Assembly (NCBI GenBank): GCA_003024785.1
Contig: PUQB01000746.1
Span: forward strand, 1 to 64,000
Origin: Selaginella tamariscina
Lineage: Eukaryota; Streptophyta; Lycopodiopsida; Selaginellales; Selaginellaceae
Length of the DNA: 64,000 nt
Direction of reading: 5' to 3'
Shown: piece by piece, positions 1 through 64,000 of the stretch
Position numbering within the stretch: position 1 is the stretch's first letter
Layout: every line of letters starts with the position of its first letter
Translations under genes and position numbers: made by a program
The notes under the pieces: generated by a model
Told to the model about the DNA's origin: nothing
What the model saw: only the letters and a program-made list of their open reading frames with translations
The model's database searches: none

Positions 1-1116
1 CGAATGGGTGAATCAATCGGAAGATCTGGGCAAGAATCTATTGCACGCCAACGCCAAAAAGGAGAACATTGCGATGACGCCTTCTCTTATGGCAGTCCTT
101 CAGCAGCGGAGAACCGAGTTGAACCTTATAAAGGAGGATGCTACGAATCACGACAAGCCCTACAGATGTTTGTTGTTGGATTCGGAGACTTTATGGGGTA
201 CCATCACTGCTTGTAGGAAACCGTTTCAATTGTTCGTGATGGATCGGCGGGTGTCAAAAAATCCTTCGACAGACAGGACACTAGAGGATTTGGTGGAGAA
301 ACTTAGCCGTGCAAGCATGTACAAAGAAGGTATTTATTATTGAATTCATACTTGCACTCTTGACTGATATCTACGTTTTCAGGTATTTATTTCTTGATTC
401 TTGCTCATGTCACCGATACCTTTGCCTTCTCCTTTGCCAAGAGGAATAAACATCGTTGGACAGGATTTTATAAATGATGCTGATCCGAAGTGCATTGATT
501 CGGTTGTTCACTTGGTTGTTAGGAATGCGCCAAACAGTTTCAAACTTCCAAATGACTGGCCAGGCATCTGTTTGCACTCCAACGGCCCTGAACCTCCATC
601 CGATACACCGATAGGTGAGAGTGACGTATTCGGCAATGTACGTTATCCAAACATCAAAGTCAAGCGGCACGGAGCATCGTCAACTTGATCAGGGGTCCTC
701 ACAGTGATGCGTGGGTTTTTGACTACTACTAGGGGGTCCGGTGTTACCTTCGGCATACATGTGTATTTGCCGTTGAAAAGGATAAGACCATGGTTGAGGA
801 CCTGAACAAGTGGATAGATAGGTTCTCAACTGACTACCCCAACGAATCCATAAAGGAGTATTTGAGAAAGTTCCCTCCAGATAAGTGCGATAGCTCTGAA
901 GACGAATCTGGTTCAATGTCGGAGTCTGAGGACGAACTTCAATCAGATATTAGACCGGAAGTTATCTCGAGGAGTACAGAACATTCGCACACTCCATTAC
1001 CCATGGAAACATCAATAGAAGATGCAGAAGATCTTGAACCATCTCACAAGCGGCTTAGACCTTCTTCGCCTCACTCAGAAGGTAATAGCGAAGAAGAATT
1101 GTTAATGAATTGTTAG
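1..1116 (+). pseudogene. ParB-like gene, 3' part (copy 1 of the large DNA element)
   Basis: The 3' part of a gene whose fuller copy lies inverted at 47,339-50,345. It enters from the left window edge, so the ParB-like domain itself is outside. A 53-bp GT-AG intron is visible at 330-382 (donor after AAAGAAG, acceptor TTTTCAG); joining across it keeps a long frame. Downstream, coding continues with one or two frame changes through a conserved block (about 470-690) and ends in an acidic tail (790-1116) rich in Ser, Glu and Asp with a basic patch HKRLRP that could be a nuclear localisation signal. The stop is at 1114-1116. Because the frame changes are not all explained by introns I call it a pseudogene, but unrecognised introns could rescue part of it. 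Function of this C-terminal half is unknown. Confidence 0.6.
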
Positions 1117-1378
1117 AGTGACGAATAGTTGTAAATGAGTGTAACATAAGGCATTTTTGTATATTTCGTTTATATTTGTACAGAAAATAAATTCTCAAGG
1201 ATTAATGAAGCTTTTAGTTCAAACATGGGTCACACATTAACAAGGTAAATAATATACCTTGATAAGGTCAGCTAATTATCATTTTGCAGATGTAATGAAA
1301 CAATTGAGAACATGGATTTTCAGCATTGCATGAGGTAAGAGAGGGGTTTGGCGACAATTTCTTGTGCCACATGTCAGA

Positions 1379-2230
1379 ATGACAGAGTTCATGCAGGAAA
1401 TGGATAATAATGCAGCTCAAAACATCGTTACCATGGGGGCCACTTCAGTTTTTTCATCATCATTTTTATTGGCTTCAGTTCCGAAATCAATTTCTTCAGC
1501 GCATGCAATATCTGAATCTTGTAAGGATGATGTACAATTAAATGATGAAGGGATAGGCAACGAGATAGTGGCAACGGATAAATGTGAAAGGGAGCAAACA
1601 AGTGATTTGCAAAGTATTCAAGAGGCAACGCTATCTCATGTTACTCATGGCCATATTGTGTTGTTGGATGTCAATGGTGTTCTGCTTCATCGACAAAGGC
1701 CCGAGGATAGGAAAAAAGAAATCAAACAAGGAGATTTCATTCCTTGTCATGGTAAATTTCGATATGATATTATTTTTCCAGGGTTGGATCGTCTCTTTCA
1801 AAAGCTTAAGGAGATGGGTGCGCTTGTGGGGATTTGGTCATGCATGCAGATTCATAACTTAACACCGCTGTTGAATTTACTTAAGAAACATTGTAGTGTT
1901 GCAGAAGAGGTGATTCGTAAAGATTGGATTTTTGACCAGCGAATGTGTTATAAACCTCTCGAATTTCACAATATAAGAAAGGAAAGCAAGCCATACTTCT
2001 TCAAGAATGAAAGAATAATTGGGACTCATGGGGAGATCAGTCGCTTAAGGATAATGAAGAATGCACATATCTTAGTAGTAGACGACTCTCCTCAGAAGGC
2101 TATGCTCAACCAAAACATTGCTTGTATTCATCCAATCACTTTCGATCCATATTCTGATACCGATATCATGGATGAGCTAGTGAACTACTTGGATACGTGC
2201 CTCAGAAAGAAGAATCTCGAAAATTTTTGA
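1379..2230 (+). CDS. FCP1/HAD-like phosphatase domain protein (transposon cargo?)
   Basis: A 283-residue frame. The first ATG in frame is at 1379; an upstream GTG at 1364 is not a likely plant start, and an upstream exon is possible. Residues from about 90 onward read as a haloacid-dehalogenase/FCP1 domain: a hydrophobic strand followed by LLDVNGVLLHR (motif I with D-x-N rather than the classical D-x-D-x-T/V), GIWSCMQIHNL (motif II), KDW, and ILVVDDSPQKAMLN (the acidic motif IV seen in FCP1/SCP enzymes). Known FCP1-family members dephosphorylate phosphoserine, for example on RNA polymerase II tails; several plant homologues also carry D-x-N-G in motif I, and their activity is unclear to me. 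It lies between the ParB-like gene tail and the terminal repeat at 2,805, so it appears to travel inside the element. Coding signal continues in another frame after the stop. Confidence 0.7.
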   Translation: MTEFMQEMDNNAAQNIVTMGATSVFSSSFLLASVPKSISSAHAISESCKDDVQLNDEGIGNEIVATDKCEREQTSDLQSIQEATLSHVTHGHIVLLDVNGVLLHRQRPEDRKKEIKQGDFIPCHGKFRYDIIFPGLDRLFQKLKEMGALVGIWSCMQIHNLTPLLNLLKKHCSVAEEVIRKDWIFDQRMCYKPLEFHNIRKESKPYFFKNERIIGTHGEISRLRIMKNAHILVVDDSPQKAMLNQNIACIHPITFDPYSDTDIMDELVNYLDTCLRKKNLENF

Positions 2231-2522
2231 GCAGTATCCACCGTATCATACATTTCCTGAAGCTTTTCTTTCTCGTGATTTTGAATTTTATAAAATGAAG
2301 GATAGCGGGCTTTATAATATTATTCTTAAGGAACGTCATTTTTAGATGAGCCTTTATGCAGACCTTCTTATTACATCTTATGTATTAACAAGGATGGCAA
2401 CTCCCAATTGCATTCGTGAGAGTGTTAGGTGGTGGCAACAACATCAAGATATTGACCAAAATGATTTGATTAATCCGGAGAGTGATGATTTAGACAAAAT
2501 GAGAGATTTCTTGTATGGTTAG
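2231..2522 (+). pseudogene. C-terminal continuation of the FCP1-like gene
   Basis: Directly after the FCP1-like stop, the +1 frame stays open with protein-like composition (beginning EQYPPYHTFPEAFLSRDF) and, after one in-frame TAG, continues from an ATG at 2,346 for 58 residues (MSLYADLLITSYVLTR... ending KMRDFLYG) to a TAG at 2,520-2,522. The Trp/Gln/Asp-rich tail (RWWQQHQDIDQND) looks like real protein. The simplest reading is that the FCP1-like protein was once about 95 residues longer and that this copy has a frame change and a stop near its C terminus; a short separate gene is less likely. Confidence 0.45.
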
Positions 2523-2804
2523 GAAGAAAGTATTTATAAAAAAATTAACATGTTGATAAGAAATGATTTCATTTGTAATTATGTTTGATAGTATTTCTTC
2601 ATTATTGTAAACTATTTTTAGAATAATATGAATATTCTAAGATATTTTAGGAATATTCCTTACTAAGTAAGGTTATTGAAGGATTAATTAATTAATTAAT
2701 TAATTAATATTTAAGGCTTAATTACATATTAATTAAATGATTAATTAATAATTAAAACTTAAGTATTAATTAGTAATTTATTTTATATTCCCATTTTCAC
2801 GTAT
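2523..2804. other. AT-rich subterminal region with TTAATTAA runs
   Basis: No gene. It contains a short (ATTA)n run at 2,684-2,708 and AAT/TTA words, plus GGAATATTCC-like motifs near 2,650-2,660. Similar GGAATATTC motifs occur next to the matching terminal repeat at 59,171 (59,060-59,115), so this could be the subterminal region of the large DNA element. Confidence 0.4.
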
Positions 2805-2831
2805 CATGCCCACTTTAGTTACAACGTGCAT
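2805..2831 (-). repeat. Terminal inverted repeat, ParB/FCP1 side, of the large DNA element
   Basis: A 27-bp segment with core TTTAGTTACAAC that matches 59,171-59,197 at 25 of 27 positions. Here it closes the ParB/FCP1 side of copy 1; at 59,171 it closes the DUF7869-type side of copy 2. Since ParB-like gene copies 1 and 2 are in opposite orientation, the two segments become inverted repeats once the copies are put in the same orientation. The boundary is independently marked: immediately to the right the sequence is gypsy DNA that reads on without interruption in the other family copy at 45,700-45,750. Confidence 0.6.
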
Positions 2832-5385
2832 TTTTTCTTCTTCCTTGTTCAAGCCGTAATGCCAGTCAAAATCCTCCATTTGCAATGGTCGAGTCAGTTG
2901 TCCGATTGGCTTCTTTTACTGCGTTCGAACAACTGCTTCTTGTCCACTCTTATAGAGTAATATTTCGTCATGCTCCCAATTATGTCGTACTTTTGCATCT
3001 TTTAACCATGGTCTTCCTAATAATATTTGGTATGGTTTACTGGTCTGCTCGATACTTAATACGACCAAAGATACCTTAAACTTGATTCCTGCAATTTCCA
3101 TACATACAGATCTGATTATACCAATGGGTCTTACTTTCCTATGATCAGCCATCCATACTAAGAAAGGTGCATTTTCAATAGGCCCAAGACCCAATTGTTT
3201 ACAAATCTGCTCTTCAATTATGTCACTCTCGAACCTCCATCAATAGGTATATTCTGAATATTATTTTTACCAATCCAAGCCGTAATCATTGGCATCTCCT
3301 CATCCCAGTCCTTCTCGTCTGTAAAAACTTCTGTTGTATTCACTCCTACCTGACTTGTATCGGTTTGAATATTACTCACGTCCAAAGCATTTGTTATCTG
3401 TATTCGTAAAAAATGGTGCTAATGTCAATAACTCCCTTATAGTTAATTGTACAGGTTGTTGCAGAATCACAGCAACAATACGATCTCCAAGTGGTACTGT
3501 TGATGTAGATTGCATGCTCATTTCATTAGTCATCGAGTTTTGATTTTTCCCTTGTTGCATTTTCTGAATTTGATCAGTTACTCGTTGTACTGTAGCCTTT
3601 TTTTTTCTCCCAATTCTTGCATATTGGTTCTTCTTTGCTTGCCTCCATCCGTACTCACTTGGCTCATGTTACCGCATACGTCTCAGTTGAGGGTAGTTCT
3701 ATATCTTGTTCCCATTTGCACTCGTAATTTTGTTCGTGATTGTCATCTACTAGATCATTCTCTTGTTGAACTTCAATTCTCTGTGTCGCTACGAATATTG
3801 TTAAGTCGATTACATTCAGTAGAATAGTGTCCTTTTTCTCCACATCTAAAACATGTCACATTAGGATTCTGACCTCGTAATGCTGGTGGAGGTGGTATTG
3901 GTGGTAATAACGGTGGTCCTAGTTGTGTTGGGGCTGGTAACAAAGGCTGTCCTCTACATGGTAACTCCGTATTATTGCCTTGCCAGCAGAATGCTCCGGA
4001 TTCATGGGGAAATCTCTTTCCATTACCATTTCTACGTTCTCCATTATACGATCTTTGTGGATAGTCATATGAATTAGCATTTCGTGGTTGTGGATAATCG
4101 TATGAGTTAGCATTCCGATTGTTGTTCCATCTAGGTGGTGTGGAAAATTGTCAGTACGTCCCATGTTCCGACATTGTCTCGCTTCATGGCCTATTCCTCA
4201 CACATCTGACACTTGGGTATTTTACATTCAAAAGCATTATGCCCTTCATTTTTGCATGTTGTACAAAATATTGCTTTAGTTCTTGACCATATTTCGCTCT
4301 CCTTCCAGTATTGTCTTCTTGTTTCACGTTCATCCTCGTCTATGTATCTTGGAGATATCAATACTTCAAGTTGTTCTGCTTCTTTAATTGCTTCACCTAA
4401 ATCAGGCAGTTTTATCAATTGTATTTGAAGCTGTAAATTGTTCCGTAGTCCGTTCATATACCATTTATTTGCCAATTTATCATGACATCTCCAACCTCGC
4501 AACGGTGGTATAATCTCCGAAAATCGTTGAGTGTAATCTTCCACTGCCTCAGTAGGTCCCTGCCGTATTTCTTGCAACTGCACTTTCGGTCTCGCTTCCG
4601 ATATTTTGTACATAATAATTCCTGAACAATGCAAGTAGTACATTGTACTTATCGATTGTGTTAGCATTTTCGTAATACCAATCGCTAGCATCTCCCTTCA
4701 ACGTAAATGGAAATATTCGTAGTTTCTCATCTTCATCCTTGATCTCGTTGGCTTCACTCGCCTTCTCAAATTGCTGAATATGCCGATTCGTATTCTCATT
4801 CTCAAGACCTGAAAAAGTAAATGGTACAACCTTCCCCATCATTGTGAATGTTCCCATCTCGTCTGGTACTTCCACTGGCAATAAATCCCAGTTCCCTCGC
4901 GTTGATAATCGTGACTCGTGAGCGTAACTCCCTGATTAATATCCTTCCTTCTGTAACCTCATCGTACTTCATCATTTGTTGCTCTTGTCCTTGAGCTTTG
5001 ACTTGTTCCTTTCTTCTCTGTTCCTCACGCTCTTCAATCTCTTTTGTGTCTCTATTACTGCTTGTCGCCGTAAATACCGCTCTTCGCGTTCTCTTTGTTG
5101 TCTCTGCTTAATTTCTTCATATCTTTGGCGTTCTGTAAGAATACGTTGATAATCATCCATTCACTTACTACTATACGCTGCAGGTCCATCCTCATGGAAT
5201 CTGCGGTGCACTGTCTTCCATCTCCGCAATAGATGCACTGATCGTTTTGAGGACTCTCGCCTAACCTCAATCTTTTTCCTCCATCACATCTCCTTTGGGT
5301 ATCTGCCTACCCATCCTGATAGAATCTACAAACACATTATCAATTACCTACTAACACGACCATCCCTTCGTTGTCGCCATATGTT
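2832..5385 (-). mobile_element. Ty3/gypsy fossil, family A, left copy (gag and protease part)
   Basis: Minus-strand remnant. In element order it shows a gag region (about 5,330 down to 4,190), a zinc-knuckle region near 3,850, and an aspartic protease-like region with conserved flanks (3,194 down to 2,916). The last part is nearly the same as the right copy at 44,557-45,750, which lies in the opposite orientation. The element is broken with several interruptions, and is cut at its pol side by the large DNA element, whose terminal repeat abuts it at 2,831. The insertion of the DNA element therefore came later than this gypsy copy. Confidence 0.75.
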
Positions 5386-5942
5386 GAGCCGTAAAATCCT
5401 ACCCTCCATACATAGGTAGGATTGCCGTTGATAAACCCATATTAAGGGTCTACTGGAATAAGATAGAAACGTAATCAGACATCATAAAGTCAGGAAAAAG
5501 GGTAAGGATGGCAAGGTGTATAGCAGGTAGCAGTACTATTTATCCCATCACAGTACTGGGAAGAAGATCAGTATACTACATAACAGAAATACAAGTAAGA
5601 GATAGACGTATTGAAAGAGAAAGGAAACTTATATTAAGTCCGTGCACGGCACATGGTACAAAATCGGGATACCCTTCTAGTCCTAACTGGTATATTTATA
5701 CCCGTACTCTGGATCCCATACTAGCAGTTATCACAATTGCCTCTCAACCTTATCCATTCAGTTACTGTAACTCCTTATCCTTATCCAAACACGCTGTACT
5801 CCGATGGGATCGTATTGCGGTGATGACCAATATTACGGTATTGCGTTAGTAATTTGTACTCCGATATATCCTTCCCACTCTCGGTTTTCCACAATATATA
5901 TTGTTTTTGATATTTTCCCATTATATTGCCCATGAAATAACA
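5386..5942 (-). repeat. Probable 5' LTR of gypsy family A
   Basis: Read on the minus strand it starts TGTTATTTCATGGGC and ends GGCTCAACA, followed by TATGGCGACAACG, which could serve as a primer-binding site. Its beginning aligns with the start of the LTR at 26,091 (shared words such as CAAAAACAATATAT). The frame at 5,508-5,849 lies inside it and is not considered a gene. Confidence 0.5.
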
Positions 5943-7150
5943 AGAAATTCTACCAATGTCTAACTATGCTCCTAACAGTGCCAAGCATCCTTCGGTTAAT
6001 GAACTAGCCTCTAGCCTTCATTGGCATCTATGATCTACACAAGAACACCACTAAAACTCAAAACTCATAGCTTTACTAAAAAAGACTAACAAGTGGAGAG
6101 AATACATTGTCAACGGGAAACAAGTGACCAGGAGTGCCTAGTGATGGCATCAATGGTGAAAGCCACCTACTGAAACATGTCATCTAGCTCAAGCTATTTG
6201 TCAATGTCAATTCTACATAGAAAGTCATGGTGTGGAAGGTAGATTCTTCAGTAGATCTAGTTTCTATAGGCACCTTCATGCAACACATACTTTCCAACCT
6301 GCAAATGTTGAAGCCGAGGAGGCAGAAGAGTGCCACACTTTTGTTCAACCTGAAATGCATCAAGGAGGTGGTGAGGATGTGGGGTAGATCATACAAGCAA
6401 TCAACAATTTCACCACATACTTCTCTAGTGAAAATATCGATGGTCCTCTAGATGAGAAGTTCGAAGATCTTTTGTCAAATTCAAATCCCCAAAATGTCGA
6501 AGAGACAGAAGGGGAGTGTGTTGTCTCTAAAATTAGTGGATCAATAACAACGCCCCTTTTGGAAACCATAGCGCTGAGGTTCTTGTTCCTACTATGCAGC
6601 CTATTCTACAATGGTCATGTGCTGAGATCTAAGATTCTAGGCTCTGTTCGGGACAAGGGAAGTAAGCTTTGCTCAAGTATTTTGTCCTTCATGGAGTGGT
6701 AGATTGGGGGAATTGAAGGTGTCTTGCTCTTCTAGATCGTTGGATCATCTGCTTCTCTATCTAGGAATGCCAAAGCTAGAGAGACATGCACTGTGTTGTC
6801 ACAAGGACGTTCCATCTTACACTTTTGGCGATAGACTTGAGCATTGCGAGTGTAGGTAAGTAAAAAACTGGTGTTGTTGGGTTTACTGTTTTGCTATGGA
6901 TTAGGGTTCCAAGACTAAGTTGTGCAGTCTACAAGGAGGAGTGTACATTTTGTGGAGTGGGAATCACCAGCACAGTCTCCTTCTACTACATCCCCATAGC
7001 ATCACGTTTGCCCCTTAGATCGAAGGTAAAATCTATTTGCTAGGATGATCTCCATCCATGGAGAGCAAGAGATGCCTAGGCTGTTTTTGAAGCACCACCT
7101 AGAATATCAAAAATTTGGGAGGGAAGTACTTGGAGGCAATAAAAAGCTTT
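5943..7150. other. No recognised gene
   Basis: Moderately AT-rich sequence with short frames on both strands (for example near 6,227-6,451 and 6,472-6,702) that show no family signature. It may be a decayed upstream part of the transposase at 7,160-8,950, since the composition is similar, but I see no motif to prove it. Confidence 0.3.
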
Positions 7151-7159
7151 CTTTGACCC

Positions 7160-8950
7160 AAGTCAACAATATGAATTGCTGATTCAATGTCCATCATGTG
7201 AAGAACACATGCGCATGTGGCAAGTCATAGATGCTTGCATGCAATCTCTTCAACTTGATGGCAGAGGTATGTACAACATTTGGTGCCCACATTGTCTATA
7301 TCCAGCTTTCATGCAGCAGGTCGGCTACTTACAAGAGATCCACGAACCTAGCAACGCAACTACATTGGGATAGCTTTTAGTCTGCAAAAACCAAACAAAG
7401 AAGTTTTGGAGCAATGAATGTGAAGGTTTTGAACTTTGGGCTAGAGGGCACTCCAGCAGCAACCATGACTTTACCAGTCATGTATATTCGAAAGTCCGAA
7501 TTCAAAGCTAGAACAGACAGTCTAGATGCATTCCTTGACCTACTTGTGAAGGAGTTGATATTGTTGTTTGTTGAGGGTGTGGAAGTGGACTATGCACTTC
7601 ATCCGCAAGAATATGGTGGTCTGCCCAGAAAATTCAAACAAAGAGTTCTACTTCTTGTCATCTCAGCTAATCATCCAGCCCAGTGCAAGTTGCTGAAACT
7701 GTCTGCATGTACTTTTTGGATTTAGATTTCTAATGTTTGTGTTTTGCTTGAGCGAATTATGGATGCCTTTAATTGTTCTGTACTAGGTGGGAAATTTGCT
7801 TGCAGGAAATGCAAAACTCCTATGACTAAGGAACACAGTGGAAACACAATGATATTTTTGCAACTCACTGGAGCCCACGGAAGAAAGAAGCCTTAATGAG
7901 ATTCATGCATCCATATCAAAGCTTGAATTTACCACAAAAGCATCTTGTAAGTGGAAGTTGCAACAGATAGTGGAGTACATGGGCTATTCAACATTTATGG
8001 GTATGCAATAGTCAATTTCTCATTCAGTAAGCCATTTTCTACTTTGGCTTGCAATGTGATTACCAGGTTGGAACTTGCTGGATGTATCAACATTCGACGT
8101 GATGCACCTATAGTGCTTAAATGTTTTGAAAATGTTCAATGATAAACGTTCTCTGTCAAGAAAGAAGTCATTCAAGCACTATGACATCACTAATGGCTTC
8201 TTTGTTGAACCACAGAACAAGTTGTATGAAAAAGGGCCATTGACCTAACCATCCTCTTACATGTTTAGGCTTATGGAAAGTGCAGGACACATCAATGGTA
8301 CCACACATACATATTGGACAGACTTCTTAACACATAACACTTTCGGTTAGCTTACTTGCTTACTGAGGTGACGAGGGTTATTTTCAATTGGAGTAGAAGC
8401 TTTGGATGGACCGTGGAGACATTGGACCTTATGCGCAAGCACTGTAGTGCAGTTGAAGTTTTTGGTTTCAACTATTTGGTGCTCATCAGTCAATTCTTAT
8501 GCATGCTTTCGGAAGAGGCATATGTGCAATAACATTTATAAGTACGGTTCATCTACTAATACTTGGTGTTATGGATTTGAATCGGACTTCAAAGTCCTTA
8601 ATGCGACAAAGAAAATAACATGCAAATGGAAATGACATTCACGAAGGCACACCTTAGGTACTAATCTTGTGTTGTTTTTAGTCTAAAATTTACTCATGTG
8701 CATAGGTATTTTCTTACAAGTTTTGAGGAGGAGGCCATGGCAGAAAGAGATGGGAAGCTAACACTAGAACGTTTCAAAGTGCTCCTAAACAATAGGTTCG
8801 TGAGTCCCCAATCTGGACAGTCCAATAACAGCAGGGTACGTGAAAAACGGAATGATTGTGGCTTTATGCATACTATCCATCACAGGATAATATGCAGACA
8901 TGAGAAGAAATGAACATTCATCTCCAGAACAAGATCTCCTGAGTATATCT
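7160..8950 (+). pseudogene. Degenerate Tnp2/CACTA-like DNA transposase
   Basis: Several short frames in series on the plus strand resemble the plant Tnp2-type (CACTA and relatives) transposase. They include a Cys-rich block (CPSCEEHMRMW ... IWCPHCLYPAF, 7,185-7,310), then ISANHPAQCKLLKL (about 7,660-7,700), which recalls the ISGDHPAQCK signature preceding the zinc-binding segment, then GGKFACRKCKTP (about 7,790-7,825), recalling CRRCK. Later fragments (8,180-8,640) fit the C-terminal half less clearly. Frame changes and stops break it repeatedly, so it is a dead copy. No terminal repeats were found. A relative, on the minus strand, occupies 28,787-41,100. Confidence 0.45.
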
Positions 8951-10032
8951 TGGATGGTGAGAAAGAACCAACGGATATATTTAAAGATTTAAAAATAACT
9001 GATTCTATTTTAAGAAGGAATATTCTAGAGAAAAAGGAAGGTTTTTAGCTCAAATATATTCCTCGTTATTTAAAAGTATAAACACATATAGTACTACTAC
9101 TTGTTTAAAAGGCTTTTGCAAAATGAGAACATTAATATAACAATCATCTTTTTTATAAATAGTTTTATCATCAGGTTTTAATTAATCATGCCACATCATG
9201 CCCTAGATATATAAGTGTTTAAGCATAATCGCCTTTTTCAAATTGGTTTATAATTAATGATAATAAAATAGAATAATTTAATAGTTTAATTAATAATATT
9301 ATTGTCGGACATGGGAGCATTTCCATATTGGTGGCCGGATGGCCCTGCACGTTACTAATCCACGTTTGCGTGAATTTTCCCAGTTCAAATATTAATTTTG
9401 AATACATTAGGTTCTTATGCTTCTGGGTAACATTCTAGTTAATTATAAATTTATAAATATTAAAATTTGTTGAGTTATTTAGTAATTTGATCTTTAATAT
9501 ACTAATTTTAATTCGTTTAAGTTTCTTAATTATTTATAATTTAAACTACTGCATGGCTTACTCACTGAAATAATTTATAAATATTGAATATGTTAAGTTA
9601 TTTAGTAAGTTGATTTTGAAATGACATTTTAATTCGCTTAAGTTTCTTAATTATTTATAATTATTAAGTTTAGAAAATCATGTTAACATGGAATGCGTTG
9701 TGAACAGTGATTTCTGTGTACATGAAAGTTATGCCATGTTAACAAGTGCCATTGTTTGAGAAAGAATCCTTGAGAAAAATGGGTTTGTATATATATTTGA
9801 TTCACAAGAATACCATTAATTCATATGCCTAAATTGTATGAAATTCAAGGCTTTCTTGGTAATTAAGGTTATTTCGTGAAGGGACATAGACAATGGAATT
9901 TCTATCATATATTGTAAATTAAGTTGTCCTATGGTTAAGAAAAGTGGCAATCATATAAAAAAGATAAATTGGTTATAGAATTTTAAAATTCTTTCTTAAT
10001 TATTTTTCTTTAAAGTGCTCGTGATGTGAGGA
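8951..10032. other. AT-rich intergenic DNA
   Basis: No gene seen. It contains an imperfect direct duplication (described separately) and many short A/T runs. Confidence 0.5.
9447..9665. repeat. Imperfect tandem duplication, about 124 bp unit
   Basis: Two copies starting near 9,447 and 9,571. Both carry the words AATTTATAAATATT, GTTATTTAGTAA and GTTTCTTAATTATTTATAA in the same order. No coding potential. Confidence 0.6.
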
Positions 10033-10398
10033 TGTCAGAGTTTTAACCGAAAGGCTAACACGTGGCAACGCATGGCCGCCAAGTGGCCCTCCGGCATCAA
10101 TTCCCTGTGTGAGCAATGCTAAGTCTTCCAAGATGACCCTGACTCAAATGCCTAGTTAAACAAAAGACTTAGAGTCCTACCCTAAGTCCCTTATAATGAC
10201 CATCCCCCGAACCCTGAGGATATCCTGAGTAAACTTTAAGATCCTATCCTAGTAGACCTAGACAAGCTTATGCGCTAACCCACAAAGGAGGTGTGTCTCA
10301 CACATGCCCCCGTGGCAGAGCTAAGGCATCGTTACTTACCCTTGAGAAATCACCCTCATCAAGGGTACAACCCCTTTAGGGTGACAAGGGGTACCCTG

Positions 10399-11269
10399 TG
10401 TCACAACCCGATGCAGGATACAGGATTCCGGATATAGGATACAGGATGCAGGATTTTGGATACAAGATACGGGTTATAGGATATGCCTGCAGGATATTCC
10501 TACAGGATATACCTATAGGATATTCCTATAGGATATGCTACAGGATATGCCTAGAAGATAAGGGACACTATTCTTAGCTCATGACTAGATTAGACTCATG
10601 ACTAGATTAGCTTGGAGTTGTGAGCATAAAAGCTTGTTCTTGTCTTACTCTTTGCCTCCTGCTCCTGTCTTGCTCCCGATCCTGTCTTGCTCCTGTCTTG
10701 TTCATGGATCCGGTCCTGCGCCTTCCTGTCTTGCTCCCGGATCCTATCCTGTTCCTGTCTTGTTCCTGGATCCTGTCCTGCGCTCTCCTATCTTGCTCTC
10801 GAATCCTATCCTGCTCCTGGATCTTGTCCTACTTCTGATTCCTGAGTTCCTAGTTCATGTCCTGCTCCCGTTCAGCTATCCTGCTCCTGTTCAGCTATCC
10901 TGCTCCAGTTCCTATCCAGCTACTTGTCCTGCTATCCTACTCCGATTCCTATCCAGCTCCTTGTCCAGCTATCCTGCTCCATTTCCTATTCTACTCCATT
11001 TCCTACCCTACTCCTTGTTATGCTATCCTGCTCCATTTCCTATCCTGCTCCTTGTCCTGCTATCCTGTTTCCAGTTCCTATCCTATTCCTTGTCCTATTC
11101 CTGAGTTCCTAGCTCCTATCTTGCTCTGGTTCCTATCCTGCTCCTTGTCTTGCTCCTTGTTCTACTCCTGAGTTCTAAGTTCCTGCCCTACTCCTGTCCT
11201 GTTCCTGAGTCAAGCCTTCCTGTTCTGGAATCCTGCTCACTTCCTGGTTTCCTGGATCGTGGCTTGACA
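10399..11269 (+). repeat. 5' LTR of the chromovirus-type element
   Basis: 871 bp. Its first 160 bp are built from variants of GATACAGGATA; a later CT-rich half (10,640-11,220) is built from CCTGTCTTGCTCC / CCTATCCTGCTCC variants. Frames such as 10,598-11,104 are low-complexity readings of these repeats, not proteins. Confidence 0.85.
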
Positions 11270-12828
11270 GTTTGATAGTAACTGCTTCATAGTTCTCCCG
11301 TTTTCCAGCTACCTTTTCTTGATTGTTTTCCTTCATTTTCCTCCTTTTTTCTTTCATAGATCATGGGCCGTTTTTGAGCAGATTCAACACGAGCACCAAA
11401 TGTTCTTCATGAGCTGGCCACTTTGCACCAAGTGGTCACCGATCTGCAAGGCTCCACCCATGCGGCACATGCAGCTGCTGATGCATCCTCCAAGGCTGCT
11501 GCGCAGGCCTCTCTTCAGGCATTAGTGGTTCCTTCTTCATCGAACTTTTCTTCGGAGCCGAAGATTAGCATGCCAGAAGTTTAGTGGCAACCGTGCCGAT
11601 TTCCAAGGTTTCCTGAATCAGATCCGGCTCTTGATCCACATGCAACCATGCCCGCTACTCGACTGATGCACAAAAGGTTGGTCTTTTGGCATCCTTACTA
11701 ACTGGATCTCCCCGAGCTTGGGTTGCCCCCTTGCTGGAACGTGACGATCCATTGATGGAAGATTTTGAAGGATTCGTGGCTACCTTTGAAAGCTTGCTTT
11801 GGAGATCCTGATAAGTACCATTCCGCATGCACGAAGTTACGCAAGCTCACACAAGGATCCCGACCAGTTTCCGTTTATTCATCTGAATTTCAACAACTTT
11901 GCACGAACGTTCCATGGGACGAGACTGCATTGATCAAACACTTCCATTTTGGGCTGAGGGATGACGTGAAGGACCTTCTCCTTATGTTACCGGATGCCCA
12001 AACCTTAGCAGAGATCATCCAACAGACCATTCGCTGTGACAACCGTTTGTTCGATTGTCGTCAGGAAAAATCTCGTCAGCAGTTCCTGCAAGTCAATCAT
12101 GCAGCTGTAGCAATGTTCCTGTGACACCTTCTGGAGTAGTCCCTATGGAGGTTGAGAAATACAAGCGTGGTCCACTTTCAGCTGCGGAAAAGGAACGCCG
12201 TTGTAGTGAGAACTTATGCTTGTATTGTGGTGAAGTAGGACACAAGGGGCGGAATGTCCTGCTAAAGCCAAGAAGTTCAAGACGTGCGAAGTTGAAGCCA
12301 AAGTTCAAATGTCCACTCCGTCTAGGAGCTGCGAAGTTGGACGTAAGTGCAGGCTCCATTGGTGTTGCTCATACCATTTCATCACTCAAGTTTCCTGTAC
12401 ACATTCGCCTCAATAACTAAGAGCTCAAGGAGTTTGCCCTGTTAGACACTGGTGCAAATGCATGTTTCATGGATGACACTTTTGCAGCCAGCATGGCATT
12501 CCGGTGGTGAAGTTGAAGCGTGCAGTTCCTGTAGAGGTTGGCCGATGGTCATTTTGATTGCTTCTGGCGCAGTTACCCACGCTACCACACCTCTTTCTTG
12601 CAGTCATGGCGCATTCAACTATTCAATTTCCTTCAACTTGATCAAAACTCGGTCGACTCCCATCATTTTTGGCATGCCATGTTTGTTGTTGCAAATCCGA
12701 GATCGACTGGAGGTCTAGGATGCTCACGTTTTTCTCTCCATCAGCCAGATCAATCATGTACCTTCCTGCGTGCAGGATACATCCTTGGTGTCTGAGGCAG
12801 TACAAGCTACAGGATTGACTATGCCTGT

Positions 12829-13300
12829 TCCTGTATCAGTGTTGAAGACTCCTCCTCGACAGGATTCACCTCATGTCAGCTCCTTAGCACATCCGCAGGC
12901 TCTCTCCACTCCTGTAAGTTTGCGATTCCTGTACAGGGTTCTTCCAATCCTATATCAGTGTCGAAAGTTCCTCCTCAACAGGATCCACCTCCTGTTGGTT
13001 CCTCAGCACATCCGCAGGCTTTCTCCACTCCTGTAAGTTTGCGGATTCCTGTACAGGGTTTTTTCCAATCCTGTATCAGTGTTGAAGACTCTTCCTCGGC
13101 AAGATTCACCTCATGTCAGTTCCTCAGCACATCCGCAGGCTTCTCCATTCCTCTAAGGTCGCGGATTCCTGTACAGGGTTCTTCCAATCCTGTATTAGTG
13201 TCGAAGGTTCCTCCTCGACAGGATTCACCTCCTTTCCGTTCATCAGCACTACAGGTTCATCAGGCTCTAGCAGATTCAACACTTCTATAGGACATTCGTT
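12829..13300 (+). repeat. Four ~120-bp tandem repeats inside the chromovirus-type element
   Basis: Units start near 12,829, 12,947, 13,069 and 13,190, each with CCTGTATCAGTGTTGAAG-like, CCTCCTCGACAGGATTCACC-like and CACATCCGCAGGC words. It lies between the protease and integrase parts. Confidence 0.75.
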
Positions 13301-14768
13301 CGCAGTTGGCTACAGACGATTTGGCAAGGAATGTGTTCTCACACATTAGTCCTGACATTGCAAGGCTCCTCTTCCTCCAGTTCCCTTCAGACTACACGCA
13401 TTTGCCATACAGGACGGACTCCTGTACCGGGAAGGTCTCCTGTACGTTCCTGTTGGTGTTTGCAGGACTCGTGTGGTACAGATTGTCATGATACCCCGGC
13501 TACAGGACATTTCGGTGTGGCCAAGACAGTTGAGTTGGTGACTTCGCAACTATTGGTGGCCTGGGTTGCGAGGTTTTGTGGAAAGGTTTGTACAGAGTTG
13601 TGACACCTGCAACAGGTCGAAGATGCCTCGTCATGCACCTCTGGTCTTCTTCGTCCTCTTCCTATTCCTTCTGCTCCTTGGAGATCCATTTCTATGGATT
13701 TCCTCACAGATCTTCCTCCTTCTGTGGATTCGATGCAGTTCTTTGTGGTGGTTGACCGTTTCACCAAGCAGGCTCATTTCCTACCTGCAACAAGACAGCT
13801 ACAGGTCAGACAACTGCGAGTTGGTGATCCGTGAGGTGTTCCGACATCATGGTCTTCCTGAGAGCATTGTTTCCGATCGAGGTCCACAATTCATGTCCAA
13901 GTTTTGGCGAGAGCTTCTTCTTAGTCTACAGGTTAAAGCGGATCTTTCTTCAGGATATCACCCACAAACCGATGGGCAGTCCGAACGCACAATCCAGACC
14001 TTAGAACAGTATCTTCGTTGCTTCATCAGTTACCAGCAGGATAACTGGTTGGACCTTCTTCCAATGGCGGAGTTTGCCTACAACAACTCCGTTCACGTCT
14101 ACAGGACAGACACCTTTCTTTGCTCTTACAGGCCACCATCCACGTTTTGACTTTGCTCCTCCTGCTTCTCCTTCTTCCGCTCCTGCAGTACAGGATCGTC
14201 TCAGCATCTTCGTGTACAGGATGATCTCCAGGTTCATCTTCAGCAGGCACAGGAACGGTACAAGCATCATGCTGATGCTCACCGTCAGCCGGCACCTGCA
14301 TACAAGATTGGTGATCTCGTGTGGCTTCTTCGTCGACACATTCGCACCAACAGGCCTTCTTCTAAGTTGGATTTTCAACGATTGGGCCCTTACAGGATCG
14401 TGGCGGAGGTAAATCCTGTAGCTTTCGACTCGAGTTACCATCCACGGTGAAACTTCATTCTATGTTTCACACCTCCTTGTTGGAGCCGTATCATCCTTCT
14501 TCTCTTCCTGGTCGTTGCTTCTTCTCCTCCCCCTCCTGTGGTCATTGCTGGTGAACCTGAGTACGAAGTTGCAGCCATCCTTGATTCTCGTCTTCATCGC
14601 CCAACTTCAATACTTGGTGGATTGGAAAGGTTATTTGCCTACCGATCGCACTTGGGAACCTGCATCCAACTTACTCCATGCTTCTTCCAAAGTTGCTGCC
14701 TTCCATCGGCATTATCCTGCTAAACCAGGTTTTAAGACTCGTGGAACTCGTCCTTAGGGAGGAGGTGC

Positions 14769-15667
14769 TGTCACAACCCGATGCAGGATACAGGATTCCA
14801 GATACAGGATTAGGATGCAGGATTTCGGATACAGGATACGGGTTACAGGATATGCCTGATATTCCTACAGGATATACCTATAGGATATTCCTATATACAG
14901 GATATGCTACAGGATATGCCTAGAGGATAAGGGACACTATTCTTAGCTCATGACTAGATTAGACTCATGACTAGATTAGCTTGGAGTTGTAAGCATAAAA
15001 GCTTCGACCTAATTGTTGTACAATCAGTTACTATCAACACCAGTCATTCTACGATTATTCTTGTTCCTTGTTCTTGTCTTACTCTTTGCCTCCTGCTCCT
15101 GTCTTGCTCCCGGATCCTGTCTTGCTCCTGTCTTGTTCCTGGATCCGGTCCTGCGCCTTTCTGTCTTGCTCCCGGATCCTATCCTGTTCCTGTCTTGTTC
15201 CTGGATCCTGTCCTGCACTCTCCTATCTTGCTCTCGAATCCTATCATGCTCCTGGATCTTGTCCTACTTCTGATTCCTGAGTTCCTAGTTCATGTCCTGC
15301 TCCCTGTTCAGCTATCCTGCTCCAGTTCCTATCCAGCTCCCCAATTCCTATCCAGCTCCTTGTCCAGCTATCCTGCTCCATTTCCTATCCTGCTCCATTT
15401 CCTACCCTACTCCTTGTTATGCTATCCTGCTCCATTTCCTATCATACTCCTTGTCCTGCTATCCTGTTCCAGTTCCTATCCTATTCCTTGTCCTATTCAT
15501 GAGTTCCTAGTTCCTATCTCGCTCCGGTTCCTATCCTGCTCCTTGTCTTGCTCCTTGTTCTACTCCTGAGTTCTAAGTTCTTGCCCTACTCCTGTCCTGT
15601 TCCTGAGTCAAGCCTTCATGTTCTTGGAATCCTACTCACTTCCTGGTTCCTGGATCGTGGCTTGACA
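14769..15667 (+). repeat. 3' LTR of the chromovirus-type element
   Basis: 899 bp, closely similar to the 5' LTR at 10,399-11,269. It contains an extra stretch near 15,005-15,065 absent from the 5' LTR. Ends TGTCACAACC ... GGCTTGACA. Confidence 0.85.
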
Positions 15668-16988
15668 CCCTGAACCACAACTAATTATAAGGGTTTAAGT
15701 GGCCAAGTCATACCCTAGACCTAGTGCTAGTACTTAGTAAGGACATAAGTGTGCGCCTTAAGCGAATACGAATGTTCTATTAAACAAACTCCCTAAGGCT
15801 AGGTTTAAATAACCCTAAGTACATGACCTTGCAAGTGTCTCACATGAGGGCTTCTGCTATTGAGCTTAGGTTGTTCAACCCTTAGATCCTAAGGAGAACA
15901 CCAGTGTGCCAAAGCCCACCTAGTTACAAGACTTAACCTTCCTTGAACGGATCCCTAAGGTTTAGCACCTTAGTGTAAGCACAAGCATGCTTGTTTACTA
16001 GAGTATCCAACCCCTTGGCAACAAACTCATGACACAACCCCAAAGGGCATGCCTTGAGCATTGTTTATGTGATGTGTAACCCAGTGTCACATCTCCATGT
16101 GACATTGCCTTCCACGATGTGGGCTATCATGCCGTAGCCCTTAAATTCAAGAGTTGCACCAAGTGCCACAAACGTGGCTCCTAAAGGCCAACTCTAGAAC
16201 CCCTTAGTCAACTCTTAAGAACTAGGTAATATAAACCTATCAAACAAGATCCCATGCCCACGGTTGGACAAGGACATGAATGTGCCTTGCTTGGCCATGA
16301 GTTCTACACCTAGCTTGACGTGAAGGAGGCTGGAGACAAGCCTCAACCTCTGCCTCTTGGAACATGCATTCCAACAAGACCTTCCAAGCATGGATTTACC
16401 AACGTTAAAGGTCAACTACCCCAAAGGTGGGACATACCCCTGTCATATGGAAGTTAGGGCGGCACAACAAAGGGTTGTACTTTAATGACACAAGCTAAAG
16501 CGTGCACTGGTAGAAGAGCAACGAACTCAGTCATGAACCTAAGAGCTCTCCTACATGTACTACTTAATATATGTGACAGAGCCCCTCCTTGTTTTCCTGT
16601 TTACTTAAGTGGGTTGGCATGGAATCTCATTCCCAAAGGGAATATACTTGATGAGTTAATTAATGACCCATTAACTCCTAAACCTTAAGCCGAGGGGTTT
16701 ATGGCGTGGGATTAGGATAACCCTAGAGTTAGGTCAACCCTAAGGCATATTTGACATGCTGAACTCATTGGAACCACCCAAAAACTTAATTAGAACACAA
16801 AAAACTAGGGTAAGAGTTTTTTAAAAGGTAAGTGCTACTTTGGCTTAGAGTTTCTCGCGATATCTAAGGACAGTCGACCGGTCTACCCTTAAACACCTAA
16901 GTGCACTAAGTAGGGTTATGCACATAGTTCGGTAAGTAACAACAGTCAACGTCCAAAGTAAAGAGGAGTCATAGTAAAAACTATGACA

Positions 16989-19740
16989 AAGGAGCTCAAT
17001 TATAAGGATAATGAGTAGGAGAGATTTAATTGTGTGATACTTGTACTAAAAGGCAAGTGGTGAGTGTAGCCAAGGAGGCAATGTGCACAAAAGTCCATGA
17101 GTGAAGTACATGGTCATGTAGGTGTGATAATAGTAGCATGTGTGCTACTGGTGTGTGAGAGAAAGATCACTGATGGAGGCAGTGAATGGTATTCTCAAGT
17201 GGGTATTATTCTTAATCAAAATCGTACCATCAGAAGTGCTATAAAGAGTATATATAGAGGAAGTACTTAAGAAGAAAGGAATGAAAAGAAAGCTGTTTTT
17301 AGAAGTACAAGGAAGGAAATCCTGAGTACCAAGAAGGTGTCACTGAGTATCAAAAGGAAGGACCAAGATAGTTGTAGTGAAGACACAGTAACAAATAAGG
17401 AAGGAACAGTGTTAAACGTAGAAAGTTAGGAACATAGGACATCTTACTGTGGAAAGAATAAAAGGTGAAGGTCCATAGCTAGTTTGAAAGAAAGGCTGCA
17501 TAGGAAGAAAATCCTTACAGAGAGGAAAAGGATAAAGAAAAAACAAAAGGACATATTGGAAGGAAAAGGATGACATGGCAAGAATAGGAAATGGAAGTCT
17601 CGAAAAAGAAGGACTGTTACAATAGCAGTTGGAGCTGATGTGACAATGGAGATATGGGAGTAGGTAGGTATGGGAAAAGAGGGGATTTTTTCCATATGGG
17701 AGTCTTCCCACTTACTTTAATTGTGTTCTTTTATCTTGAACAAATATATTTAATTTTTCTATACTTGAAGTTTCTTAAACAAAGTTTAAACTTCACATAA
17801 ATTCTTAAAATATACTGTAGTTGTTCATAGTCTTAAAGCAAGTGTGCTTATACGACTTTAAATGTTGAGTTCTATGATACCCATGTAGAATAAACAAAGC
17901 AATTCGTGAATACAAATTCTATTTTATATGTAACATACATATGTATTATATGTGATCAGTGGCTATGATTGCTTCATAAGTTTGCATGTTCCTAATGGAA
18001 ACATAACCAACTCCCTAAGTGAATAGAATAGAGGTCTACTATACTATGTTGTACGCTTGTACTATATATCAACAATGGGAGTAAGTAATATAAAAGTTTA
18101 ATGAGGCCATACAAGTAGCAAGTAAAATCTAACGTAACCATTAAAACCATTATAGCTTTAACATAATTAATAATTTAAAAGCAATGTGTAAATCAATACT
18201 AATTAAGAAGCCCATCCATGTAACCCTTTTATAGATTAGTTCATAAATATGATAACCTTTCTCTATTCCCCTAATATATCAAGAACCTAAAGGTTATTTT
18301 GGCTTTGTAATGTCAAAATACCTTAGCTTATGTGGACCTAAACCATAATTCATTATTTGCCTAGTTACTGCTTTTTTCCAACCTATTTCATAATGAAATA
18401 GTAAAGAAATTGTGTTTCAAATATGTGAACTATCATAATACAAACATTGTGTCGTCCTATTAATTAGATAACTATATCTTATCTTTCAAAAAACAAAAAC
18501 CATATCATAATTAAATAAGCATACAAATGTTCTTCATTATATTTAGGAAAGTTAATGTCATAAAAATGTATATTAAAAATAATTATTTTAAGAATCCTCT
18601 TGTAACAACCTTATATACTTAATCAAGCTAGCTTCATATTTAAAACTTGTTATGGGTGACTCCTCAAGCATGCATGTACTAAAATGAATCCGGCTTAGTG
18701 CTATTGAAATGTACATGAAGATGAAGATGAAGGTTAAGGCTAGTTGAAGCTCTCCAAAAACTAAGGAAGAGGAAAAGACTAATGAGAAACCGACTAAGCT
18801 AATTAAATGTGGGACTCTTATGGTGTTTTTGCAATATGAGAACTCAAGTTTAATCAATACAACCACCCTTTAAACCAAGCATATTATAATTATAATTTCA
18901 CATCATTGTATACACTTATTTATTATGTTATATATTAGTAATACCACAAGAAATTAAAAAGTCCTACTTTTCGTATAAATATAATAATTTTTAGCAAGGT
19001 TTAAAAATAAATAGTTATTTTCCCAACTTACATATTTCTTGGTAGTTCATAAATAAAATACCATTTGATGATTTAGAAAAATTTTAAAAAAAATATTAAG
19101 GCAAAAACAAATTAAGTTAAACACAATTGGATTTATTTGCTACCATAGTGTAGAACAATGATGACAATGCATCACACTACAAATGAAAATTTATAAATTT
19201 TAATATTTAAATTAGCAATGAAATTTACATTTAAACATGAAAATCCTACTATTAATGTTAAAATTAAAATTTAAAAATTTAAATATATATTTATAAATTT
19301 AATGTTAAAATCAATAATGTGATTTTAATTAAATTAATATATATAATACAATACTTTAAATTAAACTATGCAACATATAATTTAAAAATAAAAAAATAGC
19401 ATATATTTTTTCTAAGTTTGATTGCAGTAAAACTAGATGAAGAATAACTATAATATTAATATGTATATTGATATTTTTCTTATGCGTGGTAGATCTACAT
19501 CATCTAGAGGGTTTATCAACCCTATATTTAATAATATCTTGTGATTTAACAAAATGCTTATCATTCTATTACAAAATGCTTATATTCTACTTAATATGTA
19601 ATTAACAAACAAAGAGCATATATATATATCAATCTTAACAAGGCTATTAGTACAGTTACCTTCTATAAATTTTTAAGCTTTAAATTTTAATTATAATATA
19701 CATGAAAAGCTTAATAAAAAAAACTCAAAAAAAGAATGAA
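16989..19740. other. Non-coding, purine-rich then AT-rich DNA
   Basis: 16,989-17,660 is strongly purine-rich on the plus strand (GAAGGA/GGAAGG words); the apparent minus-strand frame at 17,412-17,711 is its low-complexity reading. 17,700-19,740 is AT-rich without recognisable genes. A CACTACAAATG word occurs at 19,167 without further transposon evidence. Confidence 0.5.
19662..19715. repeat. Short dispersed repeat (copy 1)
   Basis: A stretch including TTTTTAAGCTTTAAATTTTA and ATAATATACATGAAAAG recurs at 23,224-23,277 with very few differences. Identity unknown; possibly the edge of a small transposable element. Confidence 0.5.
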
Positions 19741-19795
19741 AAATTATTACTTTCTAACGTGCAATAGAACCAACGGTCATACTTGAAATATACTC

Positions 19796-19909
19796 TGATG
19801 GTTTATTTATAACATGTAATATATAGATCCGGTGGTTTATTTATAACACGTAATAAAAAGATCTGATGGTTCATGGTAACACGTATGAACTATGTGACTT
19901 GTATATAAA
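19796..19909 (+). promoter_or_regulatory. Putative promoter: triplicated motif and TATA box
   Basis: Three imperfect copies of a unit like TGATGGTTTATTTATAACA (near 19,796, 19,832 and 19,863) precede a good TATA box, TATATAAA at 19,902-19,909. The first ATG of the RING-H2 gene follows at 20,014, about 105 bp downstream, a reasonable 5' leader distance. Confidence 0.45.
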
Positions 19910-20013
19910 ACTAGGTAGTTAACATAGGCATGTGGTCGGAGGAACTAGGGCAAACTCTCAAATCATTTTGCCTAGAAATTTGTGCATTTTACACTTTTAT
20001 CTCTGCATAACTC

Positions 20014-20326
20014 GTGTCTAACTTAAATATGTCAACTCTTGGTGAGAATTCAAGTGCAGCTGTTCAATGGGTAGTTGTGCCCACTGTGTTCGTGAGTGAG
20101 GAAACTAGTAATCCTCCCAATTTCAATCACATTATCCCGAGTATTACTTTGGAATCAGAAGCTGATGCTTCAGCAGCTGAGAAGTGCAGCATATGCTTGA
20201 ACAACATATAAAAAGCTTGAAGTCATTAACACATTGGCATGCAACCATAAGTTTCATAAAGACTGTTTATCTACATGGCTACGGAGGAGATTAACATGTC
20301 CCTTGTGTAGTGAGGCTGTAGGATGA
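20014..20326 (+). pseudogene. Small RING-H2 zinc finger protein (ATL-like E3 ligase type), frame-shifted
   Basis: From ATG 20,014 the frame runs 65 residues and enters a RING finger at CSICLNNI. The rest of the finger is present one base out of frame: KLEVINTLACNHKFHKDC then LSTWLRRRLTCPLC, with a stop at 20,324-20,326. The ligands C-x2-C ... C-x-H-x2-H-x2-C ... C-x2-C match RING-H2, which in plants usually marks E2-binding ubiquitin ligases. No transmembrane segment precedes it, unlike typical ATL proteins. A TATA box lies upstream. The single-base shift near 20,210 (in a run of A) means this copy is probably inactive, unless it reflects a sequencing error in the homopolymer. It is the only ordinary host-type gene recognised here. 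Confidence 0.6.
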
Positions 20327-23300
20327 TAAAACTATCCATTTATGACAAGCAATAAAAATTGTATGCACCCTTGAGTGTGGAGGTTTTTAAGTACTATAGT
20401 AGGTTTATACTTTCTATACTTAGCTTATTAGAGCCCATTCTAAAATCATGCAAACTATGTTTATTTGAAGTGAATTTTATTATGTTTTAATATTATTGAG
20501 TGGAGAATGTAAGTTCCACTCTTGTGCACACGACAACAATTTACGTTAATATGTCTCTAGCAAATCAAAATTTTGACCACAACAAGTTTAATCTAAATCT
20601 TGTTTTCTGATCACTACTTTAAATTACTGGCATATGGATAATAACAAACCCTTGGTGAATAACATCATGATTATTATAGTTTAATAATTATATATATTAT
20701 ATCAAACAAACAAATAAATAACTATATAACTAACTTCACTATTTTATTATTTGTATTATACATACATTATATAACAGAGTTATATCAACTTATACATATA
20801 TCTTATAAAGCTTATGTAGAGTACATAAGCATGTAAATTAATATAAATACAAATGCTTATACTCCAAAGAAGTTGTACATATTTGGCTGCGTGTTGATTT
20901 TGCAGCAACTGTATTTTGATATGATTATGCATTTTGTAAAATGTTAGTAAATGTAATGTATATAATGGATGCATTATCTTAAATTATAACACTATACCAC
21001 TCTAGATATTTATGTTTTGTCATAATACATATATGTATCCACAAGATGTAGTGCCTTATTTTTGCAAGCGTGGTTGTATTTCCAAGCCGCATTTGTACCT
21101 CATTTCCAATAACAAATCCACATGCTTTTCACATTTTAATAGTCAATTATATTAATTAAGTTCTCTAAACATATTATTACTTCTTTAATTAATTAAAAAT
21201 AATTATTCTTCAATCGTGTACTCATGAATATGTAATTAATGTATTGTAAGTCAAATTTTATTTTTAATAGCTAACGTTCTTGTAACGGGTTTAATTAATT
21301 TTAGGGTTTATGGCATAGGAGGCCGAAAGCATGCATAACTTTTAGCAAGTTGTTAAGAAGATTCTTGACGCATTCATTTAGTGCACATTAAATTATAGAG
21401 ACGACTTTATAGGGTCTTGGGAAATCTGGTCATTGAAATTTACATTGTTAGATTGTTTAATCTTATTAGAAAATTATTATTACAAAGAGATACAATCTTT
21501 CTAAAAAGTGAAATGTGACTAGATGCATTATCGGTTTTAGATTTGGCACAACCACAATGGGTTATATGTTCCAAGTTCGGATGGCCTACCCTATGTGTCA
21601 CTATAACTATGACACACACGCATGCATGGTGATTATTGGATGATCACAATGAAGCAAAGGTACTTGTTTTTTAAATGCTTGCTCACTAAAGGGATTTCCA
21701 AATTACTTTTAACTAATCACTAATTAGTAAAGATCACACACGCACCTATGCACACACGCATGCTCAAACTTCACATGTTTCCAGCTTGCCATTATCTTTA
21801 ACTTATATATATTTACAGGTTGGGCTCTAGAATGAATTCAAGCATACACGTTGCACTGTCGATGTTGTGTTTGAGTGGAACATCCATTTTATATCTAGTC
21901 AACTAGAAAATTCATGGGTTGCTAATTGTATTCCCCATGTACTTATGGACCTTGTTCAGGTGGCCTTGCATAAGTGTAGATTGGCTATGCAAAGCTTCAT
22001 GCACAACCATGTCATTATCATTGCTCTCATTGCAAGGTAGCAATCGATGTAAATTTCCTTTCACTTTGATATCTTTGTTTCTCAAGCTTGCTCTTTGTCC
22101 TCATCGTGATCATGAGTTCCATGCTGTGTTGCCTTAGACTCCAATGAGGAGATAACTAGATTCAATTTGCATGTTGTGTAAGTCTTACATGTACATGTGA
22201 TATGTACTTTAGGAATGGTCCTTTGGACCATCTACTTTTTATTCCTCTTCATTTCATTCCGTAGTATGTCTTCTCCTCTAATCCTAACTTTGTATCTTTT
22301 AATTTTAATAAAGAGACTTTATTAGGTCAATGTGAAGAGGTTATTAAAGAGAATATACATAAAATGAAATAAACAATTCACAGAGCAAAACAATACCTAT
22401 TAGTGGGAACAAAGTTTTAAAAATAAGTAAATCGCTATACTTGAATGTAAAGATTTTATTTTGAAAAATACATAACCAACAATTCATTTGTTTGATAAAT
22501 TGCCAACAAAACATAATGGTAAAGTAATTCAATAAAAAGAAAAGTTTTTAAATGAGCACATGAATTGAGCTTATGAGTTAATATAGAAGTTATTCACGTT
22601 TTGCACATCGATGTGACAAAAACAAAAACGTTTGAGCTAAATTAGGTAAGAGTTTGTATGATATAGATCTATATTATGATTATGTATGATTATGTATGAA
22701 GACTTTAAAAAGCATACTAAATCAGGTTTTCAATTATATAAACTTGTTTGCTTGTTTTCCATCAATAATATAAATGCCCAAATGTGATATTCTTAATTTT
22801 CAACCAACACTTAAACTTCATATAAATCCTTTAAATATCATTATTGAAAAGAAATTTTAAACACTCTTTTTCATTTTATTTTTTATATTTGATATCATTG
22901 ATAATGGATTCTTTATATAAAATATACTGAATATTTCTTATATTTGGCTAGAATATGTTGGACATGTGCCTAAAGTATAACATATATAATTTGTTGATTA
23001 AAGATTTTAATATTTCATTGAATTAATTTTCTTCTTGCAATAGTACAGGTGTAAAAGTAGGAAACTCAAGGTTGCAACAGTGCCTTGATTGCCTTCTAAG
23101 GAAGCATAGTTTATGTATACTGAAGCCAATCAAATTATATCTTCCTTGTTGGATTTCCAACCAAAAATATGCAACCTTCCTCCTTTTAATGAATGAATGA
23201 ATGCAGCATCAATGGTTACTTTCTATACATTTTTAAGCTTTAAATTTTAATTATAATATACATGAAAAGTTTAATAAAATGCATATGAGAGAAAGAAAAT

Positions 23301-24454
23301 GTTTCTATATGTATTTTGTATATTCATATGTACACACACATCTCACATATAATAATATATACTATAATTGTGTGTGATGCATTACTATATAGTGTATATA
23401 TTATGTGCGTGTATATATAATTAATCTTATATAATAAGTTTATCTAATTTCATGAATGGTCATCCTTAATCCTACATTATGCATTTATGAAATTGAAGAG
23501 AATTGTACTACTGCATGTATGAATTTGAACTCTATTTATTCTTTTAAATATTGACATTCAATCAATGAATAAAGTTATTATTAAATAAAATTTTGTATAT
23601 AATATTTTAAAATTAGCTCATTAAGTTCATTAACGTGGTTCCTATCTTTTAGAATTGTTTTAGTGCGAGTATATTCTTCATTTGCTAGGTGCTAAATATG
23701 TGCATATGTGTGTACACACACATGCTACCATTCTCTCTTATTGGATAATATAGATATAAGTACATATAATATTGTAGAAAAGTAGGATGCATCCTTAAGA
23801 TTCTAAGATATTTTCAAAAGCTAACAAAGGTATACAGCATATGAAAGTCAAACTTCTTCTATTTATTATTTAGATGTCCACCTTAATTCAATTTGATTTC
23901 AAACAAATCAAAATATTTTATTACATAAATGGGCCAATTCACTTTAAAAAATATATTAACCAAACAAGACATGTTAATATGTTTCACATTATATACTTAT
24001 ACAGGATTGTACAACACGGGATACATCTTTTGCTGACGGGATACCACCACTTATTTATATCAAATTTGAATAAATAAATAATTATAGTAGCCTTTTTTTT
24101 TTTACTTAATTTATTAAGAATATTTCAGATTTTATAAAATAAATTATTAAATATAATACTTGGCCCATTTTCAACTGTTTAAACATTGATAAAGAAAGAT
24201 CACACTCATTCGCTAAACATGTTAAGAAACTCGGAAGCTGGCAAGATTTGCTGTATTGTATACATATACATATTATATTAAATTAAGTTTGTAAGTATAG
24301 CATTTAGGTATCATATACATAACACATTGTATATATATCATATCTCTCATATTTAATCATGTAAATACATACAAAGCACTTATCATTCAATGTATATTAA
24401 AAGTTATGAATCTATTTTAGAGGGATTCCCATAATAACTTAATTAAAATTTAAT
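20327..24454. other. AT-rich intergenic DNA, no gene recognised
   Basis: Many A/T runs, short alternating TATA/TGTG tracts (for example 23,320-23,420) and isolated frames under 75 codons (21,919-22,137; 23,874-24,077) without family motifs. The short dispersed repeat seen at 19,662 recurs at 23,224-23,277. Confidence 0.5.
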
Positions 24455-24862
24455 TTTACCATAGATATGAGATGTTTGATACTGGAGATATAAAATAAAT
24501 TCTAACAACACACATATATATGTGTGTGACTTATTTGATAAATTATCAAAAGCGAAGTATTTTTCAAGAATAAACTTAAGATCTGTGTATTATCGAATTC
24601 AAACCACTTAAAGAACGCGTTATGGATCATTCGAATTTTTAATTTTGCTATTTATATATACAATGCTTTAGTAAATTTTTGCACAATAATGAATGATGTG
24701 TTTAAAAATTATCTAAACGAGTTCATAATGGTATATATTGATAACATTCTGGTCTTCAGTTGATAGTTAAGAAACATGTACAACATTTGAAAAAAGTGTT
24801 TTAAAGGTTGAAGGAGAACCGGTTGTATGTTAAAAAAATAAGTGTGCATTTAGATTTCATAT
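24455..24862 (+). mobile_element. Gypsy family B scrap (reverse transcriptase edge)
   Basis: Similar over its length to 59,200-59,570, including GAGATGTTTGATACTGGAGA and the coding stretch for a V-Y-I-D-N-I-L-V-F active-site-like motif followed by HVQHLKK. A short, old, broken fragment. Confidence 0.6.
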
Positions 24863-25121
24863 TTTATTAATACATTAATTTTGTAATTATGGTTTTTTTA
24901 TCTTTCTCTCACACACAACTAATTATAATATTTAATTAATTAAAATTTTTATTTATATTTATTTAATTACTTTTATAAATAACTCTCTTATATATCAAAT
25001 ACCCTTGTTTAGATATAAACTTTGCTATAATTTATACTTATGATAATTTATATAGAGTTAAAATTTAATTTATAAGTTAATTTCAAAGATTAGAAAACTC
25101 ATATATATACATAACATATTA

Positions 25122-25240
25122 TGGTGCAAGTTTCAAGGTGTTTACATATTACAAGCCTTTGGTGTATATGTTCACACAAAAAGAGTTAAACTCTCAACAA
25201 GCATGTTGGATGGTCACAATGAGTTAAAGATTATGGCTTT
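25122..25240 (+). mobile_element. Gypsy family C scrap (RNase H part)
   Basis: Matches 32,648-32,760 of the gypsy element at 30,290, including GGTGCAAGTTTCAA and AAAGAGTTAAACTCTCA. A short broken fragment. Confidence 0.6.
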
Positions 25241-26090
25241 CACTGTGAAAGCCACTCAAAGAGTGACTTGGTCATGAATAGAACTTTTTAGTCTAAAAGC
25301 CACAATGAAAAAGTCAATTTTAACAAGGGTACAAAAGTGTTTTCCATAGTCTAAATGAATAATAGAAAGCCTAGGGAGAAGCATGTATAGAAAAGAGTGG
25401 ATTTTTAAATAATGGTTTCAATAGTGAAAACTCTCAAGGCAACTAAGTCACTATTTGAGTGGCTTGCAATGTGACAAGGATGTTAAGTTTTTGAGTGGTT
25501 TCATTGATGTGGCTCAACATGCACAAATTTAGTGGTTATAAGAGTGACTTCTTGGGTCAAATCTAATTAAGTGCTGCTACTTGAAATATTGGAATAAAAC
25601 AACATATATAAACACTAGTTTAACATATGGAAAATTTAAATACGAAATTAAATCATAATCATATATATAAATTGTAATGTCTAATTAGAAGACTAAGTGT
25701 GAATAACCAAATATAAAATATATTTTTTGATAACAAATCATGTACTAAACTCTTCAGTGAGAACAAAAGCTTTTGTATATGCATGTGTGTGGTACATTTT
25801 GTATTACATACTTGTAGGCATTGAATAATTGTTACAATTGCTTTATTGAATCTAACAAATTACTTGCATTGCTCCCTTGGAGCCTCTGTAGCCTCCTACA
25901 CAATCGGAGATGGCACAATCTAGCTCCATGTCGCCATTTTCTAATCTATATCCCTATCCTTTCCAAATACAATATACAATATCAAATAGCCTATGTACAA
26001 AGGAGAGAGCAAGGCTCTAAATCGAACAATCCAAAATGGGTAGATTGTTAAAGTAGTACTTAGGCATCATAGAATTTTTAAGTTTACACG
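25241..26090. other. No gene recognised
   Basis: Sequence with repeated AGTGACTT/AAAGCCAC words (25,230-25,550) but no protein or RNA signature. The frame at 25,821-26,051 shows no motif. Confidence 0.4.
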
Positions 26091-27527
26091 TGTTTCATTA
26101 GGAAAGTATAACGGGAAAAATACCAAAAACAATATATATGGTAAAAAATACAATAGTTAGAGAAAAACATAGAATTACAGGTCAACCATAATATGAGGAT
26201 GATTCAGGTATTAGCGAAATACAGCAGTTCTAGAGAGAAACGGAATATGGAAGTCCCAGAAAGAAATGGAATACGGCAGTTCCAGAAAGAACCAAAATAC
26301 GACAATTCCAGAGAGAACCGGAATACGGTAGTTCTAGATATTAACATATTACGTCCAAGGGAGCAGTTATTATAACGACATTAGGAAAGTTATACAACCA
26401 ACTGAATAAGATTCAAAGGAAGTTATGATAATTGAATGTACTGGATTGGAAGTGTGGGTATAAATAGATGAAGTTAGGAGTAAGAAAGCATCCCGGGGTA
26501 TACTGAATATTGTACTATGTTTTGACAATATATACTCTCCTCTTACTCTCACTCTTCGGTATCTTACTTGATTCTTTTATTTCTACTTCTCATTTCTACT
26601 GTGTTCGGGATCCGCAGTACTACTTGCTATATCTATTCTCTTCTTACTTTCTCTACAGTGTCTTACTTGATTCCTTGATTTCTACTTCTCATTTCTACTG
26701 CGTTGAGATCTGCAGTACTACTTGCTATTTCTTTTCTCTTCTCACTCCCATTTGACCATCTGAGGATTGGTTTCTAGTCTTGTGTCGGTCTTTCATATTT
26801 CTGTATACCCCTTGTTGTGGGTCTGTCTGTCTGTCTGATACCCTTATTACAGGTTTGTTTGTGAGTTTGTCACCCTTATTACGGGTTTGTTTGTGAGTTT
26901 GTCACCCTTATTATAGGTTTGTCTGTGAGTTTGTCACCCTTATTACGGGTTTGTCTGTGAGTTTGTCACCCTTATTACGGGTATGTTTGTGAGTCTGTCA
27001 CCCTTATTATGGGTCTGTCTATGTCTGTCACCCTTATTATAGGTTTGTTTGTGAGTCTGTCACCCTTATTATAGGTTTGTTTGTGAGTTGTCACCCTTAT
27101 TACGCGTTTGTTTGTGAGTCTGTCACCCTTATTACGGGTTTGTTTGTGTATTTGTCACCCTTATTACGGGTTTGTTTGTGAGTCTATCACCCTTATTACA
27201 GGTCTATTTGTGAGTCTGTCACCCTTATCGGGTCTGTCTGTCTATCTGTCACCCTTATTACGGGTTTGTTTATATGTTATAACCTTATTACGGATATGTG
27301 TTACTGCTATACCCATGTTACGTGTTATCTTAGTCTTTTCCTTTTATTTTTACTGTGATGGGATTTGTAGTTCTACCTGCTATATACCTTGCCATCCTTA
27401 CCCTTTCCTTCTGAAGTCTGATATATACTCTATATATGTTCTTTTATATTCCCATAGACTCTTAATACGGGTTTGTCGGTGGCGACCACTGCTTCGATTT
27501 AGATTGTAGGATTTTCTATGTTCAACA
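26091..27527 (+). repeat. LTR related to gypsy family A, minisatellite-bearing
   Basis: Starts TGTTTCATTAGGAAAGT and continues with CCAAAAACAATATAT, aligning with the family A LTR start (minus strand at 5,942). It ends ATGTTCAACA (27,518-27,527), like the family A LTR end CTCAACA. The flanks ACACG and AGATC do not match, so no target duplication is seen. It contains AGTTCCAGA-type repeats (26,220-26,340), duplicated TTTCTACTTCTCATTTCTAC segments (26,580-26,700) and a long minisatellite. Confidence 0.45.
26830..27280 (+). repeat. Minisatellite, ~31-33 bp unit, about 14 copies
   Basis: The unit reads like GTCACCCTTATTACGGGTTT followed by GTTTGTGAGTTT. Copies differ by point changes and small length changes. 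The frame at 27,108-27,509 is a reading of this repeat. Confidence 0.85.
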
Positions 27528-27779
27528 AGATCAAAAGTCAAAATCTAATAAATTCAAAATAACCCTATTGAATATTACTCTTAACATTTAATGAGAAAAT
27601 AAATTATTAATTATAAAGTATATATTATATAAATTCCAAATGTGTTTTATAAAACAAATTAAAAATATAAATTAGATAGAATTTGATATATAAGAATTTG
27701 AAAGCACAGGGCAAAATCCAGTAGGACCCACCATGAACCACCATCATAGAGTTAGCAAAGCATATCTAGCGACATGCTA

Positions 27780-28095
27780 AACTACTCGCAGCAAGGGAGC
27801 AAGAGTTACAGCACTTGCACAAGCAAATCCGAGAGTTGGAGGCCCAGTTGGAAAAACTCAAGAGCAGCAGAAGGCAGGGTTTGAGGTGGAGCTACGAAGG
27901 GATACTAAGCTACGGGATGCGGCGATCGCCTCCCTAAAGCTAAAGCTGGCTGCAATAGAGAGCAAAGCCACTACCTATTGCAACCACTATGGCGTGACCT
28001 AGGACGATGGAGCACATGGCCTGAGGACAAGCCAACAACTAAGTTCGAGTATCTGGTTGATGGTGGTTTGACCATCATTAAACCACCAACCGGCA
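27780..28095 (+). other. Coiled-coil coding fragment of unknown origin
   Basis: Two adjacent frames read as heptad-rich helix: AAREQELQHLHKQIRELEAQ (about 27,786-27,845) and then ELRRDTKLRDAAIASLKLKL (about 27,891-27,950). The segment is followed at 28,104 by LTR-like DNA, so a retroelement-encoded protein is the likeliest source. No start codon or complete frame is present. Confidence 0.35.
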
Positions 28096-28103
28096 CGAAT
28101 GAG

Positions 28104-28786
28104 TGATGGGGCCAAAGCCCAAGCAGGGAAGGTATAACATGTACTAACCGATGATGATGACTGTTAGGTAACCCTTAACAAAGACCTAGATCGGATTGTC
28201 TGAATCAACTATCAAGGTATGTGGGACAACACGCGTGAGGGAGACACATAAATGCTATAGGGCATGACTCTATCACATGGTGGTAGACCAATAGGGGAGT
28301 GCACCTAGACCTAGGGTCTAGCCCCAGCCAACCCACTATATAAGCAGGAAGGCTAGTAGTGGGTCGGGGTCCTTCTAGCTCGTCTTCTTCTTTGTATCTT
28401 TTCTGGAGGGGCCATCTTGTATTTGGATAGGCAGTATATATATATATATATATTATATATATATATATATATATAGATAAATAGATTTCTTCTATCTACC
28501 ACGTTTCTTGATTGTTCTCCTCTTGCCTTGCTCCTGATCCAATGGTATCTTTCCAAGGAGGTAGCAGCATTGTGCTTAGGGAAACCCCTACGCATCTGTA
28601 CAAGGGCCCTTGTGGTGTCCAGGTAGAGGCCATCACCATACATTCCAGCATCTCTTAAGGTAAAGGCCGACTCACTGGCACAGACCCCTAGGATTGGGCG
28701 TTGGCAACAACGTCCTAGCAACCACTGAGGCTACAAAAGTCAACCCACATCTGGCTTGTAGAGTCCCTAACGGCCAGGTGGTCCCT
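28104..28786 (+). repeat. LTR-like segment with TATA box
   Basis: Begins TGATGGGGCCAAAGCC and has a good TATA box (TATATAAG, 28,338-28,346). It includes a (TA)n microsatellite at 28,434-28,475 and, at 28,540, CCAATGGTATCTTTCC, which weakly resembles an initiator-Met primer site. The 3' boundary is unclear. The minus-strand frame 28,353-28,721 is not supported as a gene. Confidence 0.3.
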
Positions 28787-29193
28787 CACTACAAGCCCAA
28801 ATTTTAGAAGAAACAAGAAAGCTACAATTTAGCACAATTGAGGACCAACTAGCCATATTGATTGAACATCATTGAAGTTTGCATAAAATGAAGCATCTAC
28901 GTCCTTATTGTGAAGTAAGCTCGCAACATCCAGCAACATGCTTTGCAAATTTGCAACACTTCCTGAGGAACCAACCTGAACAATACTAGAATCAAGCAAT
29001 CTTTCTTGATTCTAGTACTGTTCAAGTAGACCCGCCATAAATAACTTACAATCTAGATATTTATCAAAAGCTTATTTCAATCACAAAACACATATCGTCT
29101 CTTGCTTCCTGCACCAACTCTTTCAACATTGATTTTTTCTTTACCACATCCCAGCTTTGTGGCCACTATTCCTTTGTGTGCACAGTGAAGACG

Positions 29194-29319
29194 TCCCCAT
29201 TCCTTTTAAGCCATAAGAGGGTGACTGACTTTGTTTCTTCATCTACTTCCAATATGTCCCCATTCCTTTTAAGCCATAAGAGGGTGACTGACTTTGTTTC
29301 TTCATCTACTTCCAATATG
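29194..29319. repeat. Perfect 63-bp tandem duplication
   Basis: Two adjacent, essentially identical 63-bp units beginning TCCCCATTCCTTTTAAGCC at 29,194 and 29,257. 63 is a multiple of three, so the duplication would not disturb a frame. It lies within the CACTA-like remnant. Confidence 0.85.
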
Positions 29320-29374
29320 TCTTCAAACCATGGCTATGTAGTGGGTGAATGAACCTCCACGACATCATTAAGTA

Positions 29375-30120
29375 CTAGATAGTAAGGGACAATTCTGCGG
29401 TTGGATCTCTAAATAGTCTATCTGGAAATGTGAATGTCCTAGTTTCAAGAGCAATTTTATTCTTGTCATCACGGAACATAACCATACAAATTTCACTCTT
29501 AATTGAAGCCACCAATTGAATGATGTCACGATCAAGTGGCTCCATTTGTGGTGTGATAATCATCATCCTAGTAAACTTGTTAGTCTTAGGACTATCAGCA
29601 TGTGGCCTAGTGTGTAGAAGCTTGGTCTGTAACATTAAGTAGCAAAGAGCACCTTAGACCTGGCATCAGTCTCAACCGCAAATGCATAATAAACCAGTCA
29701 TACAAGCTGTCTGGATTGTCGACCACCAAATTATTTAATGTTCTGTAGACTGCTCCATTTATGAAGACTTGCTTGTATTCATGAACAACTGTATTTTCTT
29801 TTGCAAAGGTAGCCAACCCATTGTTTGGCATGAAGAGAGCTCTATTGCTGATATCTTACGTACCATTGCTCTACCTATAAACAATACCTTCAAGTGTTGT
29901 TCTACACTTTGCATTCCAAAGAGCTCTTTGCCACCTCTGCTCTGGTAGAAGGCCATCTTTGTCTTCAAACTTCACCCACATTATTCTAACATATATAGCT
30001 CTGGTTACAGGTCGCCCAAAGATTAATTCCATCTCCCAAAAATTTGTGAACCTCCTATTAAGGGAAGAAAACAGTCTCTCAAAGGTATAACACCAAAGCA
30101 CATCGTGAGACCAAACCTGA
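29375..30120 (-). pseudogene. Tnp2-like transposase, C-terminal fragments
   Basis: Read on the minus strand from about 30,120: CYTFERLFSSLNRRFTN followed by ELIFGRPVTRAIYVR, recalling the FERLNG-type helix near the end of Tnp2-like transposases. Further fragments (29,831-29,607 and 29,635-29,375) carry conserved-looking residues but are in different frames. This is the last coding part before the element end at 28,787. Confidence 0.4.
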
Positions 30121-30289
30121 CAATATCATCAATGCAATGACCCACTCCCATCATATGCTCGAGGATAGATTGATTTTCACCAAACTACTCAACACTACGA
30201 ACATGCCATGCAGTTAGTAGTTCCCAAAGCTTTGCCAACATATCATGTGTTCACCCATCTGTTCTGCTTAGATCATACAACACCCTTGT

Positions 30290-30499
30290 TGTTACGACCC
30301 ATATAACAAATCGAAGAATATTCCCTAGAAAGGTATAAGCTAGAATATTCCTAAAGAGCTATACTTAGATCTTAAGAGAATTAAGGGCACCCTAATATGG
30401 GAAGCCTTTGGAGAGCAGCGTGTGAAGACTAGAGACAGCTCGGGGGAGGTCGGGGTGATTTTGTGAGGGTCTCTAGTTTGTACATAGTGGTGCCTAACA
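30290..30499 (+). repeat. 5' LTR of gypsy family C
   Basis: 210 bp, TGTTACGACCC ... GGTGCCTAACA, followed directly by the primer-binding site. Confidence 0.9.
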
Positions 30500-30871
30500 A
30501 TTGGTATCGGAGCAAGGTTTGAGATGAGTGCCTGGTGGGAAGGAGAGGATAATACCACCTGTGTGGAGATGTTGGACACTGAAAGGCAAATTGTCCAAGG
30601 GTTTCATTGGTGGCAAGGACAAGTAGATACCTAAGAAGCTTCAGGAGATGGAGCGTGGAGAAGAGCACAAAGGAGACTTCTCTAAACCACAAGGTAAATT
30701 TTATTTGTTCTTGCTCAATAGGTTAACTACATGGCACAAGAGGAGCCACACACACGTGCTATTGTGGTGGAGGGACGACTTGGTGAGCGTCCAGTGCGAG
30801 TCCTTGTGGATAGCATGAGTAGCAATAACTTTGTGTCAACAAAGTTAGTGGAGGAGTGCATCTTGCCCACG

Positions 30872-31420
30872 AAGACTGTGCCTCAATATGAATTTGAAGG
30901 CTCAACTATCACACAGAGCTACAGTGCTTGTGTGGAGGAGTTATAGCTGGAGGTTGGCAAAACCCAGCTGGTGGAGCTGCACGAAGAGCCTCAATACGGG
31001 ATTGAGGGCTCAACTATCACACAGAGCTACAGTGCTTGTGTGGAGGAGTTATAGTTGGAGGTTAGCAAAACTCAGCTGGTGGAGTTGCACGAAGACTGTG
31101 CCTCAATACGAGATTGAGGGCTCAGCTATCACACAGAGCTACAGTGCTTGTGTAGGAGTTACAGCTGTAGGTTGGCAAAACCCAACTGGTGGAGCTACAC
31201 GAAGACTGTGCCTCAATACAAGATTGAGGGCTCAGCTATCACACAGAGCTACAGTGCTTGTGTGGAGGAGTTACAACTGTAGGTTAGCAAAACCCAGCTG
31301 GTGGAGCTGAACAAAGACTGTGCCTCAATACGAGATTGAGGGCTTAGTTGTCACACAGAGCTAAATTGCTTGTGTGGAGGAGTTACAGCTACAGGTTGAC
31401 AAAATCCAGCTGGTGGAGAC
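30872..31420 (+). repeat. Five in-frame ~111-bp tandem repeats
   Basis: Units start at about 30,872, 30,983, 31,092, 31,202 and 31,313, marked by GACTGTGCCTCAATACGAG and AGAGCTACAGTGCTTGTGTG. 111 bp equals 37 codons. They lie between the protease and reverse transcriptase parts of the gypsy element. Confidence 0.9.
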
Positions 31421-33853
31421 TTTCTTTCTTGCAAAGCTAGTGCGTGTGGATCCTAAGATCTAGTGGAGCACCAAGCACATGAAGCTTGAGTATAGTGAAG
31501 TGAAAGACACTTGGTTTGGAACAAAGCTTGAGTCTCCAAACAAGTTCTTTTACTGTCACCTTGAGCAAAGCTATTGTGCGAGGAGTTTGCTGACGTCTTC
31601 CCTCCTGAGCTACCTCATGGCTACCACATGCAAGAGGTGTGGAGCTAGAATAGGGTACGAAAGCCATTTACCATAAGCCATTCCGACTGAGCCATGCTAA
31701 GGAGCAAGAGGTTAAGAGACAAGTGATGGAGCTATTGGAATATGGCTTCATACAACTGAGCAAGTCTCCATTTGGTGCACCAGTATTGCTTGTCAGGAAG
31801 AAAAATGGCACCATGAGGATGTGCATAGACTACAGAGCTCTCAACAAGCAAACAGTGAAGGACAATGCCCATGCCATGTGTGGATACTATCATGGATCAT
31901 CTCGGTGGAGCCAGAGTGTTCACCAAGATAGTTGGGCATTTCGAGTTCACTGTTATGCCATTCGGCTTAACAAATGCCCCAGTCACATTCACTCGGTTGA
32001 CGACTGAGGTGTTTGGTGACTACTTGCACGACTTTGTGGAGATCTTCCTCAACGATATTCTTATTTACAGTAAGAATATGAAGGAGCATGTGCAGCATTT
32101 GCGAAGAGTTCTTCAGTTGTTGAGGGAGAACAAGCTCTATGCAAAGAAGAGCAAATGTGCATTTGCTCAGTGCAAAGTGGAGTATTTGGGTCACATTGTG
32201 ACGCCAAGTGGAGTGAAGACTGATCCACAGAAGGTGGCAGTGGTGGAGCAATGGCCAGTTCCTAGCAATGCAGAAGAGTTACGGAGTTTCTTGGGCATGG
32301 CTGGTTATTACCGGCGGTATGTCAAGGATTATGCCAAGAAAGCTTCTCCGTTAACTAGGTTGCTGAGGAAGGACGTTCCCTTTGCATGAAGTGCTTCAGA
32401 GAAGAGCAGTTTCCAAGCTTTGAAACAAGCTTTGGTACGTGCACAGTTTTATGTATTGCAGATCCCTCTAAGCCTTATGAGGTATCGTGTGATGCAAGTG
32501 GAGTGGCCATTGGAGTTGTACTTATGCAAGAGGGAAGGCCTATTGCTTATAAGAGTCGTACTTGAATCCTGCAGAGCAACAATACTCAACGTATGAGCAA
32601 GAACTACTGGCTATTGTTAATGCATTATGAGTTTGGAGGCACTATCTTTATGGTGCAAGTTTCAAAGTGTTTACAGATCACAAGACTTTGGTGTATCTGT
32701 TCAAACAGAAAGAGTTAAACTCTCAGCAAGCTCGCTGGATGGTTAAGCTCATGGAGTTTGGCAAATTTCCTATTGAGCATTGCGTGGGAAAGGCTAACGT
32801 GGTGGTATATGCTTTGTCACGCGTTAGGAGAGCCACAGTGGTTAGAGAATTCCAAACACGCTTATGTAATGCATTAACAAGGACGGTCAGTGAGTTTAGC
32901 CAGGTAGTTCAACATGCTCAAGCACAAGACGCTGAGGTGCAAGCTCAGAGGACAGCTAGAGCCACCATTCTCATTTTAGGATGGAGTTTTGTACTACAAT
33001 GGCCGTGTGTATCTTCCTCGTGTGGACCATTTGATCAACCAGGTACTATATTTCCATCATGATCACCCGGAGGCTGGTCATTTTGGGGGAGGAAAACGTA
33101 TGAGTTGATCAAGAGAAGGTTCTATTGGAGGAATATGAAAGCTAATATCATAGAGTACTGCAGGACTTGTGACAAGTGTCAGCAAGTAAAGGTGCCCAGG
33201 GAAAAACCAAGTGGGCTATTAGTACCATTGCCTATTCCAGACAGGCGATGGGGCAGTATCTCTATGGACTTTGTCACCCATTTGCCAAGGACACAGTGGC
33301 ATTGGAATGAGTCCATATTATGCTATGTTTGGACGGCATTCCAAGACAGCTTTTGAGCTGGGTTTAGCAAGTAAGAAAGCTCAAGGCAACATGGATGAGG
33401 AAGCTAAAGATCTGAGTGTTGAGCTTAGAAACATTCAGAGTTTGTGCAAGAAGAACTTACAAGTAGCTCAAGCCGAGCTATCAAGTTTGTTAATGAGCAC
33501 AGAAGCTTCCAAGAGTTCCAGGTGGGAGATTATGTATATCTTGAGTGGTATTTGCCACACATGTAAGGCGGAACATTATTGTGGCCTTACGGAAGGGACA
33601 CAATGATAAGTTGTCTCCTAGGTACTCAGGTCCTTATGAGATTCTGGAGCGTATCGATAAGGTGACATATCGACTACGGCTGCCAGAAGGAGTGAGGGTG
33701 CACCCAGTGTTTCATGTTAGCCAGTTAAAGAGAGTACTCACAAGGAACGAGTCCCGGGTAGATTCTTTGTGGATGTACAAGGCTAATGATACAGGACCAG
33801 TTGAGTAAGTTATACTGCCCTTGAGGACAAGGACTTGCTAATGGGGGGAGGAT

Positions 33854-34053
33854 TGTTACGACCCGTATAACGAATCAAAGAATATTCCCCTATAAGCTAG
33901 AATATTCCTAAAGAGCTATACCTAGATCTAAGAGAATTAAGGGCACCCTAATATGGGAAGCCTTTTGGAGAGCAGCGTGTGAGACTAGAGACAGCTCGGG
34001 GGAGGTCGGGTGGTTTTGTGAGGGTCTCTAGTTTGTACTAGTGGTGCCTAACA
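33854..34053 (+). repeat. 3' LTR of gypsy family C
   Basis: 200 bp, TGTTACGACCC ... GGTGCCTAACA, preceded by a polypurine tract ATGGGGGGAGGA and followed by the duplicated CTTGT. Confidence 0.9.
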
Positions 34054-34258
34054 CTTGTAATGTCTGTGACCAGTTGACATATATCCATCACGTTTTCTAG
34101 TATCAACCCTGCATGGATATAATTTGAATACCATTGCACTACACTTTGATGCTCATTTGCAGCCATGAAGCCAAACTGTTTGAATGGATTGTTAGATTTC
34201 CTGCCACTCTTCATGATTGGAGACCTCTACCCAATGATGTCTTGCATCTTGTCCCATC

Positions 34259-34543
34259 CTATATCTTTGTCCTTTTGTGCCTCAATGCCAAAAGTAGCCT
34301 GATTGACCTTTTACAAGCTCCAAGCGCCCATGCATGCATCACATCTATGATGCAGTTGTATATTATGTCGAATTCATGTTCATCATAAAGTTTCAGAAGC
34401 TTAGAAGAGCCTCTTAGCCAAAACAATTTTTGTTTGGCCTTCTCCAAATTTGTCAATAGTTCATCCATATTTCTAGCTTGATCTGCAAAATGTGCCTTCT
34501 TCCTAACTTCAACAAACTTAGATTTAGAGTTGGATGTGTCCAC
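34259..34543 (-). pseudogene. Tnp2-like transposase, middle fragment
   Basis: A 94-codon minus-strand stretch with FDIIYNCIIDVMHAWALGAC, which recalls the D-x-MH-x-L-x-LG-x-x-K motif of Tnp2/CACTA transposases (one of the catalytic-domain signatures). The first residues KVDTSNSKSKF follow an acceptor-like TGTAG near 34,575, so an intron may precede it. Upstream minus-strand DNA (34,600-35,490) carries further degraded pieces of the same gene, cut by the copia insertion at 35,496. Confidence 0.45.
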
Positions 34544-35495
34544 TTTGTAGCAGTGACAAGGCTGATGTCCTCCTACATTTTTTTAACAAATTAAATGTAA
34601 AATTAGCAACATTTATCATATAAAAGACAGTGAACCTAAGAAAAGCTACCTCTAGAAGTCTTTGTAATCTCGCATTGTGCAACATGGTCTATAGCCAAGG
34701 CAAAGACAATGCCATGCAAGGAAGGGTTTCAATCTAGAAAATAGTCCTCATGTCCAACAAGGGCCCAGTTCACAAGTACTCGGTTCACAAACACGTCGAG
34801 TAACTCTTGTATGAGCACATCCATGAAAATATCTTGTGCATATACATGCACTTTAATGAACTCCGAAGGAATGAACATAGCAGGAAGAATCATATATGAG
34901 ACTTGTTCACTTTCATTCTTACCTACATTAAGTATGACAATATTGTAAACCTAGATACTCGGTTTTGTGCCGGTGCCATGGAACCCGTCAGTGTATAGAA
35001 GAATGCAAAATTGTGCGGGTCACCCCTCAAAATCTTTGGTTCCCAACTAAACATTGTGTCACATTTGCAGCATCCCATATCGTAAACTCCTTCAACATTA
35101 CTGCTAACCTACAATAACCAGAAACAAAAGCCAATTAAAGTTGCTATGTTACAGAATAGTTGGCATACCATTGAGTGCAAAGCAGAGGCCATGCACGCAT
35201 CAAATGGCTGTAGTGAGTGCATTTAGCTGGAACTATCCAACTCCGATCTAGTCCAAAAAATCTTGGAATCTCCTCCATTTACTACCATGCCAGATTTGAG
35301 AGAGGGGGTTCAACTCATCATGACCAAGCCATGAAGCTCTATCTCACCAGCACTCCATGAAAGCATTGCAAATTGTGCTTGAAGAAGTCATCAATTGTAA
35401 CCTCTCCTTTAGTCGCATGAATAGAAATGGGATAGCTTCAGTCTACTTTTAAAACACGACTCATTGTTTGACCTGTATATTGATTCTGGATTATC

Positions 35496-35706
35496 TGTTG
35501 GGAGCCAGCCTGGAGTCAAGGACAGGTGGCGACGGACGTGTACGCACGGTGATGATACATGTGCACTGAGCGTTACGGTGATGATACATGTGCACTGAGC
35601 GTTACAGTGATGATACATGTGCACTGAGCGTTACGACGTTCAGATACTTTGTATATATATATATATGAGAAAAAATCAATATAAAAATTAGTTAGATAAA
35701 CTCTCA
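35496..35706 (+). repeat. 5' LTR of the copia element
   Basis: 211 bp. It contains three tandem ~28-bp units around GTGATGATACATGTGCACTG (35,549-35,633) and a (TA)n run near 35,651. The TATATATA run may double as the TATA box. Confidence 0.95.
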
Positions 35707-38700
35707 TGGTATCGGAGCGTGAAACGATCATGGAATGAGGGGATTTAGTTTTCTGCCATGGGGAAGCACGCTGCGGAGCGAGCGAAGAAATTACAACTTG
35801 CTGAGACGTGTCGAGGACCAGGTGCAGAAACGAAAGAAGCGTTCTAGGATCCTTGAAGTAGAAAAGTTCATACGTGAACAGGGGTGGTCGGTGACAGAAG
35901 TTCTTGCAGACATGACGAGCAGTGCCTCCAGTACCAAAGCGATTCCAATTCCTCTGTTTTCGGGCAGTGACTTCAAAACTGGTCAAGAGAGATCAGTTTC
36001 GTGTTCTTACGAGATAACTGCCTGAGATTAGTGAATGGACAGGAGCCAAAACCAGCAGAGGGAGATCCTAAGCTGGAGGACTGGGTGATCCGCAATGACA
36101 AAGCTCTATCAACCATGGGGATTGGGCTTGGCAGGCTTCATCACCATCACTGGACTTGACAAAGTCAGCAGGGGAGAATTGGACAGCGCTGAAGAACGTG
36201 TTCGGGAATCAAGCAAGCGCTGACATTGCAAAGACTACCCTGAGAGGTAAACTTTTGAGTTGAAAATACTTCCTCGTGAGTCTCCAGCAATGTTTCTGGA
36301 CGGATGAAGTCGATCCTCTCACAACTCTCTGCTCTGGGAGTAAATTTCACAGATGACGACCATAAGTCGATTCTGCTGAAAGCCATCAAAGTTCCAGACT
36401 ACAAGTACTTCCGGACGATGATGAAGAACTCAACAAAAAACTTTGCTGAAATACAAGCAGCGTTCCTCGACGAAGCTGATGAAGATGAAATAGACATCCT
36501 GGGAGCAGTCACAAACAGTGAGTGCCTTCTATGCTGTCTCTAACAAGCAGCCTGCAGAAAAATCCTCAGTAGGAAAAAGTGGAGGCACTCAGACCAGTCG
36601 CAAGGCCTCAAGTGACAGTGTCACTGGCAATAAGACTGGTACAAGTTTGGAAATGAAGAAACCTATCGGACTGTGCAACTATGCAAGCGGGAGGGTCATT
36701 TTGCTAGAGACTGTCGGGACAAAGCTGCTGGACTTCCACGTGGAGCAGGACTCAAAAAGAGAAACAACACTAAGAGCAGGGCACTAATGGTGCGAGCCAG
36801 TGGTCTCAACCATGTGCCAGCTCAAGAAGATGAAGATATCATCTGGATCGACTCAGCGGCAACCATGCACATGACAGGAAAGCGAGAATGTTTCTCTCTC
36901 CTTCGGAAGACTGAGTCAAAGATCACTGTACGTGTCGGAGATGACAGAGACTTGCCAGTGGCAGGTGTGGGCTCAGTAACTGTTCAGTTTTGGATGGGAG
37001 CCAGAGTCAGATCGAGGATATGTTTTACGTACCCAAGTTGGGTTACAATCTGTTGTCAGTTGGAGCGTCAACTGACAAAGGCCTCGCTTTTTATTTTGAC
37101 GATGCAGAATGCATTGTGAGTGAGAAACGTACCAGAAAAATGGTTGCTCAAGGTTTGAGATATCAAATGCTTTATAAGCTTGATGCAAAGCTTATGGTTT
37201 CTCTAGAAAACTCACCGGCCAAAGCTCTGTCCTCAAGAGTCGTTCCAGGAAACATGCAGCTTTGGCATGAGCGCCTGGGACATCTTCATGAGGATGGGAT
37301 TAAGGCAGTATCAAGAGACCAAGCTCAAGTCAATGAGCTGGAGCTTTCAGGGGTGCTCGAATTCTGTGAAGCTTGTGTGCTTGGCAAGCATGCCAGGCAG
37401 ACCTTTCCAAGCCAATCCGAATTTGTGAGCAGTAAACCACTGGAGCTAGTGCACTCGGACGTGTGTGGACCTTTTCACGTCCAAACTCTTGATTTTAAAA
37501 AATACTTTGTAACATTTATCGATCATTTTTCAAAGTATACAGCTGCATGGCCCATGAGCAAGAAGTCAGAAGTTCTTGACTACTTCAAAATCTACAAGCA
37601 GGCAGCTGAGAACAAACACGGGTCCAAACTTCAAACTCTTCGAAGCGATCGAGGAGGAGAATATAAATCTAGAGAGTTCACAGCTTATACCCGAGAACAA
37701 GGAATCCACCAGCAGTTTACCGCTCCAGACAGTCCTGCTCAAAATGGAGTTGCTGAGAGGATGAACCGCACTCTAGTTGAGAGTGCTCGGAGCATGTTGA
37801 TCCACGCTGGGATGCCTTACTCCTTCTGGGCGGATGCTCTGGCGACAGCTGTGTACATCCGGAACAGACTACCTTCCAAATCCATCCAAGGGGATGTTCC
37901 CTTCACAAAATGGAGCAGGAAACATGCAAGTCTTCGACACTTGCGCGTGTTTGGCTGTACTGCCTACGCAAAAATAACTAGCGGAAACAGGAGGAAGCTG
38001 GAACCAAAAAGCGTTACGTGCATCATGGTTGGCTACTCACTAGAGTCAAAAGCCTACAACCTGTATCATGTTGAGTCTCGCCGATACATCATCAGTCGAA
38101 ACGTACATTTCAACGAATGTGAGCTCTATAAGCACAGGTATGGATCACGCACAGTAACCCAAACTACTCCATGTTTATTGGAGGAGGAGCTCAAGAAAGT
38201 GGTTCCAGTACCAGCTGCAGTGCAATTCCAACCGGACCAGTACGTGGTGGTCCAGCTGCTGTACCAGATCCACATGCAGTGCCGCCAGCTAACCCTCCGC
38301 CACCAACTCCAGAACAAGTCACAGAGTCAACTTTTGTAAGACCAGACCCGGTCCATGCCATCTTTGACGAACTGGAGAAGGATGCCGATGATGGTGGAGA
38401 GTTTGACGTTCAAGCTCCACCAGTTGTTACAGCTCCACCACCAGCAGTCTCAAATGTTTCTACTGTCGGTGCTCCACCAGTTCCAGGAAGGTAGTTAATA
38501 CTGTGACCGCAGTGGGAGAACTAGCTATATGACTCCTGCAGCTATTGAGTCTCAGGCTCAGCGTACTCAAAGCTCCAGACCTCGGAGCAGAAGTTCTAGT
38601 AGAACTCGTGCTCCTCAACCTGATCGTGCCTTGTTCATAGCCGTTGCACTTTCACGAGAACCTACTACAGTGCGTGCAGCACTTCAATCACCAGAGGCCG

Positions 38701-40285
38701 ACCAGTGGCGTGCAGCGATGCAGGAGGAGTACAACTCACTACAGCGCAACAACGTTTGGACATTAACAACTTTACCTCCGGGTAGACAAGTTGTCAGTAC
38801 CAAATGGATATTCAAAAGAAAGCTGGATGCCTCAGGAGCAGTACTCCGGCACCGAGCCAGATTTGTCGCTCGAGGATTTAGCCAAGTGGCTGGAGTAGAT
38901 TTCCTAGAAACATTTTCGCCAGTGGCGAAGTTAACCTCTATCAGGTGCTTCTTCGACTTGCAGCCTTCTACAATTTGGAATTACATCAGCTTGATATTAA
39001 AGCCGCGTTCCTGTACGGGGAGCTAAACGAAGAAGTCTATTGCTCTCAGCCGGAGGGTTTTATCATCCAAGGTCAGGAAACAAAGTCTGCAAGTTGCAGC
39101 GTGCCCTGTATGGGCTTAAGCAAGCTCCACGAGCCTGGTATCATCATATGGACAAGTTCCTGGTCTCACTAGGCTTTCAAAAAATCTCAACGGACAGTAA
39201 TGTTTACGTCCTTCGAGCAAATAGTGGTTTTGCTCTGTTAGCACTTTACGTGGACGACAACCTAATGGCTGCTCGTCCTGCTGCTTTGGTCAAATTCTTG
39301 GAGAAGAAGTTTTGTGACCAATTTGAGATTTCTGCCACGGGACCACTTTCTTTCTGCCTCGGTATTCAGATAACTCGAGATAGGAGCGCAGGAATACTTG
39401 AGCTCTCTCAAGCTCATTACGTGGACGAGATTCTCCAAAGGTTTAGCATGGATGAAGCTCGACCAACTGCAACACCTATGGAGCTTGGACAGACTTTGTC
39501 TAATGAGCAAAGCCCGACATCAGAGGAGGAGAGAGCACTAATGAGCAGAGTTCCATTTCGACAGGCTGTCGGGTGTTTGCTATATCTGGCCATTAGTACG
39601 AGACCTGATATCAGCTTTGCTGTGGGGCCGTCTCCAGGTTCTTGGAAAACCCAGGCGTGATTCACTGGAACGCTGTAAAGAGAATTCTTCGTTATTTAAA
39701 AGGTACGGCTTCGTACTGTCTCAGGTATTGGGGATGTTCCTCAGGAGAGTTGGAGCTCAGTGGGAGCTCCAAAGCAGCTTAATTGAGAGCTCAAATCAGC
39801 TACAGCTGGATGGCTATACTGATTCGGATTGGGCAGGAGACAAGGATTCTCGGAAGTCCACTTCAGGTTTCCTGTTTTTCCTTGAAGGAGCACTCGTAAG
39901 CTGGGGAAGTAAACGTCAAGCTACTGTGGCTCTTTCATCAACGGAAGCTGAATATATAGCAGCTACAGGTGCTGCAAAGGAGTCCAAGTGGATTGCAGAT
40001 TTTCTCAGAGAAGTCGAAGTCCCTGCTCAACAACCCGTGAGAATCTACTGCGATAATAAGAGCGCTATCGAACTGTCCAAGAATCCAAGGTTTCATGGAC
40101 GTACAAAACATTTTGAAATTAAGGTACATTTTGTTCGAGAGCAGGTGCTGGCTAACCGAGTTAGCTTGCAGTATATTTCAACGCAGCAGATGACAGCGGA
40201 TGTGATGACCAAGTCATTAGCTCGAACAAGTTTGCAGGTCATCGTGAAGCTATGGGAGTTCTGTACTCTCACGGCTGAGTGGGAG

Positions 40286-40494
40286 TGTTGGGAGCCAGCC
40301 TGGAGTCAAGGACAGGTGGCGACGGACGTGTACGCACGGTGATGATACATGTGCACTGAGCGTTACGGTGATGATACATGTGCACTGAGCGTTACAGTGA
40401 TGATACATGTGCACTGAGCGTTACGACGTTCAGATACTTTGTATATATATATATTGAGAAAAATCAATATAAAAATTAGTTAGATAAACTCTCA
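40286..40494 (+). repeat. 3' LTR of the copia element
   Basis: 209 bp, same as the 5' LTR apart from microsatellite and homopolymer length, including the three ~28-bp tandem units (40,339-40,423). Confidence 0.95.
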
Positions 40495-40499
40495 TTATC

Positions 40500-41110
40500 C
40501 TCAATAGCTTCAAACACATGTGCTTCATCTTGGTTATGATAGCAAACAGCTCTCCTAAAATACAAATCATTAATAAAAAAATAATGATTAAAAACAAGTC
40601 TTTCAAGAACCTTTTCATACTCTTCATAGAGGTTGGTGCCTTAATATTGTTCATAGTTCCATTCCGGCCATTTTTCATGATGAGCCAAGCCATGCAGCCT
40701 TCCCTGAAAACAACAACTTCAATACCTCATCTTGCAAAGCTTTAGAGGCAGCATGAAGGTCCATTAAAATCTGTAGTTGCAGAATTGCCATCAAAAGCAG
40801 TTCACCGTAGTTCACGTCCATAGGCTCATCAAAAATGAATGCTTCCTCCTCTTCATCAGAATAATCAACAATGTTTTCCAGCAAGTCAATATCATTCATG
40901 ATGGGTGTACCTTGATTACACCTTTGCATCATCCGCATCTTCAAATGAACCTACTGCGACATCCTCTAGAAATCATATTGCACCTCCTTGTGCAACAGCT
41001 TTGTTTGATTGTGCAAATTCTACCTTGCACTCACCGATTGTTCGAGACAAAACCCAGCTCTTATCAAGTGCCTGTGATACCCGCTACTTGTGAAGGAGAT
41101 TCCCATGCCT
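40500..41110 (-). pseudogene. CACTA-like element, N-terminal transposase fragments
   Basis: Minus-strand frames at 40,944-40,675 (acidic stretch DYSDEEEEAFIFDEPMDVNY, then helix) and the overlapping region down to 40,500. Position and orientation fit the N-terminal part of the transposase at 34,259 and 29,375, and N-terminal acidic stretches ahead of a helical region are common in Tnp2-type proteins. Resemblance is weak. Confidence 0.3.
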
Positions 41111-41739
41111 TATGAGAGAATGTAGCATCGACTACACTTATAGATCTTTGTTGAGCCTTTCAAGTTCTTTGACGGAGGACCCTCAATTTTCAACCTGCCC
41201 AACATCTCTTCATGGTTCTTAACTGTATTCTCAACAATGATGCAACCGCCTAGACATTTTGCAATATAGATATGGCAAGACACAAAGCCTTCTATGGTGC
41301 CATGCTTGATTGATCACTACCAACTTTATGCCACAACCTGAATCTGAAAACTCTAATGAAGTAGGGCCTTACCAAAGCAACATACCCAAACTTAGAAAAA
41401 ACAATATGATGTAATCCCCATAAAAAATACACAACATAAAGTTTTAAGAAAATAGTATTACTCATTTCATAATCGTTCAAACATAAAAAAGTCATTGAGA
41501 AAAAGTCACACTAACTTTTTCAAAACATAATATGAAAAATATATATCATAAGAACCAAGAAACACAATGTTGTCGAGAGGGTATGACATTTTTCAATACA
41601 ACTTCCATAAACACATGTCAAAAACATGTGGTCCACACCTTCGACCTTATCTTTGCCATGTTGTGTTTTTTTTGGGCGTGTTGTAATGTACCTCACTTTC
41701 TTCATGCTTTCCATAATGAACCTCTTTTTAGTCATCTCA

Positions 41740-43510
41740 AGTTTCACAAAGTGTTAAACAAGTTACGTTCATGGTTCTATTGGTATCATCTTTGACATGA
41801 CCTACATCATTATTTGCCCGAAATCCTCAATCTATTCCTCCTAATGGTTGTCTACAATTTATTCTAGTTCATCGTCCTTTTGAGTTGGTAGCATTTGATC
41901 TCATTGATCGTTTCTAGTAACGATAGTAAGGAATACATATGCTATTATTCTATCGGACTATTTGACACAGTATGTGAAGGTCCAGGCTCTTTCAAAGGCC
42001 AAGGCAACTCATGTGACAGATTTCTTATTTCATCAAGTGGTGTTAAGGCATGAATGTCAAGAGCGTATTCTTTCAAATCAAGGACTTCATTTCATAACTA
42101 AAGTTTTGAGTTTGCTAACTACGAGGTTGGGAATAAAATGATCTTTTACAACACCCTATCATTCACAAACTAATGGTCTAGTGGAGCGACTTTGTTTCGT
42201 CTCAACCTTACATGGGTGAAGTGTTGTGTTCCTTAGATGTGGAGTTGTTATTACCAACGCCCACCTCCAGACATGCAGGGGGTCCCAGAGGGGTCCACAT
42301 GCAGCCTCTGGTGGCTGTGCACTTAGAGGGAGTTCCGTTGATGTAGTCCACTCTTTTAGTCACTAGATGAATTGGGTTCATTGGGTTTGGTGGGAATATA
42401 TTCAGGAAAGAAGAATACTTCCCCCTCCCATACGAAGGGGACGAGCCTATTTAGCTATGTTAAGATCTATGTTACATTGGGTTGGGCACTCCCTAGCTGT
42501 CGGTGTAGCCAGGGGCGCCCATGTTGCTTGTTGCCATGGGAGAGCTTGCCATAAACCCTATATGAATGTATATTCTTATGTGGATCCCCATGTGTTGAAG
42601 CCGATCTTCTCTTATAGTTTGATTGACACTTGCCACGTGGTGCAATGGTTGACAGTCAACCGTGTCACCATCATTCACCTACTTCCTGGAATTTTATGAT
42701 GGCCACCTATATTCTTCCTCATGATGACCTACAATCATCACTACCATAACTAGGGCTCATAATGCCCATGGTCGTTCTCCCATGGACCTTTGGCTGTCCC
42801 CTACGGACCTTCGGCCTCCTCCACGGGACCTCCACACCTCCTCTCTGGGACCCCACACCTCCTCCGTGGGACATATGGCCTCCTCCTAGGACCTCCAGTT
42901 GTCCCCCTCTACACCTCCAGCTGGCCCCTTACAGACCTCCACCTTGTTGCTAAGGAACACTTAGCCGTCAACCGAACTCAACCTTACGTTTAAGTGTATG
43001 TTGTCTAAGTATGTGAATCAGCACTAGACTAACTAGGATTAGTACTTGCCCCTTTTTTAGTTTGCCTATGTGTCCTCTATCCCCTAGTCAACTCCCCATT
43101 TCATTCCTTGCATGGTCGTTCCCTTAATATGTTTCCTTCTAATGTTGGTTCCCCTTCTTTTCATCATGTTTTGACAAATGCACAAATGTGGAGCTAGTAT
43201 TTAAATCAGACTCTTTCGGCACTGCGTAAGGAGATGTTAACAAAGTTATCTCATGTTCAGGAGGTACACAACGACACTATAATGCTCGACATTTATTTGT
43301 CCCTAATTATGCTGTGGTGATGAAGTACTAGTCTTGTATCCAAAAATGCATTCTAAAGGATTGTTCTCTAGATTAATTTCCAAATTAGTACGTATGAAAA
43401 TTGGGTTCTCAAAGTGTACATAGTCTGTAATTTAGATGGAGTGGATTTAGAATGTACATGTTCAACAACTATCTCATCTATCAACATTCAAAATCTAGTG
43501 GAGGGAATAA
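41740..43510 (+). mobile_element. Gypsy fossil, family D (integrase part), itself interrupted
   Basis: Broken plus-strand remnant. Integrase signatures are readable around 41,930-42,190 (ILSNQGLHFITK, then YHSQTNGLVER) and an integrase C-terminal stretch around 43,260-43,400 (ARHLFVPNYAV, VLYPKMHSKGLFSRL). Between them, 42,240-43,150 is unrelated proline-coding, CT-rich DNA. A GGAGGGAATAA polypurine stretch and a TG...CA LTR follow at 43,511. It is an old, heavily broken copy. Confidence 0.6.
42240..43150. other. CT-rich insert without recognised gene
   Basis: Contains imperfect short repeats of CCTCC-rich words (42,770-42,960; for example ACACCTCCTC and GGACCTCC), giving proline-rich frames in several readings that look like low complexity. 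It separates two parts of a gypsy fossil. Confidence 0.35.
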
Positions 43511-43755
43511 TGTAAGAATTTTATGGAATATACCTTGAGTATATTCTAAGGCATATATTGGAACTAGTACTAATGCCAATAGTTTAATCAAAGGTTGCCT
43601 AAAATAGATTAGCCTGTTATATTATTATATAAGGAAGGGCTTGTTAACCTTGTATGTATCCTTAAGGTTGAATATACATTATTTCATAATATTTTATGAG
43701 TGCGTGAGTGAAGTTTGTTACTCTTACTATATAATAATTATTATTAATTATTACA
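43511..43755 (+). repeat. Probable 3' LTR of gypsy family D
   Basis: Starts TGTAAGAATTTTATGG directly after a polypurine stretch, has a TATA box (TTATATAAGG, near 43,628) and plausibly ends AATTATTACA. The 3' boundary is a guess because no target duplication or second LTR is visible. Confidence 0.45.
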
Positions 43756-44099
43756 TCTGTACTAGTGTAATAATAAGTAATGGACAAAGATAGAAAAATA
43801 ATATTTTTAATATTTATTAATTCTAACTCGTTTCATTTATCTTTATGCCTTATTGCAATTTTACTTCTCACAATGGGAAAAATCTTATTTACCACAATAA
43901 AAGAACAAATAGTAATTAAAAACTATCATACAAAGGAAAATTATTTGGAATGTTTACTCACAGAACTAAAGGAATATATAATGTTATATAATAAGTTTAT
44001 TGTGTGTGTATGCATGTGTTTGTAGTCAACGACCATTTTACATCTTAAATTTTATCTAATGATTATTCTAAACTTGATCCAACGGTTATCCTAAAGTCA

Positions 44100-44556
44100 C
44101 TACATTAAAGATAAACTTAGTAGGTTAAGAATAATAATTGAATTAAAAAGTTAAATTAGGAATAAACTTATGAAGTTAAGAATACCAATTGCATTAATGG
44201 TCAAGCTTAGGAATAAACTCACCAAGTTAAAATAAATAGTAAATTATTAATATAGTGTCTATATATCATCAACACATAATCCAACTACCATTATAAATCC
44301 TAACCCACGTGGTACTATTGGAGCAGTTGGATCATGCATGGTCATGCATGACTTAGGACAAACTCACAATGTTAGGAATAATAATTAAGTTAAGAGTAAT
44401 TTCACAAAGTTAAGAATAACAATTGGGTTAAAGGTTCAACTAAGTTAAAGTTAACAATTGGGTTAAGGGTCTAAACTTAAAAATAAACTTATTAAATGAA
44501 ATATAAAAAAGGTTTAGGTTAAAGATTCAACTTACAAGATAAACTCAATTAACAAT
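44100..44556. repeat. Degenerate ~45-50 bp tandem repeat
   Basis: Repeated words AGGAATAAACT, AAGTTAAGAATAACAATTG and GGTTAAAGGTTCAAC in the same order through the stretch; units have drifted. It ends exactly where gypsy family A sequence begins (44,557). Confidence 0.6.
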
Positions 44557-47338
44557 GTTACCATGTAGAGGACAGCCTTTGTTACCAGCCCCAACACAGC
44601 CAGGACACCGTTATTACCACTACCACTCCACCAGCATTACGAGGTCAGAATCCTAATGTGACATGTTTTAGATGTGGAGAAAAAGGACACTATTCTACTG
44701 AATGTAATCGACTTAAACAATATTCGTTGTTACACATGTGGTGAGATGGGATTATTCACCAGAATATCCACAACATGAATTTAACACCGAAACATCTTCC
44801 ACTGAACCAGCGACACAGAAATTGAAGTTCAACAAGAGAATGATCTAGCAGATGACCATCACAACAAAATTACGAGTGCAAATGGGAACAAGATATAGAA
44901 CTACCCTCAACTGAGATGTATGCGGTAACATGAGCCAAGCGAGTACGAATGGAGGCAAGCAAAGAAGAACCAATACGCAAGAATTGGGAGAAAAAAAGGC
45001 TACAGTACAACGAGTAACTGATCAAATTAGAAAATGCAACAAGGGAATGAAATGACTAATGAAATGAGCATGCAATCTAATCAACGGTACCACTTGGAGA
45101 TCGTATTGTTGTTGTGATTCTGCAACAACCTATACAATTAACTATAAGGGAGTTATTGACATTAGCACCATTTTTACGAATACAGATAACAAATGCTTTG
45201 GACGTGAGTAATATTCAAACCGATACAAGTCAGGTAGGAGTGAATACAATAGAAGTTTTTACAGACGAGAAGGACTGGGATGAGGAGGCCAATGATTACG
45301 GCTTGGATTGGTAAAAATAATATTCAGAATATACCTATTGATGGAGGTTCGAGAGTGAACATAATTGAAGAGATTTGTAAACAATTCGGTCTTGGGCCCA
45401 TTGAAAATGCGCCTTTCTTAGTACGGATGGCTGATCATAGGAAAGTAAGACCCATTGGTATAATCAGATCTGTATGTATGGAAATTGCAGGAATCAAGTT
45501 TAAGGTATCTTTGGTCGTATTACGTATCGAGCAGACCAGTAAACCATACCAAATATTATTAGGAAGACCATGGTTAAAAGATGCAAAAGTACGACATAAT
45601 TGGGAGCACGACGAAATGGTACTCTATAAGAGTGGACAAGAAGCAGTTGTTCGAACGCAGTAGAAGAAGCCAATCGGACAACTGACTCGACCATTGCAAA
45701 TGGAGGATTTTGACTGGCATTACGACTTGAACAAGGAAGAAGAAAAACTCCTATTCAAAAGTAATCCAAACCTCATAGAGATAGCACAAGCGGATTTATA
45801 CCAGATGACGCCTGAAGAAGAAAACTCGGAAAATGCGGCTATTAATGATCAACAACAGCAACATATGGATACTCTCGGACTAACGGATAAGTTTAAATAA
45901 CCTTTGCAACACAGTTACAATTCAAGACAAAGTACGAACAGAAAATACAAACTCAACAAAAACTGGAGATTACTACGAATGAGAAGATTGAAGAGGTTGA
46001 AATTAAAACAAGTGAATATGGACCACGAAAAGTACGAATAGCAGTTGATCTTGAGCCGGAATACCAAAGACAGTTGATAGCAGTACTATGTCAAAATGCG
46101 GATGTTTTTGCATGGAGCAACGAGGATCTTAAGGGAGTTCCACCCACAATTTGTACCCATAAGATAAAATTATTATCACATGCAGTTCCTAAGAAACAAC
46201 AAGCATATCGAATGAATCCAACATTTTTAGCAAAAGTGAGAGAAGAAGTGGACAAGTTATTACAGGCCGGATTCATATATTCAATTGAAAACCCGCAATG
46301 GTTATCACCAATTGTCATAGTCCCAAAGAAGAATGGCAAATTACGTATCTGCGTCAATTATAAGAAGTTGAATGATGTAACGAAGTGGGATATGTACCCA
46401 ATACCATTCACCGAAGAATTGTTGGATACAGTAACAAGACATGAAATGTATTCTTTTCTGGACGGATTTTCAGGATTAACCAAGTTCAAGTAGATCCTGA
46501 GGATCAATCGAAAACGGCATTCATTAGTCCTTGGGGTACATATGCGTATCGTGTTATGCCTTTTGGGCTATGTAATGCACCATTTACCTTTTAACGTTTG
46601 GTTAGCAAAATTTCGGGATTATTTGACCATGTTTATGAAAGTTTTCTTGGATGATTTTAGCATGTATGGAACACAAGATATACACATGGACTGTTTAATA
46701 AAGTGTTTTGGGAAATGTCAATTGAACAATATAGCTCTTAATTCGGAGAAGTGCGTGTTTTCCGTGAGATCAAGAATTTTGCTTGGACATATTATGCAAG
46801 GATAGAATAATGGTGAATTAAGATAAAATCAAAGTCATACAAACAATGCAACCTCCTAAAGACATAAGCGGAGTACAACGACTTTTAGGGAAAATGGGAT
46901 ATCATCGAAGATTTATCAAAAACTACGCAGCAATAGCGAAGCCATTAAATATGCTTTTAAGGAAAACACAACCATTCAAATGGATACGCAATGCGAACAA
47001 GTTTCAATACGTTAAAGCAGGCATTAATGAAGGCTCCTATTTTAGCGAGTCCAAATTGGCAGCAGGAGTTTCATGTACAAGTGGATGCATCGTCATATGC
47101 TATCGGATGCATATTAACACAAACCCAGGAGGACGGGAAAGATCGACCATTATATTATGTGATGGGGTTAGCACCTGCAAAAGAAAATTACACGACTACG
47201 GAAAAGGAGGCACTAGGAATGGTTTATGCAGCAAAGAAATTTCGGCATTATCTGCTAGCAAACAAAGTCAAATTCATTGTCGATCATCAAGCTTTGACAC
47301 ATTTGTTAAGCAAGACGAAGCTCGAAGAAAGATTAGTA
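44557..47338 (+). mobile_element. Ty3/gypsy fossil, family A, right copy (gag end to RNase H)
   Basis: Plus-strand remnant related to the inverted copy at 2,832-5,385. Parts: zinc knuckle (TCFRCGEKGHYSTEC, about 44,660), protease region (about 45,310-45,660), reverse transcriptase (about 46,200-46,800, including SPIVIVPKKNGKLRICVNY) and RNase H (about 47,050-47,330, FIVDHQALTHLLSK). It has several interruptions. It stops at about 47,338, inside the RNase H part, exactly where the ParB-like gene sequence begins, so the junction is a rearrangement or deletion point rather than a natural element end. Confidence 0.8.
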
Positions 47339-50300
47339 ATGGGTAATGGAGTGTGCGAATGTTCTGTACTCTTCGAGATAACTTCCGGTCTAATATCTGA
47401 TTGAAGTTCGTCCTCAAACTCCAACATTGAACCAGATTCATCTTCAGAGCTATCGCACTTATCGGGAGGGAACTTTCTTAAATACTCCTTTATGGATTCG
47501 TTGGGGTAGTCAGTTGAGAACCTATCTATCCACTTGTTTAGGTCCTCAACCATGGTCTTATCCTTTTCAACGGCAAATACACATGTATCCCGAAGATAAC
47601 ACTCCTTCAAGACGGACCCCCTAGTGCAGTAGATGCATCATTGTGAGGACCCCTGATCAAGTTGACGATGCTCCGTGCCGCTTGACTTGTGATGTTTGGA
47701 TAACGTACATTGCCGAATACGTCACTCTCAGCTATTGGTGTATGGGAGGTTCAGGCCGTTGGAGTGCAAACAGATGCCTGGCTAGTCATTTGGAAGTTTG
47801 AAACTGTTTGGCTCATTCTAACAACCAAGTGAACAACCGAATCAATGCACTTCGGATCAGCATCATTTATATAAAATCCTGTCCAACGATGTTTATTCCT
47901 CTTGGCAAAAGGAGAAGGCAAAGGTATCGGTGACATGAGCAAGAATCAAGAATAATACCTAAAACGTAGATATCAGTCAAGAGTGCAAGTATGAATTCAA
48001 TAATAAATACCTTCTTTGTACATAACTTGCACGACTAAGTTTCTCCACCAAATCCTCTAGTGTCCTGTTGTCGAAGGAATTTTTTGACACCCGCCGATCC
48101 ATCACGAACAATTGAAACGGTTTCCTACAAGCAGTGATGGTACCCCATAAAGTCTCCGAATCCAACAACAAACATCTGTAGGGCTTGTCGTGATTCGTAG
48201 CATCCTCCTTTATAAGGTTCAACTCGGTTCTCCGCTGCTGAAGGACTGCCATAAGAGAAGGCGTCATCGCAATGTTCTCCTTTTTGGCGTTGGCGTGCAA
48301 TAGATTCTTGCCCAGATCTTCCGATTGATTCACCCATTCGACAAGCATATCATCATTTGTCACATGCAAATATTTGCCTCTTCGTATGTTGAAGCCGAAA
48401 TCCAACCCAGTTTGTGGCAGTGTATTCCCAACCACTCCTTGAAGTGCCTGACCGTCTTCAACTCCATTGCCTTGAGATGAAAAGGAGAGGGCTGCTGTTG
48501 TTAATCTGTAATTTGCCATCAATCACCAAATCAGCCAAGACTTCCATCTCCTCCATCGTTGTTCCATTTAAAGGCTTCAACCATGTGAGCTTGAAATCGT
48601 TGTCTACATCCTTTATAGATTGAACAGACTTAGCCTTCGGCGTCTTACTGGGTTTCTTTGCAGACTTCTCTGAGGGCTCCACTTCACTTGTCTGCTTCTT
48701 CTTCAGTGTTCCTTTTGCAAAGGATTCCATAATCCCCAACCATTTGGCAAAGATCCTATCCTCGGGACAAGAAATCAACATCAAAAAGGATGTTTCCTTC
48801 CCGCCCACCTGGGCAAAATCAACTGCTACAATTTCTTCAACTCTCTGAGAAAAAAGACAGATTAATATACCGGCGAGATAAATCCCGCCCAAACAATTTG
48901 CTTACCCGGTATTCCGCAGATTGTGTATTCCCTGCGGTAGCTCTTTGTGGTCGCTGAAGAGATTCCCACACGGCTCGCGTGTGTTTGAACTTCTCCCATA
49001 TTTTGCTGTTGTAGTGGTTGGTGTCTGCAGCGTCCCATTCCGCCGATAACTTATGGTACTGCTCGATTGTGAGATTCGGCTTCGCTAAAAACGCCGATCT
49101 TTTCGTCAGCTTCTCACGGGTATGCTCGGAAAGTTTTGTTGCCATCGTTCCTTTGTTGTGTTCGTCGAGAAGTCGTTGGGCTGCCGTTATTGTGTGCTGG
49201 CCACTAATGATGTAGTACTTGATGATTTTCTATTCTCCGTCTGAACCTTCCTCATTTGTTCGGTGTTGTGATCCACACTTTGTCAGCGCCTTTGTTTTCT
49301 CGTAGTATGCGCACAAAACAGCATTATGTGGAACGGTGTAAGAATTGTCGTCCTTCATCTTCTCCATGAGCTCAGCTACACGTTCCTGATTGAGTGGCCT
49401 GTAATTGAAGTTTGGGTTGACGCTGCAATACTTAACCCTACACTCGTAAATCCTATCATCCAACATCATTTCCTTGTGGCTTATTGCAGCATGGGACGCC
49501 ACAGGTGCAGCTGACAAAACGACTGATGATTTTCTTTACGATCCGAATCAACATGTGTGATCCCCGATTGATGCTGTTCTAATGTTCTCGGCACACTCTT
49601 CCAGCTCCCGAAATTTGCTAAGCAAATTGAACGTGATCTGTAAAGAACCTGAGACCAAGCCACCCTCTCAATCTCCTTATGATGTCGCTGTGTTCTTCTT
49701 CAATGTGAAGAGGGAAGATTGCTCCACTTGTGGATTTTCTGTATTGTGAAGCAATCTCCTGAGAATACACCTACTCGATGAGTCTGAAGATCTTCGAAGT
49801 AGACATCCAGTTGGATCCCCTCCATAGATGGGCTTTCGTTGAGTTGAAGAAGAACTCCACGGTCAACATCATTAGTGAACACGTGAACGTCATTATCCAC
49901 AAGTCGACAAAACCACCCGAAATTAATGTTGTAACTGGCGACCTCTGGATCCGAGAACGTGACATTGGATGGAACAAGGCATATGTGTCGAGCATCGTTC
50001 AATCTGGGTTCAGCATGCTTTCGGATGCTTGACTAGCACACCCACTTTCCATTGTTTTGCTTGTCCATGCGATGTGACAGAGGTTAGTTTGACAGCAACC
50101 ATGGTTGTTCCAATGCGCTTCCCGTTTAGTTTGAAATATGGCCAAGTTGATTCCAGAATCCCCCTGCCCATCTCTTCTCCTGCTTCGTCTTTAATGTCAC
50201 CTCAATTCCACATCTGAATACAAAAATGATTAGTTCAAGCACATATCCGAGTATAACAGATTTTATTTTAATTCTTACCCAGAATTTGACGACGACTCCA

Positions 50301-50345
50301 TACTAATGACTCGATCTCCTTGTTTAATTAAATCGTCCTTCTGCA
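47339..50345 (-). pseudogene. ParB/sulfiredoxin-fold domain protein gene (copy 2), 3' truncated
   Basis: Multi-exon minus-strand gene. The first exon seen (about 50,343-50,279, KDDLIKQGDRVISM) follows a TTTTGCAG acceptor, so an earlier exon exists. A 65-bp intron (50,278-50,214) has GTAAG and CAG ends, and a 63-bp intron lies at 48,905-48,843. The middle part reads as a ParB/Srx-like domain: RPLNQERVAELMEKM (about 49,402-49,360) then YYIISGQHTITAAQRLL (about 49,215-49,166), the S-G-x-H-x-x-x-A-A motif that in ParB proteins binds nucleotide. Then a long helical region (48,458-49,145), a Lys/Ser/Pro-rich linker with likely nuclear signal (KKPSKTPKAK), and the C-terminal region shared with 1-1005. 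One in-frame stop just before the SGQH motif and two or three frame changes suggest it is inactive. The 3' acidic tail is cut off at 47,339. Confidence 0.65.
48870..48887. repeat. Single palindrome copy inside a ParB-like gene intron
   Basis: GGCGAGATAAATCCCGCC lies within the 63-bp intron 48,843-48,905. It differs at two positions from the array consensus GGCGGGATTAATCCCGCC, so the palindrome is not confined to the intergenic arrays. Confidence 0.8.
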
Positions 50346-50440
50346 AAATAATACACTATGAATACAAATCATATAAAAACGCACACACACTTGTATAAAC
50401 CCGAATATACAAAAATAATACACAGAGAGAAGACGGAATT

Positions 50441-50526
50441 AACTGTCCAAAGCTCACTTTGTGCTAGTGCAAAAGAAAGATAACATTTCGTTTTAGAACC
50501 ACCACAAATGTGAGCTCTGGACAGTT
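50441..50526. repeat. Inverted repeat able to form a 23-bp stem hairpin
   Basis: The left arm 50,441-50,463 (AACTGTCCAAAGCTCAC then TTTGTG) pairs with the right arm 50,503-50,526 with one mismatch and one bulge, around a 39-base loop. It lies just upstream of the first visible ParB-like exon. It could be a small foldback element, a regulatory structure or a hairpin RNA precursor; nothing distinguishes these. Confidence 0.7.
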
Positions 50527-50639
50527 TTACATAGTTTCCTAGCTTTTACTCGAAATATTATGATAAGATGATAAAAGTAAATAAAATGAGATATGCAACT
50601 TATATATACTAATACACATATATATTCACATGGAAGGTG

Positions 50640-51505
50640 CGCGGGATTAATCTCGCCACCCCTTCAATGCCTCCTGAAAGAGTGGGCGGGATTAATCTCG
50701 CCACCTTTCTGGAGGCCTTGAACGGGAGTGCGGAATTAATCTTGCCACCCTTCTCGGTCTCAGAGAGAACTTGGCAGGATTTATTTGCACACCCCTTCAG
50801 TGACTCCAGAAAGGAGGCGGGATTAATCTCGCCCACCATGTAAGGGATGGTTAAATGAATCTCGCCACCCTTCCCAGTCTCTCCATTGGTATGTTGTAAA
50901 CCTTCTACGTTCAGACAGAAACGTTTGGGATTGGTCCGACTCACCAATGGAGAAAAAGGAAGGGTGGCGGGATTCATTCCTCCAACAGGCATTGAAGGCT
51001 CGGCGGGATTAATCCCGCCGCCCAGGCCTTCACTCGGTCCCTATGCGGCGGGATTAATCCCGCCGGACGCCAATTCCCTCGCGGAATCGGGCGGGATTAA
51101 TCCGCCGCCTAGGCCTTCAGGCAGGCCTTTGGCGGCGGATAAATCCCGCCCGATTCCGCGGGCATGCGTCGCGGATTAATCCCGCCTCCCAGGCCCTTCA
51201 CTCGGGCCTTAGTCGGCGGGATTAATCCCGCCGACGCCAATGCCCTGTGCGAATCGCGGGATTAATCCGCCGCCTAGGCCCTTCAGGCAGGCCAATGGCG
51301 GGGGATAAATCCCGCCCGATTCCGCGCAGGGCATGTGTAGGCGGAGGGATTAATCCGCCGCCCAGGCCCTTCACTCGGGCCCTGTGCGGAGGATTAATCC
51401 TGCCGCTCATTTGCCAACCGAATAACCTGCCTGAAATGGCGGCGGGATTAATCCCGCCGCTACACACGTCTCACCATATAGCGGCGGGATTAATCCCGCT
51501 GCTAC
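50640..51505. repeat. Palindrome array A (GGCGGGATTAATCCCGCC), about 18 copies
   Basis: About eighteen exact or near copies of an 18-bp perfect palindrome spaced mostly 40-47 bp centre to centre, for example near 50,687, 50,818, 51,002, 51,046, 51,215, 51,440 and 51,481. The ParB-proximal copies carry TCTCGCC variants; the inner ones are closer to perfect. Spacers are also partly self-complementary (AGGCCCTTCACTCGGGCCT near 51,188 and 51,364). Open frames here (reading GGINPA, AAGLIPP) are by-products of an 18-bp unit that keeps frame and are not genes. GC-rich against AT-rich surroundings. Confidence 0.9.
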
Positions 51506-51705
51506 ACACACACACACACAGATATATATATGTATATGTGTGTGTAGGAGAGTGCGTGTGTGTGCAAGAGATAAATAAATAAATAAAATTATACAGATAC
51601 TAGTCACATAATATATGTACGTATACATAGGTATATAATATATATATATGTGTATATGTATATCGTGTGTATGCGTGTGTGAAACAAATAAATTCATACA
51701 GATAA

Positions 51706-51738
<33 letters not shown>

Positions 51739-51826
51739 GGAGTGTGCATGTGTGTGCGAGAGATACAATTAACAAATCAAAAATATACAGATACACACAC
51801 ACGCACATATATATAGATAATAAATA

Positions 51827-51860
<34 letters not shown>

Positions 51861-52480
51861 GTGTGTGTGTGTATATGTATCGAGTGGCGTGTGTGCGAGA
51901 GATAGAGATATAGAGAAGAGAGAGAGAAGGAGATATATAATATATATATATATATATATATCTGTGTGTGTATATGTATACGAGTGTGCGTGTGTGTGCG
52001 AGAAATAGAGATCTAAATTATATTATTAAGATACACACATATAAATATATATGTGAATAAAAATAAATAAATAAACTTAGAGGAGTGTGCGTGTGAGAGA
52101 GAGAGATCTCACCTGTGTGTGAGAGGAAGGAGATTTCGCCGCCGCCCGCCTTACAAACCCTAGGAATATACTTAAACCCTAAAAGGAATAGAATATATAT
52201 TAACCCTAATCGAATATTCCTTTTAAGAATATACTTAAACCCTAAAAAGAATAAACTATAGATTCACCCTAAACGAATATTCTTTCATTATATTATCAGC
52301 GTGTGCGTGTGTGTGTGGTGTATCACATACACCCCAAGAATAAATATCATGGCAAGGGTTTAAACACGTGTGTGTCCATGAGAGTGTTAAAGTTTCACGT
52401 GCAGCGATACATATATACACACATAGTATTATACACATAGACATACATGTACATATTAATATTAGAGAGACAGAGTACAG
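51506..52480. repeat. Microsatellite-rich spacer (CA/TG, TA, GA runs)
   Basis: Alternating (CA)n, (TG)n, (TA)n and (GA)n tracts, for example 51,506-51,545, 51,826-51,875 and 51,925-51,965, with a repeated TGTGTGTATATGTAT / GTGCGTGTGTG motif. Two AACCCTA-containing copies of a 50-bp segment lie at 52,150-52,275. Frames here are low complexity. Confidence 0.8.
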
Positions 52481-53120
52481 GATCATGTATGGTGTGTATG
52501 TATGAGAGAAGAGTGACAATACATATTATGGATCATGTATAGTGTGTATGTTTGAAGAGAAGAGAGACAGTCATATTTACATGGATCATGCATGGTGTAT
52601 ATGTATGGAGAAGAGAAAGAGTGTTAACAAATTAAATTCATACACAATGTCATTGCATATATTAGTACACACATATACATACACACGTGTATACACACAA
52701 ACATACATACATATTACATGTGTAAATTCAATGTGTTACATAGGGTTTAGGTTTAGGGTTTAGGGTTAGGATGGATCATGCATGGTGTTTATGTATGAGA
52801 GGAGTGAGTGTTATACACAGATATACATTATACATATTACATAATATTGTAACATCAGTACATATTATGGATCATGCATGGTGTGTATGTATGAGAGAAG
52901 AGACAGGCTACATATTATGGATCATGATCATGCATGGTGTGTATGTATGAGAGAAGGGATTATGCATGGTGACACTGTGTATGTATGAGAGAAGAGATAG
53001 AGTGTTAACAAATGAAAACCGTACACATTGCATATATTAGTACACATATATACATACACACGTGTATACACACAAACATATATATATATTACATGTGTAA
53101 ATTCAATGTGTTACATACAC
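52480..53120. repeat. Minisatellite around GGATCATGCATGGTGTGTAT
   Basis: At least six variants of a ~34-45 bp unit (GGATCATG(C/T)ATGGTGTGTAT then GTATGAGAGAAGAG) between 52,480 and 52,990. A longer segment with ACACACGTGTATACACACAA is duplicated at 52,680 and 53,055. Confidence 0.8.
52741..52770 (+). repeat. Short interstitial plant-type telomere repeat
   Basis: Reads TAGGGTTTAGG then TTTAGGGTTTAGGG, about four TTTAGGG-type units with slight variation. Supports a plant source; too short to indicate a chromosome end. Confidence 0.8.
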
Positions 53121-53326
53121 ACAGATTGAGTACATATAATCATACATGCGTTGAACATGATGTTTTTCAATAAAGAAGCAACATATAATTTCTCAAGTTT
53201 GGTTTAGGGCAATGTGCATGTGTGCATATGTGTCTTTGTAAGTGCTTCTAATGCGTGTGCACGTGTATATATAAATTTATAATCGTGTTTATATATAATA
53301 TGTGCAAAACAAACATCGAATAATTA

Positions 53327-54080
53327 AGAAAATAATATTAATATACACACTATGAACATATTTTAAATTATACATAATAATATATGATTTTATCTAATAT
53401 ATAGCCATATATAGTTTTAATAATATATATTAATTTAATATTGATAATAAGGTTTAACATTAGAATATTCTTGAAATAATAAGAAATTAATTGAGAAAAT
53501 CCCATTAATATATACAAATGTAGATCAAGTATTGAAATAATTAACTAAATTAATTATGATAATCATGTTTAATATTGAAATATTCTTGGAATAATAAGAA
53601 AATAATAAAGAATATCACATTAATATAAAGAAGATTAATTACTCAAGTAATTAAGAAAATGAAATTAATATACACACTATGAACATATTTTAAATTATAC
53701 ATAATAATACATCATTTTATCTAATATATAGTCATATATAGTTTTAATAATATATATTAATTTAATATTGATAATAAGGTTTAACATAGGAATATTCTTG
53801 AAATAATAACAAATTAATTGAGAAAATCCTATTAATATATACAAATGTAGAATAATTACTGAGATAATTAAGAATAAGACTAATTTAATTATGATAATCA
53901 GGTTTAATATTGGAATATTCTTTCAATATTAAGAAAATAATAAAGAATATCCCATTAATAGTAGGAAATGTAAATTAATTACTCGAGTAATTAAGAAAAT
54001 AATAATAATAAACAGACTATGAATATATTTTAAATGATACATAATAATATATCAATTTATTTATTGTATTAGTGTATATA
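53327..54080. repeat. Tandem ~330-bp AT-rich repeat, about 2.2 copies
   Basis: Units start near 53,327, 53,656 and 53,994 (partial), each with CACTATGAACATATTTTAAA-like, ATAGTTTTAATAATATATAT and GGAATATTCTTG-like words in the same order. Confidence 0.8.
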
Positions 54081-54675
54081 TATATATAATATAAACTCAA
54101 TAATATATACTTGAATATTAAGAATGTAGAACAATTACAAAAATTTCGTAATATTAAACAGCTTGAAGCACTTGAATAACATTAAATGCAATTTTAAAAC
54201 ACTCATTGGAATTGGAGAGTATATATGTCAGACTGTCGGTTATTTGTTTCAACTCATCTTAAATTTTCTTTTCTGTTATTTCAAAAATTTAATTTCTGAC
54301 ATAAGTATTATCAGTCTGACATGTAAATTTGAAAATACATTTAATTTCCCACTCAAATTCAGATCTGGTTCTTTCTCCGGCAAGGGTTTCTTTATTTCTT
54401 TATTTTTCACTCTTCAGATTTTCTTTTTTCTTCTTAGTGATCAGCTCAGGAGCGACATTAAATTGGGTGCGCTATTGTTTATAGGAAAGCACGGCGCCTT
54501 CAGTGCTGTTTACAAGTAAGTATTATAAACAAATTTAGATATATTTATAAAGATTCACTCTCTTACATTCTCTCTTAAATTTTAGAATTTAGGGATTTAG
54601 GAATGCATTAGGATTACAATATATTCTGTTAGGGATTTATCCCGTTTAAATATACTTTAACTTAATATTCTCGGT
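54081..54675. other. Spacer with a possible upstream exon
   Basis: A 118-codon plus-strand frame at 54,163-54,519 ends at a donor-like CAAGTAAGTATT after an acceptor-like CTTAGTGATCAG. It could hold a 5' exon of the DUF7869-type gene, but joining it directly to 55,576 does not keep that frame, and its composition (Phe/Leu/Ile-rich) is unremarkable. No family recognised. Confidence 0.25.
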
Positions 54676-55436
54676 TAGCCGGGGCGGCGGGATTAATCCG
54701 GCCATTTTTTTTCGCCTCTTTGAAGAGGTGGCGGATTAATCCCGCCACCATCTCTTTCATAGTTATGCAGAATTAGTTCGGGCAATGCTTCTCCGCCTCT
54801 TAAAAAGAGCGGCGAGATTAATCCGCCGATAACTCTCTCAACTGATAATGATTTACTTGAATTTATTAGAAAGAGTTGTCGGCGGGATTAATCTCGCCAA
54901 CCATTTTAGGAGGCAGAGAAGGGGTGGCGGGATTAATCTCGCCAATACTTCCTGTTTTAAATATTTGTGGGCAGAATTCATCCCGAATCTCTTTGAAATC
55001 ATAGTTTCGGAGAGAGTTGTGGGCGGGATTAATCCCGCCGCTTATTCCCCGTCGTCAGAGTTGTGGGCGGATTAATCCCGCCCCTATTCTCCGTGTCAGT
55101 GTTGTGGGCGGGATTAATCCCGCCCCCTCTTCCTCGTCGGAGGAATTTGCGGCGGGATTAATCCCGCCGACTCTCACAGACGAGGAAGATCCGGCGGCGG
55201 GATTAATCCCGCCGGTACTTCCTCGTCGGAGGGAGCCGCGGCGGGATTAATCCCGCCGCTACTTCCTCGTCGGAGGGAGCCCGGCGGGATTAATCCCGCC
55301 GCCTCTCTCCGACGAGGAAGTATCGGCGGCGGGATTAATCCAGCCGACTCTCTCCGATGGGGTAGAGTCGACGGCGGGATTAATCCCGCCGACTCACTCT
55401 GAAGGGGTAGTCTGCGGCGGGATTAATCCCGCCCAT
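54676..55436. repeat. Palindrome array B (GGCGGGATTAATCCCGCC), about 15 copies
   Basis: About fifteen copies from 54,682 to 55,430. The gene-proximal ones (from about 55,021) are mostly perfect and spaced 40-46 bp. Spacers are dominated by CTTCCTCGTCGGAGG and its inverse CTCTCCGACGAGGAAG, a second palindromic family. Array B ends about 140 bp before the first visible exon of the DUF7869-type gene; array A ends about 300 bp before that of the ParB-like gene, giving a mirror-like layout. Confidence 0.9.
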
Positions 55437-55575
55437 CAGTTATATTAATAAAGCATGAGATATTATCTTTATACATAATTATGTATTATTGCACATGCAT
55501 ATTATTAAGCAACCGCAGTTATGATTTCTTAGAAATATTGCATAAACAGATATCATAAATAACACAATTATTTAT

Positions 55576-58500
55576 GTGCAGGACAATATGTATAATACTG
55601 GAGATAAAGTATGTCTTCTTCGGAACAACGAGATAGTTGGCACTGGAACTGTGGAAGTTCGAGATGATAATGCATCATGTCACAATATTGCCCAAGGATC
55701 TTGTGTGTACGTATGGGTGAACACCATTTTCAAGCATGTTGAGGTTCCTGGAATGGAATTTGAGGAGGGTTCTCCTGTATTGTGGAATTTGGATGAAGTC
55801 AAGGCTGACACAGAATATACAGAGTCACAAACAAACAGTAGCACGAGTTTTCCAGATGATGCTTGCCTGCTGTGATGGATGAGGTGATTCTCTTTCTTCA
55901 TGAGATTGAGGTTGGGAGAGGCATCATCACAGCTATAAATCCAATGGAAGCAGTGTCAGAAGAGAAACTAGGGTCCGACTTCGTGGGTGTAGTTGTGACA
56001 GAGGTTTCACCTAATGGCACTTTGCATCCTGGATCCCTCGTGAGGTGGCGAACATCTGAATTAAGACGGCAAGATGGTTCAACATATTCTGGGTTGGATT
56101 TCAATAATAACAACCCGGAAGAACAACTCATATTTGAAGAGGTTCCTTGCATTGGTCCTATTATAAGAAAAAGGCGATTCATGGGTTGCAGATCTTCCCC
56201 TGCATGTTTCAGCAAGAGGGTGAAGATGGATCCTACATCTTCCAAAGTGTTACGAGCATTTCCACGATTGACTGCTGCAAGAAGAAGTGTTGTCAGATGG
56301 CAGACCGGAATGAAATTACCCAATGTAGACATGTCTTTCGTACGCTCACCCAAAAGCAAAGGCATGAGTTTGTATATGCTGCACTAACTGGGTGTATTGA
56401 TGGAATGGCTTCGGACACAGGTTATCAGAGTACATCCATGGTATTTAATAAGGTGGCCATCTGCTTCAAAGCTTGGTACAGTATATACGGGATCCCAAAG
56501 ACCACGTTCTACCGTCGGAGGGATGAGTGGTTAGATGGAGCGCGAACCTCAGTACATGGGAACACTGGCTTGGTCAAAACCCGCTCTCACATTATGGCAG
56601 CCATAGAGATACTCAAGGCTTTTGTGGAAGCAAATGCAGACAGGATGCCTCACAAATGCCGAACCACAAATGCAGGGGTCAGGGAAAATCTCAAGGTTTT
56701 GCCTTCGATCTACACTCAATTGAAGCTGTGTGAAACATGTGAACAAGTGCCTCAGCTTGATGGGGCTGCAAGCAATCTGCACTGGTACCTTCAACAACAT
56801 ATGGAATACTCATTTTAAGGATGTGGAGATTGCAAAACACTCTAGCTTTTCCAAGTGTGACACTTGTACATCATTGAAGGCTGCAGAGGCTTGTGCAAAA
56901 ACCTTGGTGGAGATCACTGCCATTCAAAAGAAGATGGAGGCCCACATGATTGCACAACAAACTTGCCGGTCTCAGTACTATGCACACCGCATGCTTTCTG
57001 TGTCACGCCCATCAGAGTACCTGTGCTTGATCCATGACAAGATGGATCATTCAAAGACCAGCATTCCAAAGCTCGTTGCACAAACCAAATGTCATGAAAC
57101 TTCCGATTTCATTGACAGGTGTTAACACATGGACACGGTTGTGAGTCATATGGACACTTTTCACTTCCACATTGGTCTAGCGACTCCAATTTCACTATTG
57201 GGTCGTTGGCCATGTGTTTCAGAAACCTTGAAGCCCACTCACAGACAAGTCCTATCAGTGATCTCAAAGTGAAGAAACAACACCTTCAACCTTTACATAA
57301 TGCTCTCATGAACACGTCTGCACTTGAGGCTACTTGGGAATATGAGAGGCATTGTCAGCAACCTGCACAAAAAACAGATGGCCTGTTGAGAGTTCAGGTT
57401 CAGTGGAGGGATCTAGCTCAAATAGTGTACATGTGTCCTCAACATCAAATAAGCTTCCTCGTCATTTGCTTTTACAGATGGATAATTGTGCAGGCGAGAA
57501 CAAAAATAGGTAAATCATTTTACTTAAGGGTTTCTCAAGCTCATACTTACTTTTATTTTCTAGATATGTGCTAGCATACTTGTCAATGCTTGTTGCCAAA
57601 GGTGTGTTTGAAACAATCACGCTCAGTTTTCTTATGGTTGGTCACACTCATGAAGATATTGATGCGTTCTTCAGCAAGGTCTCCAACTCTACAAAAAGGA
57701 CAAGTGCACTTACCTTACCGCATATGATGAATCTTTTTGAAAATTGCATCTCCAAAAAAAGTTGTGCTTTGCTTGTGACTGAGGTGCCAGACTTCAAAAA
57801 ATTTCTCAAGGAGTATATAAAAGAGGGAGTGATTCTTTAGTTGGTCACCTTGTGCCGCTACAATTCTTTTTCTCCATACGAGATGGTATACCTATTATGC
57901 AGTACAAGTTACGGCCATCAGAGCAGGAGTGGTTACCGAAAGAGGGGTTAATGCTCTTCAAAAGTGGAGAGAATGGAAAGCCACTTCTCCCAGAAGGACA
58001 ACCAGACCCTATTCCATTGAGTGCCCAGCTCAAGGAACAAGAGGTTATTATTGATGGCATCAAAAAATATGTGGCATGGGTTCAAAAATCGATGCCAAAG
58101 AATTCTGATAAGGCAACTGGTTACTCAGAACTATATAAGCATGTGGTTGACTATTGGGAGACTGTTGTTCGAGAGTTGGAAGGGCCTACTGTCACAAGTA
58201 CAGAATTGCAACACCCTTTTTGGCCTAAAACAAGGTGGCGAGAGGAGATTGAAATGACATCACTGAGCACAGACGACATAGAAGCCAGTAGTGATGTGGA
58301 AGTGCAAACCCCACACTTTGTTGGACAAAGGAACCAAAAACCTAAAGCATACTTTGATTGCTGCCAGGATCTTCAAAAACTAATGATGGTTCTCATTACT
58401 CCAGATGCGTCATATAATCAGCCTATTTGGATGGGTCAAATTATCGACACACCTGAAGTAATCACAAAAAATAGTATTGTTAAGGTTGCATGGTTCAAAC

Positions 58501-58691
58501 CACAAAAAAGGCGACACGAGAAGGAGAGCGAAAGATATAATGGATGCCTAGAGAAAACATGGTCTCCCAATCAAAAAGACCCAGCATGTTTTATAAATGT
58601 TAAATCCATTCGATATGGGTGGATGTCAAGAAGCGTTGATAAAGTCACGATTAACAAAACTGCAAGGGAATGTATGTTTTCTGAAGCTTAA
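55576..58691 (+). pseudogene. DUF7869-type RNase H-like (putative transposase) gene
   Basis: Multi-exon plus-strand gene. The first visible exon follows a TATGTGCAG acceptor and encodes NTGDKVCLLRNNEIVGTGTV; this region and the next (GRGIITAINPMEAV, about 55,914) resemble DUF8039-like modules. Then a Cys-rich segment (CCKKKCC, 56,268), a helix-turn-helix-like block (IYGIPKTTFYRRRDEWL then VHGNTGL, 56,480-56,575), a CDTC finger (about 56,857), and an RNase H-like core: LIHDKMDHSKTSIPKL (57,027), LLLQMDNCAGENKNR (57,466), a 54-bp intron (57,510-57,563), and FLMVGHTHEDIDAFFSK (57,630). The D ... D ... H-x-H-E-D-x-D series is the hallmark I associate with DUF7869 proteins. The tail (57,852-58,691) carries a small beta domain (QPIWMGQIIDTPEV). 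Some frame changes (for example near 55,870, 56,250 and 57,125-57,450) may be introns or damage. Confidence 0.65.
57510..57563 (+). other. Intron (54 bp) in the DUF7869-type gene
   Basis: GTAAATCATT ... TATTTTCTAG. Splicing joins K-N-(R) to Y-V-L-A-Y, restoring the continuous family motif NCAGENKNRYVLAYLSMLV, which is good evidence the intron is real. Confidence 0.85.
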
Positions 58692-59170
58692 AGCAATTAC
58701 AAAATTATAAAATATCATATATTTAATATTCATAATTATTATAAACTCTTTAATAATAGTACCAAATTGTTTACTTAACTATATAAATTTAAAAAATGAT
58801 ATGGAAGATTGACTATATTATTATAGGATTTTATATATATATTATTACTACTACAAATTTTTAATTAATAATGTTATATTTAAATATTAATATTTTAATA
58901 ACAACATCAATATTTATATAATGTACCTCTTATGCTCTTCCTTAATTGTTATATTAGGCAATATATTATATAATTTAATACCTTCTACTTTTATAATGTT
59001 ATTAATTTTTGTTCAATGAATGCTATAATTTATTAAAGGGTCGAATACAAAATAGAATATTCTAAAGAATATTCTTTTTCAAACATATATTCTAAAGAAT
59101 ATTCCTTTAATATTAGAAAATGCTAATTAAATAGCTAAAATTGCTAATTATTAGGAAATGGGACTATAGC
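58692..59170. other. AT-rich subterminal region
   Basis: No gene. Between 59,060 and 59,115 it holds three AGAATATTC(C/T) motifs similar to those near 2,640-2,660 in copy 1. Confidence 0.4.
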
Positions 59171-59197
59171 CATGCCCATTTTAGTTACAACATGCAT
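59171..59197 (+). repeat. Terminal inverted repeat, DUF7869 side, of the large DNA element
   Basis: 27 bp matching 2,805-2,831 at 25 positions (differences are C/T at position 9 and G/A at position 21); core TTTAGTTACAAC. It is immediately followed by gypsy family B DNA that aligns with 24,463 onward. Confidence 0.6.
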
Positions 59198-62053
59198 GAT
59201 TCCCATATATGAGATGTTTGATATTGGAGATATAAAATAAATTCTAATAACACATATATATGTGTGTGATGATTTATTAATAAGTTATCAAAAGCCAAGT
59301 ATTTTTCAAGAATAAACTTAAGACTGGGTACTATTAGATTCAGATTTCTAGTCTTGCTATTCGGATTGTGCAATGCTCCAGTAAATTTTTGCACAATAAT
59401 GAATCATGTGTTAAAAATTATTTAAATGAGTTCATAATGGTATATATTGATAACATTCTGGTCTTCAATTCGATAATTAAGGAACATGTACAACATTTGA
59501 AAAAAGCATTTCAAAAGTTGAGGAAGAACCAATTGTATATTAAAAAAAAGTAAGTGCGCATTTAGTCAAACTAAGATAAACTTATTAAGACACTTGATAT
59601 CAGGTGGGAAGGTTGTCATGGACCTAAACAAAATTCAAGATATTACCGAGTAGTCAATTTTAAAAGACGTGAATAAAGTTAAATCATTTCTTGGTCTGGT
59701 AAGTTATTAATAAAGATTACTCAAAGAAAGCAGCACTATTAATAGATTTCATGAAGAACATTATATAACATTGGAGTTCATTTCATGGCATTGGACTTCA
59801 GAGTGCCAGCGGGCATTCGTTAAATTCAAAGAAGTTATCTCTTTTGAGCTAGTTTTGTAGTGATCAGTTTTTAAAGATCCATTTGGTAGAGTGTAATGCT
59901 TCCGACTTTACAATTGGTGGTGTATTGTAGTAGAAAGGACATCCAATGTCCTTTTATTTAAAGAAGTTGGATGCCGTGCAAATTTAATGGTCTACTCACA
60001 AACAAGAGATGTATACTATTGTTGCTTTTTTGGAGTATTAACGTTATTATCTTCCAAGTCATGGCACTGTGGTTTGGACAAATAGTGTAACTCTAAGGTA
60101 CTTGAAATGTAACTGAAGTTATTACCAAAGTATGCTAGATGGTAGCAGAAATTAGCTCAATTTCAATTTGAAATTAGACATAAAGATGGAAAAGACAATG
60201 TGGTAACTAATGCACTTAGTAGAAAAGGCATCTTTATATTATGTCAGTACCAGTGTCAACTTTAGTAAATGAATTTGTGATAGCATATCTTCAAAATGAG
60301 TTTGCTAAGAAGGCTTTAAACCTAGTAGTAAAGTGAAAACAAATTCATCAATTACGAAGAGATGTGATATTACAACAAAAATAAAAAGTCGAATCGATGC
60401 ATTCAAGTGGGCGCATTTTGTAGTGTGAAATGGTTATAAAGAGAAGAGACTTTATGTTTCAAAAGGAATATGGAGGCAAAATTATTAAGAGAACGTCATG
60501 ATGTTACTTTGGTAAGACATGGTGAAAGGCATAAGACGTTGGCTTTGTTGAAGTAGGGATTTTATTGGTTAAGAATGATAAACAACATTATTGAGTATGT
60601 TAAGACATGCCCCACATGTCAACAAGTAAAGAGTTGATTTCAAAAATGAGTTGGGAAGTTGCAGTGTATAACGATTCTAGAACAACCATTTCAAAGTGTT
60701 ACTTTGGACTTTGCCACGGGGTTATCAAAATCTTGTGGTCTCAATGCCCTCATGGTAGTAATCGATTGGTTTTTAAAAGTTATTCATTTCATTCCAACTA
60801 TAGAAATGGTGAATGCGAAACAAATAGCAAAATTGTTCTTCCACGAGATTGTAAGAGTGTGGTTTATCAAAAATGATGATATCAGATCGAGATCCTCGAT
60901 TTACGGGTAAGTTTTGGGGAATGTTGTTGAAGCAGTTTGGTACGATGTTAAAATTTAGTACGGCTTACCATCCATAAATAGATGGGCAAATAAAGAAGGT
61001 GAATCGACAAGTCGAGGACTATCTTAAATATTATATTCAAGGGATAACTTAATTGGGTTGAACACTTGAATATGACTGAGATATGTTACAACAACTCAAC
61101 ACACACTAAGATTATGTGTAGCCTCTACACCCAATGGAGGTGTTAATTGGGAATAAGGGTGGTTTTTTTAAAGTATGATTTTATCAAAAGACGAAGTTCC
61201 CTCTGTTGTAAAGTTCACTAAACAGTTGTACCATATATGGGAAGTTGCTCGTCAAGCAATGACTACGGCATAGGAAGGAATTGTCAACAGTGCAATAAGT
61301 ATCGACAGGATGTAAAGTATCAGGTTGGAGATATGGTATTGTTAAGTACCAGAAATCTAAAGGTTCCAACGACTCTTTTGAGGAGGTTTTTATTGCATTA
61401 CATAGGTTTGTACTAGGTGGTAAAATGAGTACGAAAGGTGGCTTATGAATTAGATCTTCCTCCGGAGTTGGGAGTAATACACAATGTGTTTCATGTCAAT
61501 TTACTCAAACCATTCCACAAGGATGAGAATAGCCAGAGAGATACAATAACTTACATTTGCACCCTAAACTAGTTGGTGAAGAGAAAAAGTATGAAGCCGA
61601 ATCAATATTACATAAAAGGAAGGTTTATGGGCCACAAAAACTAAGTTAAAGTATCTTGTCAAGTGGAAGGGTTATCCAGCATGAGAATCAACATGGGAAC
61701 TATTGAAAAACCTACAAACGCAATAGAGTTGGTAAAGGAATTTGAGGTGAGATCTCAAGTTAAAAACAAACTTTATTTCTTATTAATCTAGGAGCCGACA
61801 AACAATATTAACTAGAGGCCTCAGATATAAATTCTAGTTAACGTAAAGAAATTTCGGCAGTTGAGTTATTTAGTGAATGATAGTTCTGAATTACTTGGTT
61901 GCACATAAAGCAAGAGGGGTAATAAAACTTGTTAACTCTTTGTTGACTCCGCATAAAGTGATTAGCAATAATTTTTATTTAATTTTTCTAATCTAGTCTA
62001 GGCTTGGAGTTGGACGTCAATGAGAACGTTGACATTTTTAAAGGTGAGGAGTG
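59198..62053 (+). mobile_element. Ty3/gypsy fossil, family B (reverse transcriptase to chromodomain)
   Basis: Broken plus-strand remnant, heavily interrupted. Readable parts: reverse transcriptase end (59,368-59,570, IDNILVF, HVQHLKKAF), RNase H (about 59,780-60,230), integrase (about 60,560-61,070, VTLDFATGLSKS, NALMVVIDWF), integrase tail (about 61,430-61,510) and a chromodomain-like end (YLVKWKGYP, about 61,650). The LTR follows after AAGGTGAGGAG. The same family supplies the scrap at 24,455. Confidence 0.8.
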
Positions 62054-62960
62054 TGTCATAGTTTTTACTATGACTCGACCCTTTATTTTGAAGGTTGATA
62101 GTTATTACCTACAGAGTTACGTTGATGAACCCTAGGTGTAGAAGAAACAAGCCCGCGTAGTGCACTTTAATATTTAATGATAGTTCAACTGGGTGTTATT
62201 AGGTATTTACAAAAAACTCTAGGTGAAACTAGCACTTCCATTAAAAAAACTCTTCTTCAATTTGACGTTCCAATTAGGTTTTCTCAAAGAGTATAGCTTG
62301 GGGTTAGGTTTAGGATTAGTAAGTTAGGTCACCTCATTTCATTAAGGTTGGCATTCCATGCCAGCACACTTACTCAATTATGAAAACAAGGGAGGGGGCT
62401 CTGTCACATAAATAAGGTAGAGTATATGTAGTGAGAGTTCCTGGTTCAAAAAAGAACTCCCAGTGCAAGTTAACTTGTGTCGTGAAGGCATAATTCTTCA
62501 TTGTGCCGCCCTAACTTCCACATGACAGGGGTACGTCCACCTTCGGGTTAGCATACCCTTATTGTTGACAAGCTTTTTCCCTTGTGAGATACATCACATC
62601 CAAGGAGTTAGTCAATTCTTTGGTCAACCCGCTTGCAAGCCTGGAAAGGATTGTCCGAGTTCATGTTCAGCAAGACTAGTGAATGAGGCCTTACTTTGGC
62701 CACCTCATCCACGCCATGCTAAGAACGATACTTGTAACTCAGCTAGCCCATACATTTTGACTCACGAGGTGGGGTTCTTAATATGGGTACTTTACCAAAT
62801 ATCGTGGGGCTTCCTAAAGAGGGATTCCATTGTTGGCATTTGGCAAGCTGCCTTCGTGGCACTAAGTAAAAACTTTCACATCAAGGGTTCATTAATTCAT
62901 AAACTATTATTTTATAATTTGAGCTCACTAACGGTGGTCATGTGTACTAGTTAATTGAGA
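62054..62960 (+). repeat. 3' LTR of gypsy family B (right end unclear)
   Basis: Starts TGTCATAGTTTTTACTATGA, matching the solo LTR start at 16,988 (minus strand), and keeps patchy similarity to it for about 700 bp. The right boundary is not visible. The frame at 62,562-62,954 lies inside it and is not considered a gene. Confidence 0.55.
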
Positions 62961-63109
62961 ATAATTGAGAGAGATGTTATGTATTAATGTGACATACAAG
63001 TATACACTACAATTCCACCTTAAGGATTTGAAACATATTGGACAAGATGCTACTTAATAAATTAAAGTTGCTACTTAGAGGAAATAGCTATATGTGACAA
63101 CAATTATGT

Positions 63110-64000
63110 CAACAATAGGTGCAACTTATAGCTTTGGACTTTACTCACAAAAAATGAAGGCTTCCACACATATCTATATTAGAGCCTTCCTTAATCCTTT
63201 TATTTCATAGATTTATATCCTTTTTTGATTTTTCTAGATTTATGTACACATGTTGTTCTAGGTCTAAGGAATATTCTAGCTTATTCCTTTTTGGGAAATA
63301 TTCTCTAATTTGTTATACGGGTCATAACAATACGAGTACTCTTCTTTAATTAACTAACATGAAACACTAAGTGCACCCTCTCTCCTTTTGGTAGCCTGCC
63401 ACGATATCGATATGCTCCAAATCTTATAAAAACATGAGTACCTAGGAGACAACTTATCATTATGTCCTTACAAGAGTGTCTCGCCTTGTCCTGCCTTACA
63501 TGTGTGGCAAATATTACTCGAAATATATACATAATCTCCCATTTGGAACTCTTAGAAGCTTTTGTGCTCATTAGCAAATTTAATAAGTTGTTTGTAAGTT
63601 CTTCTTATATAAACTTTGAATATTCTTAAGCTCAACGCTAAGATCTTTAGCTTCCTAATCATGGGCCTATTTACTTGCTAACCCCAACTCAAAATCTGTC
63701 TGGGTGTCGTCCAAACATAGTATAGTACAAAAATCATCCATCCCATTGTGTTATAACATTTATAGGCAAACTCAAGTAATGGAATATGTACAAGGCACAA
63801 ACTCAGTGCACTGAGTGCTTTTGCAAACCTGCATTTTACTAAGTGCACAAGAGTGTCTTGCAAACGTAATTTTAAACTTAATATAGGTGGTTACATATGA
63901 ATTACATGTAAGTTTACTAAAAAATTTATAATATTTTTAAATTTATAGAATGTATTTAAACTACATTATTATTAATTCTTTAATTTAGATTTCATATTTT
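63110..64000 (-). mobile_element. Gypsy family C relative, 3' part with LTR, runs off the window
   Basis: Minus-strand remnant. Its LTR begins at 63,329 (TGTTATGACCCGTATAAC on the minus strand), close to the family C LTR at 30,290 and 33,854. Internal DNA from 63,330 on matches the integrase tail of 33,270-33,730 (for example EASKSSRWEIMYI-like and PVFHVS-like stretches). Broken; continues past the right edge. Confidence 0.7.

Follow-up and report, generated by a model that had tools for sequence, protein, structure and literature searches.

We analysed a 64,000-nucleotide window of Selaginella tamariscina contig PUQB01000746.1, in which the stretches 47,339–59,197 and 1–2,831 are two damaged copies of a single DNA transposon. 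The larger (copy 2, forward strand) is truncated at the end that would carry an FCP1-like gene, its true left end being missing, and retains an intact right end. The smaller (copy 1, reverse strand) is the left, FCP1-bearing end of an inverted copy, broken off at base 1, where the contig stops. Copy 2 holds two divergent multi-exon genes, as predicted from the sequence at the outset: pieces of a ParB-like gene lie on the reverse strand (47,339–50,301), and pieces of a DUF7869 transposase gene lie on the forward strand (55,588–58,691). Between them are a left palindrome array (50,635–51,505) lying 5' of the ParB-like gene, a right palindrome array (54,680–55,436) lying 5' of the transposase gene, and an AT-rich, microsatellite-rich spacer (51,506–54,680) that separates the two arrays. 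An FCP1/NIF-like phosphatase gene occupies 1,379–2,230 of copy 1 on the forward strand. Together with aligned blocks of 97–100% identity between 1–1,004 and 47,339–48,340, it confirms the proposal that 1–2,831 is a second, inverted partial copy bearing the complementary end.

The predicted 27-bp terminal repeat is likewise real, and its members form an inverted pair. The left repeat (2,805–2,831) reads ATGCACGTTGTAACTAAAGTGGGCATG on the reverse strand from 2,831 to 2,805, while the right repeat (59,171–59,197, forward strand) ends in GTTACAACATGCAT and reads ATGCATGTTGTAACTAAAATGGGCATG on the reverse strand from 59,197 to 59,171. Position 47,339, where copy 2 begins, turned out to be a truncation against a gypsy-type element (a label given by eye from reading frames) and no end of the transposon; the true left end is at 2,831. 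Inverted similarity runs on past 2,832 because copy 1 sits inside a gypsy-type element that has another copy at 44.6–47.3 kb. That other copy provided the kind of empty site whose search had been recommended, a paralogous empty site of copy 1 at 45,736–45,760 (forward strand): at about 45,747 the sequence reads GAAGAAGAAAAA followed by CTCC, whereas at copy 1 GAAGAAGAAAAA is followed by ATGCACG.

To define the complete element, we compared ten copies selected by their ParB-like gene (10 of 40 scored) from the 300.7-Mb assembly. The 5.8S/ITS stretch of the host resembles, by eye, that of a land plant. A single left end is common to all ten, and eight reach the right end and the DUF7869 gene 13.0–15.0 kb away, so that the two genes are linked, as the original prediction of one mobile element of about 13–14 kb demanded. 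The order in complete copies is constant: terminal inverted repeat, FCP1-like gene, ParB-like gene, palindrome array, AT-rich spacer, palindrome array, DUF7869 gene and terminal inverted repeat. The 27-bp repeats lie at constant ends in independent copies, the termini read ATGCA, and similarity between copies ends at these termini on the left in 38 of 40 and on the right in 37 of 40 copies scored; flanking sequence is thus not shared beyond the ends. A perfect 4-bp target duplication was found in 9 of 14 copies and an imperfect one or none in the other 5, with mixed sequences (CTTC, GAGA, TTGT, CAAT and others). Sola1 transposons make 8-bp target duplications, unlike the 4-bp duplications here, and a match of at least 5 bp occurred in 0 of 12 copies. 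The terminal repeats, the 4-bp duplications, the common order and the many near-identical copies are what identify the family as a transposon.

Repeated and nested pieces fill the window, as they might if several unrelated elements had nested by chance and the two genes had never been mobile together. The copy comparison refutes such nesting, whose probability we regard as practically nil: order and both ends are constant in eight of the ten fetched copies, mostly with target duplications.

The transposase gene has one predicted intron (57,510–57,563) and is frameshifted in copy 2, and in two other copies, C690 and C611, its frame is open on either side of the intron. The transposase is about 1,050 aa long, and a joined reading matches profile PF25273 with an E value of 6e-43 and 147 bits against a curated cut-off of 26. 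The predicted structure of a relative, P0009, gave a fold match with modest scores, and acidic residues are conserved. Both agree with the earlier remark that DUF7869-type proteins look like RNase H-fold transposases, and they suggest, at the level of a predicted fold, a DDE/D transposase of that kind with a C-terminal small-barrel domain. Relatives occur in mosses, a liverwort, molluscs and many metagenomes; none were found in the viral contigs searched. Prokaryote bins contained three, on contigs of 4–6 kb, which we took for contaminants. The name DUF7869 was not found in a literature search.

The FCP1-like protein matches PF03031 (E 6.7e-9, 36.1 bits, cut-off 21.8; 5e-12 in the joined reading). 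Its nucleophile motif reads DVNGV; the usual motif of FCP1-type phosphatases is DxDxT/V.

Parts of the ParB-like gene lie in both copies. A likely start exon (50,279–50,301, reverse strand) reads ATG...TTCTGG before GTAAG, with a putative start codon. The N-terminal exon (48,906–50,213, reverse strand) includes the ParB-like core RPLNQERVAEL...ISGQHTITAAQ, and the middle exon (48,011–48,844, reverse strand) follows a predicted intron 1 (48,845–48,905) that itself contains one palindrome copy. Both exons are frameshifted in copy 2; in C577, C501 and C690 the middle exon is part of an open frame of 304 aa, with intron 1 accounting for about 20 of these residues. The last exon is truncated at 47,339 in copy 2 (47,339–47,958, reverse strand). 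In copy 1 it lies at 383–1,116 (forward strand), behind a predicted intron 2 at 330–382 (forward strand, GT...AG). In other copies this region contains a motif-I-like stretch, VFDYCTRGSV...FAVEKD.

A joined reading of the gene gives a protein of 976 aa, which appears to comprise an N-terminal region, a ParB/Srx-type core and a decayed methyltransferase-type fold. Both the putative ParB assignment and the putative decayed DNA methyltransferase behind the core come from motifs and precedent, and profile and structure searches gave neither any support. Pfam and PHROGs profiles and phmmer against PDB chains returned no relevant match, only a few weak rows with unrelated names, and protein-database searches gave no match. 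AlphaFold modelling of the core from seven near-identical rows reached a pLDDT of 44, and the Foldseek/VIA lists obtained with this model, too poor to judge by, held no ParB. Provided that the alignment of the core by eye holds, the position of the P-motif, GxxR in ParB-CTPases, reads GQHT in all seven aligned copies. The catalytic motifs of N4/N6 methyltransferases are likewise replaced, by eye, with DRRV at the position of motif IV (DPPY-type) and DYCTRGS at that of motif I, and no N4/N6 DNA methyltransferase profile matched the protein.

The GC-rich palindrome arrays of the original prediction consist of an 18-bp unit, GGCGGGATTAATCCCGCC, spaced mostly about 44 bp apart in the left array. 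Allowing up to three mismatches, we counted 26 sites in 47,339–59,197 and 0 in the remaining 52,141 bases of the window. Genome-wide, the exact palindrome occurs 27,128 times, against 0 for its backwards control and about 0.001 expected at 40% GC. The copies of the element probably number in the thousands, and by estimate the family may make up about a tenth of the genome. Fifteen sites (up to three mismatches) were also present in the 49,304 flanking bases of the eight complete fetched copies.

Such palindromes might act through structure, as a cruciform or hairpin RNA that triggers silencing RNA or pauses replication, instead of as protein sites. A single strand of 54,880–55,440 does fold much better than shuffles (z −19), as expected of any palindrome array, and positions 10, 16 and 17 from the centre, outside the core, pair above shuffles (z 4.1, 2.4 and 3.6). 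Yet none of the nine core positions has a pairing excess, and at positions 13, 19 and 20 pairing is rarer than in shuffles (z −2.2 to −2.5). Since the core lacks this excess, we judge a role as RNA or DNA structure unlikely and give the whole account little probability.

Selection was compared across the genes; many alignment rows join frameshifted stretches, and the ranges given use stop-free rows of at least 90% identity, the last exon of the ParB-like gene excepted. The ParB-like gene shows purifying selection, with pN/pS of 0.14–0.37 (0.14 for the middle exon); its last-exon rows have 86–88% identity, most with one stop. Values for the transposase pieces were 0.09–0.47, plus one of 1.60 resting on 7 changes, and those for the FCP1-like gene (0.26, 0.62 and 1.00) are not decisive, being based on only 4 to 11 changes.

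That the ParB-like gene is kept at values like these argues against an ordinary TIR transposon with the ParB-like and FCP1-like genes as passengers, in which the palindromes would be sites for the transposase or else for some host factor, such as a homeodomain- or E2F-type protein, in the manner of CACTA binding repeats. C611 speaks for this alternative: flanked by a perfect AACA duplication, it is without the ParB gene, the FCP1 gene and the left array but retains the transposase and a right array of 15 sites, and self-regulation by the transposase would fit arrays next to its promoter. However, both arrays are present in seven of the eight complete copies (the eighth, C567, has a run of N there), and six of six further copies have the spacer and not the C611 deletion at the spacer position probed. 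The arrays are moreover internal, away from the element ends. On this evidence we find the passenger reading rather doubtful.

We favour, as the probable overall explanation, a large cut-and-paste DNA transposon whose ParB-like protein is an accessory binder of the palindrome arrays. This putative DNA-binding protein would recognise both arrays and, as these stand at the 5' sides of the two divergent transcription units, might keep the promoters of the element active; it might otherwise control expression and marking of the element. The FCP1-like phosphatase may represent a gene captured for an accessory role, possibly in transcription. A more specific proposal, ParB/parS-like self-marking, is offered tentatively and looks distinctly doubtful to us: a catalytically retired ParB-methyltransferase protein would bind the 27,128 self-carried palindromes and hold the element expressed or organised against host silencing.

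The putative pairing of a ParB-like protein with a palindrome is the interesting point. It joins three usually separate topics, namely the uncharacterised DUF7869 transposase family, a prokaryote-style ParB/methyltransferase accessory protein of the sort reported from algal transposons (PMC12477816), and a dense array of palindromic sites. Since copies are many and both a protein and a site stand out as clear candidates, the way in which accessory proteins of this kind help a transposon to evade silencing can be tested directly. The family may, in addition, account for a sizeable share of the genome.

Several known systems offer partial parallels. VANDAL transposons encode VANC anti-silencing proteins that target clustered short motifs in the element's own non-coding DNA, and the candidate protein and clustered motifs here may be analogous by description. 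En/Spm (CACTA) transposons are TIR elements with arrays of short binding motifs, an accessory DNA-binding protein, CACTA ends and 3-bp duplications. Our element is similar in being a TIR element with short-motif arrays and a putative accessory DNA-binding protein, but its arrays are internal, beside both promoters, and made of an 18-bp palindrome; its ATGCA ends, 4-bp duplications and DUF7869 transposase set it apart from CACTA elements. The parS site of prokaryotic ParB systems is a 16-bp palindrome. With those systems and with phage fusions of ParB and methyltransferase, as far as the latter are described in the excerpts of PMC12704722, the element shares a palindromic site and, by motif, a putative ParB-type core and a putative methyltransferase fusion, but GQHT replaces GxxR, profile-level relation was not found, and no ParA gene was seen among the reading frames read. 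Giant En/Spm elements also exist in red algae, according to the available passages of PMC12477816.

The original prediction had called the element undescribed and its gene set without a named superfamily. Among the matches listed for Selaginella, Sola and ParB literature there is no account of this element, but the gene set has a precedent: Sola1-1_Ec32 of the brown alga Ectocarpus, a 21.5-kb DNA transposon, encodes opposite its transposase a 1,104-aa protein with a ParB-like domain and an N4/N6 DNA methyltransferase (PMC12477816, in part). Because related ParB-carrying transposons have already been reported in algae, we regard the element as a striking variant and not as a new type. Both are giant DNA transposons with an accessory gene on the strand opposite the transposase, and by motif the parts of the 976-aa protein here are arranged as in the Ectocarpus protein, compared by description only. 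They differ in that Sola-1, as one family, makes up 0.17% of the Ectocarpus genome, against an estimated tenth here; the methyltransferase motifs are decayed here; and the FCP1-like gene and palindrome arrays have no mention for Sola1-1_Ec32 in the available passages of PMC12477816. Sola2 transposons, from the accessible part of PMC3627910, have 4-bp AT-rich target duplications, TIRs of 12–21 bp, a transposase of 888 aa and accessory proteins such as Fanzor1. The Selaginella element is like them in its duplication length, short TIRs, similar transposase size and possession of accessory genes, but the accessory genes are others and the duplications are mixed instead of AT-rich. The element is thus nearest to Sola2-type transposons by its 4-bp duplications, with transposases compared by description only, and resembles Sola1-1_Ec32 by its accessory gene and layout.

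We searched the 300.7-Mb, 1,391-contig assembly using 1 kb of the ParB-like region as probe and obtained 2,594 first-look candidates, with identities of 94-100% among the 40 that were scored, the window itself included. Ten of these 40 were taken with their flanks for comparison. All ten share the left end, at the complement of window position 2,831, and eight also have a right end matching window position 59,197, yielding complete copies of 13.0-15.0 kb. Of the two others, C336 loses similarity inside the DUF7869 transposase gene, and C661 loses it ~1.5 kb into the ParB-like region. The termini form a 27-bp inverted pair. Approached from the right end, five of ten copies had the left end within the fetched stretch, and in the remaining five the stretch holds other element parts or an opposite end. 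The original prediction that the partial copies at 1-2,831 and 47,339-59,197 belong to one mobile element of about 13-14 kb is borne out by copies that begin and end at constant points. Flanks shared beyond these ends were also looked for, in 40 scored copies at each end. At the left end, similarity stops within 11 bp of position 2,831 in 38 of 40, the exceptions being the window itself and one copy cut by a contig end; at the right end, it stops within 6 bp of position 59,197 in 37 of 40. The other three, the window among them, have flanking DNA past the right end in common and seem to represent one insertion that was duplicated or is present as alleles.

Target duplications were examined in 12 independent copies whose two flanks could be compared; C501 and C794, which occupy one site, count as a single copy. 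A perfect 4-bp duplication was found in seven, against 0.05 expected, and a 3-bp duplication only in two; the flanks of C668 agree by eye at three of four positions, C567 and C866 show no duplication, and no copy of the 12 agrees over 5 bp. Perfect 4-bp duplications also flank C690 (CAAA) and C611 (AACA), which were compared later, bringing the total to 9/14. Copy 1 (1-2,831) interrupts an element that we label by eye as gypsy-type, and an empty-site check found this element uninterrupted at ~45,747 of the window, a paralogous empty site. In C571 and C2 (stretches L038 and L048), the left end directly adjoins DUF7869-gene sequence of another copy, indicating that copies insert into one another.

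Other repeats were noted as well. Direct repeats 96-97% alike, possibly the LTRs of a retrotransposon, lie ~4.4 kb apart at 10,527-11,226 and 14,896-15,624 of the window, and identical 169-bp direct repeats, possibly the LTRs of a very young element, lie 4.8 kb apart at 35,496-35,664 and 40,286-40,454. A tandem array of 32-bp period occupies 26,771-27,303. Elsewhere in the assembly (stretch L049, ~1,850-1,875), telomere-like TTTAGGG repeats sit in an apparent rDNA spacer adjoining 5.8S.

Each complete copy carries 9-42 sites of the 18-bp palindrome at up to three mismatches, the lowest count coming from C567, which contains a run of N. They form two arrays, one 5' of each transcription unit, with units mostly ~44 bp apart, and one further site lies within intron 1 of the ParB-like gene. 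For a base-by-base count, sites were chosen by the inner 10 bp with at most one change, which makes the conservation of that stretch a product of how the sites were picked; at each of the four positions flanking it on either side one base still accounts for 79-89%, at position 10 from the centre for about 50-60%, and at positions further out mostly for less. Half-to-half pairing shows no excess over shuffles at the nine core positions; outside the core it is above shuffles at positions 10, 16 and 17 and below them at 13, 19 and 20. Genome-wide, there are 27,128 exact sites and none for the backwards control. The 100 sites listed fall into 17 clusters, all on one contig, 12 of which make six pairs spaced 3.1-3.8 kb, matching the array layout of the element. 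Flanks of the eight complete fetched copies held 15 sites (up to three mismatches) in 49,304 bases, perhaps fragments of neighbouring copies. Either from 10 exact palindromes per complete copy (mean of nine copies, range 3-23) or from the 2,082-2,594 first-look candidates, not all scored and with fragments counted, we estimate that the family makes up 9-12% of the assembly.

In the ParB-like gene, three exons and a probable start exon can be made out, the introns being of GT-AG type. Two long frames are open in C690: one of 305 aa covers N-terminal sequence and continues into the ParB-like core, and one of 304 aa contains the middle exon, some 20 of its residues being intron. We compared C690 with other, mutually non-independent copies by pN/pS, using rows without stops and with at least 90% identity. 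The middle exon gave 0.14 (C577, C501), 0.18 (C794, C280) and, over 113 aa of window copy 1, 0.27; the core gave 0.20 and 0.19, and the N-terminal part with the core 0.37 (C501). Comparable transposase pieces gave 0.09, 0.13, 0.18, 0.42 and 0.47, with one value of 1.60 from seven changes. In the last exon the ratio is 0.54-0.62, but the rows there have 86-88% identity and the majority contain a stop, so constraint on this exon is uncertain. On the whole, the ParB-like protein has been retained.

Its core, RPLNQERVAELMEKM...YYIISGQHTITAAQRLL, resembles ParB/Srx to the eye. Behind it follow FQLFVMDRRV, GIYFLILAHV and NITSQAARSIVNLI...VFDYCTRGSVLKECYLRHTCVFAVEKD, an arrangement that by eye corresponds to motifs IV, X and I, in that order, in beta-class DNA methyltransferases, with the catalytic residues altered. 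Profile, protein-database and structure-based searches returned no match confirming a ParB/Srx or methyltransferase identity. The FCP1-like gene, which matches PF03031, is at the left end in all ten fetched copies, and selection on it is not measurable because the copies are too similar. In a second subfamily, C690 (L052-L053) and C733 (L042), the ParB-like core is ~88-93% identical in protein to that of the first and the FCP1 protein 96-98% identical, a contrast suggesting that the left end has recombined or been homogenised.

C611 (10,132-15,725 of the joined stretch L050-L051) is a 5,594-bp internal-deletion derivative, in which the left 889 bp are fused to sequence beginning near 10,068 in C690 numbering. 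Both ends, an open transposase and the right array are kept, and the target duplication is perfect; the ParB and FCP1 genes are missing except for part of the FCP1 end. At all six other places probed, four with the full frame, the long-form spacer stands where C611 has its left end. Since C611 has ends, duplication and transposase without them, the accessory genes are dispensable in cis for movement; they could act in trans.

From the observed ends and duplications, we infer that the transposase most likely cuts at the 27-bp ends and inserts with a 4-bp stagger. The ParB-like protein would most likely bind the arrays beside both promoters and counteract silencing or regulate expression, a role to which the conserved palindromes, the retained protein, position and a published suggestion for algal relatives all point. 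As a guess, the transcription machinery may be a target for modification by the FCP1-like protein.

The element was originally proposed to be undescribed, a claim that is not fully supported: transposons with ParB-methyltransferase accessory genes have been published for a brown alga and, by citation in the same paper, for green and red algae (PMC12477816). There, the Sola1 transposon gene opposite its transposase is reported to have the same domain pair, ParB plus methyltransferase, which is the best independent support for our methyltransferase reading, made before the paper was found. Within the portion of the literature covered by our search, we found no ParB-methyltransferase transposon for a land plant, which the host here appears to be, and no report for such transposons of paired palindrome arrays, an FCP1-like gene, this copy number or a DUF7869 link.
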